NCBI GenBank assembly: GCA_037367355.1
Contig: CM074703.1
Coordinates: 2,542,001 to 2,606,000 of the forward strand
Length of the DNA: 64,000 nt
Source: Neoscytalidium dimidiatum
Taxonomy: Eukaryota; Ascomycota; Dothideomycetes; Botryosphaeriales; Botryosphaeriaceae
Direction of reading: 5' to 3'
Position numbers and translations under genes: made by a program. How positions within the stretch are numbered: position 1 is the first letter of the stretch; each line of letters begins with the position of its first letter. The notes under the pieces were generated by a model that saw only the letters and a list, made by a program, of their open reading frames with translations, was not told the origin of the DNA and did not search any database. Of this stretch, positions 1-64,000 are shown piece after piece.

Positions 1-2010
1 TTGTGGGACCTCGTACGGGTCTTCTATGTGAGGGTCAGCAAAGCCTCGACCATGCCAGATGTAGCGCCCGATATTGCCATCGCGCAACAGCTGACCAATG
101 GCCACGGGGTATGTCTTACCTGGCGGTACGGTTGTGTTGGCAATATCACTTGACGTGGTGGTGCTGCTTGTGATGAATCCGACAACATGCGCGTACTCGC
201 TCAGCCAGCTGTGCCGAGCAACTTCGAACAAGTCGGCTCGCTTGCGCGGATCAGGGACAAGAATTCGCTTGAGGAGATCACGGGCGTGAGGGGTGACGTA
301 TTCGGGGAAGGTCAGGGGGGTAGAGACGATGTACTTGTAGAGGAGGTTGATATTGTCGCCTTCGGGGTTGGCAGGGTCGTCGTCAAACGGTAGATAACCG
401 GCCAACATGGCATACTGCGCGTGGTTGGACATGTGTTAGTGGCTGTGGAACAATGATTGCTGCCTAGCATCTGCCTTGCGACTTACCAAAATCACGCCGC
501 AGCTCCAAACGTCCACTTTTCTGCCGGTATATAAAGAGTCGCTGACGACCAGCTCCGGTGCGGCGTAGCACGGACTGCCACAACTGGTTTGCATCAGATC
601 GCCCCGGCGATGCCCACTTTCGCCCACTATCTCCAGACCCATCTTTTTCACGAATTCCTTGTTTCCGAGGTTGTACTCGATCTCGTCTCCAAGCTCATCG
701 TTGGGATCGAAAGTGTTGGCGAAGCCGAAATCGGTAATGATGATGTTCTTGTTCCGGTCGAGAAGAAGGTTCTCAAGCTTGAGATCGCGATGCACAATAC
801 CTTTCTTGTGCAGGTAGCCTACGCCAGAAACCAGCTGGGCAAACAGGCGGCGCGCCGAGTTATCTTTCAGGTACCGGTGGTTCAGGATGTAATCAAACAG
901 CTCGCCGCCGGACGCGTACTCCAGGATGATGCCGATGTGCCTTTCCGTTTCGACCATCTCGTGCAAGCGCACGATGTTAGGATGCTGCAGCCCGCGCAGA
1001 ATGGAGATCTCACGGTAGATCTTGGGCAGGCGGCTCGGGTTGGAGCCAAGGACTTCTCTCCGGATCAGCTTGATGGCAACCTGGACCCCGCCATCCTTCT
1101 TCCAACCCATCTTGACTTTGCCGAACTCTCCCTCGCCTAATGTCTGGCCCAGGATGTAGTCGCCAAACTTGGTCTCCCTTCGCTTCTCTCTGGAGTGGTC
1201 CTGCCGGCTCTTGCCTCCGCCGCGTCCCCCATCGTCAACACCCTCGTTCCCCACAAGACCCAGGCCAGTGATTGGCGTGATGTCAGTGCCAGTCGGAGCG
1301 GCCCGCGTCTCCGCCATGCGGGCCTGCTCGCGGGCAATGTCCTCTTGGGGATCCGCGATGACCAGGCGGTTGATGACCGTGCTTTCCTCCCGGGGTAGGC
1401 TGGAGCCCATCGGCGGGGTGCCGACGGCGGTTGCAGAGCGGCTGTGGGTGGGGGTCTGCTTTGTCCGGGACGACGACGAAGCGGCGCTGGACTGGTAGTT
1501 TTGCTGCTCGCGGGACGGCTGGCGTCGGCGCTGGGCAGCGTTTGCAGCGGCGCTGGCAGGATCTTCCCTCATGTTCTGCGAGGCGGTGCGGGACGACGGC
1601 GGGCGCTCATCTGTAGATCGTTGACTCTGGTACGGGTCTTGTGCGGGCTGGGCGGAGGAGCGATGGGTGGACGAGGTGCGAGGCGGCGGTACGGGGCCCT
1701 GGTGGGCATTGTACGGAGACGAGGCGATGACGGGCGAGGGCTGGGTGGACGACGACGCGGGCTGCGCGCGCGGGGTTGTCATGTCGGAGGTGTTGGAGGC
1801 GGACGGCGAGTAATGTTGCGATTGTTGCGGTGTGGAGGGCTCGCCATTCCCGCTCGGGCGCGCCGACTTGGTGGACCGCTGCTGGGGCGGCGAGCTCTGC
1901 GCCGGGGCAGGCTGCTGCTGGTAGTACTGGTCGCGGCCGTGAGGCGGCTGCTGGTACTGGCCACGGGCAGAAATGGTGGGACCGGTCTGCTGTACCGCGG
2001 CCGAAGACAT
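1..2010 (-). CDS. KIN4: Kin4/Frk1-like serine/threonine protein kinase (3' end outside window)
   Basis: Exons run on the minus strand at 2010-487, 414-120 and 23-1; the gene continues past the left edge. Introns 486-415 and 119-24 have GTAAGT/GTAAGA donors and CAG/TAG acceptors and keep the kinase domain open. The first ~280 residues are a low-complexity Gln/Ser/Pro/Arg region. The kinase domain follows: glycine loop GEGEFGKV, VAIKLI lysine, HRDLKLEN catalytic loop, DFG, CGSPCYAAPE and DVWSCGVIL, then YAMLAGYLPF after the first intron. The segment GFANTF and the CGSPCYAAPELVVSD activation segment match the Kin4/Frk1 branch (spindle-position checkpoint kinase in budding yeast). An insertion of roughly 35 residues lies between DFG and the phosphorylatable TSCGS. 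Expected role: cytoplasmic/cortical kinase in mitotic-exit or polarity control. Family is well supported; the exact role is inferred. Confidence 0.9.
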
Positions 2011-5000
2011 CGTGCTGCTGGGCCGGCTCGGCGATCAGGGTTCAGCGACGCGTGCTGGCTCTACACGTACGGCGGCGGGCGCTGGCTGCAGCTGCACTGC
2101 ACGGGGGGGCGGGAGCTCGGCGGGCGCGGTCGGGCGTGCTGCGCTGGCTCACGGCGGGCTGGGGGAAAGCTCAGAAGAGCGGTCGGTGGTGGTGCAAGGT
2201 CAAGGAGAGACTGCGGCTGCTCTGGGCGGGCCTTCACATGGGTTGGCGGCGCGATGCAGCTTTGGGACGAGCTGGCTGTCTGCTGCCCTCGGGGAGCCTT
2301 AGCGAGAGTGGACCTTGGCTGCGCGCGGTGATTGGCGTGCGAGGCTGCGGCTGCGGGCAGAGGGCGGGCGAGAGCGCACGCTGGCGGCTGCGACAGGCAG
2401 CGGGAGCCGTGGGAGCGAGAGTGGTGGTGGAGAGTCGCTGGCGGAGCGGCGCTGCTGCAGCAGGTAGGCTCGTCGCTGGCGCTGGCGTGCGGGCTGGTTG
2501 CGCGACCCGGACGCACGCTTAATCTCCCTGTTTCCAGCGTCGCGCGCGAGGAAAGGGCCTCGGGCTGCCAGCATATCATGGCGCTTCAGGCTTCAGGGGG
2601 GGCTATTCGGCGCACACGCCGCCGCCAGCCAAACGCCCGCTCGACTCGGCTTGACATCAGCAATCTGCGACGCCTGTGGCTGGCGCCGGGGATGTCCTGG
2701 CCGCGACGAGATTGCCTTGTCGGCGATCGCGATACCCGCCGCTGTACTGGAGCTGGCGCTGGCGCTGGCGCTGCGCGGCGCGTGGGCTCAGGCTGGGCGG
2801 CGCGCGCTGAGGGCTTCCGGCGCCGACGACTACCGCCTGCGTTTGGTAGCTTGCTTGCTTGCTGGCCGGCTGGCCGGCTGGCTTGTCTGCTTGCTGCGCG
2901 CATTTGAAAAGGCAGCACCCGACGGCCTGGGATAACCGCTGTTTCACGGCCGCGCGCGCCTGCTGCAGTGCTAGGCGAGCCTTCTTAGCAGCCTCGCGGT
3001 ATGCCCAACATTACGAGCAGCAGCTCCAGCATGGCATTGCCTGCGCAAGAAAATAGCAGCACAGCGCCAGCACCTTCCGCAGCGGGCCCGGGTTGCCGTG
3101 CCTGCGTGTCTGCGTGCCTGCGCGCCTGCGTGCCTGCAGCGGCAACGCGACACCGACGACCAGATTAAGGCCCTGCCTTGGCGTCCGCAGCTTTAATCTC
3201 CTTCCGCTGGCCGTCTCCACGTGCGATCTCCCGCTGCCACTCCCCGCCGCCGCGGGCTGCGAGCTGTTTGGCTGCGCGACGCAGCGCTGCGCTGTACACG
3301 CCCGCCGCACCCGGCCTGGCCCACGGCGGAGCGCGGCGCTTCGGGCGTGAACGGCGAGCCAGCACCCAGCGCCCTGCTCGCAGATCGCGCACCTGTTGGA
3401 GCCGCCTCGCGGATCCCTGACCCTGCAGCTCCCGTTTCAGACCCAGCACAAGTCCCGGCCAGCGGTGGCTTGATCTCCCAACGTTGCTCCAGCATCCCAT
3501 CACGTCTGCCAACGTCAACTGACCTTCGCGACGCGGCGCACGTCACCGCGAAGCCCGCGCGCGCTCCGGGCTGCCGGCTGCCAGCTGCCCACCACCGTGC
3601 CTGGGCGGTGCCTGGGCGTCTTTTTCTTCCAGAACCTCTGCTGGCCGCCAGCCCCGCCCGCCGCTGCTCAGTGCGTGCCCGCCGCCCACCGTTCAGGAAT
3701 CTGCTCCGAAAGACTCACTGCGCAGCGCTTGTACCGAAACTCTAACGCGCGCCGCGCGAGGCGCATCGCTCTCAATGCGTGCACGTTAATCTCCCAGCGC
3801 CAGCGCCGCTCCTGGTCCGCCCGGCTTACCCCAGCCGCCCGTCTCAACGCCCCATGACGTCGGCAGCTGGCGCATAACGAGCACGTCCAGAGGCCGTTCA
3901 TGCGTGAAACGCCCGGAGCATTTGCTCCGTCCGCCCGTTGGCAACGACGGCGCGGGATCGAGGCCCAATTCACGTGATGGACACGAAATGGACGCGTCGC
4001 TGGCGCTCAGAGCGGGTCGTCCCGAGCATGGCGCTGAAAAGCAATTTCCATGCCGATCCGCCGGAGCTCTGCCACGGTTGCTTCGGTTCCCGCTGTCGGC
4101 ATCCAATCCCGTACCACACAAGCTGTGCCGGAAAGCACACCTAGCTTGATGCCTGCTGTCCCAATCAACCTCTGCCGCCGGCGTCCTTCTAGAGCCTTTC
4201 TAGAGCTCCCGTGCCGCCTGCCGTGGAGTGCCAGCTGTCATGTGCGCCAGCAAGCCGTACGTAGGTACGACGTATCTACCGCCACCTGCCCGAGCGGGTG
4301 ATCTCCATGCATCGCCGTCTACGCCACTTTCCGCCGTTGACCTTATCAAGCGGAGATTTCCACCGTCATATCTCCGGGCCTGGAGAACGTAGCTAGCACG
4401 AATCTCTCTCACTGCGTTCCCAATGAGCACAAGCTACTACTCTCTGGATTTGCAGCTAAGTCCCGATAGCTTGCTGTTCCTTCTCGCCTACTGCCTATAG
4501 CACTACCTACATCCATCTTGGAGCCTGAGGCCTCGCCTAATTTACACCTATTTCCATTATCACTGACATGCCGTTCCTCTCTGTCCCCTCTTTACGAGTT
4601 CCAGTTTTTCTCTATTTTTGTTTCCTATAGTTGCGCGGTCAATGTTTGAAGGCCCCGACACGCATCATTGGCGACCACCCCCTGAATCCTCCTTTGGAAA
4701 TGGCATTGACCATCACCTTACTTCAAGTAGTTATCCGCAAACGTGCACATATTCAACACTCACTTTCAGCCCGACACTTCTATAAGCCCACTCCTCTTCC
4801 GACCCGAAGTGAACATGAAGAAATTTATCCTTCGAATTATCTATGGGGCGCTTCGCTTCCCAGGCCCACGTATTTGGGAAGACATCCCGCGCGCTGATTA
4901 TCTGCAAGTCATTTCGCTTTGGTTTGAGCGTTGCGGCTCTGTGCTCCTTGCTCACATACGCACAAACCCACGTGATCGCCACTCCCTTTCTCTCCGGAAC

Positions 5001-5787
5001 CAGCGCCAGACGACTGCTGCCTCGGCTTTTCTCCGAACTAGGCGAGCAGCAGTAGCGGCAGCCGCGCAGTAGGGTATGTGCGGAATCTCGGCAACGATTG
5101 CGTACGAGCGGACCCCATCTGTCACATTTTGCCACCGCCAAGATGAAAGGAAAGTAAAAAAAGAATTTACCCCAGGGAGCTCTCTCCGAACTGACGGCGG
5201 ATGAGGATCCTAACCCGCTCTCCCGACATTTTGGCATAAGGGTACGGCGAAAGAGGCGAACGGTCTAGCCCTTGGTTGCCGAAAAGGGGAAGTACGAGTA
5301 AGGATCATCAGGTACCGTCGTGTGCAATGACCAACCGCGAGCTTCCGAGTCAAGAGACAGCCAACCAGTAAAGGCAAGGGGGAAAAAAAATTGGGTGTTC
5401 GTGCCCGCGGCTGCACTGTGTGGGGGCCCTCTTTTCTTTCCTGCACGTCATCTCGCGGGACATTGCCGGTCCGAGAAAGCGTTGCGGTTCAGCCTTGTGG
5501 AGCCCACTTCCGACCCCTTGTTTGTGACATACTCTGGTGCCCGATATGTCAGTCCTTTGGCTTGTCCGACCCTGGCTACCTACTATCAATCCTGACCCAA
5601 ACCAGATTATCGATCTTTGGAATCTCGTGCCCGGACTTCGGATCTTCCCGGCGAAGCCACGATCGAAGAAATTAACTTTAATTTTCTCGCAATCAAGGTA
5701 ATATTTCGTTCGTGCTGTTCAAAAATCAAAATCTCGTCATATTATGTACAGTCATTAAAGTCGCCATCGCTTCTCAACGCTCGCCAG
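2011..5787. other. Intergenic region without a convincing gene
   Basis: The part nearest the kinase start is GC-rich and holds short imperfect repeats (CTGGCG triplet runs near 2754-2780, TGCCTGCG units near 3095-3145). Many overlapping open frames occur on both strands, as expected in GC-rich DNA; none shows a recognisable domain or splice-consistent extension. The half next to 5788 is less GC-rich and is the 3' flank of the flavoprotein gene. Confidence 0.5.
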
Positions 5788-7686
5788 TCAAATCTTGATC
5801 TCTGCCGGGATGCTGATGTCCAGGATGTCGACGCCCTTCTGCAATTCGCTCTTAGACGGCATCTTGCCCCGACGCATGAGCTCTGCTGTCTGGGTCATAT
5901 AGGGGTCCTTCATCATACTGGCCATCGCAACGACCTCTTCGCCCCTGGTGTAGTATGCAATAAAGCTCGGCTTCTCTGGTTCTCCCTGGATAACGACATC
6001 GTCGTACCCGCCGACCGTGTTACCGCAGTAGCGCAGCTGACTTCCCAGCGCGGACCAGAAGACAGGGATGAAGGGCTTGGGCTTGGCACTGGGATTGTTG
6101 ATCGAGTTGGCTACAGAGCGACCAGCGTTCTGTGCAACGTTCCAGTGCTCAATACGAACTGGTGAGCCGTTGCCTCCAGGGCCATGGTACGGGTACGTGG
6201 CAATGTCGCCAATGGCAAAGACATCCTTGAGGCCCTTGACGGCAAAAGATTCGTCTGTGCTGATAGAACCGTCTTTCAGGAGCTCAATAGCTTTGTTGTC
6301 CTTCAGATACTCGGTTGCAGGAGCAACGCCAACGCCCTCGATAACAAGGTCCGCCTCGAGAACAGTGCCGTCCTTCAAGTGAACAGCACCGACCTTTGAT
6401 GCGTCGCTCTTCGAGGGAGTTGCCTTATCGACCGACGCCTCCATGTGGAACTTGACGCCATTCTTCTCCAACAGGCCGCGGAAGATCTGACCGACCTTTT
6501 CGCCCATGACACGCTCCATCGGGGCCTTTTCCATGCCGATAACCGTGACATCATTCTTCTTACCAGCAAGGCAATTAGCAACTTCCATACCGATGAAAGA
6601 ACTACCGATGACAACAATCTTCTTGCCGTTGTCTCCAACGGCATCGAGAATTCCCTGGGTATCGGGGATGGACCTCAGGACGAAGACGTTGCCAAGGTCC
6701 CCTTTGAGTCCAGGTAGAGGTAGCCACCTGGGAGTGCCTCCCGTTGCCAGAACAAGCTTGGTGTAATCGTAAGTCTTGCCCGACTTTGTAGACACTTTCT
6801 TAGCGTTGAAGTCCACGCTCAAAGCCTCGTCGGAGATGATATCTATCGAGGCATTCTTGTACCACTCTTCCGATCTCCAGGCGACCTTGGAGACATCCGC
6901 TAGTAGGGCCTTGGAAAGCTTGGTGCGATCAATCGGTTGGTAGCCTTCCTTTGAAAGGACCGTGATGTGCCCGTTGTATCCTCCTCCACGGAGGCCCTCG
7001 ACAGCGCCGAGGGTACCGCTACCACTGTGATTATGGTTATTGATCAGCATGCCGATTCGAATTCCAAGTACTGTCGGTATCGCACTTACCCGCCGATGAC
7101 CAACACCTTCTCGTTGCCCTGGGCGGAACACTTGAAGCCAAGGGGTCTCTTGTTCGCCTTGATAGTCGCCTCCTCACCTCTAACGTAGACGCCACCGTCC
7201 TTCTGGACAACTTCGAAGCTAGCAATAGGATCGAGAGCTGGTGCATCTTCCACATCACCGGTCGTAGCATTGAAGCAAGCTGGAAGTGTTTGTCAGCTTT
7301 AAGGTTGTACGATGGGTGGACGTGATGAGGTCATTACCTCCGTGCCATGGGCAGGTAATCCTGCCTTCCCCGGTGAGGACGCCCTTCACCAGCGGAGCGC
7401 CGTAGTGAGTGCAGTTGGCACTGGTAGCGCGGACCTGGTCGTTGAACTTGACGAGTAAGACCTTGCCGTTCTCAATGCCTTCGACCTCGACTTCCTGCTT
7501 GTCGCCGTTCTTGAGGTCAAGGGACGTAATGCCCTTCAGCTTGAATTCCTGCGCCATCCTGGATGCAGAGTTCGAGAGCGGGAATCGCGATCCGAATGGA
7601 CGGAAAGCAGCAAAGCGGGGGGAGTGTCTTAGAAATAGACGGCTGGGAGCAGAGAAGAAGGGGAGGCGCTTGGCGAGCATGAACAC
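5788..7686 (-). CDS. AIF-type NAD(P)H flavoprotein with N-terminal Rieske domain (AIFM3-like)
   Basis: Exons 7686-7338, 7279-7090 and 7024-5788 (591 aa). Intron 1 joins CPWHG to ACFN and intron 2 restores the GGGSG dinucleotide-binding loop, so both splices are well supported. A Rieske [2Fe-2S] domain comes first (CTHYGAPL ... CPWHGACFN, Cys-x-His and Cys-x2-His ligands, about residues 45-150). A pyridine nucleotide-disulphide oxidoreductase fold follows: FAD motif VLVIGGGSG, ATGGTPRWLPLPG, NAD motif VVIGSSFIGMEVA, and the FAD-contacting FAIGDIA near the end. Expected reaction: NAD(P)H oxidation with electron transfer through FAD and the Rieske centre, as in AIFM3/ferredoxin-reductase-like proteins; the acceptor is unknown. 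The first 43 residues are Arg/Ser/Phe-rich like a mitochondrial presequence; a second Met (MAQEFKLKG) sits just before the Rieske domain. Divergent from the peroxiredoxin gene at 8171. Confidence 0.92.
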
Positions 7687-8170
7687 GTAGGCAGGGCGAG
7701 GCTTATGGAGGGGTTAAGGACACACGAGACAAGGGCCAAACAGCTCACTCGGACGGCAGGTGGGGGGCGCAGCTTAATGAGCGCGAGTCGTCTGCAGCCG
7801 GGGTTGATGATGTATCGATTGCTAGGCCTGGGTCGCGCCCGGCGAATCAGAGGCATTTTGATGACCTGATTCCGGCGCTTGTGAAGACGTCATTCCGTCG
7901 TAGTGCGGAATTACCGTCTTATCGATAAAGCTGCTTGATTCCTGGCCACTCACGCCTCGTGCGATGACTCGCTCCCGTCTGTCAGCGGCAGGCCGGCTGT
8001 CTCACTGCTTTCTTTGACCTCAAACACCGTCGCGACGCTTCCGGCCGCTATGGAGAGGCAGAGTGCTGCCAGCGGTGCCGAGAAGGCCCTTAAGATGGGA
8101 AGTCCGGCCACTGGCGGCTGACTTGGCAGATTCATCCAGCCAAGGCCCTTCGGCGTGGATAACAATAACC
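7687..8170. promoter_or_regulatory. Shared divergent promoter region of flavoprotein and peroxiredoxin genes
   Basis: The 484 bp between the two start codons must carry 5' control of both redox genes. A CRE-like GACGTCA lies near 7887. No clear Yap1 site (TTACTAA/TTAGTAA) was seen. Shared regulation is an inference from the layout. Confidence 0.5.
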
Positions 8171-9169
8171 ATGGAGCAACAGCTACAGCAGCAGTATGAT
8201 CGTAAGTGTTTGTACTTCACCTGGCAGAGCACGCATTGATGGCTGACGCCTTGACCAGGCTCAAGCGAGGAGGTGCTCCCACCTGGCCTTCCCAAGCCTG
8301 TTGACGATCACAAATGCGACCACCTATGGGGATCGGACATGCCATCGGTGCCGTTACTCTCAACTAAAGATAAGCAGGTTGATGTTTCAAAGCTCAAAGG
8401 CTTCACCGTCATTTTCTGCTACCCACGCACGGGCAAGCCCCGTGAGCCTGTACCCTCCGACTGGGATGCCATTCCCGGTGCTCGCGGCTGCACACCTCAG
8501 GCCTGCTCGTTCAAGGCGGCTACCTCGCAACTCAAGGGCCTGGGCATCTCCCACATATTTGGTCTCAGCACGCAGGATACTGAGCAACAGAGGATCACCC
8601 GCGAGCACCTTCGTCTCGGGTACCACCTCCTTAGCGACGAGAAATTTGACTTTTGCGAGGCCCTGCGTTTGCCCATGTTCGAATGGGGAAACATGCGGCT
8701 GGTCAAGCGAGTGACGTTACTGGTTGACAACGGCAAGATCGTCTGGGTCGACTACCCGGTCTTCCCGGCCGACAAGAGCGCCGAAAAGGTGGTCGAGTTC
8801 ATGGAGAAACAGCCAACCAATCAGCGTGGTGGAAAGGGACGCTGCGGAAACGAGGGCCCAAGCTCTCCACCGAAAGTGAGTTCATCCTCCACCGGTGTCA
8901 GTTCTTCGCAACCTGCCCCTCCTCCGAAAAGTCCCTCGGTCACCACTGGTCCCACTACCGGTGGCTCTGGCCCGAAAAAACATGGGCCCGCGTCAAATTT
9001 CCATCCTTGCCAGGATTGGATTGACTTGAAGGCTCGAGAAGCTGCTCTTGCCGGCGTCGCGGTGCAGGATCACGCGTCCCGCCATGCCGGTGCGGACCTC
9101 ACTCGGGGCCAAGACGGGCCTGGCGAAAAATACTCTTTCCATTTCAGCGGCGGATGCACGACTAACTAG
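8171..9169 (+). CDS. PrxQ/Bcp-type peroxiredoxin with long C-terminal tail
   Basis: Exons 8171-8201 and 8259-9169 (313 aa). The small first exon encodes MEQQLQQQYD; the 57-bp intron has GTAAGT and CCAG ends. The thioredoxin-fold region (about residues 30-195) shows FCYPRTGKP, the peroxidatic/resolving pair in GCTPQACSF (Cys-x4-Cys, the atypical 2-Cys PrxQ arrangement) and HLLSDEKFDF. It is expected to reduce peroxides with thioredoxin as donor. No targeting signal is evident, so cytosolic or nuclear (as yeast Dot5) is likely. After VVEFMEK the protein carries about 120 residues of Ser/Pro/Gly-rich sequence with no known domain, ending GGCTTN; this tail is unusual for the family, and a missed 3' intron would change it. 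Divergently arranged with the AIF-like gene. Confidence 0.88.
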
Positions 9170-12064
9170 GGCCTTCACCAGTAAGAGCGTCTTCTGAGAC
9201 ACTGCAAGAGTGGGGAACGGAACACGTTACAAGTCAAAGCACTGGCTGTAAGCATGCTCCTGGAGTCCTTCCAGGACATGCGCGCCCACTTAATATGTCG
9301 GTCGCCTATGTCTTGCGGTATCCGGCAAACGAAACGGGGGAGTTCCATACCAATTCTTCAGCTCCACCAAAGCTAGCTTTGCATTGTCTGCTTTACTTCA
9401 CGCCACCTGGATTCCCTGGTCAGGAGATGTGTGTCGTCGAAGGGTCCGATGTATCTGCTATCACATGTATACATAAGTCAAGCAACAGGAAACAGGTCTC
9501 GTGTCGATCAGTCGTTCGCTTGATTGTACTTCTCAACTCTCTTAGTGGCATATGTGTGACTCAACGGTGCGGAATGTCGCAGTACAGCCATCACCGCAGG
9601 GCCCGAGGACACGGTACACTCTTTTCCCAGAAAGTTTTAGGTCAGTGACACTTCCGGACGGGTATGACAAAGTCGCGGGTGTGGAGGGCTATGTCCTCGT
9701 CCCGTGGCGGCGGTGACAGGAACAGGAAGCTTGCATAAAAGGGTTGCGCGAGATCGGGTTCAGGGCTGCCTTCAAGACCCATCGATTGGTCCCGTCGTAC
9801 GCAAAATGTTTCCGGCACGCCAATGGAGGAAAATTGCTCCAGTGGGAGGCCTGGCATTCGACAGGCCGGCACTGTGCCTGTACGTCCACATTCGATCCAC
9901 CCTCGTATCGGTCCAAACACTCCAAGTTGATTTCCAGGTCACCGGCTCTCGACCTTTCAAAACGCCGAGGCAAAATTCTCCGAGAAGGATCCCTTGCTGA
10001 AGCTGCTGTGGGACAGATGATCTTTCCTTCCAGAACGTGTCCGTTCCCCAAAGTACCCCTCTCCTTGCTGACTCACCCAGGGCGCCGCTGCAGCCGACCG
10101 CTAGCGCGAACGTCGAACGATGGGGAGATGTGCTCGCTGAGCTCAATCATTTGTCCAGATATCTTTAGGAGTCGTTTCAGAGCATTTCTGCGCCCCGGGT
10201 AGATGCTTCACCTCCTCACGGTCAAACTTGCTTTCAGCGTTAATGGCTCCGGTCGGCTGCTATACTGCGTCCTTTTCCCATCCCTCCATCACCGAACCCC
10301 GCTTTGTCCTGTCAGTTTATGCGTTCTTTGTTCTTTCATGCGCACGTGCCACAACTGTTGATCGAATGATGGCATACGGCGAGAAGGCCGTTTTGGTCCC
10401 CGTTATCGTCCCGATGTTTGGTTCCCGTAGCGGCGGATCCAGTCGCAGCGGTAAGCTGCTGGCCCTCAGCACGTATTAAATACGAGCAACGCACGCTCGC
10501 AGAAAGCTTACGACTCCGAGTGACATCACAGTTGTTTGTGGGGTTGCAGAATAATTATCACACCGGTTGATTTCCAATCAATCCACATGCGTTCCATCCC
10601 CCCTCTACTCCGTTGATCAGCCAGCCACTACGAGAAGCTTTCTCGGGACGGTTACATAGCCTCACACACTTGGACTGGAATGTGCTGCCATTCTCCTTCC
10701 GCTGAACCTTATTCGGATGGCGGATGGAAAATATCTTTTGATTTCTCAACCGGATCCGAACAGCTGCAGTTTAGAACCAGGAATGTGCGCTGTGACAAAG
10801 CGTACCGGAACATCGTTTGTCGTAGTCATCTTCATTTCTCTCAACCCGAAAAAAAAAAAAAAGAGAGAACAAAAACGATAAGAGATTGGGACGAACGGCT
10901 AACCAATTAAAGAAGAGCGAGGACTTCGAAACATTATACTTAAATGAAATTCAATGTGCCAGGGACCTTGGCGTTCATGGTCTCGCCATTGTCCTCGCCC
11001 ACGACAGGTGTGTTCTTCTGATTTGCCCCCACGACAACGGCATTCACGGCGCTATCAAGACGCGGATCCAAGAAATGCCAACAAGATGCAACATAGTGTA
11101 TTAATGCGCATAGCCCTCCAGAAGCAGCATCAGGCCAACAGAAAACTTGGACTGTCGATGTCTCCGGGGACAGCTCCGAGAATCCGGTCTCCACTGCCTC
11201 ACCGTGATGGATTATATGCTTCGATGCTTTAGCAAGGTGGAGGTATGTAGCACTCCAAGCTTTTATTGTGTTCAAGAAACGAAGATTGAGTATAGACTGT
11301 CGGGTACGTGCTCATGGTGCGCCCACAAGCAGCCCTCCATCACCGGGTGTCGTGTGCCAAGACCTGAGGAGCCAGGAACGCGCGTCATTAGCATGGAAAA
11401 CGCCATTGCGCCGATCAAAAATGCGGTGAATCTGTCAAATGCTAAAAATAATGCGAATTTGGATGAGACGGGAGATCGAAGGCAGGAGGAAAACATGCAT
11501 GTCAGGGTCCTCGGTCGAGCAGCAACCCCCTTTCGGGATCCAGCAAAAGCTGGCGGAGTTCGGCCCCTCTGTCTCTTTCTCTCTTCACACAGTGGCGAGA
11601 CCTGCAGGCGATCTCATCTTCGGTTAATGGACCCGAGCAAAAGTTCTTCGAGGTGTGCGTAGCACCACGTCCCCGGCGGGAAGAAAGCCAAACACGAGCA
11701 CGCGCAGTCGTGACACAACAGGAGCGGCAGCCGCGTCGGTCCCGTTTCCGGTACGCATCAGGGCTGGATGAGGAGCGAGCGCCGTGTAAGCGGGATATTT
11801 TGGAAAAGAAGGGTCCACTGACCGGCGGCAGCTGGATTACACGGAATATTGCCTGCGCAACACCGCTTTCCCCTCGGTCAGCTCCCCGTCCATACAGACG
11901 CTCAACACCTCTCGCCAGCTCGGTTTTGCCCTGGCCCGCTAGTCAGTCCTAGCGACATTCCAAACTGATGAGAAAGTCACCAGTGAGCTGAACAGTAGGT
12001 CGTATCATCCCGATGCGGATAATGTAGATCCGGCGAAGTGCGGTGGCGCCTGGGCAGAGACTGG
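9170..12064. other. Gene-poor spacer upstream of the micro-gene array
   Basis: Nearly 2.9 kb with only short overlapping open frames, no recognisable domain and no splice-consistent coding series on either strand. A poly-A tract lies near 10850-10862. No transposase, reverse transcriptase or terminal repeats were seen. Confidence 0.5.
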
Positions 12065-12071
12065 TATAAAA
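12065..12071 (+). promoter_or_regulatory. TATA box of micro-gene 1
   Basis: A canonical TATAAAA lies 179 bp upstream of the ATG at 12244. It is followed by a CA/pyrimidine-rich leader typical of well-expressed fungal genes. Confidence 0.6.
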
Positions 12072-12243
12072 GACATGCTTGCTCTGGCTCAACAGCTTCG
12101 TTCGCAGTAAGTCACAATCGGAACAGCATCAAACGCAGTCAGTCGCTCGCTCTTCGAGATTTACCCCACGATTTTACAGCACAAACAATATCCCCCTTCA
12201 ACCCAATCAACGCCATCCGACAATACTCCGGTTAATCTTGAAA

Positions 12244-12392
12244 ATGATGCCCGACAGCTCTGGTAACGGTAGGCTCACTCTTATCCGTCAACCTATGACC
12301 TAATAAAGTATACTCGGGAACGCAGTGTGCTGATCGAAACATCTATCGTAGGCTCCGACGGCAATTGGCCTCGTGATGGAGGCCGAAGATGA
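12244..12392 (+). CDS. WP[RK]D micro-protein 1 (21 aa, two exons)
   Basis: Exons 12244-12268 and 12352-12392. The 83-bp intron is phase 1 (donor GTAGGC, branch-like TGCTGATC, acceptor CGTAG). An earlier CAG acceptor at 12335 would give an immediate stop, so the later one is required. The product begins with two Met codons, then a short Asp/Ser/Gly/Asn-rich stretch (PDSSGNGSDGN), and ends WPRDGGRR. It has no signal peptide, membrane segment or cysteine. On its own such an ORF would be dismissed. It is called because genes at 15141 and 17011 have the same strand, exon-intron plan, intron phase, TATA spacing and Trp-Pro-basic-Asp motif. The reading frame is inferred, and no known family is recognised. 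Confidence 0.6.
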
Positions 12393-12410
12393 ACAACGCC
12401 GAAAATACAG

Positions 12411-12428
12411 CGTAACATGCTTGTTACG
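12411..12428. repeat. Perfect inverted repeat in 3' flank of micro-gene 1
   Basis: CGTAACA (12411-12417) and TGTTACG (12422-12428) are perfect inverted arms around a 4-nt loop, 18 bp after the stop codon. It could be an RNA hairpin in the 3' UTR or a protein-binding palindrome. Confidence 0.5.
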
Positions 12429-14420
12429 TATTCGAACACTAGTGAGTGGGCTTCGGATGTCCCTCGTTAGCATCATTGCTAGACCGTCTCGTTATGCTGA
12501 CTGAGTCCCAGTCTTTCTTCTGGGCTCGTTAGACCGGCTGTAGTTTACACAATGGCGTTGATCAGATGGGATTCGTGTAGGGGTGGTAGTTGTCCAGCAT
12601 TTGCCGGAGCTTCATTAATTTGCGTGGAATCCAGGATGAACGTTATTCCTTGAGTTTTTCGTTACTCGCAAAGCGTTGGCTCTGCTACGCTTGATATGTT
12701 GATGGGCTGTGCGGAGCTCCGACGGCGTAATAGATTGGATGAGCAAAGGTTCTCGAAGAAAACAAGCAACCATTCCATGAATGACCAGATGCACTTCTCT
12801 CAATTGCGGAGATCTTGCCGCTTCCTGCATAAGCAACTCGAGTGCGTGCTTGTGACTGATGATGGCCTCTGTCGACGCCGCAATAGGCCGCATCAGGTTG
12901 TCAGTCGAAGATCCCGATTAGAGGTGAAAGCGGGGACTCGGAAATCATCTTCCTCATCGGCTCCGATGACTCAGGGCTAGTGCCGAGCCTAAGCCTTACC
13001 AAACGGCGCCCCTCACGATGCCTGCTGGGGCGTTCCACTCCCGACACCATTTGCTCGATCTAACCGGAACAGGCAATCCGATGTACGTACAACCGCCGAA
13101 CGCCTCTCTTGCGCCTCGCCAATCTCTCAAGCACTCACTTTCCTTCCCGCAGGCCCATCGTTCATCAGCCGCCCCTGCGCAGCCCCAGCCTCCGCCCTTG
13201 TTCTCATTCACACACGGCGCCCTCCGGGCCCGCACAGCCGGGTGCATCGTGGCGCAGCAGAGGGCAGCGATGCGTCTCCCTCGGCGCAGGGAACCTCAGA
13301 TACGTGTGCGACGCACGCTGGGCCGCTCGAACGGCCTCCAGGATCGCCGCAGCCACTCAAGGCATGCGCAGATGCGCACAAACAGCAACGTCCACAACGA
13401 AACAAAAGGAGAAAAGAAAATAAAAAACAAGAATCCGCCAGAATGGTGCAACCAATCACCGCTGACGTGCCGCGTTGGTGGGAATCCTGGGATCCTTGCG
13501 CGGTTGCCTGGCCGCGCATAGCCGAGGGACGCTCCTGGCTGGGGGAGGGCGTGGATTAGCGGACTAAACGAACGCGCACCACCCACCTCCAGAAAATCCG
13601 TGGAAGAGTTTGAGGCAGGAAAAAGAAGGCATCCGTTTGCCCTACGCGCCCCTCCCGCCTGTCCTTTCGCGCGATTCCGCAGGTTTTCCCCTCCGAGATG
13701 ATTTGGAGAAAGCAGGGCTTCCGCTGTGAGGCGCGCAAGCTTTCACACCGGGCACACTTTCGTTCTCGCTTTATCCGCCTGAGCGTGCCATTCGTGATTG
13801 CGGCTTCTGCGAGGAAAGGGTATTCGCTTTCGTGACGTGTGCATGTGAAGACGTCTGTGTTCCCTTTCCGGGCTCTCCGGCTGCTGCGGGATCGTGATGC
13901 TTGCTGGGAGCGTTACAGATAATTGACGGGGATGGCCGGTTACCCCGTCCGCTGTGATGTCCTGTGGCGCATGTCTTGGCTTATTTTGCTGACGAAAGCA
14001 GTGCTCAAAGGACTCTTGGTCGTTGACTCCCGGCCAACGCTTCCCAGCTGGCAGAGGAGTGGGCGCGTGTGTCCCGCTTACGACGGCGTGGACTGCGTGG
14101 ACTACGTGTCCACCACTACTAAAAGGGGTGCACTGCGTCACTCATCTATTCAGGAGAGCAGCGATCAGTATGTCGACGGTGGGTTTGCATGCTCTATGGT
14201 TGTTACACTTTACACGCATACATCTCGCAGGACGTGATCGCGGCGTGAGGGCGTCATTTGCTACGGAAGAGCGCCCGGCTGCCGTTGCGGCTGTGCTAAT
14301 GCAGGGCTGACGGCGCCGCGTCCGCGCTTCGGGATGCAGCCCGACAACGTCTCTTTAACTGATTGGAGAATGGAACGGGTGTAGAAGACTTCAAGCGTGT
14401 AATATCAACCCACCATCTGT

Positions 14421-14440
14421 GGCACGGCACGGCACGGCAC
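14421..14440. repeat. GGCAC tandem repeat, four units
   Basis: Four perfect 5-bp GGCAC units lie in non-coding DNA between micro-genes 1 and 2. This is a simple repeat with no visible function. Confidence 0.8.
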
Positions 14441-14997
14441 AGTGAGCACTTGGGCTTCACTTGATCATCCCGCAGAACAGGCGTCCGGCGGGCGGATGCG
14501 GGAGCCACACACGCAGGTACTGAGCTCAGCAGGCAAAAGCCTCGGTGAGCTCGGTGGGCTCCATGGCACACCGAGCGCCCTGCACTGCCCTGACACGTCG
14601 CCGATTGCCACCCGTCTGGCGGTCTATGCGCTGGTCTCGCTCGCGCGCGTCGCATGGGCAACTGAACAGGTGAATGAGCAATAGAGAAATCCGCAGATGT
14701 GATATCACTCAGTTGCGCACCATCTCTCGTGCTTACAGGGGCTGTGGTAAGGGGCCAATGCCTTCCATTGGCCGCGATCTCGACAGTGCGTTTCAAGGCT
14801 GTCTTTCAAGATGCCGCTGTCTATCCTCTATTGGGGCAAGCTCGTGAGAGCATGCGCCCGTCATACATGCGCCTTCCCGTAGCGCTGGGCGACCGGGGCT
14901 GCCAAACACCAGGGCTGGAAGAGTTAAGGCGAGAAACAGGCAGCTACGGTGTGTGTCGGAGAACATCGTCTAAGGCGACGCGTTAACTACACCGCCA

Positions 14998-15006
14998 TAT
15001 ATTTAA
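14998..15006 (+). promoter_or_regulatory. TATA-like element of micro-gene 2
   Basis: TATATTTAA lies 143 bp upstream of the ATG at 15141, with a CT/CA-rich leader between them. The spacing is close to that in the other two micro-genes. Confidence 0.55.
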
Positions 15007-15140
15007 GTACCAATTCTGCTGTCGCTCAGCGACTAGCCATCTTGCAATCGTCTTCAAGCAGCTTCCACGTAACCATCCAACATCCTTCTCCGGACTCAGC
15101 TCCTACCTCTTGATCAACTACCTTTTCTTTTAATTCTGTC

Positions 15141-15282
15141 ATGGACGAGCCTTACGGTAGCACGGGCGCAAAATGTAATACCAAACCTTTCCCACCATGT
15201 CATTACGATCAAGTAGTGCTCACAATCCTCTTCAGCGTACCCCGGCCCTAACGGAACTTGGCCAAGGGACCCGTTGAATTAA
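15141..15282 (+). CDS. WP[RK]D micro-protein 2 (26 aa, two exons)
   Basis: Exons 15141-15174 and 15236-15282, with a 61-bp phase-1 intron (donor GTAATA, acceptor TTCAG). The product starts MDEPYGSTGAK, continues SYPGPNG after the junction and ends TWPRDPLN. An alternative donor at 15157 (GTAGCA) keeps the same frame and would shorten the N-terminal half by six residues. It is Gly/Pro/Ser-rich and has no signal peptide, cysteine or hydrophobic segment. The Trp-Pro-Arg-Asp-Pro block matches micro-gene 3 (WPKDP) more closely than micro-gene 1. A possible 3'-UTR intron follows at 15356-15407. Function unknown. Confidence 0.62.
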
Positions 15283-16851
15283 ACAAGCTCAGGCTTCCGA
15301 GTCATTCCTCCCTTGAATATTCCGAAGAGATAGCCTCTTCTTCCGACCCTTCTATGTAAGTCTGGACCCATCTCACTTTCCAAAACTGAGTTCTGATTGA
15401 ACCACAGGTTCCAATTAGCTCCTTGCTCTCCCAAGAGTCTTTCCACGTCTACGCGGAGAAATCAAGGAGAATTCAGCATTACGAGGATATGCGAGACCCT
15501 TCCTACGCATTCAATACCCTTCAGCTTATATGTATTATTATGGCGTTGGCGGATTAAGACGCATAGATACTTCACGATATCACTATCGCTTCCGGTCCTG
15601 ACTTTTCCGACCGCCATGATGGGAGGCAATTTCTTTGGCGCTAAGATGCGATGGTAGGACGAACTGCAATTCAGATGTACTCTATAGTCAATATTACCGA
15701 AAACTCAAATGGCTCAGGAAACATTCCAGTATTTCGCCGTTGTATGCCAGGTCACGATCGTCCCCTGCTGATGCGCCCGCTTCACTTCGTGATATTTCAA
15801 CGAACTCAAAAAGACAAAGTCCCAAGAACTTGAAGCCGACAGGTTCGAGGCCAAAAATCTGCCTCGAATTCCATGGCGGGACGAGCAGGAGGGCGCGGCA
15901 GATGAGGCGGTGCGCAATAGACAAGGGAAGTCGTGCGGCCTCCGTCGTCCGCACACGGCAGCGATCAGGCAAACATATTGACGACCTCAGGCTCAGCTGA
16001 CCTCCCCTCGGTCTAGGCCAATCAACTGCAAGTATTTCGCTTAAAAAGGCTTGAACTTGAGCGATCTGTGGCGCTGACGAAACGATGCAGCCCCCCCGCT
16101 TGTCAGCAGCACCACACGCGCTTCAGATGATCGCCAGAGAAAGCGCGCGCGCCGTCCGTCGCGGTGGACACCAACTTCGCGTCCCTGCATTAGTTAGACC
16201 AAAGGATCTCCAAATGAGAGATTTTCTTTTGATGCGCCCAAGCTCCACTTTTCCTTTTTTCTATCTCTTTCCGCTTCTTCTTTATCATGACTTCATTTTC
16301 CTCGGGGGCGGCCTCTGCGTCCAAACCCCTACCCCCCCCGTCCGCGCGGGATGTCATCCGAAGCCTGCCTCGCCAGCGGCTGTGCAAAAGACGGTGCTCA
16401 GCTCTCAACCCTTTCGCTCCCAGCCGCCCAATTTTCGCCACCACCACAACGCGCTCTGGCTACGTACGCGTCGCGGACTCAACAATCTGCCGAGCTGAAA
16501 AGGGGGACAAAAAAAAAAAAACTAAAAATACGGGAGGCGAATGGGAGTTTCTGGAAGGACCTCGAACCGGGCAGAGGCATGTAGGGAAAAGGAGAGCTGA
16601 CTAAAGGCCTCTCTCGTCGCAAGCGCTCCCTATGAGCGACTGAGCAGGAGGCTCACCGCCTCAAGCGCGGCTTGATAATTCCTATCGGGCTCTAGCAAGG
16701 CAGATTCCACGACGCTCCTTTTCCGGCCATACGGTGGCTCCTGTTTGCACCGCCGCGCGGCTGGCAGATGGGCCGATACGGCAATAAACGATGGATGACG
16801 AAGGCACCGCCCTGCCACGGAAACATCCTGTTGCCCTTCTCTTGGCTTTTG
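15283..16851. other. Spacer between micro-genes 2 and 3
   Basis: Holds the probable 3' UTR of micro-gene 2, including a candidate intron 15356-15407 (GTAAGT donor, TTCTGATTGA branch, CACAG acceptor). The rest is the 5' flank of micro-gene 3. A poly-A run lies at about 16509-16520. No further gene was recognised. Confidence 0.5.
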
Positions 16852-16860
16852 TTTAAATAG
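16852..16860 (+). promoter_or_regulatory. TATA-like element of micro-gene 3
   Basis: TTTAAATAG lies 159 bp upstream of the ATG at 17011, matching the spacing in the other two micro-genes. The leader just before the ATG is rich in CCAACC/ACAACA, as is common in fungal 5' UTRs. Confidence 0.5.
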
Positions 16861-17010
16861 TGTTTGCTTGCGCTCGCCCATGTGTGCAGCTTGTGTAGAT
16901 GTTCATCAGACCCCGCTAGTACCTGATCGACTGCGGACCCCCGAAACCCCCAACCAACCAATTATACTGCACGTCACTCCCGTGCACGGCTTACAACACA
17001 ACAATCAGCC

Positions 17011-17144
17011 ATGTCCGAGCAAAGCTTCCAAGGTGCGTCACGCATTGCTTGCATGAGCCTCAGGAATGCGCAGTCCGCTGACAAAATTCATCAGCTTCCA
17101 ACTCTCACGAGGAGAAGTGGCCGAAGGACCCGTACGGGAGCTGA
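17011..17144 (+). CDS. WP[RK]D micro-protein 3 (23 aa, two exons)
   Basis: Exons 17011-17032 and 17095-17144. The 62-bp intron is phase 1, with donor GTGCGT, a strong branch point CGCTGACAA and acceptor ATCAG. Exon 1 encodes MSEQSFQ; exon 2 gives SNSHEEK and ends WPKDPYGS. The product is hydrophilic and lacks any targeting signal or cysteine. The C-terminal PYGS recurs near the N-terminus of micro-protein 2 (EPYGS). Intron position, intron phase and the WP-basic-D block match the two upstream copies, supporting a tandem family. The splice signals are the best of the three. Function unknown. Confidence 0.63.
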
Positions 17145-18111
17145 GCAAAGCTTCCCGGACCCTCACGACGAGACCAACATCGATTCCACGTCGTTCGGTC
17201 GCCTGGCCTAAGAGAGCACCGTCTCTTTACCTGCCAAGGATCTTCGATCAGCAAGGGCGCAACGAGAAAAAGAGATGTATTTTTCTGCAATCTCACCCCT
17301 CCCTCCGCCAAACGACAAGGGCCAAACGAAACCCAGCCAGCCGCTACGGAACACATAAACACCCGAATCCGAAACCGGAGAACCAATTGATGGAGGCGCA
17401 GACGGAGCACTCGCTGACGAAGACCTCTGAACGTGTCAACCGGGTGCGTTGGCGTTTGCCCCATTTGAGGAAAGAAGGCATGGAGAATAGGAGCTGAGTA
17501 ATCGGAAGGGCCGGGAAGACTTGGTACCAATCATGCTACACCCGAGGAATGAAACTGGGCAGGACGCAAGGATCTTTGACGGATTTGACGGGAAACATGC
17601 AGAATGATACCAGCCTTCTCACATAGACCGCCAAGGAACGAAAACTCTTTTTTTTTTTTTGCCTCTTCAGACAGCACATAAATCAATACCCTCCGTGATT
17701 AGAGTAAAGAGAAAGCTGAACGTGGGATCACCCTCCACAGTTCATCATTATTATCTTTACAGACACTTTACTATCCAAGACATAGATTTGCTTCAACTTC
17801 TGCTGCTACTTCCCATCGCCTATTGGGCGTTTTCCCTCTCTATTCTACCGCGAAATGTGCCCCGCAAGGACATCCTCGTCTCATCTCGTAAGAATATGCC
17901 GCGAAAATATCACATGGCGTGTCTCCGAGCCTTTTCTGCTTATTGTGGCACCTCGTCTGCTGACGTCATGCACCATCAATTTGCCATGTAGCGGACATCC
18001 ATGTGCTCGCGTCGGAGTGTGGTTGGAATTTGGTGGCGGATCATTGAGTGGGTATACTCGCTAATAGTGACCGATGGCTCTATGGCTCAGATGGCTGCAG
18101 TCTGGAAGAGC
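17145..18111. other. Spacer between micro-gene 3 and the bZIP gene
   Basis: Just under 1 kb, holding the 3' flanks of two convergent genes. A poly-T tract lies near 17648-17660. The open frames here have no recognisable features. Confidence 0.5.
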
Positions 18112-20468
18112 TCAAAATGCCTCGATAATCGCAGCCCTCAATGCGTAATGAATATCCGAGCGGCGGAAGCCTGGTCCACGACCAATACAAACACCACGCT
18201 TGATCAAGCCTGTATCAAGTTAATCGTTGCATGCCTATTCAAATATGAAAGATCGAGCTTACCATTGATAAACCTCTGGACATCAATTGTCACCGTTCTG
18301 TTCTGCCTCCGCTCGTCCACCTGCTCCCCAGTTGCCACTCCGCCGATTCCGAACTCACTCAAACTCGCTTGATTGTTGCCCATCCATGCAAGATTAAGGT
18401 CGTAGTAGCGGTCCCATTCGTCATAGCTCTTGGGATCGATAGGTTGAAAATCATTCCCCCACAGTGCTTGCGAGGTTTGATCGAATATCCGTTCCGCTGA
18501 CTGCAATAGGTTTCCACTGTCCGGCGTGCTTGGGCCATTTGATGTAGATCGTCCACCGTGCGTACCGCTCGGCACGCTCGCGCTACCAGGCAGACTTCCC
18601 TGTGGCGGGCTGGTGGCTGCGAATGGCGTCTGGGATGGCGGAGACATGCTGAAATTGGCCGCTAGATGATTGGGTGCGAACTGGTCAAGCGCTTCGCCAA
18701 GCACCCCCATCTCGGAGTCAGGATGTGCCGCGACGGACTGGGGGTTCTGAGCGCGTGCAAGAGCGTCGAGAGTCCTGACAGCAGCTTCGGCGAATGACGC
18801 CTGCGCGTCAATGTGCACTCCAATCTCTTCAAGATAGCCCTCAACGTCCTGGCTGTCGAACCACTCGCCAGAATACGATTCCATATCGTCTTCAAGCTCC
18901 TGTGTGATGATGATGTCTGGTCGAGGATTTCTTCGAAACTCTTCCATTTGGACGCGAGTGGCATATGGTCCGACCCGTCGCACGTTCCAGTCCCCTTCGC
19001 GCACGACTCGGCCATTTTCATCGCGTGCGGGGTAGTGAGTGCCTGCTCCACCCAAGTGAAGGAACGGGGAATTCAGGAAATCGAGTGGTTGGAGGACCGA
19101 CTGCTGGAGGAGGTTTCTGAAGTCTCTGAGCAGCTCGTCGCGGGATGAGTAGTGACGGCAGAGACGGAAGACCCTGTTGAAATCGCTTGGTCGAAGGTGC
19201 GCGGTGGAAAGAAGATGGAATGCCCGTTCGAGACAAGCTCGTTGCAGGCGACGTGCAAAGGTTGTTTCTTGGAAAGAGTACGTAAAGGCTGGCCGAACGG
19301 ATGCAGTCAGGGGAGAAGGCATCATTGTTGAGACTTTCGTAAAAGCATCGTAGCTGCGCGTCCTAGTTGGGACAATCGAGTTATTTTGGCTGTCACGACT
19401 TTTGTCCTCTGCGAAGTCCTCTGCTCGAAAGACATTCACAGAGTCGATTTCGCCGATGCCTCGAAAGGGGTAGGAGGGGGCGAGAGTCTGGGACTGATGC
19501 GATTCAGTATTGATAACATCCCTCGAAGCTTCAAGATGCGAAGCCGACAAATTAGGGAGGTCCAACCCTGAATAAATGCCGACGTTTTGTCCATAGGCCG
19601 GAGCCGGAGCCGGAGCCTCAGAATCGTCAGAGACTCTGTAGTAGCCCAAGCCAAGGTGGGTCGACTGAGCATTTATTCGAACGTCAACATTCGGCATTCC
19701 GGCCATTTCTTGTTCGGGCTGGTTCATATCTTGGTAGTTGCGGCTTGAAATGTTCGGAGCAGCGGCCGATTTTGGCGGGGAGGGCTCGGACGCTTCTTGG
19801 CTATCCTCGCACTCATCCTCGCTAGCCACGGTCTTTGCCGTTTTCGCAAGATTGACAAAAGTTTCGGTAGTTTGTTTCAACTCCGAAGCAAGACTTGGCC
19901 GTAGCGCGAATATGTCAGAGGCCATAGCTTGGTCATTGAAGCGCAAGAATGAGTTGTTCATGCCATCAATGACGGTCTGGAGTTGCTCCACCTGCTTCTG
20001 GAGAGAAGAGATGGTCATCTCCTTCCGTTGGCGGTACGCCCGCTGGGCCAGGCGGATTTGCGTACGACGACGCTGTGCCGGAGTCAGTCGACGAACCATA
20101 TATGGAGTCGGCATGGTGTGGAGGGTAATCCTGTCGACAATACTTCATTGATACGACAAAGACAGGCTAGGACGCAAGCAGGGGGGGATTTGGGTGGGAC
20201 TGGTAAGAAGTGAAATTTGGGGTACTCTGGGGAAGAAGGCAGGCCGCCTTTGGGCGAAGTGCCAACACTAGTGTGTGGGGACGAATTTGTGATGAGTGAT
20301 CCAAGGTGGGATTTGATATTTTTGATTACTCACATCAGCAGCGGTCTCATCCTGAGTGTCCACCTTGGGTCTGCCTCTTTGCTTCTTGCCCTTGGTGCCA
20401 GGTTCTGCAGAGGCAGCAGAATTCCTGGCCCGCTTCTTGGTAGGACGTTCTTCGCTCTCGGAGCCCAT
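18112..20468 (-). CDS. AT-hook/bZIP transcription factor
   Basis: Exons 20468-20334, 20072-18263 and 18209-18112 (680 aa). Exon 1 encodes MGSESEERPTKKRAR, an AT-hook-like KKQRGRPK core and DTQDETAAD. The 261-bp intron (GTGAGT/CACAG, phase 0) joins it directly to the basic region RRRTQIRLAQRAYRQRKE and the leucine-zipper segment ISSLQKQVEQLQ. The last intron (GTAAGC/TACAG) adds the C-terminal block LIKRGVCIGRGPGFRRSD, which reads as real conserved protein, whereas reading through gives an arbitrary tail. The invariant bZIP Asn (as in Yap1 NRAAQRAFRERK) is Ile here. The body contains a folded region (about residues 290-480: RACLERAFHLL ... YYSSRDELLRDF ...) and Ser/Pro-rich linkers. Expected role: sequence-specific nuclear regulator; targets unknown. 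Confidence 0.85.
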
Positions 20469-21228
20469 GGTACGTAGTGACAAGGTCGGCCGATCGCCGC
20501 GGGCCGTGGGGACTGGGGACGTGCCTCGTGGAGTGAATAGGTAATCTAACAGATCTGGCTGAGGAAGACGCGCAGCTGGCGAGCGGGTCTCTCCTCTCTT
20601 TAGGAAAGCAGGCGGCGCACGTCGGCGTTCGGTGTTGGCTTATAAACACGGTAGACGAGTCGTGCAAATATAGCGTTGCTTCTCCGCAAGAGCCTCTTGG
20701 TCATCCGCTTAGTGGCCACAGCGTAAATGCCCCAGACAAGACGAAGTTGGGACAGCGGCAGGGAGAGAAGCGCCGCGACCGCGCGGATTCGTGTGTCAGG
20801 GGCGCTGATTGGCTCGGGAGGGATGGAACTGTCGGGCAGAGCGATGGTGCGTGCAGAGGCAGGTTGAGGGTATTAGCCACAGGGCGTGGACGGGAGAAAG
20901 TGCAGCTGTCAAGACGCGCTCACCCCCCCGTGAGGAGTTACGGAGTGGTGCGAGAAGGTGCGCAAGGTGCGTGTTCACTAATCAACCCCTCGGCCTACAG
21001 CGCTCTCGGCTTTCTGCGGCTAGGGCTTAGTGGCTCCGTTCGCTACCCGCTATGCCCCAACTGGCAATTGGCCACCCGTGATCGCCTGTGTCATCGGCGC
21101 AACTGTCTGCCCGTGTGTAGTCTGCCCCCGCCGTTGACTTTTCCGCGAAAGCTACCGCTGATGGCTGCTACAGGGCGATACTATTTTTGCACTAGAGGCT
21201 ATGCTACATGACAGGCATTTCTTGTCCA
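20469..21228. other. 5' flank of the bZIP gene and 3' flank of rad1
   Basis: Non-coding on the evidence available. The two flanking genes are both on the minus strand. A 154-codon plus-strand frame (20747-21211) has no recognisable sequence features and is not called. Confidence 0.5.
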
Positions 21229-22308
21229 TCAGTCGGACCCGTTCAGTTCCTCGCTGTCTTCATCAACGCTATCTCCGTCCTCGCCCTCCTCGCGGATCAG
21301 CGGCACGAACCTGAAGTCCACGAAGCTGACTTGCCCACTGTCTACCTCTATCATGAACTGCAGACTAAGCACTCCTTGATTGTCACCACGTATGCTGACC
21401 TTCGTGCCTGCCGCCATGGCTCGCGCTGCCGCTCTGATCAAAGCGAACCGATATGTGAACACTACGCGGTGGGCTACTTGGAACGTCTCGAGCAGGGTCG
21501 AATCATGTTGGTTGGGAACATCTCTGTTTGTGGATGCCCTGGAATCCTCTGGCCGGCTGAACTCCACTACCGTGCTCCCCAATGTCCCGCTGGCGCTGAG
21601 TGAGAAGAACGGTGCAGTAGGACTCGCCCTAATGGCCAGCTTCTCCGCATTCGTACTGCTCAATTCTGTGATGGCGTCATGGAGAAATGAGCTTCGCATG
21701 ATGATCTTCATTGCCAACTCGTCCCTCGCAAATGGAATGTCTTCCTCCTCAGCTTCGTCCAGCTCGTAAGTGGTCAACTCGCAAGTAGTCGTCACTCCGG
21801 CCTCCTCCAGAACCACTTTCAACGGCGAACCCGGTGCATCATATGAGAGACGGCAAACTGACGTCATTCCAAGCACTCTGTTGTCAAAGGCATTAGTCCC
21901 ACCTCTCGAGCTGAACGTTGAATATGGGTTTCGCTGATTTGGATCGGTAAGGCCAAAGATCTGCAGGGTCTCGAGGAGCGAAGGGAGTGATATCGTGAAT
22001 GCTGGAACATCATCGGTGCCGTCATCGTTTTCGGCGTCGAATGGTGAGCTTGGTCGTGGTGGATTGAAATTGAACGTAGTAAAAAGGGCCTTGTCGAGGA
22101 AAGCAAAGCCTGCGGAACGTTAGACAGCGCAGCGTGACAGTCAATCCGTCATACCTTGCATGACACGACTGTCCTCTGCGCTGAACCGGAGTCCATCCTC
22201 GCTGATCTGGACGCGCGCTTTCTGCGCAAATCCAATGCACCGCAATAGTATGAAGAGCTGCCGCGCCGAGCTTGACACAGCGCTAAGAACCGGAAGACCA
22301 CCTGCCAT
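21229..22308 (-). CDS. rad1: Rad1/Rad17-type subunit of the 9-1-1 checkpoint clamp
   Basis: Exons 22308-22155 and 22109-21229 (344 aa). The 45-bp intron (GTATGA/CGCAG) joins SEDGLRFSAEDSRVMQ to GFAFLDKALFTTF. This N-terminal signature, with ARVQISEDGLRFSAEDSRV, is characteristic of Rad1, the PCNA-like subunit that forms the 9-1-1 ring with Rad9 and Hus1. Further support comes from CRLSYDAPGSPL, the acidic insert DEAEEEDI, and the C-terminal segment GDNQGVLSLQFMIEVD ... FVDFRFVPL, which is conserved in Rad1 orthologues. The acidic end (EDGDSVDEDSEEL) is common. Expected role: loaded by Rad17-RFC at damaged or stalled DNA to activate the ATR-type kinase in the nucleus. Start chosen because ATGGCAGG precedes the conserved domain and leads straight into it. 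Confidence 0.92.
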
Positions 22309-22466
22309 GGTGGAGATATCTGGGGGGAGGATGCCCTGCTGCCTGGAGAAGACTTTTGCGGAAGGAATTTTGCGGTATATTGTATTCCCGAAATTACTGC
22401 ATGACCCAGCTAAACGTACAACGAACTCCCGACGTCACCCGGCTGAATGAGAAAAGGAATTGCGTT

Positions 22467-22868
22467 TTAGACGTAGACACCGACTGCGCAGATCATATAC
22501 ACTGCTCCGAAGCTGCACAAGTTAGTGTTTAGTCGGCAACATAGAGCAGTGGGCTCTTTACCCAAATGCCAGTGAGGCAGGGACGCCTAGGACAGGCAGT
22601 GTGACGATGGACCGGGCTGTTGTTCTGTCAGATTGCGCATGCCCAGCATTTACGAGCAGAGCTTCCTTACTGAGGCCGAAGATGCCAGTGAGGATGAATG
22701 CTGTTCGAACATGTCAGCCAATGTTTCTGGCAGCAATGGCGCGACGCGCGTACCAGTCAGGAGCAGCGAGAAGCCGACGATGAACTGAGCGTTCTTGGAG
22801 ACGCTGGGGTAGTAGGGCTGGGCGGCAGAAGCCTCCCAGATCTCAAGCAGTGGCGACTGAGCAGACAT
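22467..22868 (-). CDS. OST5: Oligosaccharyltransferase subunit OST5 (TMEM258 family)
   Basis: Four short exons: 22868-22754, 22700-22671, 22616-22562 and 22512-22467 (81 aa). All three introns (49-54 bp) have GT..AG ends. The product has an N-terminal soluble stretch (MSAQSPLLEIWEASAAQPYY) and two hydrophobic segments, FIVGFSLLLTAFILTGIF and LGVPASLAFGFGAVYMICA, and ends GVYV, the ending also seen in yeast Ost5. Size and topology match the OST5/TMEM258 subunit of the ER oligosaccharyltransferase that N-glycosylates nascent proteins. The splicing is inferred, but each join preserves family-like sequence. It starts 361 bp from the oppositely oriented Kelch-BTB gene. Confidence 0.88.
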
Positions 22869-23229
22869 GGAGTGTTGCGGCGAAAACAGTGTAGCGCGGG
22901 GCGAGGAGGCTCAAGGTAGATGCATCGGGAGATCGCGAGTTGGGGTCACTGTGTTCGGTTGCGCATACGTGGTGTTGCTGGGGCGCTCGAGCCCTACCTA
23001 GGCCGAGCGCGGAGAAGGCCGAGCCGGATGGCGACAGGCCCCGGTCGCGCCCTCCCTGCGTGGCGGCCCGGCGGCTTGACCTTGGACGGAGCGCTTTGAG
23101 ATCACTGCCAGCCTCACCCTCGAGTGCATCACTCCATTGTCCGCCTCGCTCAGGCTCACCTGCCGGCGCCGCCTGTTTTTTTTTTTTCCTGTGAGTGTTT
23201 GACCACCCGACGTCAGCACCCCGCGGTCA
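22869..23229. promoter_or_regulatory. Bidirectional promoter region, OST5 / Kelch-BTB
   Basis: 361 bp between divergent start codons. It contains a poly-T tract (about 23177-23188) shortly upstream of the Kelch-BTB ATG. No specific factor site was identified. Confidence 0.45.
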
Positions 23230-25514
23230 ATGGCCCACGCCGTCAATTCGGCTCTTCACGCCCTCAGCAACCCCCATTCCTCCCCCTCATCCTCCACCAT
23301 TCCTGTTTCCTCGACTCCGTCCAACACCACCTTCGTCATGTCGGCCAGTTCGGCCAGCCCCGTGCTGCGCAGGCGCAGCGGGAAGAATGAAGGATACCGC
23401 CCCAAGATTGTCACCACCGTTGGCGCCAAACCCGCTTGTCTGGTGAACGCATCGGTGACCTATGTCGGCAACGACCAAATCTATGCGTTCGGCGGTTTCG
23501 ACCAGTATACCGACGAGGGTTTGTTGGCCACGTCGGCATTCCCGCAGACCCAGCGCTGCTAACATATCGCAGTTTACAACCATGTGCTCCGTCTGAATCT
23601 TCAGACACGCCAGTGGAACCTGGTCGATAACTATGGCGACATTCCAGGCGTTCGCATGGGTGCGTGCCGCGCCGAAACCGTCGCATATTTAACCATCCGC
23701 TGACTCTCATTCTAGGCCACACTGCCAGTCTGTGGCAGGGTAATAAGCTGCTCGTCTTCGGTGGTGAGAATGAGCACCGTACCTACCTTCACGATGTTAT
23801 TATCTTCGACCTGCAGACCGCCCATTGGACCCAACCCGACATCCACGGCACTCCTCCCAAGGGCCGCGCCCGTCATTCTGCGGTCATCCACGACGACAAA
23901 CTCTTCATCCTTGGAGGTATGAGCGGTGCCGACAACTACGTCCTTGACGACATATGCTATTTAGACCTCAAGACCTGGACCTGGTCTCGCACTTGGCGCT
24001 TTGTTCCGCGCTACGACCACACCAGCTGGGTCTGGGACGGGAAAATTTGGGTGTTTGGTGGTCTTGGGGAGGATATGGAGAAGACGAGTGAGATTTGGTG
24101 GCTGGACATCCGCGGGAGCCCTGCGTTCGAGGCTGCCATGGCATATGGCACGCCCGGTAGGGGAGCGGTGGGAAGGACCCGGGATTCCAACTCATCAAGT
24201 TGGCGCAACCAGCTGACGACAGGAAATACTGGATACGCTGCCAACTCAAGCAGTGTTCAGACGAATCCAGCTCACATGTCCGGCCACCGGCCTCTGTTCG
24301 CCCCAGGAGCCATTTCCTCGTTGAAGTTTATTGCCAGCCAAAACCTTCCGACACAGGCTCTGGGTACCCATTTCCACGTATTCACATCGGGACAGCTCGT
24401 TGATTTTGTTACGCCCGCATCGGTCATGTCGTCGTGTGATATCAGCCTATCGACTTTGGACCTTGATACGCTGCGCTGGCACAAGCTAGCCGACGGCAAG
24501 GACATGTTCCCGCCCAATTATCGCTGGCATTATTGCACGCTCAACGAGGACGGCACCCATGCGTGGTTGCTCGGCTGCCCGACTGATCCCGCCAACACCG
24601 GTGATGCAACGGGCGAGTACCTCAGCGACGTTCTGCCCATCGATCTCACCAAATTCGGCTTACTCGGCAACTCTCTTACGCATGAGACCCGTGCTGAAGT
24701 CCACAAACTTCCATCGTCAGATGCCAACGAGAACTCACCTTTGTCAGGAATCGGAGCGGACTTGGCCAAAGTCTTTGATCAGCCTCCCGAAACCGGCAGC
24801 GGTGCCGATTTCCAGATCACCGCAGAGCGAGACTTCGACGAAGAATTCGAGGATGACGTTTCTGTTGTGGGTGAATCCTCGTCGGCGCAGGAGTCAGCAC
24901 CCATCCACGTTCACAAAATGATACTGCAGGCGCGCTGGCCCCATTTCGCTCGCATGTACGCGTCGCAGATGCTTGAGTACCACACTAAGAAGATGCATAT
25001 CCCGGAGCCGTTCAGCACTGTCCGAGCTTTCCTGTACTACCTCTACACGGACAGCATAGCCCCCCGTGGCAGCAGTGGACCTTCTCTTCGCGACGTAGCG
25101 GGCATGCTTGTCATGGCTAATATTTATGTCATGCCTCGCTTGCGCATCCTCTGCGTCAACAGACTGCACAAGGAACTGGATGTCGAACACGCGGCAATCA
25201 TCTGGGAGCGTGCTAGCACTGCTGGCGAAAACTGGCTTAAGGAAAGAGCTGCAGACTTCTGCATGACGTACTGGGGCAAGATTGTCCGCACCAAGGGCTT
25301 CCGGTCTCTGCCAAAGCGTAGTCTGCTGGAGCTCTGTGACGAGGTGGATGACCACGGCCGTGTGCTCAACGGGGAGGAGCTGGAGGCACTTGGAGCCCTG
25401 GCTGGCATCAAATACCCAGGACGTGAGGGCCGCAAACGCAGCGCTGGAGTGCTGGCAAGCGATGAAATTGAAGAAGGTGAGAACGACGAGGATGAAGGCA
25501 TGGAGATCTCGTAA
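23230..25514 (+). CDS. Kelch-repeat / BTB-domain protein (Ral2/LZTR1-like architecture)
   Basis: Exons 23230-23518, 23573-23659 and 23716-25514 (724 aa). Both introns (54 and 56 bp) are phase 1. The N-terminal half has Kelch blades: IYAFGGFDQYTDE, LLVFGGENEHRTYLHDVIIF, LFILGGMSGADNYVLDDI and IWVFGGLGEDMEKTSEIWWL. A BTB/POZ-like domain follows at about residues 515-620 (IHVHKMILQARWPHFARMYA ... FLYYLYTDSI), then a BACK-like helical segment and an acidic C-terminus (EIEEGENDEDEGMEIS). Kelch-then-BTB order recalls fission-yeast Ral2 and metazoan LZTR1, which act on Ras signalling, possibly as CUL3 substrate adaptors; assignment to that group is by architecture only. The first intron uses a less common GTTTGT donor but joins the Kelch strands correctly (DE|VYNHVLRL). 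Confidence 0.85.
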
Positions 25515-25919
25515 TGACACGCTGCACTGATGTATCGCGCAGTCATCGGGGGTTTAACGTCTCGTTCCCTTTTGCTATCTTCGTGACGACAATTTCGGAT
25601 TCATGAAAGGACAAAACAAGTTTTAATCGGAGGTTATGCAGCATCGCTATGGCGCTTATGAAAATTGCAAGGGCGTTTTTCCTTCACTATGGAGCGACTT
25701 TTTCAATTTACTCAGATGCTCTGGACGGAGGTACGTGGAAGGACATAGGAGTTTTCTCTTTTCAGGATGGGACTACGAGACTGGACATGTCTTTACGATC
25801 AGCACAGGGTATAGAGCGAGTGGCTTTTCACGAATTACTCCAAAAGCAGCCAGCTAGGCGTGGTCCAGCAGTGCTTGAGCACGATTCGGGCGGGATGCGG
25901 GAGCGTCTGGAGTGTACGC

Positions 25920-25926
25920 GGCTAAA
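25920..25926 (+). promoter_or_regulatory. XlnR-type GGCTAAA motif
   Basis: An exact GGCTAAA, the binding core reported for the fungal pentose/xylanase regulator XlnR, lies 593 bp upstream of the dehydrogenase ATG. Function is inferred from the motif and the target gene. Confidence 0.4.
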
Positions 25927-26348
25927 TTGGGGCAGTGGGCCTGGGGCCTGAGGCCTGAGGCCTGGGCCGTGCGGGCGTCGGCCCTCTTTCTGCGACGTCA
26001 CCTGCTACCCCGCGCTGGCCTCGCTGTGACGCTGCCCCACGGCCGCGTCCACTGGACCCACGCTTCTGCGATCCACAGGCGGAAAAATTCAGCCAACGAC
26101 GGCAACCCGAAGCGCCGAGATGGAGGGGCCAATGGCTGACTCCCAGGGCCGCCGCATGCTCCAGCCATCGTGGGCTTCTGGTCTCGTGGTCGTGGGGCTC
26201 CGTGTCCCACCTTCGCCCTCCGGTGGGCGAGGTGGGCGCAATGGAGCTGGGGCCAACGGTCCAGCCAGCTGTCTGTCTGTCCCGCATGCTGCTTCACCTC
26301 TCTATTCCAGAGCCGAACAAATTTCCATCTCTCCCACCGCGGGATCTC

Positions 26349-26355
26349 TTTAGCC
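26349..26355 (-). promoter_or_regulatory. XlnR-type GGCTAAA motif, minus strand
   Basis: TTTAGCC on the plus strand is GGCTAAA on the minus strand, about 165 bp upstream of the ATG at 26519. It is a second candidate site for the same regulator. Confidence 0.4.
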
Positions 26356-26518
26356 CCTGCAGAACCCTTGGAAGCTTATCTTCCTGTTCCCTCTTGAAGT
26401 TGTGATCGGCACGCCTGTGCGACCTTTTTTCCCCCCTCTCTCTGTCCTGGGCTCAACAGCAGCCTTGTCCTTGTCTTGCCCTGCCAATTGATCTCTCCTG
26501 CTTTGACTGACTGCAAAG

Positions 26519-27734
26519 ATGTCGACCACAATGACCAGTACCACCTTTGTCGAGCCCTCGAAGCCGAACATTGGCGTCTACACCAACCCCAAGCATGACC
26601 TGTGGGTTGCAGAGGCCCAGCCGACGCTGGAGCAGGTCAAGAGCGGAGAAGCTCTGAAGGAGGGCGAAGTCACGATTGCGGTGAAGAGCACTGGAATCTG
26701 CGGGTACGCGCTCTCATTCCCGCCCCGTTGTCCCCCAATTCCTCCTCCCACGGTGCTCCGCCGAGCCACAGCTAACCAAAGATGCCTTTCCCCACAGTTC
26801 GGACGTCCACTTCTGGCACGCCGGCTGCATCGGCCCCATGATTGTGAAGGGCGACCACATCCTGGGCCACGAGTCTTCGGGCGTCATCGTTGCGACACAC
26901 CCGTCGGTCAAGAGCCTCAAGCCGGGCGACCGCGTCGCCGTCGAGCCCAACATCCCATGCCACCAGTGCGGCCCGTGCCTGGGCGGCCGCTACAACGGCT
27001 GCGAGAACGACCGGTTCCTGTCGACGCCGCCGGAGAGCGGCCTGCTGCGCCGCTACGTCAACCACCCGGCCATCTGGTGCCACAAGCTGCCCGACAACCT
27101 CACGTTCGAGGACGGCGCCCTGCTCGAGCCGCTCGCCGTCGCCCTCGCCGGCATGCACCGCGCCAACATCCAGCTCGGCGACCCCGTGCTCGTCTGCGGC
27201 GCCGGGCCCATCGGCCTGGTCACCCTCCTGTGCTGCCGCGCCGCCGGCGCCGCGCCCTTGGTCGTGACCGACATCGACGAGGGCCGCCTGAACTTCGCCC
27301 AGGAGCTCGTGCCCAACGTGCGGACGCACAAGGTCGAGTTCTCGCACACTGCCGAGCAGTTCGCCGAGTTCGTCAGGGAGAAGATGGACGGGAACGAGCC
27401 GGCCGTCGCCATGGAGTGCACCGGCGTCGAGAGCAGCATCGCCGGCGCCATCCAGGCCGCCAAGTTCGGCGGGAAGGTCTTCGTCATCGGCGTGGGCAAG
27501 AGCGAGATCAAGATTCCGTTCATGCGCCTGAGCACCAGGGAGGTCGATCTGCAGTTCCAGTACCGGTATTGCAACCAGTGGCCCAGGGCAATCAGGCTGT
27601 TGGCCGGTGGGGTCATCGATTTGAAGAAGTTGGTGACACATCGGTTTGCCTTGGAGGATGCCGTGAAGGCGTTTGAGACGGCGAGTGATCCGAAGACGGG
27701 AGCGATCAAGGTGCAGATTCAGAGTTACGATTAG
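26519..27734 (+). CDS. lad1: L-arabinitol 4-dehydrogenase (zinc MDR family)
   Basis: Exons 26519-26703 and 26798-27734 (373 aa). The 94-bp intron joins STGICG to [14 protein letters not shown]. Diagnostic segments: [20 protein letters not shown], the catalytic zinc ligands in GICGSD and GHESSG, four structural-zinc cysteines in [26 protein letters not shown], and the NAD-binding GAGPIG with an acidic DIDEGR. C-terminal [15 protein letters not shown] and [14 protein letters not shown] are as in fungal LAD enzymes. It oxidises L-arabinitol to L-xylulose with NAD+ in the cytosolic fungal L-arabinose pathway. Xylitol and sorbitol dehydrogenases are close relatives, but the N-terminus and the CIGPM motif favour LAD. 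GGCTAAA motifs upstream fit control by XlnR/AraR-type regulators. Confidence 0.93.
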
Positions 27735-29310
27735 GTCTAAAATGTGTGTTGTGCTACATATTGACGGAGCCCCTGGCAACTCAGCACGGTCTTTTTTTTT
27801 TTAACTTTTCCTTACTTTTCCTGGTTAAGAGGTTTGTTATTGGATCGAAGACGAGGAGTTAGGATGAGAGAGGCGATGGATTGTTGATGAAAAATAGATT
27901 GACATCTCACACGAGCGTTTTGCAAATAGATTGACCCGGTAGTTCCCTTGAGAGCTTGTTAAGCGCTTGGTGACGGCGATGGTTAGCCCGTTCTCGGAAA
28001 TGCTACTAGAACATTCCCTAACTTTCTTTCGCTATACGCTGAGGACGCTGGAGCCGGTCAAGAGAAAAGAAAATCTTGATTTTTCGCCTCACGTCTCCCT
28101 GACTCTATTGGGCAATAGAGCGTCTTCCGCGGGCGTTACTACTAACGTATAAGTTTGGACGATAGAGAATTTCGAAAGCTATGCTAGAATTTGAAAGACT
28201 GCAGCTGCTGCAGAGTCGTTCCCAAACATGTAAGTGGGAAGGACGCCGCGCCAAAACGGGAGATATGCACTGTTGCCCTTTAGAGTGCTTCGTTAGAGCT
28301 TTGAGCTGGGTGCCGTCTGCAACTTCTTAGTTCCATGCTACCTCGCAAAGACCCGAGTTCCGGCGCTGCCATGTAGCATGTGCTTTGGACAAAGCGCAAA
28401 TTACTTTGCTAATACTCCCTGGCTGGCGTACCAAAGCTATAGGCTCAGACTGACGTCTCGAGAAAGGGAAACTATTTTCGACATGTTTCAGTTTCTACGG
28501 TCAGACACTGCAACTTTTCCGAATCCTCAAGTATTCGTACAGGTCCTTTCTACTGTGATGATTGCTCGACGATCTCCATCGTTGTGAAGGAATGCTGGCT
28601 AACTTTGCCACATATCAGTGCATATCCGCGGATCCACTCGGTAAGGACTGAGGAGTTTCTATCTTTGGTAAAAGGATAGCACGTGGTATCTAAACCAGAC
28701 TATCTAGAAACTATACAGTTGTCCAAGCCCCCGAAAGGCAAAAAAAAAAAGGGCACTTATTCCCCATTGAAGACCTTTTCTATTTGGAGGAAATCATTTT
28801 TAGTCAAAAGATGAAAGGAAGAATACTACTATAGAGCAGAAAGAAAGATTTTGGATATCCCGAGCTATCCGAAAATAAGCTAAAGTCTGTGCGCAGGCTC
28901 AGAAACGGTCGACTGGGCGTAAGGGGTCAAAGTGGCTGTCGAAATTTGTACCCAAAAATCTGCTTCACCTCCCCGGAGGAGGAAATGGTATATAGAGCAA
29001 GACGCCTCACTTGACGGAAATAGCCATATTTTCTGTCTAAGTACACTCAGCGACCTGCCGGGATGATGGCTAGCAGAAGGTTTGATGGTTGCCGTTAGGC
29101 GAACGCAAGGTATTATACATAAACCTAGTTGCACGTAGTAGTAGTAGCACAAGACACACATAGAACATAGCAGATTCCCAGTACCTCCGGTCTTTGCAAC
29201 TGCCGATGTTTACTTCAAATTTTTCTAGTAATCTGGTGCTCGGCAAATTTTAGCCGTCCGTTCCAGAACTGTATCATAATTAGACCAATCTTTCCTGATC
29301 ACTGACCACA
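27735..29310. other. Intergenic region between convergent genes
   Basis: About 1.6 kb, with poly-T (27791-27800) and poly-A (28740-28750) tracts, between the 3' ends of LAD and the PPIL4-like gene. Open frames are short and show no domain. Confidence 0.5.
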
Positions 29311-30797
29311 TTATCTTCTTCGGTCATAGACCTGGTCTCGATCATCGCGCCTGTAACGGTCTCGACTCCCATCGCGCCTGTAACGGTCTCGACTCCTATC
29401 GCGCCTTCGGTCTTCACGGTACCTCTCTCTCCTATGGTCGTCGCGGTCATTTCTACCGCGGTACCTGTCGCTATCACGATTATCTGATCTGCGATAATCC
29501 CTGTCCCTGTCCCTGTCCCTGTCCGTTCTGGGGCTCCTACTCCTATCACGTCGGCGGTGCCCGTCACTCTTGTCAAATACCAAGCCATACTTCCTAGAGC
29601 CCCTGTCACGGTCATCAAAATCTTCGGCACGGTATTGCCTTTTCTTCTCTAGACTCGCGACACCGCCAAAGCCGCCTCCATGAACATGTCTACGCTTGGC
29701 ATTTGTGGCGTCACGCCACACACTGGAAAGCTTTGAGACACTCTGGGAGAAGTCCACGTGGATGCGGTGGTCATCGATCAGCACGTCTTGCATCTTGAAA
29801 TAAGCTTGCTCGCAAGACTTCTTGTCCTCAAACTCGATGAAAGCGTATTGCAGACTGTCGCCCGTTTGCTTGTCCCGAATGATCTCACATGACAGGATCT
29901 TGCCGAAGCGGGAAAAGATGAGCTCCAGGTCTTCATCCTGTGTGACGGGGTTGAGTTTGCAAACGAAAAGGACGTTCTCCGGGGGCTTCACTTCAGCAAA
30001 CGGCAGGTCTCCCATCATCTCGAGAGTCAGTGCTTGCGCACGGGCTTCTCTCTCACGGCGCAGTTTCTCTACCTGCTCTTGATCCATGTTCTCGTCCAGC
30101 TCTTCATCGTCCCGGATCCGTACAGTCGCCAGCTGCGCCTGAGTAGGCACAGGGCTCTCCGGGGGCTGAACCAGGCCAGGCGGATCTGGGAAGGGATCGT
30201 CCAGGATTATAGTGTGCCTTATCCTTATGTCCTTCAGCGGGCGACCATTGTCGTCAATGAAAGCGGTGTTGATTTTCTCGAGCGCATCGAAGCCTTCCAC
30301 GACAGATCCGAAAACGGCAGCTTTCCCATCCAGGTACTCTAGGTTCTCTCCCAGTGTGACGATGAACTGGCTGCCGGCAAGGCGTGTATCCGGATCCGTC
30401 GTCGATGGCACAGTGGCCATACTGACCGTGCCTCTTTCGACATGTTTTAGCTTCGGGTGGAACTCGGGTACGAACGTCTTTCTAGACGGGTCGGAGGGGT
30501 CTAGCACGCCCCATATGGACGAGCCTCCGTCGCTATCTTTGGAATCGGGGCCGATCGGATCGCCGGTCTGGAAGGAGAAGTCGCGCTGGACGGAGTAGAT
30601 TGGGGAATAGTTGAAGTATTTGACTTTGCAAAGCTTCAGGAAGCTGGAGCACACAGGAAACAGCTTAGTCGGCACATTCAGCTTCTCGTGGCCTCACAAG
30701 ATAAGGAATGAACTTACTTCTCACAGGATTTCGGAGCATCGCCCACCAGCAGATCGATGACTATGTCGCCGACGCTGGTTTCAAGCAACACGGACAT
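29311..30797 (-). CDS. PPIL4-like cyclophilin with RRM and Arg-Asp-rich tail
   Basis: Exons 30797-30718 and 30643-29311 (470 aa). The 74-bp intron (GTAAGT/CCAG) joins PKSCEN to [12 protein letters not shown]. Residues 1-170 form the cyclophilin fold ([65 protein letters not shown]). Residues about 240-320 form an RRM ([23 protein letters not shown]). The C-terminus is an Arg/Asp/Ser-rich tail with repeated [17 protein letters not shown] units. This order is that of PPIL4/Cyp6 and fission-yeast Rct1, nuclear proteins tied to RNA polymerase II and splicing. The position of the catalytic Arg of CypA (Arg55) is Ser here (Y-S-V-Q-R-D-F alignment), so prolyl isomerase activity is doubtful. Confidence 0.92.
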
Positions 30798-33700
30798 GAG
30801 GGCGGCGCAAACACAGAAGGGGAAAGGAGACGGTCGTGCGCGAGTGAGGCGATGTGCGAGGGCTGGTGTAACACGGAGAAAAGGATGGAGAGAAGTCCAG
30901 GCGGCTCTCTGGTGGTTGGCGCGGCGCAGGTTTGGGTGCGGCCAGAGCTCGACGCGCGACATCACCGCGCGCTGATCGCAGGCCCCGCTAGGCCACTTCG
31001 GGAAGGGGAAGGTCGCCAGCACCTGCACCTGCACCTGCACCTGTCTCTTCTTCAGCCTGCCCTGTCCCGCTTCTGACCCTGCTCCGCCCTCCACAATCCT
31101 CCACTCCGCTCCTCTCGCCCTCTGCGCTCACTTCGCATCCCCGGGCCCGTTGCTCACCCCTCTCGCATCTTCGTGTCACCATAGGCGCTCCGCAAATTTA
31201 CCTACTCCAGCCCACGATGCTACGCTCGCATGTCGACGTCGCCGCTGCCTGACCCCCTTCCTGGACCCACTCTCTCTAGGGGAATCACTGCAGCAGCGGC
31301 AGTGTCTAGTAACAGGCCACCGTGGAGGCGGCCGGCTGGCAAGCTTACCGATTCGATTGAACCATGTTTACTGACCGGTGCAGCTGCAGCAAGACGCGCC
31401 ACAACCACGGGTTGCTGCTGCGGAGGATGACCCACCCCCGCCGCCTGGTCTGCTGCAAGTCATGCCCTGGGCGATGCCGCCATCGGGCGGCCAGCTGCTG
31501 TCTCGCACGTCGATCGTGAGCCTTTGCCGTCCAGGCCTACCTGCGAGCCTTTCTACCGCAGCGGAGCGGCACGCAGCCTCATCTCGGGCTATCGCGTGTG
31601 CTGGTTCCAAGCGTCTGCCCTGCGCCCTGAGAAGGTACACTTTGTGCCCCGCCCAACCGTCTGATCCCATCTCGCTTTTCACGCGCGTGAGCACTCGCTT
31701 GCATTGCAGCCGTCGGAAGCCATGCAAGCCTGCATAGCTCATGCTCTTCTTCTCACACTCCCTTCTGCGCCTATCTCTGCTTCTGCCTTTCTGATTTGCC
31801 CTCCTTTACACAGCTGCCGGCTCATCCGCATGTACCTGCTTCCCCGCAACCTGTGACATACTATGTCGCTTTTCATTGTCTCACCCCGCTTACACAATCT
31901 CTCTATTTGGCATGATTCAGTGCCACCAGCACATGGTCTGGAAAGCACGATACCTATCTGGTACCTGCTGTTCCTCTAGAATATGACGCCAGCTCTGCAT
32001 GCGAGCCTTCACACCTGACGCCTTTCTGCACTGCGAAATCGTATCCATGCAGACGTGCTCCGCAACCTGCAGGTTGAGAAGTGCAAATGCTCAAGGTCTT
32101 ATCCCCGTAATCGTGTGGTACGTTGAGGCACTTTCTCCGAAGACGATTTTGCCACGGACTACGGATGTAGCGCTACCGTAAGGTACTTCTCTAGGCGGCT
32201 AAGCATGCCGTAGGCCGAGGTCTTTCTTTTATTTTTTTTTTTTTGCATGCCTTCTCGGATTGCTTTCATTTTCAGCCTGATCTGTTTTCAGATGTTTCCC
32301 GTTCTCAAGTAACGGATGTTCCATTTGGACCATGATGATCACTGCCAAACATCTTTGTCCTTAGGACGAGACCATGGTAGGCGGCAAAAAAAGTAATCTG
32401 AGTAGTTGCACGGGCCGACTCAACCCATACGTTCTGGCACTGTCAGCGCTGACTTGACTGCGATGCTTCACGGCAGGATAACGCTTAAAGACTTTCCGGT
32501 CACTGGTGGCGCGACCGCATGAAACCTTCAGGTCCAATGGTTTCAAAGCCCTCAGCTCCCTCAACACTCCCACGGCTGCTGTGCCAGCGCTTGATTGGGT
32601 TATTTGCGTTATGGATCGCCGCCGAACGGGTAGTTGCAGACGCTCAGCTCTTATTGGACTCGCTTTACACCCCCTGTGGATCTGATCCTACCGTATCAAC
32701 AGCAATTTCTCTCCCGGGTTTGCTTGGCCTCTTTCTGCAGCCACCCAGAGGGTCAAGGCCTCAGAGCCAAATTTTCTCGATGGAAAAGTCTCACGTCTCT
32801 CTGTTCGCCGGCACGGGAAGGTATCTTGATTGACAAGATGGGCCTTCGATGAGCAAGCTGTCTCAGTGCCCCATCCAGGTGCTAAGGGTCGCCAATTCCC
32901 AAGAGATTCTAAATCTCGGCGATCGCGGACGATCTTGAAAGCCCGCCCGCCATGAAGACGGATGCTTGCGTGGTTGGCGTTTCTTATCACAAATGTTCAG
33001 GGCACCGCTTTGCTGATGTCGTTTGCTTTACTCAACCGGCGAATGACGAAACATGGATGTGCCGTCATGCCGCTCATTTGTGCAGACAGAGCCTATTATG
33101 CAGAGTCATGTTTGCCTCCCCCGCCGCCGCTCCGGCCCAAAGCTCAGCGTCCTGTCGGAGCAGCACGATGCGTTACGCAAGAGCTCCATCCAACGGACCC
33201 TTCGGAAAACATGTCCGAACGCTGCTTTTGCACGCCGACGTGGAGCGGACGATTCTTTTCTAATCTTCGAAGTTTCTTCGGGCTTCTTATGCGAAATTAT
33301 CGCTGCTTAACCCTTCCTAACCAACGAAGAACAGTTCTGAAATAGCTCAACACGTGTTATCCTTTCCTTCGATCCTAATCCAAGCACTGCCCGCTCTGTG
33401 TTACCTCTCGAACAGAAAGGTCAGCCTAGATCCGTTGGTTTGGACACAGGAGGTCGCTCGGGGCAGGAGGCGCAACATTTCGATCACTCTATGCAAATGT
33501 TTCTGTAAGTCCTGTTTGTCTCATCGGCTGCTAAATTGCCTGTCTCCCCGGTCCTGAGATTAAAGGGAGTCCGCCAAGTTGAGGGCACAGAAACGGTCGA
33601 GCGGAAAAGTACGAAACTCAGGATAGTTGCTCAGCTCTCTGCTCTGCCCGTCCCGGCGCTGTCATTCGAGGCCCCTGACCAGGTAAAATTCAACACAACA

Positions 33701-34404
33701 GCAGTAATACGTTTCACTTGGCCGCGGATGTACTGAAGAGACCGTTGTGGCTTATCCAGGATTAGCTCGTGCTCCCTTGGCGCTGAGGTGGATCATGCAA
33801 TCTTGCGGGCGCGTCTATCCGCGTCGTCCAAGCGCTACCTTGTGCGAGAGGGGCAATGGGCTTGACACTGCCTAAGCTAAGGTGCATCAGGCATGGCCAA
33901 TACCCGGTACTCAGCCTGACGTGCGCAACGTACAGGCATCTCCTCGGCGCAGAATAAACGAAGCAGAGTCCGCGCCTCTGGTTATCTGCGTGTGGCAATC
34001 ACAAATAAGCATTGAGCCATAGCTCTTCGTCAGAGATCATCAATCTATAACATCCATGCATCATCACCGGAGCCCCATGATCTAGCTTTTGACCTTGCAT
34101 GCACTTTGGCCGACGTTTCTCTCTTCCGTAATCAAAAACCTGCTCAGCCACTGTCGAGCATCAGGATCAGCCCAGATCAAAGGGACTTTACATCAAGTCA
34201 AGCGGAGTGCAAACGCAGACCCGCAGTTCCCATTTGGCGGAACCTGCAAGGCAAATTCCGTCCGTTATTCCTTGTCCATTGGTGCTGGTTTGGTATGCGG
34301 ATTTAGTTCTAATAGATCTTCAGGCCATGAACGATTTCGAGCGTTACCGCCGGTGCTCTCCTCTTGGTTCTCTACACTACTCTTGGACCGACCGGTCTAT
34401 ACCC
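30798..34404. other. Long intergenic region before the Zn2Cys6 gene
   Basis: About 3.6 kb. Near 30798 is the 5' flank of the PPIL4-like gene; near 34404 is the 5' flank of the zinc-cluster gene. A pyrimidine-rich tract with poly-T lies at 32224-32244. Several GC-rich frames (31364 on, 31378-31737) are judged shadows. No spliced gene with a recognisable domain was found. Confidence 0.45.
31018..31043. repeat. CACCTG hexamer repeat
   Basis: About four tandem CACCTG units in the upstream flank of the PPIL4-like gene. This simple repeat also forms a run of E-box-like CACCTG motifs. Confidence 0.75.
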
Positions 34405-36012
34405 ATGGCTGTCTCCCACGCTATGCGTTCGGACGTGCGCACCTGTCCAACCCGCCAGAACCGCAATGTGCCTCCTCCTGAAACGGAGTCCGAACCGAAC
34501 AATGGACAGCCTAGACGTCGTATTGCGGTTGCTGTACGTAAAGCCTGAAGATTCACCTGACCCTCTCGACTACTCACAAACTCTCGGCATATGCGATACG
34601 AGGACGAGCAATCCGCTAGTTTTTGCTTCAGTTGCTGATGAAATCCCGCAGTGTGCGCGATGCCGCAAACGAAAGATTCGTTGCAGCGGTGACCCAGGCA
34701 ACAACACTGGGTGCCAAAACTGCCGCGCTGCTGGAGCCGATGTCAGCGCCTGCCAATTCCACAGAGTGAGTACGGCTTTGCTTGCGAAGGAACCCTTCAA
34801 ATTGACTCGTGGCAGGTTGGATCCTACATCCCTGGGCCTCAGAATTTCAACTACTCAAACGCTATGTCGCCAAGCTCTGGCCTTCCTCTGAGTAATGTAT
34901 ATCAAAGCCATGCAAGCGATTATGCCTACGGCCCGCATCCCAAGAGCTTGCTCTCAACTCGAGCATATTCTGGCAGCTACGGCACTATCAGCTACGGTGA
35001 CGACTCCCCATCAGAATCCTATGGATACCAACAGCTGCCGTTGCCTGGGAACGATCTCTTCACAAGTTTTCTAGGTGGCACGCAGGAGCCTGCTCGTGGA
35101 TGGTATGGTGCGAACCCAAAGCCGTCAGCTTCAAGCGATATGTATCTCGAGGGGCCCGCTGCGGCTTCGTACGGGAACTTACAGCTGCCGTACCTGAGCA
35201 GCACTCCGGCCACGCGACAGCCAACTGTAGCCGCAGACAATCTGTCAGCATTCAGCATGAACTCTTTACAATCTTCCCTGGCCTCTCCATCTGCGCCTCC
35301 TCATCCATCTTTACCGTCCACCATCGAGAACCGGCACCTGCCAGTTCCGACTTCAACGCGCATCCAGATGATTCCTTCTGCAGAGCTGCACTTGAGAGCT
35401 CAGCCGACAGCTGCAGTCTCGACTGCACATGCACTTTCTTACCCGAGGGCTTCTATGACATGGAACGTAGATCATACGGTGCAGGACCATCGACAGCCGA
35501 CCTCGAGCACTGCGCCAGCAAGCCAGGTGATGAGCGCGCCAGATGGCAAGCCGTCCACTGCAACTTCCCTCCAAGAACCTGTCATCAGCTACATCCCAAT
35601 TGCGAACAGTAGTCCGGATGCCTCTTCCAACCCGAGCACCTCAACAGTGTACACGCCGAGTTCCCTCTCGGGTGCCACTCCATCTTCACTTGATGAAAAG
35701 TACTCGACTTCTGGTGCGAACATGGTGCAATCGTCTTCGTCGAGTCGGGAGGAAGGCCTCCCACGGAATGACTCTACTACTAGCCTTGCGTACTACGGCA
35801 CAGATGGCCCCTCTGGTAAGCGAACCGCTGGTTCGGAGAATTCCTCCCAGGAGGGGGCTTTAGTCAGCGGGCAGAGGTATGCACCATTGCAACCGCAGAC
35901 ACAGCATACTTCTTCTGGCCTTGAGCAACTTCGAAGGAACTCGTTCGAACATCACCATACCGCTCCAAGCCACCGGGCCTCAATCGCAAGCCTTAACGAG
36001 CGGCGCTACTGA
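34405..36012 (+). CDS. Zn2Cys6 fungal transcription factor
   Basis: Exons 34405-34533, 34652-34765 and 34816-36012 (479 aa from this start). Both introns are phase 0 (GTACGT/CGCAG and GTGAGT/GGCAG). Exon 1 ends QPRRRIAVA. Exon 2 carries the whole zinc cluster: CARCRKRKIRC then GCQNC and a final Cys in SACQFHR, with all six cysteines in the Gal4-type pattern. Exon 3 starts VGSYIPGP and is a Ser/Pro/Tyr/Gln-rich body with no recognisable fungal-specific TF domain, ending RASIASLNERRY. The start is uncertain: Met at 34327 is in frame 26 codons upstream (MNDFERYRR); 34405 (MAVSHAMRSD) was preferred because sequence before it looks less protein-like. Expected nuclear DNA-binding regulator; targets unknown. 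Confidence 0.82.
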
Positions 36013-37310
36013 TATTGAAAGGCTTATACGCTGTGAGCGGTGACGCTTTTCTTTCGTCGCCCTTCTTTCTCATATTCCCCTCGGTGTAGGTAACTATGGC
36101 ACAGCGACTTCTTTTCCCCCGCGCTTATTATTTCCTATGTCACCCGTTCTTCTTCTTTCGGTATTTGTCTGACTGGTGTTCCTCGGAATAAGAAATCGAC
36201 TTGGCATAGTCTCCCATTTAACGGCAGAGCGCATAGCCTCCTTCATCCTTAGGTAGCATAGCTTGTTCTCTTCTTTCTCACCGGCTATTTCTGTGGGTCG
36301 CTTTGCAATGGGCAAGGATGGATCCCAAAAAAAGAGCAATTTCTTGTCGCAAGATCTCTTAATATTCTTCCCCTTACGGTCAAATTATTACAGCTTGCTC
36401 TTGCTGTGGATCCCGCAATAACACAATGTTTGAGAACCAATGGACGCGCATCAAGGGACAGGACAGTTATTAAAGTCAACTTCCGGGCGGTTGGTGGAAG
36501 GTCAAGGGAATTGGAGTGTCCAAGACACGACAGGCATGAGTGCAGGCGTGAAATTGATTTTCATACTCTCTTCAATTCCTCCTCTTTCTCCTTTCTCCCT
36601 TCTGCAGGCATGCGCTCGTCGTTCTCAACTTCAAAGATAGTAAAGATCATCTTGAACGGGAGGCACGGGTCTTCCATATTTGACAAATAGTTTCTCTGAT
36701 TGTTTCCATGCTTTGTTCTCGTGTTTCACACATCCACATTCGTTTCCTGACGGCTATCTGTACTTTTACATACCGCTAGCAACCAAAAAATTTATCCACG
36801 CCAGGGCAACTCTTTGGCCAAGCCTAGTCTGGCCTTTTCTAATTCCGGTGAGGCCCCACCTAGTCGCTATGAGCTAGTTGCAAACAATTGTTGAGCTATA
36901 ACGTATGGATACGCATTTGCAGTTGCTCTATCGTTTAATTTATGCAGTGACAATCGAGACCCAACAGGAAGCCTGCTGGTCGTCTCGGCAGTCGATCTCC
37001 TCACATTCTCTTTCGCACTTGTGTCCTGAGCCGTCCCTTGGCTTTCTTGAGCACTACCCCCGCAACTGCTCCAAGCAGGAAGGAGCTCCGATGCAGAGCA
37101 TGAGATCGGCTACAGGACATTTGATCCCGAGATTTTAGCCACATTTCCCGAATGAATGATGTCACTGTACGTGAACGAAGTTGTTTTAATGACTTTTACC
37201 GCCTTGTCTATCCTTACATTATTTCGCAAAAAGGTTTGCGCCTCGTGAAACATATCCATCTCAAATTTTCACGCATCTAAATACTGCGTCACTCTGCAAA
37301 TCGCAAAACC
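36013..37310. other. Intergenic region
   Basis: About 1.3 kb of moderately AT-rich sequence: 3' flank of the Zn2Cys6 gene, then 5' flank of the RidA-like gene. No gene or clear regulatory element was recognised. Confidence 0.5.
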
Positions 37311-38098
37311 ATGATCTTCCAAATACCCCTCTTCTCCACCTTCCTCCTCACTGCAGCGGCGCATAACCCACTTACGCCAAACTACACGTCCCCTCTCGGT
37401 GTCGAGATTTACAATCCTCCGCAGAGCTTTGATCCGAACGGACCATGGAGCATGATGGCACGTGCGGGACAAACACTCTACGTCGCCGGTATGCTCATCT
37501 CCTCTCCTCTCTCTTTTCTCTCTCTTTTTCTCCTTCTCCACCACACCAAAAGGGCGAAGACAAAAAAAAGAGTGAAGAATTCAGCAGTCATGATAAAATT
37601 CACATCCCTAAACTTAAATGACAAAACCAGGCATGCGCGGCTTCCACCCTTCCAACAACAGTTTGATCCCGCTCCTTCCTACCACCTCCTCCACTTCCCC
37701 CGGCGACGCCGGCTACCCCCGCATTCGGCAAGCATTCGACAACATGGCGCAGTTGGCACGTCTGGGCGGCAGCGAAATCGTGAGTAAAAACCCCACCCCC
37801 TCCAAATTGCTCTACATCTCTCCATAGAGAGAAACAATGTGAATGAAAAAAAAAAAGAACAACGAGGAGAGGTTTGGATGACGTGGAAAAAAAACCAAAT
37901 CAGACTTCATGCACTCGCCTCGTCGTCTACGTATCCGACATGTACCGCTGGCGACCCGTGGTCAACCAGGTGACGCAGGAGCTATGGGACACGGCGGAGG
38001 ACGGAGGAGCGTCGTATCCTGTCCGAACGATCGTCGAGGTGCAGCGGTTGAACGACGATGACATTGTCGAGGTGGAGGGGACGTTCTGGGTTGGCTGA
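37311..38098 (+). CDS. RidA/YjgF/YER057c-family protein with N-terminal signal peptide
   Basis: Exons 37311-37488, 37631-37779 and 37904-38098 (173 aa). The introns have GTATGC/CCAG and GTGAGT/TCAG ends. The N-terminus MIFQIPLFSTFLLTAAAH is a good secretory signal peptide. The RidA fold follows: NPPQSFDPNGPWSMMARAG, LYVAGMRG, YPRIRQAFDNMAQLARLGG, CTRLVVYVSDMYRW, and the C-terminal YPVRTIVEVQRL ... IVEVEGTFW. The Arg in PVRTIVEV and the Glu in VEVEG fall where RidA proteins have their active-site Arg and Glu. RidA enzymes hydrolyse reactive enamines/imines, usually in cytosol or mitochondria, so a secretory signal is unusual. No operon-like partner is adjacent. Function beyond the family is inferred. 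Confidence 0.82.
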
Positions 38099-38833
38099 GC
38101 GGAGAGGTAATATGATAGTCTGGATATGACTGATGAAGGGTGGATATAGGCGTGCTTAAGACTAGGGAAGAAAATGTATCGCGCGTTGAGAGCCCACGAG
38201 TGGTGGCGCAGGAGGTGCATACGAATCCAGGCTACTACAAAAGGAAAAAAGGAAAAGAAAAAGAGGTTCTACTCGATAAGGCATCAAATGAAACCCCCCA
38301 GTGCAGCAAACTTTCGGATTCTTCATCAATTTTCATCTGTCACTTCTGACTACCGTCCGTAGACGTACACTTCTCAATCACCGTCATTAGCTAAGCCGCC
38401 TCTCAGGAATTTCCGATTGGCCTTGTCCACCGCTACCTATTTTCTTGCTGCACCAGCCGACTGCTCCTTTTTTTTTTTATATCGCTCACCTTCTGAATCT
38501 CAAGTGATTGCACCCCACCAACGCCCTGCAAATGCTGATTCAGAGTCTTTATAAAAGTAAGAGAATGAAAAACATGCAGGTGAACCCGCCCTTTTCTCTT
38601 CCTTGAATGTCGAAAGACAGAGCAGGAAATGGAGAAGAGGAAGCGAACCTCGTGAGTACCCGGGCCATCTAATTTTCACACTCGTCCCACATATCTCCGC
38701 CCTTTCCTATCCATTAAGAAACGACGAAGTACGGCGGACGTCAAGTCGATTCGGGAAAGTGACGGGCCTGTGGATCCTGCTACTGGTGGTCGAGTTCGAA
38801 AAGAGCTTGTTCCGTTTAACCACCAAAGCTCGT
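38099..38833. other. Intergenic region between convergent genes
   Basis: About 0.7 kb between the 3' ends of the RidA-like gene and RPB2. It contains a poly-T tract near 38468-38479. No gene seen. Confidence 0.5.
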
Positions 38834-41800
38834 CTACTGCCTGACACTGTACCCGCTGCGCTTGGTGTACATCCTCGACGCAATGTTCATACTCGCTAGC
38901 TCTTGGAACAGCAGCTTCGCAGCGTATGGAATGTAGATCTGCGCAATCTTCGTCTTGTTCTTGCAAGGACGGCATTCGAACTGGTTGCGCTTGAGGTTGC
39001 TGTTATTGTCGTGAAGGTTAATCAATAGTATGTTCCTTGCTCAAGGGGAACAGGTTTAAAACTTACGCGATAGGTGTCATCAAGCCGCAGATCTCGCAAA
39101 TATGAACGCGGTACGCGTCAGACACTTCGAATAGACGCTCCTTGAGGAAGGCACTTGCACCGTGTGAAATCATGCAATCACGTTCCATCTCTCCGAAGCG
39201 CAGACCGCCATCTCTGGCACGACCTTCAACAGGCTGGCGGGTCAAGATTTGGACAGGGCCGCGAGCACGTGCGTGAATCTTATCATCGACCATGTGGCGC
39301 AGACGCTGGTAGTAGGTTGGACCCAAGAAAACCTGTGCGGTGAGCTTCTTGCCCGTGTGACCGTTGTACATGACCTCAAAGCCACGACTCTGGTAGCCAT
39401 GCTCACGTAGGAGAGATGACACCTGCGTGACAGTGACGTCGGTGAAAGGAGTCGCGTCACCCTCCTGACCACGGAGAGCGCCAACCTTAGAGAGCAAACA
39501 CTCGATCAAGTGAGCAATTGTCATACGAGAAGGAATGGCGTGAGGGTTGATGATGAGATCTGGGGTGAGACCCTCCCGAGTGAAAGGCATATCTTCGTGG
39601 CGGTAAGTGATACCAATGGTACCTTTTTGACCGTGGCGCGAGGCAAACTTGTCTCCAATCTGAGGGACCTTGGTGGTTCTCGTCCTGACCTTGACAAACT
39701 TCAAACCATCGCTGTTGGTGGTTAAAAGCACTTGATCCACGATGCCGTTCTCCGTGCTACGTAGAGGTGTCGAAACATCGCGCTTGATGTGCATCTTTGT
39801 CCTTTGACCCAGCTCCTCCGCATCTGGCGCAATGGGTGCAGTCTTTCCGATGATAATATCTTCACCGGAGACACGGACACCAGGCGCCACGACGCCGTCA
39901 TCATCAAGCTTGTCGTAGGTTCCGTGTTTGAGGCGCATCGTGTCGCTGCGCATGGGTTTCTCGAACGACTCGACCACTGCCATGCCGACCTTCTTTTCCT
40001 GGTCGGTGTATGAACGGTAGAACAGACTGCGGAAAAGACCACGATCGATACTGCTCTGGTTCATGATAACGGAGTCTTCCTGGTTGTAACCAGAGTAACA
40101 AGCGATGGCGACGATGGCGTTCTGGCCGGCGGGCAGTTCACGGAATCGCAAGTACTCCATAGATCTGGTGGTTGCAAGGGGCTTCTGAGGGTAATACAAG
40201 ACGTTCACCATCGTATCCATGCGCAGCTCGTAATTGGTAAGACAGACGCCCATAGCCTGCTTACCCATGGCGGATTGGTAAGTATTACGAGGAGACTGGT
40301 TGTGGTCAGGGAAAGGAATGATGCTGGCGCAAATGCCCAAGATCATACTAGGATGGATCTCGCAATGGGTGTACTGCTTGACGCTGGGATTAGGAGGGGG
40401 GACGACACGCTCGTGAGGATCCCTGTTGAGCTTGGATTCCTCATCTTCCATATCGATAACTCCTTCACGAGCCCTATGGTGAGCTCTCAGGTCATCAGGA
40501 GTCATGACAATCATAGCCGACTCCTCTTCTTCAGCGTCCATGTACTCGACAACACCACTGGTCAGTAGACCCTTCCAACCGAATCTCCTCTCTTCCCTCT
40601 CTTCATCGGACATTCCAGAAACGTCGATTTGTTGATCCTCTTCGAGCTTATCGATGTGGTAACGAGACAAGACCAAGTTCCCCTTGTTTTTGGATGTATT
40701 ATCATCATCAACAATGAATAAGGGCCTGCATACACGTCCCGCGTCGGTGAAGATTTTGAACTCTCTGTCACGGACATCGCGGATGAGGCTCATCTCTGGT
40801 GAGAGAGTACCATCACGGCGGAGCCTCTTGACGACTGCGACCAGCTGAGTCGGGTCACGGTGGATACCAACCCAAACGCCGTTGACGAAGATCTTCGTGG
40901 CGTGCGGTGACACGCTTGGTTCGTACTCTTCCAGAAGCTCCATGTTTCGCTGTGTCATGAAGTCCTGGATCGGGGTGACATCGCTACCAACGGTAACGTG
41001 ACACATCAGTGACAGGTTCTTCACCAGACCGCAAGCCTGGCCTTCGGGCGTTTCTGCCGGGCAGACCAAGCCCCAATGCGTATTGTGTAGCTGACGCGGC
41101 TTTGCAAGCTTGCCGTCGCGGCCGATGGGTGTGTTAGTACGACGCAAATGCGAAAGAGTGGAGGCGTAGGTGTATCTGTTCAAGACCTGGGAGACACCGG
41201 CTTTGCTAGAAGCGGCCTTCTTCTGGTCACCCCAATTACCGGTGGCGAGAGAGTATTTTAGGCCATTCGTAATAGTCCCCTGCTTGACAGCCGACTGGAG
41301 AGAGAATGGGCGGCCGGCTTCAACGCATTTCTTGAGATAATTGTAAACGTCCCTGGTCAGCTTCAGGAACAAAGAACGAAAGAGATTCGCAAGAAGAGGA
41401 CCAGCAAGATCGAGACGCTTCTTTCCAAAATGATCTCTGTCATCCTCATCGCGGCGCCCGAGATGACACTGAAGCAGGCGATAAATCATGTAACCAAGGA
41501 AAAATGCCTTTTTGGTCTCGCTGCCCTCAGTCTGAGAGATATGTGGCAGAAACTCCTTCTGGATGATATCGCGGGCAAGCTTCACACGCTCACGCTTGGT
41601 ACCACCGGTGCTAGGATTGCTGCCTCTCCTGCCAATAAAGTCCAGTGCACTGACTCTGTCCTGAATCAGGACGGACTCTTCAATGGATGGCCGGATGGCT
41701 TCCATGAGCTTGGTGTCGTTCTTATCAAAGCAGATGTGGCTGATAATATCCTCGTCCGACACAATACCAAGGGCACGGAATACGATAGGAATCGGTACGT

Positions 41801-42665
41801 CGGCCTTGACGTAAGGTAGGGTCGCGTACAAGCAGGCACCCTGACCTTCCTTCCATAACTGGGGCTTCTCGAACAGCTTCAAGGTCATGGAAGAAAGCAG
41901 ACGCGAGCCCTTCTCAACGGCACTTCGAATCTCTGCAATCCACGGTGTCGGGCTTTGTCGCTTCCGGAAAACCTGCACAATGTTCGCCGCACTCCTCTCC
42001 TGTGCAATCAAGACTTTCTCGCTGCCGTTGATGACGAAGTAACCTCCTTGATCGTAAGGGCATTCACTATGGGCGTAGAGTTGCTCGTCGGTCAAGTTGC
42101 GGAGACCGCAGACGAAGGACTTTAACATGACCGGCAAACGTCCGAAAAAGACCTGCTCCTTCTCCGTTCGGCTATCCACCTCCCACACCAGCTCAGTGGC
42201 GCCTGTTGTCTCATCTTCATCCAAGTCACCAGAAGGGGCAACGGGTCGCTCGCGGGCAACGGAAGTCTTCGTGCTCATGTCGCTCATCATAGCGGCGGCG
42301 TAGGTCAAGTTCCGGAGACGTGCCTCGTGAGGGAAGACATCACGTGTCACGCCGCCATCAGTCAGAGAAGGGCGACCCATCTTGACCTCGCCGAAGTTGA
42401 CCTCATACCGCTTTTTGATGATGGGATCCGGGTCACTCTCATCCACGGGGGGCGTGTGGTCCATGGTGATAGCGCCCATGTGCTCGACGATATTTGGGAG
42501 GGTGTTCTTAACGAACTCATCGTAAGAATCGATCTGCTGCGAGACGAGGCCTTTCTCCTCGAAGAAGGAAGAGATGACCGTCCAGCAGTCCTCCGCAGTG
42601 ATGGTGTCCTCGATATCATTCTCGTACGTCGTATCGTTATCATAGTACCCGTTTGGATAGCTCAT
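38834..42665 (-). CDS. RPB2: RNA polymerase II second-largest subunit RPB2
   Basis: Exons 42665-39067 and 38999-38834 (1254 aa, the usual length). The 67-bp intron near the 3' end (GTAAGT/AACAG) joins GLMTPIA to [18 protein letters not shown] and splits the C-terminal zinc ribbon (CEIC ... CRPC). Diagnostic segments include [74 protein letters not shown] and [18 protein letters not shown], the polymerase active-centre and hybrid-binding regions. With RPB1 it forms the catalytic core of nuclear Pol II. The start [11 protein letters not shown] is the only plausible Met before the conserved domain. It is a widely used fungal phylogenetic marker. Confidence 0.98.
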
Positions 42666-43232
42666 GGCGGTGGCGGGGTGCTAGCGACAGGCGCCAGCGC
42701 GGAGAGGCAGAGCGGTGTCGGAATCGGGTGTGAAGCAGACGTACGCGCGAGAGCGCGTCGGAGCAGACAGGAACCCTCTTGAGCTCGCGCGCAAAGGGCG
42801 AACGGACTCGACGGACTCGGCGGACTCGAGGCGCGCGGCGCAGGATGCGGCGGACGCGCAGGTGCAGTCGGGAGGGTCGGAGAGAGGTTGAAGGCGAGAG
42901 TGTCCTCAAAGAGAAGTGAAGTGCTGCACCGCACAACGAGACGATCGCCGCCGCCCAGCCGCGGTGTGCACGGCCCACATGAGGCGCTATTATTCAGCGA
43001 CTGCCGAAGTAAACCCGGGATGCTCGCTGTTAACCACCTGCCAAAGCACTGCTACTGTATTTTTCTACGTCACTGCCGGAGAGGATGCGGAGGTCACGCG
43101 AGGAAGGCTCAAAGGGGGTGAATGATGATCTCCGTTCATGCAAACAGTTCTTGAGCATGATTACAATTCCATCAACACTACAGCGACCAAGATCTCCGTG
43201 ACAGCCGCCATTCTGACGAACCATCTCAAACT
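42666..43232. promoter_or_regulatory. RPB2 upstream region
   Basis: 567 bp between the RPB2 start and the end of the next minus-strand gene. It includes GC-rich direct repeats of GGACTCG near 42800-42830. No open frame here is convincing. Confidence 0.45.
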
Positions 43233-44312
43233 CTACAGCTTGCTTTGACCCTCTTGCGGAACCTTGACCACCACTTTGCCCCAAGTATTCCTGCCCCCTA
43301 AGGCGGATAATGCTTCTGGCACGCTCTCCAAGCCCACGAATTCTTTGTCCGTGAAACAGGTGCCTCTGAACTTTCCAGCTTCCATGAGGTCAAAGATGCC
43401 TTGCCACACCTTTGCGGCAACCACCGGATCGCGCGCTGCTTGAGCCCCCCAAAATAAGCCCACGACGCTGCAATTCTTCAGGAGGATGCGGTTCGTTGCC
43501 ACCTTCTCGATAGGGCCACCGGCAAATCCGATGACAAGCAAGCGTCCGTCCCAGGCAATGCACTTCATGGACTGGGCAATGAGGCCAACCGAATCATAAA
43601 CGATATCGACACCCCTTCCCTTTGGAGTTAACTTCTTGACCAGGTCCGGCCAGTTTTCCTGCCTGTAGTCGATGACGTGGTCAGCGCCGTATGAGCTTGC
43701 GATCTCTAATTTGCGAGAAGTGCCTGCGGTTGCGATGACAGTGGCCCCGAAGGCCTTTGCGATCTGCACTGCGGCTAGGCCAACGCCTCCGGCAGCGGCG
43801 TGGATGAGCACGTAATCGCCTGCTTTGATATTCGCACGGTTCACGAGGCCGGCGTAGCTGGTGGGCGCGGTAACGAAGAGGCCTGCAGCGTCGAAGAAGC
43901 TCCAGCCCTTGGGCATCGGCAGGATCTTGTCCTCGTCGACAGCGATTTTCGTTGCATAGCCTCCCTGCGAGCCTCCAAACACTCTGTCGCCGACCTTGTA
44001 CTTTGGAGAGCGGCCCTTGGATAAAGAGGCCGGGGCGTGGATGATAACGCCGGCGAACTCAGAGCCGGAGACCCATGGGAAGGGCGGCTGGGTCTGGTAT
44101 TTGCCCTGGATCTGTAGGATGTCGAAGAAATTGCAAGCGGTTGCGTGGATGGCGACTACATACTGGTCCGGCTTCGGCACTGGGTCGGGCAGGTCGCTGA
44201 CCCGGAGCTCGGACGGGCCCTGCAAACAAGCGCTGTTCAGCTGCTGCGGCGACGGCGGGAGGGCGGACTGTCAACGAACCTTGACATACTTGGTAACTTG
44301 GATGCCACGCAT
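43233..44312 (-). CDS. Quinone oxidoreductase-like MDR enzyme
   Basis: Exons 44312-44280 and 44219-43233 (339 aa). The short first exon encodes MRGIQVTKYVK; the 60-bp intron (GTTCGT/TGCAG) joins it to GPSELRVSDLPDP. It has the medium-chain dehydrogenase/reductase fold without zinc ligands: ACNFFDILQIQGKYQTQPPFP, GSEFAGVI, the coenzyme motif AAAGGVGLAAVQIAKAFGA and VIDYRQENW. These match NADPH:quinone oxidoreductases and zeta-crystallin-like proteins, which reduce quinones or activated enones. Substrate and location are not visible; no targeting signal is seen. It is divergent from the ubiquilin gene 774 bp away. Confidence 0.88.
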
Positions 44313-45086
44313 TGTCGAGGCAGATTTAGGAATGTGGGTCGAGGAGCAGCGGCCGGGAAGTCGCAATGTTATGCATGGCTGCTCTCTCGCAGCGCAGCCG
44401 CGGGCTGGGGGAGCTCCCCGCAAAAGGGCGGGCAGGTGCCGAGGTTGGGGTCAGCCTGGCACACTGGCCTACTGGCACACTGGCGAGCGAGGCTCAACCG
44501 CCAGGCCGCCAATGACGACAGCTGAAACATAAGCGCGCCGGCCACCAGAGAGCGCTGCGACGGGAGCTGCAGTAGGGGAACCTTAGGCCGACTGCGAGCC
44601 TCTCGGCAGTGCCGCGGGGTCTTGCGGGCGACTGTGGCGCGAGCGGCGCGCTGAAGCACAGCGAGAGATACACACACAGAGGCACCGACACTGGCGCCAG
44701 GGCCGTGCTCGCCGCGCTCTGCATGGAAGCCTCAATGGAAGCCTCCAGATCTCAGCCTTCCCATTGCTGAGGCCCGCTGACTGCACACCTTCCCGCCTCC
44801 ACCCACACACCCACCCACACCATCCATTCCTAGAGCCCTGCGCCCTGTCCTGCCCTCCCCAAGCTGCACTGCGCCGCCCGCCCGTGCCGCTCCAGAATTT
44901 CCACTGCCGCAAGCTCGCGCCTCCCGCCTCCCGCCTCCCGCCCTCAGCAAACAGCGCTGCCGCGCCCCAGCCAGGCTGCTGTCATCACTATCTGCGTCAC
45001 ATCGCCCGCCACCACCACCACCACCCCCCCTCCTCCCACCCACTCAACCTCAACGCCGCCTCACCCTCTCACCCTCACCCGCAGCA
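44313..45086. promoter_or_regulatory. Bidirectional promoter region, quinone oxidoreductase-like / Dsk2
   Basis: 774 bp between divergent start codons. The Dsk2-proximal part is strongly C-rich, with CCTCCCG repeats (44927-44942) and a CAC trinucleotide run (about 45009-45025), as in leaders of abundant fungal transcripts. Confidence 0.45.
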
Positions 45087-46563
45087 ATGGCCGACGACGC
45101 CGGCCAGAACGAGGAATACGTGACCTTCAATGTCAAGTCCTCCAACGACGCCAAGTACACCTTAACCCTTCCGCGCAGCACCACTGTTGCCGACCTGAAA
45201 GCGAAGCTCGCAACCTCCGAATATGCCGACACGCCCGCCGAGCGCCAACGCTTGATCTACTCTGGTCGTGTCCTCAAAGACCACGACACCCTTGATAGCA
45301 CAAAGATCAAAGATGGCAACACGATACATCTCGTGAAAAGTGCCGCGAGCAATGCACGCCAGAACCCCGCCAACCAGGCCTCCAGCGCCGCCGCCGCCTC
45401 AGGAACCGGCACTCCCAGAAGCAACGTCCCCACGAGCTTTGCCACCGGAACCGGCAATGATCCTCTCGCTGGCCTCACCGGCGCACGCTATGCCGGTATG
45501 ATGGGCCTTCCTGGCGCAGGTACCTTCGGACCTGACGGTGGTGTGAGTTCTGCACCCCATCCTTATCTCTACACGGGCCAAACGGTGCATGCCAGCTAAC
45601 GCCGCGCAGATGGGCGCACCGCCCGACCCTGACCAGCTTCTACGCCAGCTCGACGACCCTAATACCCTACAACTCATGACCGAAGCCATGAACAACCCCA
45701 TCGTCATCCAACAAATTCGCAATAGCCCTATGTTCCGCAACAACCCAATGATGCAGCAGATGTTCGACAACCCCACCTTCCGCCGCATGCTCACCGATCC
45801 GGAGGTGATACGGCAACAGATGCAGATGGCGCGATCCTTCGGTGGCCTAGGAGGCGCGGGAGGAAACTCGTTCCCGGCGCCTGGTGTCACCAACACCACA
45901 CCTCAGGGCCAGAATACCAACAACCCCGGAAGCACGACCACGGGGGAGTCCACGACGGCGACCTCGAACCAGCCCAACACCACAGGTTCCACAAGCCCTC
46001 CACCCAACCCTTTCGCCATGTTCGGCAATCCGGCCGCTGGCGCTGGCGCAGGCGGCGCGGCGGCGAATCCCTTTGCGGCGCTTTTCGGTGCACCTCCCTC
46101 CGGCTCGCCAACCCCCGGCCAGAACCAGGAAGGTCAAGGCAACACCACTGCCCCCGCAAACCCCTTCGGAAACCTCTTCGGCGGTGCCGGTGCCGGTGCC
46201 GGTGCTGGCGCTGGCGGCCAAGCAGACCCTTTCCAGCAGGCCGCCCAGAACCTCATGCAGAATCCGGAAGCCATGCGCGCGACAATGCAGATGCTCGGCC
46301 TCAATCCTCCTGGCGGCGAGGGCAACAACCCTGCCGGCGCAACTGCCGGAGATGCGCAGGCTGCCAATCCGTTCGCCGGCCTCTTCGGCGGCTTCCCGCC
46401 CGCTGGTCCGCCCGACAACAGGCCGCCGGAGGAGAGGTATGCAGAGCAATTGAGGCAGCTGAACGATATGGGATTCTACGAATTCGAGAGGAACATCCAG
46501 GCGTTGAGGAGGAGCGGAGGGAGTGTGCAGGGTGCGGTGGAGTACTTGCTGAACAGCTCATGA
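45087..46563 (+). CDS. DSK2: Ubiquilin/Dsk2 ubiquitin-receptor protein
   Basis: Exons 45087-45542 and 45610-46563 (469 aa). The 67-bp intron is phase 0 (GTGAGT/CGCAG). Order: N-terminal ubiquitin-like domain (about residues 11-85: YVTFNVKSSNDAKYTLTL ... RQRLIYSGRVLKDHDTL ... IHLVK), STI1-type repeats rich in Asn-Pro-Met (LRQLDDPNTLQLMTEAMNNP, NPMMQQMFDNPTFRRML), Gly/Ala/Asn/Pro low-complexity linkers with NPFA/NPFG repeats, a second STI1-like segment (NLMQNPEAMRATMQMLG), and a C-terminal UBA domain (RYAEQLRQLNDMGFYEFERN ... AVEYLLNSS). It shuttles ubiquitinated clients to the proteasome in the cytosol and nucleus and assists ER-associated degradation. A (GGTGCC)-type repeat at about 46183-46218 encodes a GAGAGAGAG run. 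Confidence 0.95.
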
Positions 46564-48601
46564 GTGTGAGTGTCCGCATGTGGATGAGCAAATTGCGGAG
46601 GGCCTCTTGAGTTCGTTTTCACGCGAAAAAAAAGTCGGGATAGGCGACTGGTGAGGATAGACTGAGGAAATGGGATTGATTACTCGACCGGGGTGGTGAT
46701 ATACCTTTTCCCCCTTTCCCTTTTTTTTCATCGATGCGATTCGATATCAAACAGCATGGCTCTACCTCACCCTTTTTTTTTTTGCTCCCCTCGCTAGTAT
46801 GCGTATAGCTCATGGGTTTCATCACTTATGAGGGGATTTGATATGGACGGAAGTGATGTAATGAGAACTGAACTCTGTCTCGTATGGAGTGTTGACGGAT
46901 CGACGGTCTTGCTTGGTGTGCATTTTCTTTCCTCTTTCGGTGCCGAAGGATTCGTTGCTCGTGTGATGCACGATCCGCTAGTGTCACGGCAGTCTAATGC
47001 AACAAGGGCCATTGTTTTTCTGCATTATAGCCTTGCGCCGTCTTCTCGACAGCTCTTCTCGGCAGCTCTCTAATCAGATTGACTTGCTCGATATAGGCTG
47101 GGTAGTCTATGTTTTCTCATCGATCTTACCGATGGCTGACTACATGAGCCATTTCCTCCCTAAAAGGATGATGACCTTGTGCGGTGCCCGTTGCGCCGAT
47201 ACGTTTAGCGTGAGGAGAACACGGCGGTGTATCTCTTTATCATGAAGCGAGGATGTCAAGCATTCAAGATAAATTCTTTCTTGTTAATGAGGAGCAATAG
47301 GAAATGAACTTGACTGACATCCAATCAAAATGGTTGCAGGATTGTCCGTATGGCATGACAGTAGAGGGAAAGAATGCGGAAGAAAGGCCCGCATAGTCGG
47401 CCAGATTTCAGCTATTCTCAAAACGAAGTAACAATAAGTGAGTGATGTGACCCCCCCTGAAATTTGCAGACAATGTGGATTCCAGCGAAACATGGCACCG
47501 CCGACTACGCTTGACCAGTTCTCAGACCGGTTACCAGCTAAGGTTACCAGCATAATACAAGTTCCTCATTAAGGATTCATGATCTATAAATACGTCTACT
47601 ATTAGGAGCACAATATTAATCAATAACAACTACGGGACTCTTCGAATAGGCACGTTATACTGACCTTATTTTAGACAGAAATGCGTACGAAATTCTCATC
47701 ATCAACTTATCAATCCTTTCGATTGACGGTAAAATTTTCTGCTCAATAACTGCTCACGATGAAAAAACTAGCTCAGCACATCGCCCTCGTCATCAACCAC
47801 CTGACGTTCAATGGATTTCTCGGTAAAGCAATTGTTATGCAGATGGTCCCTGACTCCCGATCTTATCTGCTGTGGAGGGAAAGCTCTCATATACGAAGGT
47901 CGTGGCCGAGATTGACCATTTAGAGCAACGTTCTTGATCTTCCGAAGCCCCTGAATGCTCAGACATCTTCAAGGGATTCTCGTAGAACTCGCTGAAGCTG
48001 TGAGAGACATTGTGATTTCTGGCACGATGGCCTAATTAGGCTGAAAGGCCTGCTGTGTCACTTATTTGCCTTTTTTTTTTTATCACTTGGAGTACTGAAA
48101 AAGCACAAAAATACATGTAGCATACGTTTTCGAATGGAGCAAAATGACAATTAAACCCCCCTCGCGCATGTGTAAACAGGTGGCAGACTGTACAATGGAT
48201 ATCCCTGCTTTGTCCCGCACCGGGAACTTTCAACCTTACTCATATAAGCGCAGCTGTGCGAACAACACTATACCACATCAAGTAACCATGAAACGACCGT
48301 TTCTAACTCCAGTTATCGGAGTTTGTGATCTCATCGGAATTATCGGGTTTGCTGGATTCACCTGTGAAGGTCAATCTTAATTGACTTCGCGCGTAACGGG
48401 AGGGCGTTTGCGGGGTCATACCGAGAACCTAGGAATCTCTAGATAGGTTTGTAGACATCTGATAGCCGACAAAAGTGTTTTCAAAGGAACAGCGGGGGGA
48501 AATGTAAGTTTATGTAAATTCTGAGGGTAGCGTTGAAACGTTCCAACCACACTCCTCCTAAGTTCCTCCATACTGACATTTCGATGTCTCAAAAAGCAGC
48601 C
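46564..48601. other. Intergenic region
   Basis: About 2 kb, relatively AT-rich, with poly-T tracts near 46723, 46774 and 48071. A 30-codon frame (48288-48380) behind a TATA-like CATATAAG is noted separately. No other gene evidence was seen. Confidence 0.45.
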
Positions 48602-49431
48602 ATGCGCCTTAAATCCCCTTTTTTCATAGCTCTCGGCTCCGCCACCTCCGCGGCGTCCCTCTTCCCGCGTCAACTCAACAACACTTCATCCGCCAGTCAC
48701 ATTAACACAACCACCGCGGTCCCCCTTTCCCAGAGCACCATCTCCCGCAATCAAGCCTCACCGGAAGAAGATGCCTCACAATACTATCTCGGCTACCGCG
48801 AGGCTGACTTCACGCGTCCGTTCGCCAAGTACTGGAACCCTAACGTTGCGCCTATTAGCGACGAGGTGCAAAAGGGACTAAGTGAAAGTCCAAAAGCCAA
48901 ACCGCTAGGTACATACCTCTCTCCCTTCCACTCATCACCGTGCTCCCAAAAACAAAAGAGTAAAGAAGATTAATAGATACTAACAGAACACCAGCGTTCC
49001 CAGCCTCTCAGGCTGCGGAGTACATGACGCGGAGGGGCTACCTGCAGATGGAGAACGGGTGGTCGGTCGGCACGGACGGGACCGTCATGATCGCGGTGCG
49101 GACAGACATCCCCGCGATCACGGGCGACATGTACGACTGGTGGTTTGGCTGGCATCTGGTCGACTCGGCGCGCTACAAGCTCTGGAACCCCGTCGCTCAC
49201 CAGTATGCATGGCGTTTTCCCGACGCGCTCGACTGGGCCAACAAGTCCTTGCCACAGCGCTACGTTGGCACCTTCTCGCAGATCGACGAGTACATCGGCA
49301 ATGTGGACAGCAAGCTGACGATCGCGTTCGTAGAGCCGGAAGTGCTGGGGTTTGAGAGAGGTAGGTGGGAGGAGCAGGGAATCGAGACGATCGTTGCGGC
49401 GAGGATTTTGGTCGGTGAGGAGATCCGCTTT

Positions 49432-49470
<39 letters not shown>

Positions 49471-49792
49471 CTTACTCTCTAATTCGATCATTTGGCTGAT
49501 GCGCGGCTGTGGTAGGACACGCTACAACGCTGGCGGAGCCGGAGCAGTATCTTATTCATCAGGTGAGGAGGAAGGAGGACGGGACGCGTGAGCTGCGGTC
49601 GAGGTTTTGGTTGAGAGTGTTTACCCCGCAAATCGCCCATGATCTCCTCGTGCATTGCAATATCGAGATGACCCGTAAGTCAAGCCTCTTTCTTTTTAGC
49701 CGATGCTCTCCTGAATTAATGACCACTGACTATGGATAGACCTGAACTGCTTCTTACCCACTTTGTACGAGGAGTTCAAAGATACACTTTGA
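48602..49792 (+). CDS. PhlG-like (DAPG hydrolase family) protein with signal peptide
   Basis: Exons 48602-48908, 48995-49414, 49516-49674 and 49740-49792 (312 aa). The three introns are phase 1 with GT..AG ends; the second has a long CT repeat. The N-terminus MRLKSPFFIALGSATSAASL looks like a signal peptide (a Met six codons upstream, at 48584, is also possible). The core has YYLGYREADFTRPFAKYWNP, DMYDWWFGWHLVDSARYKLW, NPVAHQYAWRFPDALDW and a final IAHDLLVHCNIEMTHLNC. The WWFGWH...RYKLWNP.AH signature and late His residues are those of the PhlG/phloretin-hydrolase group, zinc enzymes that cleave a C-C bond in acylated phloroglucinols. Substrate here is unknown; natural phenolics are a reasonable guess. 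Secretion, if real, is noteworthy. Confidence 0.78.
49437..49465. repeat. CT dinucleotide microsatellite
   Basis: About 14 CT units within intron 2 of the PhlG-like gene. They extend the polypyrimidine region upstream of the acceptor and are probably length-variable. Confidence 0.9.
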
Positions 49793-51241
49793 GTTGCGAA
49801 TATAGAAATGGCGAAGGTGGCAGTGTTTACTTCGTGTAACAGACTTGTTTTAATCGGTTCTTTTGAGCGGTTCACGAGGGTTGTAGTCAGGAGGACGAAT
49901 CCGCTATACAATTATGAGCCGTCGATATTCATAACCCTCAATCAACTCGCATGCAATAATCCGTTGTAAGTGAGAGGGGGAAAAGAAAGAGAGAGTGTGT
50001 GTGTGACGCCCGGCGCCTCGCGATACCTTCGGGTAAACCGCGACACCACAAGCATAAAACCCCCTCAGGAATATCTTCACAAAACATACCAATTAATGTT
50101 GTGCCAAGAATGTTAACTGATAGAAACAATAACCGTGTCTTGCGGTATCTACTGGGAGCAAGACGACTGAGAGCATCTTAAACGTGCGAATCGAATTTCT
50201 TGCAGTTAAATTGAAATTAGACATGACGCCTACCCCGAGAACCCTTCCCGCGACAAAGCTCTCCACTATTGTTCGGGTAGAATACCTTTTGATCAATTCA
50301 TCCTTAGCTGAAGATCGAGTAGTAATGGTAGTGGTGGTAAGAACAACACAGCCGAATAATAACCAGGACGGCATTCGGACGCGTGGGAAGAACCGGGGCA
50401 GGTTAATCATTAGGTACCATAGTTAAGAGGCAAAAGATAGCACTCTGGGGGAGAAATTGTGTTCTTCCAATTATACACCACTTAGCTTTTTTTTTCATCA
50501 TTGAATATTAAATTAAATTATTGCAGAAGAGCCAAGTTCGCAAGCTCGCGTCTCTGGCCCAAGTAAACTCAATCGCGAAAGCCAACTATGCATACCTCAT
50601 CTCTAATGGCCATTGAGTTTCCAGCCAAAGCTCATGTGCTTCTTACAAGTTGCCAAGTTGTCAATGTTTCTATATTTCTTATGTCTCCATATCAATTCTC
50701 AATTTATCATCTAACATGGCTCGCAATCCTTACCCCCGCCATCACTAAGTCTTCGCCATCTATCTACGTCACACCAATCTCAGTGTTGTTTAGCATCAAC
50801 CAAATTAAGGAAAGAGGAAGCAAGATGGAGCAATCTCGATCCCAAAAAGCAATACGCTGGGACGCCTAACAAAAGAAGACGAAAAAAAGGGGAACGAAGT
50901 TGGCCCTAAAGACACCACACCACAAATCCCCAAGACGCCGATCCCATAAACGAATGTGAACCACCCTGACTAAAGATCTACTGCGATAGCAAGGGGTATC
51001 GATGATAAGAGAGATAGGAAGTATTGAAGATTGAGGATGATAATGTTTAGTGGGGAAGGTTTCTGGGGGAGAAAAAAAAAGGACGATGAAGATGAGCATT
51101 TGTGGAATATTCTTTGTGGGGTTCCATCGTTGCTTAGGTGAAAAGTATCTCGCAGCTCTCCTGCAATTCCAGCAGTGTGAGACATGTCAACCACGAAGCG
51201 TATCGCTAACGCGACTAGTCCCCAGAGAGCCATCGCACCCT
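49793..51241. other. Intergenic region between convergent genes
   Basis: About 1.4 kb between the stop codons of the PhlG-like gene and the serine-rich gene. It is AT-rich in its middle (50450-50530). No coding evidence was seen. Confidence 0.5.
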
Positions 51242-52204
51242 CTATATCTCCGTCCAATGCACCTCCTCCATCTCCTCGTACTCGACCTTCCTGCTCGCCC
51301 GCCCGCCAACCGCCCCAGCATGCCCCTCGGCCCCCCTGGTCGCCAGCTTCTCCCTGATCTTCTTCCCGAACTTCGCCGCAAACGACGGCCCCGCGGCAGC
51401 CGGCCGCAACCTCGTCGGCACGTCCTCCGTCGGCGCCTCGATCCCGGCCTGCACGGCCGGGTCCCTCGCGGCGTCGGCTTTCTTCGCCGCATCCCTCTTC
51501 CCGGCACCGCCGACGCTCCGCGTGGACATCATCCTGCGCACCGGGCTCGGGATCTCGTCCATGCTGCGGGCGCGCTGCACGGCTCCTCCCCCCGACAGCG
51601 AGGTCGTCTGCAGGGCGCCCAGCTGCTTGTTCGGCGGCGCGGCGGCTACCGCGGTAAGTTGGGCGGGCAGGCTGCAGCGGCAGTGGGGGCAGCACTGGGC
51701 GGCATCGTCGTCCCGGTCTTGCTTCGCGCCGGGGAAAGCACCCGGCGAGAAGGGCGTCATGGGGGGCGAGGGCGGGGCGTTCGCGTCGCTGGTGGCGATG
51801 CTGAGGCGGAAGAAGTGCGAAGGATCGCGCTCGTAGTCGTCTTCGAAGTCGTAATCATCAATCTCATCGTCGTCTGAGGAAGTGGCGTACGAGTGTCCCG
51901 AAGAGTGGCGTTGATGGCTAGGGGTATGGATGGGGGCGAATGAGGTGCTACTGGCCCTGTCACGGAGGGTGGATGACGGGAGGCGCGAGGTGCTGGTGGA
52001 TGCTGGCGTCTCCTTGGATAGAGGCTCGTAGCGCTGGGAACGGGTACTGTAGCTGCCCTCGGGCGAGGTGGGGGCGCGGGGGAGTCCGTGGTGGGAGAGA
52101 GGGAGGTGCAATTGAGGGTGATGGGCTGTGGAGGAGGAGGACGAGGAGGAGGAGGCTGCGGACGCAGATGAGGCGGGGCGGGCTTGGTAATGGTGGGCCG
52201 CCAT
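51242..52204 (-). CDS. Uncharacterised Ser/Ala-rich protein
   Basis: Single open frame of 320 codons on the minus strand, with no intron needed. No family is recognised. The N-terminal ~110 residues are Ser/Ala/His/Pro-rich and likely disordered (polyserine near residues 18-25). A strongly acidic patch follows (SSDDDEIDDYDFEDDYERD), then HFFRLSIATSDANAPPSPPM, a Cys-rich CCPHCRC motif, and a basic segment AAKFGKKIREKLATRG before the end VHWTEI. The acidic patch, FFRLS and KFGKKIREKL segments look like short conserved islands in a disordered scaffold, which supports a real gene. CCPHCRC could bind a metal, but only four Cys and one His are present. No localisation signal is evident. Confidence 0.6.
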   Translation of the reverse strand: MAAHHYQARPASSASAASSSSSSSSTAHHPQLHLPLSHHGLPRAPTSPEGSYSTRSQRYEPLSKETPASTSTSRLPSSTLRDRASSTSFAPIHTPSHQRHSSGHSYATSSDDDEIDDYDFEDDYERDPSHFFRLSIATSDANAPPSPPMTPFSPGAFPGAKQDRDDDAAQCCPHCRCSLPAQLTAVAAAPPNKQLGALQTTSLSGGGAVQRARSMDEIPSPVRRMMSTRSVGGAGKRDAAKKADAARDPAVQAGIEAPTEDVPTRLRPAAAGPSFAAKFGKKIREKLATRGAEGHAGAVGGRASRKVEYEEMEEVHWTEI

Positions 52205-54764
52205 GGTCGAAATGAGCAGTAGGTTGGTTGATTGGTCGTCCGGTGGTAGATAGTAAGAAACAGAACAGTTGAGGCTTGTTTCTCACGGATAGACGCTGGA
52301 CCAAGACCAGAGGGATTGGTCGGGCGCTTGTTTCGAAGAGGAAGAAGGGAGGGGGGAGTAGATGGGTGCAGAGAGAGAGAGAGAGAGAAAGAGAGAGGGG
52401 GCCAACAGAGTTTCAAAGAAAAGTCAAAGTAGGGTAGCGACAGGCTAAGGGTGGATGCTGCTGGCTGCAAGGCTGAGCAAGAGAGGGAGGGCTTCTGCGG
52501 CGCAGCACCGCACACACTGCAGGTAGCTAGCTAGGCTGCCGCTCTCTTGCTGGGAGACTCGAACGATAAGCAGCGGCGCTTTCAGGTAGGCGGCAGGCGG
52601 CAGACGTCAGGCTCCGGACTGGCTACACAAGCACAGCAGGAAAGTAAGAAACGGGATATTAGAGTAGGAAAAAAAAAGGGCGATGGCTCCCATCGAGGCC
52701 TGAGCCGGGTTATACAGCAGCTTTCGCGCTCAGCTGGCCCTTCCCGGCGAGCGGGCGGCGACGGTCCCCACCCACCATGACGGCTTGACTCTGGGATGCG
52801 GACAGATTGCGGCTGCACGCGAGCTCATGGAGCATGGATGAGGAGGCGCGGAGGGCTCGCGATATTGCGGCGTAAACACTGAGGGTGGGAGTAAAACAGG
52901 AAGTGCGCCTCGTAGCCGCCGGCGGACGGCCGGCCCCCTGCTCCGCGGCCCGCGCCCAATCACCGCCCGTGGGCCTCCCTGCCTCTGGCCACCGCGCTCC
53001 GGGGCGACAGGGCGATGGGACTGCGGCGGCGCTGTTTAGACAGAGCGCTAGCAATCCAGTGCACGCGTCTGGCATGTCGTCGCGGCCCCATCAGATCATG
53101 TACGCCATACGCTTCCATCGTCGCCCGAAACCATGCTTGTCAGCCCATTCATCGATTGGCCCGCCCACGAATCAGCGCGCTCCCCGGCGTCCTCAGCCGG
53201 AGACAGAGACATACCCGCGAGCAGTGCTGCGCCGAACACCTGGCTATGCGCACCGGCTCTTCACATGCCCATTGGCTGCTGCCTGCCCGGCTGCCCGCCA
53301 GTCTGCTCGCCTCCAGCTGAGATCCCCCGGGTCACCTGTCTCTTCACTGTCTCCGGAAGGTGGATGCGCGTGGCCAAGTGGGCCGGACGAGCGCCAGCCC
53401 AGGCCTTGCGGATTGCGCGAGGCCATCTCTCGCAAGCTCCGCAAGCGCCCACGTTTTGTGGGTGGGAGGCCTTCTGGCCGTCGATCCACCAAACGGACAG
53501 GCGGCGATCCCGCCTCGAGCAGCCAACCGGGGGAGCAGGAAGAGGCGGGTGGGACGCCGACTGAGAGATGGCGTCAGCGCGTGCGAGTGGGCCTGGCTGC
53601 CTGCGTCAGGTTGTCGGGCGAAGAGGGAGGAGGAAAAAAGCTTGGAGCGCGAGCCAAGCTGGGCGGGCAGAGCGAAGAGCTGCGGGTAGGCGCCTCTGTG
53701 GGGCCGTGGCAGCTAATTCCTGCTATATATGGAATCCAGGCACCGCTCGCGTGCTCCACCCACCACAATGCTGCGCGTTTCACTCGCTGCAACCAGCACT
53801 TCTCTCCTCGCTCTTGTCCACCTGCGCCGCAGGCCCAGAACCTTTGTCGCCATAGCCTGGTCTGATGCTTTGGCCGAGAAGCTTCCTTTTTTTTTTTGTG
53901 TGTGTCTCGCAAACATGCACGCGCTTCTCGTCTCGACTCGTGGGGCACGCAGAGCGGTCATTAGGTTTGCTGCTATTCGCTACCGACATGCTATCGCTAA
54001 CCTTCAATGAACAAATGGAACTTCGCTAGGCAAGTTTTCCGTGCTAATCCCTCAGCCGTATGACTCGATCTGAAAAGAAAAGAAGCGAGAAAAAAAAAAA
54101 AGGAAAATGCCGTTGATGGCTGGGTGTAGACTCTATTTTGCCAACCTGAAGCGCAACAGAAAACGCCCACGTGTCTCCCTGACTTAGGTTCTCTGCAAAC
54201 ATTACCTCCACCCTCCCACATGATCAAGTGGTGTCAACCCACACTCAGGAGCAAACAAAAAGCCAAAACAATGATCGATGCATCTTTCAAAAAACTTTTT
54301 GGGAAAATAGCCGACGTTCGACATACTCCGAACACCGAACGACGCCTCTTCTTCGTGACCCCAGCCCATGATCGACGCCCACGAACTCACAATCCTACGC
54401 CCACTGGCCTGTCTTCTCTCCCCTTTCGGAGAAACCCGACATCCAATGCGCAGAGAACATTTTGCCGGACCGACTGCTTCATGGAACCATTGAAAGTCCG
54501 CTCAGGATCAGGCATACAAATCCAGGTGTTCGAATGTGGATGACCGTGGCTGGTCCAATCCGAAACAATGCCGTCTTTTTAACTGGAAGCGAAGAGCTCC
54601 GTTTCTCAAAAGGGTATCGCGTAACGTCTAGTCGCCTCGCTTTCTCTTGCCTTGATGGTCGATACCGGGAAACTCCACCAGAACGTTGTGGTAAGAGAGA
54701 GAGGGAGGGGACCAAAAGAACAGAAGTAAGAGGAAAATTAAAGGGTGGAAAATAGTAAAAGGTA
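52205..54764. other. Intergenic region
   Basis: About 2.6 kb. The part near 52205 is the 5' flank of the Ser-rich gene, with a GA repeat. The 52700-53700 portion is GC-rich, with many overlapping frames on both strands that look like shadows. Poly-A/T tracts lie near 52669, 53886 and 54092. Confidence 0.45.
52371..52397. repeat. GA dinucleotide microsatellite
   Basis: Near-perfect GA repeat about 170 bp upstream of the Ser-rich gene. Read from the minus strand it is a CT-rich promoter/leader tract of the kind common in ascomycetes. Confidence 0.85.
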
Positions 54765-55796
54765 TCATGACTCAAGCTTGTTGACCACGCCAGCTGCGAT
54801 ACAGCAGCCCATGTATGTCAGGAAGATAAGGATGAAACTCCATATCTGCAAGGCGATGCGGCTCCGCGCTAGTTTTTGGTAAAGAAACCATTGAATGGTA
54901 AGCCCGATCGATGCTGCGATAGCCGAGCCGACAAAGTTCCTGGCTTTGCTGCCGAAGTAGCCGACCGCAAAGGGATCGTCCCCATTGGATCGCTTCGACA
55001 GGACAAGGGCCCACACGGCACCGACGACGCACTCTTCGATAACGAAGATGGACGCTGTGAGTGCTAAGAGGATCGTCGTGAGTGTAACCTTTCGTGCCCG
55101 CTGGATTAGGGTGAGGTCCTCCACGCTTCTCTCGAAGGCCGAGCCACCCTTCATGAATGGCATGTCGCTGTCTGCCGTCGGTATGCTCCGTTGTGAGAAC
55201 CGAGCTGACATGCGTTCAGGGATGCCCTTTAGCCCTCCCACGAAATTGCTCTTGTTGACGTGCCAGCTGAGCCCGTTGTAGCGTGACGGCTCCTTGTGGT
55301 CAGGGAAGGGGATGTAGTTGTTGAAATAACCGCGATCCAGGCTGACCTGGCTCTCGTTTGATCGACTGACGGGAGTTGACCGGTTGATTGTGGCTGTGGA
55401 TGGTTGCCGTTGAGGGAATCCGTTCTGTTGCAAGAAAGACACCACCGAAGAGGAACTGTCACGGAGATTGGATTGGGCTTCGAAAGCCCGAGGATCGGCA
55501 AAGCGAGGGTCGACAGGTCTTGCGGCTTGAGGGGGTGGTCTCAGGTTCTGAGGAATGTCCGTGGCAGTGGGATACGTCTGGATAGAGGTCGTAGTGTACT
55601 CTGTCTCGCCTAGGGATATATACGACGCGCGTGGACTGTCATGAACCTCGTGCTGGACGGGACGGGCAGAAGGCTGTTGATGTCTTCTCAAGCTTCCCAC
55701 CCGCCCAGGCATGGCTACGGTGGGTCGGGTCTGGCCATTTGAGCCATATGCCGTTTGAAGAACATTAATCGTGTCGTTAATCTGCCTGGTGGACAT
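54765..55796 (-). CDS. Uncharacterised membrane protein with C-terminal transmembrane segments
   Basis: Open frame of 343 codons from Met at 55796 (MSTRQINDTINVLQ). The frame stays open to Met 55874, but the sequence between contains a CGCAG acceptor-like site and looks like leader, so the later start is preferred. The first ~240 residues are hydrophilic, Ser/Pro/Gln/Arg-rich and probably cytosolic. The last ~110 hold three hydrophobic segments: VTLTTILLALTASIFVIEEC, NFVGSAIAASIGLTIQWFLY and LQIWSFILIFLTYMGCCIAA. The segment GYFNNYIPFPDHKEPSRYNG before them reads like a conserved motif. No named family is recognised; it is probably an ascomycete-restricted membrane protein. No signal peptide. 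Confidence 0.62.
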   Translation of the reverse strand: MSTRQINDTINVLQTAYGSNGQTRPTVAMPGRVGSLRRHQQPSARPVQHEVHDSPRASYISLGETEYTTTSIQTYPTATDIPQNLRPPPQAARPVDPRFADPRAFEAQSNLRDSSSSVVSFLQQNGFPQRQPSTATINRSTPVSRSNESQVSLDRGYFNNYIPFPDHKEPSRYNGLSWHVNKSNFVGGLKGIPERMSARFSQRSIPTADSDMPFMKGGSAFERSVEDLTLIQRARKVTLTTILLALTASIFVIEECVVGAVWALVLSKRSNGDDPFAVGYFGSKARNFVGSAIAASIGLTIQWFLYQKLARSRIALQIWSFILIFLTYMGCCIAAGVVNKLES

Positions 55797-58700
55797 CGTC
55801 TCTCCTGGAGAGCTGCGCAAGCAGAATTGAAGGGCATTTGTCGAGTCAAAATATGGGGGCGACTGGAATTTCATTCCAACGGTAGATTAGGCAAGATATG
55901 CTAAGCTCCGTTCTACCTTGACTTTGCATAATGTGGTGGTGTTCAGAGACAAGGTTTTCTGGAACGGGGCCAAGCAGCAGCCTGTAACGACGAACACGTC
56001 AGTTGGACTGGTCTCCCTGACCGTCGAGCCAGGCGGCCCAGCCCATCGTCCCGCATGTGGCTTGCTTCTGTTACTTTGCCCGAAGACTCCGAACGAAAAC
56101 GACTGGTCGCACTCGGGCTTAGCGCATCTGATGCAAGAGGTATTTGCGTTTGCAGGTCGGGAAGACCCTGTCGCCCAAATCTATCCCAATCCAGGTACAG
56201 CGGCTCTGGTACACGGATGAGGCAGCTTGCAGCAAGGACGCTGTGTGACATAGTCTTAAATTCGAGCAACAAGCTTCTGAGGCTCGTGGCAGCAGGGCTT
56301 CGTGAGGCAACGTCTCATTCCCGGCTGTTGGTTACTACTCGAAAGGTTGCCGTTAGCCTTTCGTGAAGCGTATTCATCTGTTCACTGTTTTGGTTTCTAT
56401 CGATCTGCTTTTGAATCAACGCCGACGAGTTCTGGCAACGAGATCAGCCGAGCGTGGCTGCGGTAGCGTGCGGGGAGAGATACAGCGCCGCCGAGATGGC
56501 GCATGAAAGCTAACCCCTGGTGAGGAGACTGCAAAGGTTTCGAGAGACGTCGGCGGGAGATGTGCAGCTCCGGCTGTAGGCAACGTCATTGGCTTGCAAC
56601 TGCCGCCGGGCCGGTGACAATTTCTCTGAGGCACATTGATCGAGCAGCCGGAATCAGTGTCGTCACGGCGCATAGATTGAGTTTGTAGTGTGGAGGGTGA
56701 CGGGATTATGGAGCGTGAGGCGCAGACGGTGTCAGAGTAAGCACGATCGATGTTGGTTTTGTGCACCGCCAGCCCAACGCCCTCTTAGCCCTGCCCATTT
56801 CGCTTAACTCGCCGAATGCAGCTAGTGCAGTTGATGCCGTCGTTCTCTGCCGCGGTTTTCAGCCACGCCCGGCGCCAGTCATCGCTTCTCGATGCCTCGT
56901 TTCCCTGATCCGGCTTCGTTACGACTTACGATCTGAAGCTTGCACGGAAAGCGAGGCATCCGGAGCATGTGCTTGCCGATTAGGGTCCTCCCGCCAGCGC
57001 TTATCATGTGGGGCCAAGGATTTGAGTAAAGGCTACGAGGCAGGTCTCTGGCTCCACCAAATACTCATCTCATGTTGGAGTTTCCATCCGGCAGTGTCAT
57101 CGATTCCCGTAGTTCAAGGTACGAGACACTCCTCAACGAACCAAGCAGTAGGGATGGCAGCTGTATCTCAACAGCTTTATTAAGCAGGAGGAAGCCTACC
57201 CCCTCGACAAACTCTACGTAGAATTTGCTGGATGTCTCTCTTCAGTTTACGAGACGCAGCTAGAGATGACTGCAAGACTTTCGCACTAGGGGCCAGCTAC
57301 GAGCAGCCAATCGAGGCATTCCCTAGCCTGCAAAGTAGTATTTCATACCTTGTCACAATCGAACACCTTGACGCATGTGTCTCCAAGTGCGACGGAGTGG
57401 GAAGTCTCAAACGCTCGAGCAGAACACTCTCCGCATTATCTGTGAACATGCTCCTACGCTCCCAGGGCGCTGGATTGTCTCCGCTGAGCAGCTTCCCGGC
57501 ATTGTATTGCAGTAGTGGGTTGAGTGCATTGCGCTGTGTATGGCCTCTTCGATTTTCGAACCGTGCCTCTGCATCCGCTTTCATCCCACTTCGCTAGACG
57601 CTTCGCTTATATAAAGATAGGGTGTACGAACCGACCTCCCAGCCTCCAGCGAAGCGTCTCGAGAACAAGCAACAGGGATTTTTTGCGGGGAACTTCACTA
57701 AGTCTCGATTTTCAAGGCTGCAGAATTTTTTTAACCATAACCCATAAATACTATTTGCCATATAACACGTATAGATCGAGAAGTCTCCGTCTAAAATTTA
57801 ATTCTTATACATCGAGATACATCGAGCAAAAGAGAGAATGTCAGACGCATGCCAGGAAACCTCAAGTCGTCTGCTTATAAGTAAGCCACTTTCCGGCTCA
57901 GCCAACTAGCTCGAGTCGCACCGATTCCTTTTGGGAGCTGCAGGTGAACTGGTGCAGTGGTGGTGAAGCGACGCCTGACAGCCAGCTGGCACTGGCAGTG
58001 GCCAGCCGGTGCGCTACAGAAACATGTAAAAGAGAAAAAAGAGCTCTCTCCGATCACCTTAGTCCGGATTTTTTTTTTTTTTGAAAAACGCTTTAATGTA
58101 TAATGGCACGGTTATCCAGTGAAGGGTGACCGTACATTGGTGCCTGAGGCACTAACACACGTGATTGCGCGAATCTGAGTACATTCTGAAGACCGTACAA
58201 CCTCTTGCAAATCAACTCACTTCTTGCTCCAACCTGTTTCCGCTGTATTGACAGGCTTCGAGATTAAGCCTTCAAACGCATCCTATATCATCATATACAA
58301 GGCATATTTGTCTTCTTAGTCCGAAAGCGAAATCTTTAGCAACTACTTTCTCTAAGCCGCTTGAGGCAAAATTCGGACCACATGTTCTCAGAGCCTCGTG
58401 GAGGTTTCCATACATTATACCGATAATTAACCGAATTCCCAATTAACCGACCCTCTCCGATTGTCGCTTGCTGGGCGGCGGCGCTTCCGTCTTCGCGACC
58501 GGGGCCAAGGGCCCTTTTATCGGTTAAGCGGTTCGGTTCACGAGCATGTTGCTGGCTTGTTTCTCTCACGCCCAGCGAAACATACGCCGTAGCCACCTCC
58601 GCCTATCCTGGCTCTGGCCCTGTCAAGCGTCTCTTGGGAGCCGTCGCCACGTGTGTCAAGTATACATCCGGCCATGCCGTTGCTGCTTTCGTTCACCAGC

Positions 58701-59682
58701 TCCTTCCTCATCCTCTCGACCGCTGCAGCCCTGTGCGCCCATCGTCATCCGTACAGCCGATGGCTGCATCGTATCCGTGAGGAAAAATCCACCAACTACT
58801 GAGGTACTTTCGCTACCCCGCAACTCGTCTATCTCGACCTTTCCGAAGCATGTCCGCGTGATCGGCTTGCGTCTGAAAAGGGACGCAATCAATAAAGCTG
58901 TTGCTGCGAAACCTCCGAAGGCCCTGTTTCAGCATCGCGGCACATCCACAATTTCCCGAGTGCTGAGGCCTCTCCGCGCGTCAAGCCCTCCCAATTTTAG
59001 AAACCTGCTCTCTTTTCGCTCTTGCTCTGCTCCCGGATCAGCGAAGATCCTCACGGAGCTTGCTGGGCCGGCTGCGCGCTGCCGACCCTTTTCTCTAGCC
59101 GATGACTGTCTGAGAGCGGGAGCATTGCCGGGAAGTCGGCCTGCGCTTCCATATTCAAACGCGCTTCTCTAAGCACGGCTTCGGCGGTCCGCATGGCGAG
59201 ACGCCAAACGGACCAGCCTCCTAGTTCCACTCCAACTAAGCCTAACATGGGTTTGACCCAGGATTCCAGGCTCTTAAGAAACTGCTTGTTATGCACCTGC
59301 GTGAGGTGATAGGTGGATCTTGTTTCGAGCGCCGCCACTCCGCGTTTTGCATGCATGCCGGTGAGCTTCGCGTATGTAGCCGTTCCCCTAACCACTCTCC
59401 TGGTAAGCATGTCTCCTAGTCAGGGCACGTTATATAAACAAAATAGCCGCCTCGGCGGAAGGAAAAGTGCCCACCTTCCCGATCTCATTCGTTCAAGAGC
59501 CAGTCTCCTCGGTGTGCTTTACACCGTTACCTTTCTCTCTCCCTCTCTCTTTCTAATTCTCACTTCTCTCGCTTTCGCTGTATATATCGGCCTGGAGCCC
59601 GCTCTCTTTTGAAACATCCTAAACTTGACATCTCGTCCTCATCCCTCCACCGTCTCTACTGTCTTCCTCATCCGGAACAATC
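55797..59682. other. Long intergenic region upstream of the pectin acetylesterase
   Basis: About 3.9 kb. Candidate 5'-UTR introns of the membrane-protein gene lie in 55800-55930. The 57600-58300 stretch is AT-rich with a TATATAAAG near 57608 and a 14-nt poly-T tract at 58068-58082. The 208-codon frame 58546-59172 has no recognisable features and is not called. The last 250 bp are the acetylesterase promoter. Confidence 0.45.
59581..59587 (+). promoter_or_regulatory. TATA-like element of the rhamnogalacturonan acetylesterase gene
   Basis: TATATAT lies 96 bp before the ATG at 59683, after a long CT-rich tract. A second TATATAAA lies at 59431-59438. The nearer one is the more probable core element. 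Confidence 0.5.
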
Positions 59683-60655
59683 ATGAAGTTCATCATCCCG
59701 TCTTCTCTGCTGGCCCTGGCTGCCTCCGCCGTGGCTCTGCCTACCGACCTGTCTGCCCAGACGGAGAAGAGGGCCACTCCCAAGATCTACCTGGCTGGTG
59801 ATTCCACCATGGCCAAGGCTGGTGGCGGTTCCGGCACCGAGGGTGCGCCCCGTTCCTGCATGCTCACACTATCCATCGCACATGGTGGCTGACATCTGTT
59901 GCAGGTTGGGGCCAGTACCTCGCCTACTCGATCAAAAACGCCGAAGTCGTGAACTGGGCTCGTGCCGGCCGCTCCGCTCGCTCATACACAGACGAGGGCC
60001 GCTTCCAGTCCATCATCGACGCCGTCCAGTCCGGCGACTACGTCATCATCGAGTTCGGCCACAATGTAAGCACCAATTCACCTCCTCACTCATGCAGCAT
60101 GACCCCTGGATCCACAGACGTAACGTCCCGATCGCCAATGTCGACACAGCACTGACGCGCCCTCTCTAGGACGGCGGCTCCCTCACCGACACCGACAACG
60201 GCCGCACCGACTGCTACGGCAGCGGCTCCGAGACCTGCACGACGCCCGACGGCAAGGTCGTCCAGACCTTCGTGACCTACGTGACCAACGCGGGCAAGGC
60301 CCTGACGGCGAAGGGCGCCAAGGTCATCGTGTCGTCGCAGACGCCCAACAACCCGTGGGAGAGCGGCTCCTTCACCTACACGCCCAGCCGCTTCGTCAGC
60401 TACGCCCAGATCTCGGCCAAGAACATCGGCTCCGGCGCCAGCTTCGTCGACCACGGCGCCTACGTCGCCGACATCTTCAAGAGCGCCGGCAAGGCCGCCG
60501 TCGACGCTTACTTCCCCAACGACCACACCCACACGAGCCCCGCCGGCGCGGATGCAGTGTCGAAGGCCTTCGTGAAGGGCGTTTTGTGCGCGAGCGACGC
60601 GTTTGGCACCTATGTGAAGAATTCGACGACCAGCGTGCCGGGAAGCTGCTTGTAA
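59683..60655 (+). CDS. Rhamnogalacturonan acetylesterase (SGNH/GDSL, family CE12), secreted
   Basis: Exons 59683-59842, 59905-60065 and 60170-60655 (268 aa). The introns have GTGCGC/GCAG and GTAAGC/CTAG ends. The signal peptide [19 protein letters not shown] is followed by a short pro-region ending in a Lys-Arg (QTEKR), a possible Kex2 site. SGNH blocks: [11 protein letters not shown] (catalytic Ser), [31 protein letters not shown] (Asn) and the C-terminal [10 protein letters not shown] with the catalytic Asp and His. It removes acetyl groups from the rhamnogalacturonan I backbone of pectin outside the cell. The stretch 59905-60655 is GC-richer than its surroundings, as often seen in expressed secreted enzymes. 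Family assignment is firm; substrate detail is by homology. Confidence 0.93.
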
Positions 60656-61693
60656 AATGGGGGAGTGGTTGCGCGGAGAGGAAATGAAGGATGTTGTTTC
60701 GATTCTTTGTTGATATGAGAGTGCTACTTATTTATGGGTTGGGGGAAGAGCTTGATGAAAATATTATATTTGTGATACCGCCCATCTAGCGCGCGTTCTG
60801 ATCACTTGATCTGCTACATTGAGGGGTTGCTTCCCGAAGCTGATTCGCAGCGCTGGCACCGACTGCCATGATGAGCGAGGTAGCTAAGATTAATTCGGTC
60901 TCCGTCTGATCGCCTGCGGGATTAATACATATCGAGAGCGACAAAGAGGACGGCTAATCTACTACTATCCACCTAAATTCCGCGGCCGTATAGAGGTACC
61001 TTGCTTAGATTTTGCCGCCCTATTTCTCTCTAAAAAGAATTATGCAACTAAGCTTCTACTGAACCATGGGTCCCCACCCCCTCCCCCAGGACAACCTGAA
61101 ACACCGCCCTAAAATTGCTTCGAAATATATAATCCCGTCCTCCATCTTGATATGGTCAACCCTACCTACAACTAAGGAATAGCAATAGCAGCTTCCAATT
61201 CGCACACCGTGGCAATCCCTGTCCTCTGCATCGCCGATATCCCGCGCTTGCCGAGTGCGCACGGCTACGTCCTCTGGTGCAAAATCATCGACGCCGTCTA
61301 GGGCCAGCAGAAGGAGGACTTACCGTGTTCGAGAAGGTACGCGACGTTAGGATTACATGGTTCCCGGGGATTCCGAGACGTCCGATGCGCTGCACTGGGC
61401 GTTCATCGGGGAGGTGAGCAGGCTGCGGCGCGCAGGTATGGACGTCAGCGGGCATACTTAGAGATAAACATGCGGGTGCCGAGGTCGCGAGGCGGCGAGG
61501 AATGAATTCGGGGTCTGACTAGTTCGCTACCCTGATGAAATTCCCATCCCATCCAAATCTCATACTCAAAAAGGTCGATAACCCAAGGGACGCATACGAC
61601 GCGAGTAAAATAGAAAAGGACCCTTTGTTCTGCATCCATCAAACGCCAGAATATCATGACCATCGTCCATAAGCCTTACCCAATATCCCAATC
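60656..61693. other. Intergenic region between convergent genes, with a coding relic
   Basis: About 1 kb between the acetylesterase and Dna2 stop codons. It is AT-rich apart from a GC-rich island at about 61200-61460 that reads like a broken gene (separate entry). Confidence 0.5.
61209..61461 (+). pseudogene. Decayed coding fragment of unknown family
   Basis: The GC-rich island reads as protein in pieces. A 30-codon stretch (VAIPVLCIADIPRLPSAHGY ...) ends in TAG at 61299; then TVFEKVRDVRITWFPG appears in another frame; then after a frame change at about 61366, DSETSDALHWAFIGEVSRLR continues to TAG at 61459. The sequence looks like ordinary folded protein interrupted by a stop and shifts, flanked by AT-rich DNA. 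An intron-rich live gene cannot be excluded. I do not recognise the family. Confidence 0.3.
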
Positions 61694-64000
61694 TCAAGCA
61701 TTCTCGCCCAGGACATCATTGACAATGTCCCTCAACACCGGCCTTTTGCTCAGCATCGCCTTCTGCCCAACCCTCCCCCTCTTCTCTGGAACCTTCAGTC
61801 TCACACCACCACCACCATTTCCTTTACTTTCCCCCAACACCCTCTTCTTCTTCACCGGACTCCCCAACGCTGGTTTAACTACCTTGTTCGGATCCCTCGG
61901 ACTCAACGGCCCACTACCACCGCCGTTCCTCGGACTACTCCTCGCCCTTACCGGACTCCTCACACCCACCGGACTAACCGGCACGGGCACCCCTACCGAC
62001 GCCGCCTGAGTCTGAGTCCCCCACTCCTCAAAAGCATGCGCCTCGACCTCACCAGGCCTAATGTCCCTGATCCAACCCTTCCCCTCACACACCTCGACCA
62101 ACCCCCTCAACGTCTCCTCGCCGCTTCCCTTCAGCGTCCCGCTGCTACCCACGAGCACGAGCTTGCTTCGCGCCCGAGTGACTGCGACGTTCACACGGCG
62201 CCAGTCACGCAGCAGCTCGCCGACGTTGCGTGCCTCGTTGCTGCGCACGCAGCTCACGAGCACGACCTCCTTGTCGCGGCCCTGGAACTTGTCGGCCGTG
62301 TGCAGCTCGAGCGCCGGGGCGCGGTGGCGCAGCGCCTGGCGGAGCAGGGCGAGCTGCGAGCGGTAGAAGGTGATCACGCCGATCTCGGACGGTGGGACGC
62401 CCGTCGAGATGAGCGCTTCAACGAGCTGAACGGTCAGGGTGCATTCCAGGGTGTTCAGGATGCGGGAGCCGCCGGAGAAGGTTTCCTGGGCGGTTGGGCC
62501 AAGGGCATCGGTGTTAAGGAAGAGGACTTTGTTGTTGGGCTGCAGGGCATGGTTGAGCCAGCACGTGGGTGAATCGTGGCCGCGGCAGGCGAGCCCTTGG
62601 TCGATAGCAGCGGCAGGGATAACAAAAGGGTTGCTAGAGCGGCTGCGTTGTGGCTGACTAACGGAGTGCGGGTGGTAGTGATGGCGCTGGAGGGCATCAA
62701 GGCTGGGGATTGAGAGGGAGCGGTTGGCGACAGCGTCATTGCCGCATTTGAGCCGGCCGTTGTATATGAGGGTGTTTGAAAGGAGCATGATTTCGGCGCA
62801 CATACGGTACTGATGCTCCAGGTTTACGACGGCTTCAGGGTGGCTTTCTGACAAGAGCTTGAACAAGCTAACGTCAAGCCCGCCCTCTTGAGCTTCTTTA
62901 TTCTGGACAAGCGGGGGCAGTTGATAGTGGTCTCCGACAAGGATAAAGCGTTTAGCCATCCTGATGGGGCCAAGGCAAACAGGCAACGTGATTTGTGAGG
63001 CTTCATCGACTATGCAGTAGTCGAACAGCCGGCGGCGAAAGATTGGGTGGTTGATAGTCAGACAAGTCGTTGCCACGACTGGAGGATCCTTCCAAGTATG
63101 CTCAAGTTCTTCTAATGAGCTCGCAGGATGGGCGGCGATCATGGCGAATTCCTTGACTTCAGGATGTATCTTTACTGCGGCACCAAGCCGCAAGATGCCA
63201 ATGTCGTCATTCCGAATCTTAAGTAAGATGTTGTCGACAGCAGTGTGTGTATAGGACGTAAGCAAAACGCTCTTGCCTTTTGCTACCAGAGACCGAATGA
63301 TGTGAGCAATTGTTGTCGTTTTACCCGTACCTGGCATTCCCAGAACGAGCGCATAATCTTTTGCAGAGAAGACCTTATCCACTGCTGCTTCTTGATCCGA
63401 ATTCATCGCCATACGCTGCGATTTTGCGTGGATGGTATACCCGCTCGGACTTGGCTTGAACACAGGATCCTTGCCATCTACAATGAGGGCGCGAAGAGCA
63501 GTTGACCTAAAATCGCTGTCGTTCATGAGTTGAATGAGGTTGTTCCGGACCAAGGCCATCCCGTTACTGAATTCGTCCTTGTCAAGACGATACAGGATCG
63601 GTTCATCATCATGGTCGGCATGCTTTGAGGATGCGACAACTCCGGCAGTGACATCCATGAGCCCTACGAACGTTTGTCTGGTGACCGGATCAAAATCAGG
63701 TTGCTTGATGCGGGCATTGTGAAGGCGCCTGTCGACTGCCACTGTGATTGATCGTTTCCGAACCGAAACAACATATCCGTTGGCCAAGGCAAAGTGGCCC
63801 TTCTCATCCGAAACGACAATAGGTTCACCGACAGTTATTTGAGATTCCGTGAAAGAGAAGCTTGAAGGTGCATTGTGTTTCACAAGGTTGTACTGGAATC
63901 GGTTAATTTTTTGGCCCTCCGGAAAGTCCTTAAAAGATCCAGGGTCAACGACGACGTTGGCGAAACATCTCCCGAGCTTTTCACGCTCCTCGCTGAGCAG
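61694..64000 (-). CDS. DNA2: DNA replication helicase/nuclease Dna2, C-terminal helicase part (5' end outside window)
   Basis: Continuous minus-strand frame of 768 codons plus stop, open to the right edge (the edge reads LLSEEREKLGRCFANVVVD). It contains SF1B helicase motifs in order: Q-like NSDQEAAVDKV, Walker A GMPGTGKTTTIAHII, Ia TSYTHTAVDNILLKI, II CIVDEASQITLP, III GDHYQLPPLV, IV LEHQYRM, V TADKFQGRDKEVVLVSCVRS, VI RVNVAVTRARSKLVLVG. The lead-in FQYNLVK and EKLGRCFANVVVD segment are Dna2-like. The RecB-type nuclease and Fe-S cysteines of Dna2 would lie beyond the window. The C-terminal tail is Pro/Arg/Gly/Lys-rich and ends RPVLRDIVNDVLGENA. It acts in Okazaki-fragment flap processing and DNA end resection in the nucleus. 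Other SF1 helicases are less likely given this context. Confidence 0.93.
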   Translation of the reverse strand: MLSEEREKLGRCFANVVVDPGSFKDFPEGQKINRFQYNLVKHNAPSSFSFTESQITVGEPIVVSDEKGHFALANGYVVSVRKRSITVAVDRRLHNARIKQPDFDPVTRQTFVGLMDVTAGVVASSKHADHDDEPILYRLDKDEFSNGMALVRNNLIQLMNDSDFRSTALRALIVDGKDPVFKPSPSGYTIHAKSQRMAMNSDQEAAVDKVFSAKDYALVLGMPGTGKTTTIAHIIRSLVAKGKSVLLTSYTHTAVDNILLKIRNDDIGILRLGAAVKIHPEVKEFAMIAAHPASSLEELEHTWKDPPVVATTCLTINHPIFRRRLFDYCIVDEASQITLPVCLGPIRMAKRFILVGDHYQLPPLVQNKEAQEGGLDVSLFKLLSESHPEAVVNLEHQYRMCAEIMLLSNTLIYNGRLKCGNDAVANRSLSIPSLDALQRHHYHPHSVSQPQRSRSSNPFVIPAAAIDQGLACRGHDSPTCWLNHALQPNNKVLFLNTDALGPTAQETFSGGSRILNTLECTLTVQLVEALISTGVPPSEIGVITFYRSQLALLRQALRHRAPALELHTADKFQGRDKEVVLVSCVRSNEARNVGELLRDWRRVNVAVTRARSKLVLVGSSGTLKGSGEETLRGLVEVCEGKGWIRDIRPGEVEAHAFEEWGTQTQAASVGVPVPVSPVGVRSPVRARSSPRNGGGSGPLSPRDPNKVVKPALGSPVKKKRVLGESKGNGGGGVRLKVPEKRGRVGQKAMLSKRPVLRDIVNDVLGENA

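Follow-up and report, generated by a model that had tools for sequence, protein, structure and literature searches.

A Candidate Botryosphaeriaceae Family of Small Proteins with a C-Terminal W-P-[KR]-D Motif, Including Three Predicted Genes of Neoscytalidium dimidiatum

The MSDIN precursors of Amanita are tiny intracellular peptides, forming families that combine conserved and hypervariable blocks and are processed by a dedicated peptidase, while the fungal a-type pheromone precursors are about 24 residues long, lack a signal peptide, and carry a C-terminal CaaX box. The predicted small proteins discussed here, defined by a WP[KR]D motif, have conserved and variable blocks in common with the MSDIN system, although the latter belongs to a basidiomycete and its motifs differ, and the CaaX box of the pheromone precursors is absent from the ends of all members. 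Additionally, conserved small fungal ORFs have been addressed by a screen of ORFs of at most 80 residues in 31 genomes (PMC7394265); like the WP[KR]D genes, they represent small proteins that standard annotation overlooks.

Gene models in the window

The window, a stretch of 64,000 nucleotides from Neoscytalidium dimidiatum, contains three units on the plus strand that an earlier note had proposed as spliced micro-genes. Their coordinates, exons, and phase-1 GT...AG introns all proved correct, and the TATA-like boxes described as lying 140-180 bp before the ATG were measured at the distances listed below, where the possible 3'UTR introns are recognized from pattern alone.

12065..12071, plus strand: unit 1 TATA-like box (TATAAAA), 179 nt upstream of the ATG
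12244..12268, plus strand: unit 1 exon 1, 25 nt, ending in phase 1; donor GTAGGC, alternative GTAACG
12269..12351, plus strand: unit 1 intron, 83 nt, GT...AG, branch-like CTGAT, acceptor TAG
12352..12392, plus strand: unit 1 exon 2 including the stop, C-terminal end WPRDGGRR
12442..12511, plus strand: unit 1 possible 3'UTR intron, 70 nt, GTGAGT...CAG
14999..15005, plus strand: unit 2 TATA-like box (ATATTTA), 142 nt upstream of the ATG
15141..15174, plus strand: unit 2 exon 1, 34 nt
15175..15235, plus strand: unit 2 intron, 61 nt, phase 1, GT...AG
15236..15279, plus strand: unit 2 exon 2 including the stop, SYPGPNGTWPRDPLN
15356..15407, plus strand: unit 2 possible 3'UTR intron, 52 nt, GTAAGT...CAG
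16852..16858, plus strand: unit 3 TATA-like box (TTTAAAT), 159 nt upstream of the ATG
17011..17032, plus strand: unit 3 exon 1, 22 nt
17033..17094, plus strand: unit 3 intron, 62 nt, phase 1, GT...AG, branch-like CGCTGACA
17095..17144, plus strand: unit 3 exon 2 including the stop, C-terminal end WPKDPYGS

The predicted spliced products are MMPDSSGNGSDGNWPRDGGRR for unit 1, MDEPYGSTGAKSYPGPNGTWPRDPLN for unit 2, and MSEQSFQASNSHEEKWPKDPYGS for unit 3; unit 1 could also be spliced from an alternative donor (GTAACG) and be translated from a second ATG. Upstream ATGs are present in the leader of unit 3. No further WP[KR]D was found in the window when both strands were scanned. A Pfam scan of 10 of the 11 ORFs of at least 120 aa at 9.7-17.5 kb gave no match at the cut-off and two weak ones (E 0.018 and 0.073), which fits the claim that the three units are the only gene-like objects in their surroundings. 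The statement that no family could be recognized also stands, since neither seven of the peptides (units 1-4, u6, u7, and the C5 member, all introduced below) nor the five members of alignment A3 (the C2 member and its relatives) matched any Pfam-A family at E 10. Searches of Rfam at gathering scores and for tRNAs returned nothing; in the literature searched, no mention of WPRDAGG was found, and papers containing the letters WPKD, or WPRD plus "fung", appeared unrelated judging by their titles.

Clustering of motif sites and the paralogy of units 2 and 4

In the 43.76-Mb genome, WP[KR]D-coding sites number 376 (102 + 80 + 194), as compared with 248 for a reversed-pattern control, and reading frames were examined at 108 distinct sites among the 376. 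Seven sites lie within 49.5 kb of a single contig, where the genome mean is about 0.43 per 50 kb, namely units 1-3 together with unit 4, u5, u6, and u7, all four of which are on the minus strand, 16-32 kb ahead of the window; placement this tight occurred in 4 of 3000 simulations of uniform random placement. In all seven, W-P-[KR]-D is in frame and is followed by a stop no more than about 45 codons on, the distance from W to the stop being 7-8 codons in units 1-3 and 8, 10, 17, and 43 codons in the four neighbours. Among 63 distinct control sites outside the locus, an ATG-intron-WP[KR]D model could be built at one, and none combined such a model with a stop within 45 codons; run on six locus sites, this script gave models for units 1, 2, and 3 and a doubtful one for u5, and it missed unit 4 and u6. 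Inspection by eye of 20 further WPRD[A/P/G] sites elsewhere yielded none resembling a member, and two candidates were dropped for their distant stops, 51 codons downstream at C8:2263417 and 31 codons downstream at C2:3706041, and for the lack of an apparent start. A further candidate site, C1:1390331, may encode MAPRSGWEPAGEEGWPRDAGV without an intron.

The reading frame closes within 10 codons of the W at 5 of 7 locus sites versus 16 of 81 elsewhere (Fisher 0.008). The latter frequency, together with a motif of just four residues, is what would speak for chance, that is, for WP[KR]D and splice-like signals having been selected by eye, but this explanation is highly improbable in view of the clustering, the empty control set, the paralogy of units 2 and 4, and the end conserved among the relatives of the C2 member.

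Unit 4, at G000:C9:2526271 on the minus strand, and unit 2 are clearly paralogous, with 15 of 22 residues identical and 8 of 9 fourfold sites changed, which indicates that the peptide rather than the DNA has been conserved. The nucleotide differences are distributed by codon position as 4/4/13 (P 2.7e-4), and 12 of 18 residues remain identical when the motif codons are excluded (P 1.5e-4), in a selection test that rests on one pair, itself found via similarity. A genome search with unit 2 recovered itself and unit 4 only (E 1.4e-4), and the exact pattern YPGPxGxWP occurs at these two sites only in 43.76 Mb, while a DNA similarity search with the whole unit 2 locus gave the self-match alone. 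Unit 2 resembles a shortened unit 4, the similarity continuing beyond the unit 2 TAA. Units 1 and 3 are linked to the other members solely by motif, gene form, and position, and repeats connecting the units comprise short matches only, the sole one spanning the motif being 16 nt long and joining units 2 and 3. No homologues in other species were found with unit 4 or with the five-member alignment as the query.

The earlier proposal of a duplicated family under selection at the peptide level is thus supported by the paralogue of unit 2, the clustering, and the relatives of the C2 member; the family, however, extends from the three units first described to seven locus sites and two dispersed genes. 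The supposed conservation of exon structure is lost on this wider view, as the intron of unit 4 occupies a different position relative to the motif than in units 1-3, and the u7, C5, and C2 genes require no intron ahead of it. Likewise, the absence of cysteine and the length of 21-26 residues describe the window units and fail for the family, since unit 4 runs to 63 residues, with CNGCQC at its C-terminal end, and the C2 gene comprises 108 codons.

An unlikely alternative is that an older gene was the source of a motif-coding 3' exon, bounded in phase 1, whose copies came to lie behind chance first exons, most of them being non-functional and decaying. All five modelled introns shortly upstream of the motif (units 1-4 and u6) are indeed in phase 1, the first three having been preselected with that phase; the first exon of u5 is doubtful, and the apparent truncation of unit 2 relative to unit 4 would also agree with decay. 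Against it stand the residues retained by units 2 and 4 despite the fourfold changes, the recurrence of starts and short intact frames, and the motif kept in the C2 relatives.

The shared tail and the dispersed members

The pattern WP[KR]D[AP]xG occurs eight times in the genome (among 11 pattern matches, as compared with four for the reversed control), and six of the eight are candidate members, four at the locus, one on C5, and one on C2. The extended tail [AP]-x-G-[SNQ] is present in unit 3, u5, u6, u7, C5, and C2 and absent from units 1 (GGRR), 2 (PLN), and 4 (ANS); the last four residues across the members are GGRR, DPLN, PYGS, GCQC, DIHH, GSRN, ANGN, AGGS, and AGGQ.

The C5 gene has 56 codons and the C-terminal end WPRDAGGS, while the product of the C2 gene ends in WPRDAGGQ and contains a hydrophobic, membrane-like stretch. 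Four database relatives of the C2 product were found, all four with the WPRDAGGQ end, including the uncharacterized proteins GTA08_BOTSDO05261 of Botryosphaeria dothidea (105 residues, 78% identical to the C2 member) and BKCO1_3300023 of Diplodia corticola (110 residues, 65% identical), in both of which the N-terminal half includes a hydrophobic stretch; neither shows similarity to the window units beyond the motif. Among these relatives, the motif is no lone island, since conservation extends to QR[KN]PKP ahead of it and to the N-terminal half. The C2 and C5 genes may have acquired the motif convergently. The predicted structure of the relative P0001 has one helix (13-43) and a mean pLDDT of 53.5, making the model too poor for a fold search, and a PDB sequence search with the A3 alignment gave three matches at E 0.41 and above.

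With regard to expression, TATA-like patterns accompany five of eight members and are missing in unit 4, u6, and C2, and common promoter words within 600 nt upstream of the eight (213 nt for C5) did not exceed shuffles. Intron-like elements follow the stop in four of the eight members examined (units 1, 2, C2, and C5), as compared with 22 of 400 random window stretches, which suggests spliced transcripts. The longer transcripts that these elements make likely would also suit short frames acting as regulatory upstream ORFs, or RNAs acting as non-coding transcripts; such a role is nevertheless very improbable, considering that the 1.5 kb past the C2 stop holds no ORF of more than 130 codons, that the ORFs scanned around the window units lack a Pfam match, and that conservation is seen at the protein level both in units 2 and 4 and in the C2 relatives.

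It is similarly very unlikely that the genes encode RiPP-like precursors, in which a modifying enzyme or a protease would recognize the conserved end and the variable part would form the product. Tiny hydrophilic predicted products, a conserved and a variable block, and local copies are compatible with such a system, but by eye the neighbouring ORFs look metabolic (alcohol dehydrogenase-, glucosidase-, and MFS-like), inspection of the peptides, likewise by eye, showed neither a signal peptide nor Kex2-like repeats, and the 108-residue member contains the membrane-like stretch. Reading the peptides and neighbouring ORFs by eye also revealed no MSDIN leader or nearby prolyl oligopeptidase.

Proposed role of the family and its significance

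What can be read from the DNA comprises the predicted gene models, the paralogous relationship between units 2 and 4, selection on their peptide, and an end of the C2 member that is invariant in four relatives; a near-identical end on otherwise different predicted proteins suggests an undescribed shared protein tag. The explanation that we consider the most probable overall, with reasonable though far from complete confidence, is a Botryosphaeriaceae family of small proteins with a shared C-terminal motif, amplified locally, with dispersed members and a tail that a common partner may bind. The window units would be three members of this lineage-specific, probably intracellular family, defined by W-P-[KR]-D at or near the C-terminus, extended in most members to W-P-[KR]-D-[AP]-x-G-[SNQ], behind unrelated N-terminal parts that are predicted to be hydrophilic or, once, membrane-like. 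Local amplification may have produced the seven sites in 49.5 kb, other members having become dispersed. The tail would serve as a short linear motif recognized by the common partner, acting as a docking, sorting, or turnover tag, and the N-terminal part would set location or be a free spacer. A bolder version, offered only tentatively and on balance doubtful, regards W-P-[KR]-D-[AP]-x-G-[SNQ] as a C-terminal tag that can be transferred, duplication and phase-1 exon shuffling having placed it behind unrelated N-terminal parts; some nine small Botryosphaeriaceae genes would in this way feed one receptor, a binding or turnover partner.

Intron-split genes of 21-30 codons are nearly invisible to annotation, yet the paralogue pair points to selection at the protein level, and the WP[KR]D family may offer a concrete case of how tiny genes arise and spread. 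If a common end on unrelated small proteins indicates one partner, that partner would be retrievable with a synthetic peptide, so that function could be tested for the entire orphan family at once.

Candidate micro-genes on contig C9

The gene models of the three spliced micro-genes claimed in the earlier note on the plus strand of the window were reproduced, with translations that agree exactly; their introns (83, 61 and 62 nt in units 1, 2 and 3, phase 1 in all three) and TATA-like boxes (179, 142 and 159 nt upstream of the start codon, respectively) were likewise recovered. The predicted peptides are strongly hydrophilic according to hydropathy analysis, and scanning both strands of the window revealed no further Trp-Pro-Lys/Arg-Asp (WP[KR]D) motif. 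The window is part of contig C9, and the following sites were considered at this locus:

Window 12244, plus: unit 1, spliced micro-gene model
Window 15141, plus: unit 2, spliced model, predicted peptide MDEPYGSTGAKSYPGPNGTWPRDPLN
Window 17011, plus: unit 3, spliced micro-gene model
C9:2526271, minus: unit 4, MSDEPQGSTDTDSYPGPSGQWPKDANSYLSDGTAVGSALNVQPAGKHASNGTVASRTCNGCQC across a phase-1 intron
C9:2525160, minus: u5, ending in WPKDAGGSNRQSSDIHH, first exon doubtful
C9:2523153, minus: u6, MPSSSSSPTSNPSSQNQGGSDSQGGSNSERSTSSQGGASTIKNGPSTKDDTPRGEWPRDAAGSRN, spliced at a phase-1 intron, or TPREPAGEWPRD if an alternative acceptor is used
C9:2509624, minus: u7, MLDSYTSTSTRGTSGISGVQTDWPRDANGN, without an intron

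Upstream of u5, inspection by eye identified a good donor (GTAAGT), the frame ahead of which has no ATG.

Across the 43.76-Mb genome, 376 sites encode WP[KR]D (102, 80 and 194 by codon class, compared with 60, 53 and 135 for the reversed-pattern control), a mean density of about 0.43 per 50 kb; positions were listed for 100 of 102 AAR sites, all 80 AGR sites, and 100 of 194 CGN sites plus 69 with two G/C next. Six sites lie in the 91 kb read from C9:2515000 to the window end, and at least seven belong to the locus when 2509624 is counted. Seven sites within 49.5 kb were equalled in 4 of 3000 simulations that placed sites uniformly and took no account of uneven base composition.

In a scripted scan, an ATG-intron-motif model could be fitted at 1 of 63 distinct sites elsewhere, controls that include the C2 site later classed as an intronless member, and at none of the 63 when a stop within 45 codons was required. 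Applied to the six locus sites, the same script modelled units 1–3 and, for u5, proposed 24 residues in a doubtful model. Two sites escaped it: unit 4, whose donor GTACTA falls outside the script's pattern, and u6, whose first exon of 160 nt exceeds the permitted length.

Units 2 and 4 as paralogues

When unit 2 was used as a query, the genome search returned only unit 2 and unit 4 (E 1.4e-4 for the latter), and the two exact YPGPxGxWP sites in the genome are these same units. Over the aligned codons, 15 of 22 residues are identical, 8 of 9 fourfold sites have changed, and the first, second and third codon positions carry 4, 4 and 13 nucleotide differences. When these 21 changes were placed at random, at least 15 residues were retained with P 2.7e-4 and, without the motif codons, at least 12 of 18 with P 1.5e-4, values that are somewhat flattering because the pair was found through similarity. 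Since synonymous sites have changed beside kept residues, the pair offers direct evidence, at the sequence level, that the predicted protein is under selection. Past the unit 2 TAA, at window 15277–15321, the resemblance to unit 4 continues in the same register (5 of 14 residues match), as would be seen after conversion of a sense codon to TAA in unit 2 or loss of a stop from unit 4.

Extended motif and dispersed members

The tails WPKDPYGS, WPKDAGGS, WPRDAAGS and WPRDANGN suggested an extended motif, W-P-[KR]-D-[AP]-x-G-[SNQ], which units 1, 2 and 4 do not fit. The pattern as searched was broader, with N, S, H and Q allowed as well at the third position, and gave 11 genome matches versus 4 for the reversed control. 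K or R occupies that position in eight: four at the C9 locus, two on C2 and one each on C5 and C8. Two candidate members were obtained:

C5 (L092): 56-residue frame ending in WPRDAGGS, with a TATA-like box 131 nt upstream of its start codon
C2:421102 (L051): 108-residue frame ending in WPRDAGGQ

The C8 site and the second C2 site were rejected as not member-like, and inspection of 20 further WPRD[A/P/G] sites by eye yielded no member. At L044 (C1:1390331, minus), 1500 nt into the reverse strand, the frame MAPRSGWEPAGEEGWPRDAGV has a good ATG context and may represent a further intronless member. Short N-terminal stretches of the C5 and C2 proteins also match by eye (AVNDFTM/GFKDFTV).

A protein database search with the 108-residue C2 protein gave 29 candidates, four of which were relatives at E 10 or better, with identities of 78% (Botryosphaeria dothidea), 65% (Diplodia corticola), 64% and 54%. 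The genome therefore probably belongs to, or lies close to, Botryosphaeriaceae. As all four predicted proteins end in WPRDAGGQ, the comparison shows that the C2 gene has retained the motif across species; conservation extends to the QR[KN]PKP ahead of the motif and to a large part of the N-terminal half, and the middle part is variable. Hydropathy analysis of the C2 protein shows a single membrane-like stretch, and its relative P0001 is predicted to form one helix, with the rest lacking confident structure. No Pfam matches were found for units 1–4, u6, u7, C5, or C2 and its relatives, and protein database searches with unit 4 and with the five-member alignment A2 found no homologue.

Among eight members (u5 excluded), intron-like elements occur within 200 nt after the stop in four (units 1 and 2, C2, C5), compared with 22 of 400 random window stretches, so the RNAs of these four may carry spliced 3' UTRs. 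Good elements of this kind lie at window 15356–15407 (unit 2) and 12442–12511 (unit 1). TATA-like patterns were present in five of the same eight, the exceptions being unit 4, u6 and C2, and no promoter words shared among members rose above shuffles.

A shared C-terminal end

These predicted peptides are shown to include a family with a conserved C-terminal end, and the gene family is very probably real. The end stands behind differing N-terminal parts, which would best be explained by a partner that reads it. Somewhat speculatively, the end may act as a tag, with docking, sorting or turnover as candidate roles.
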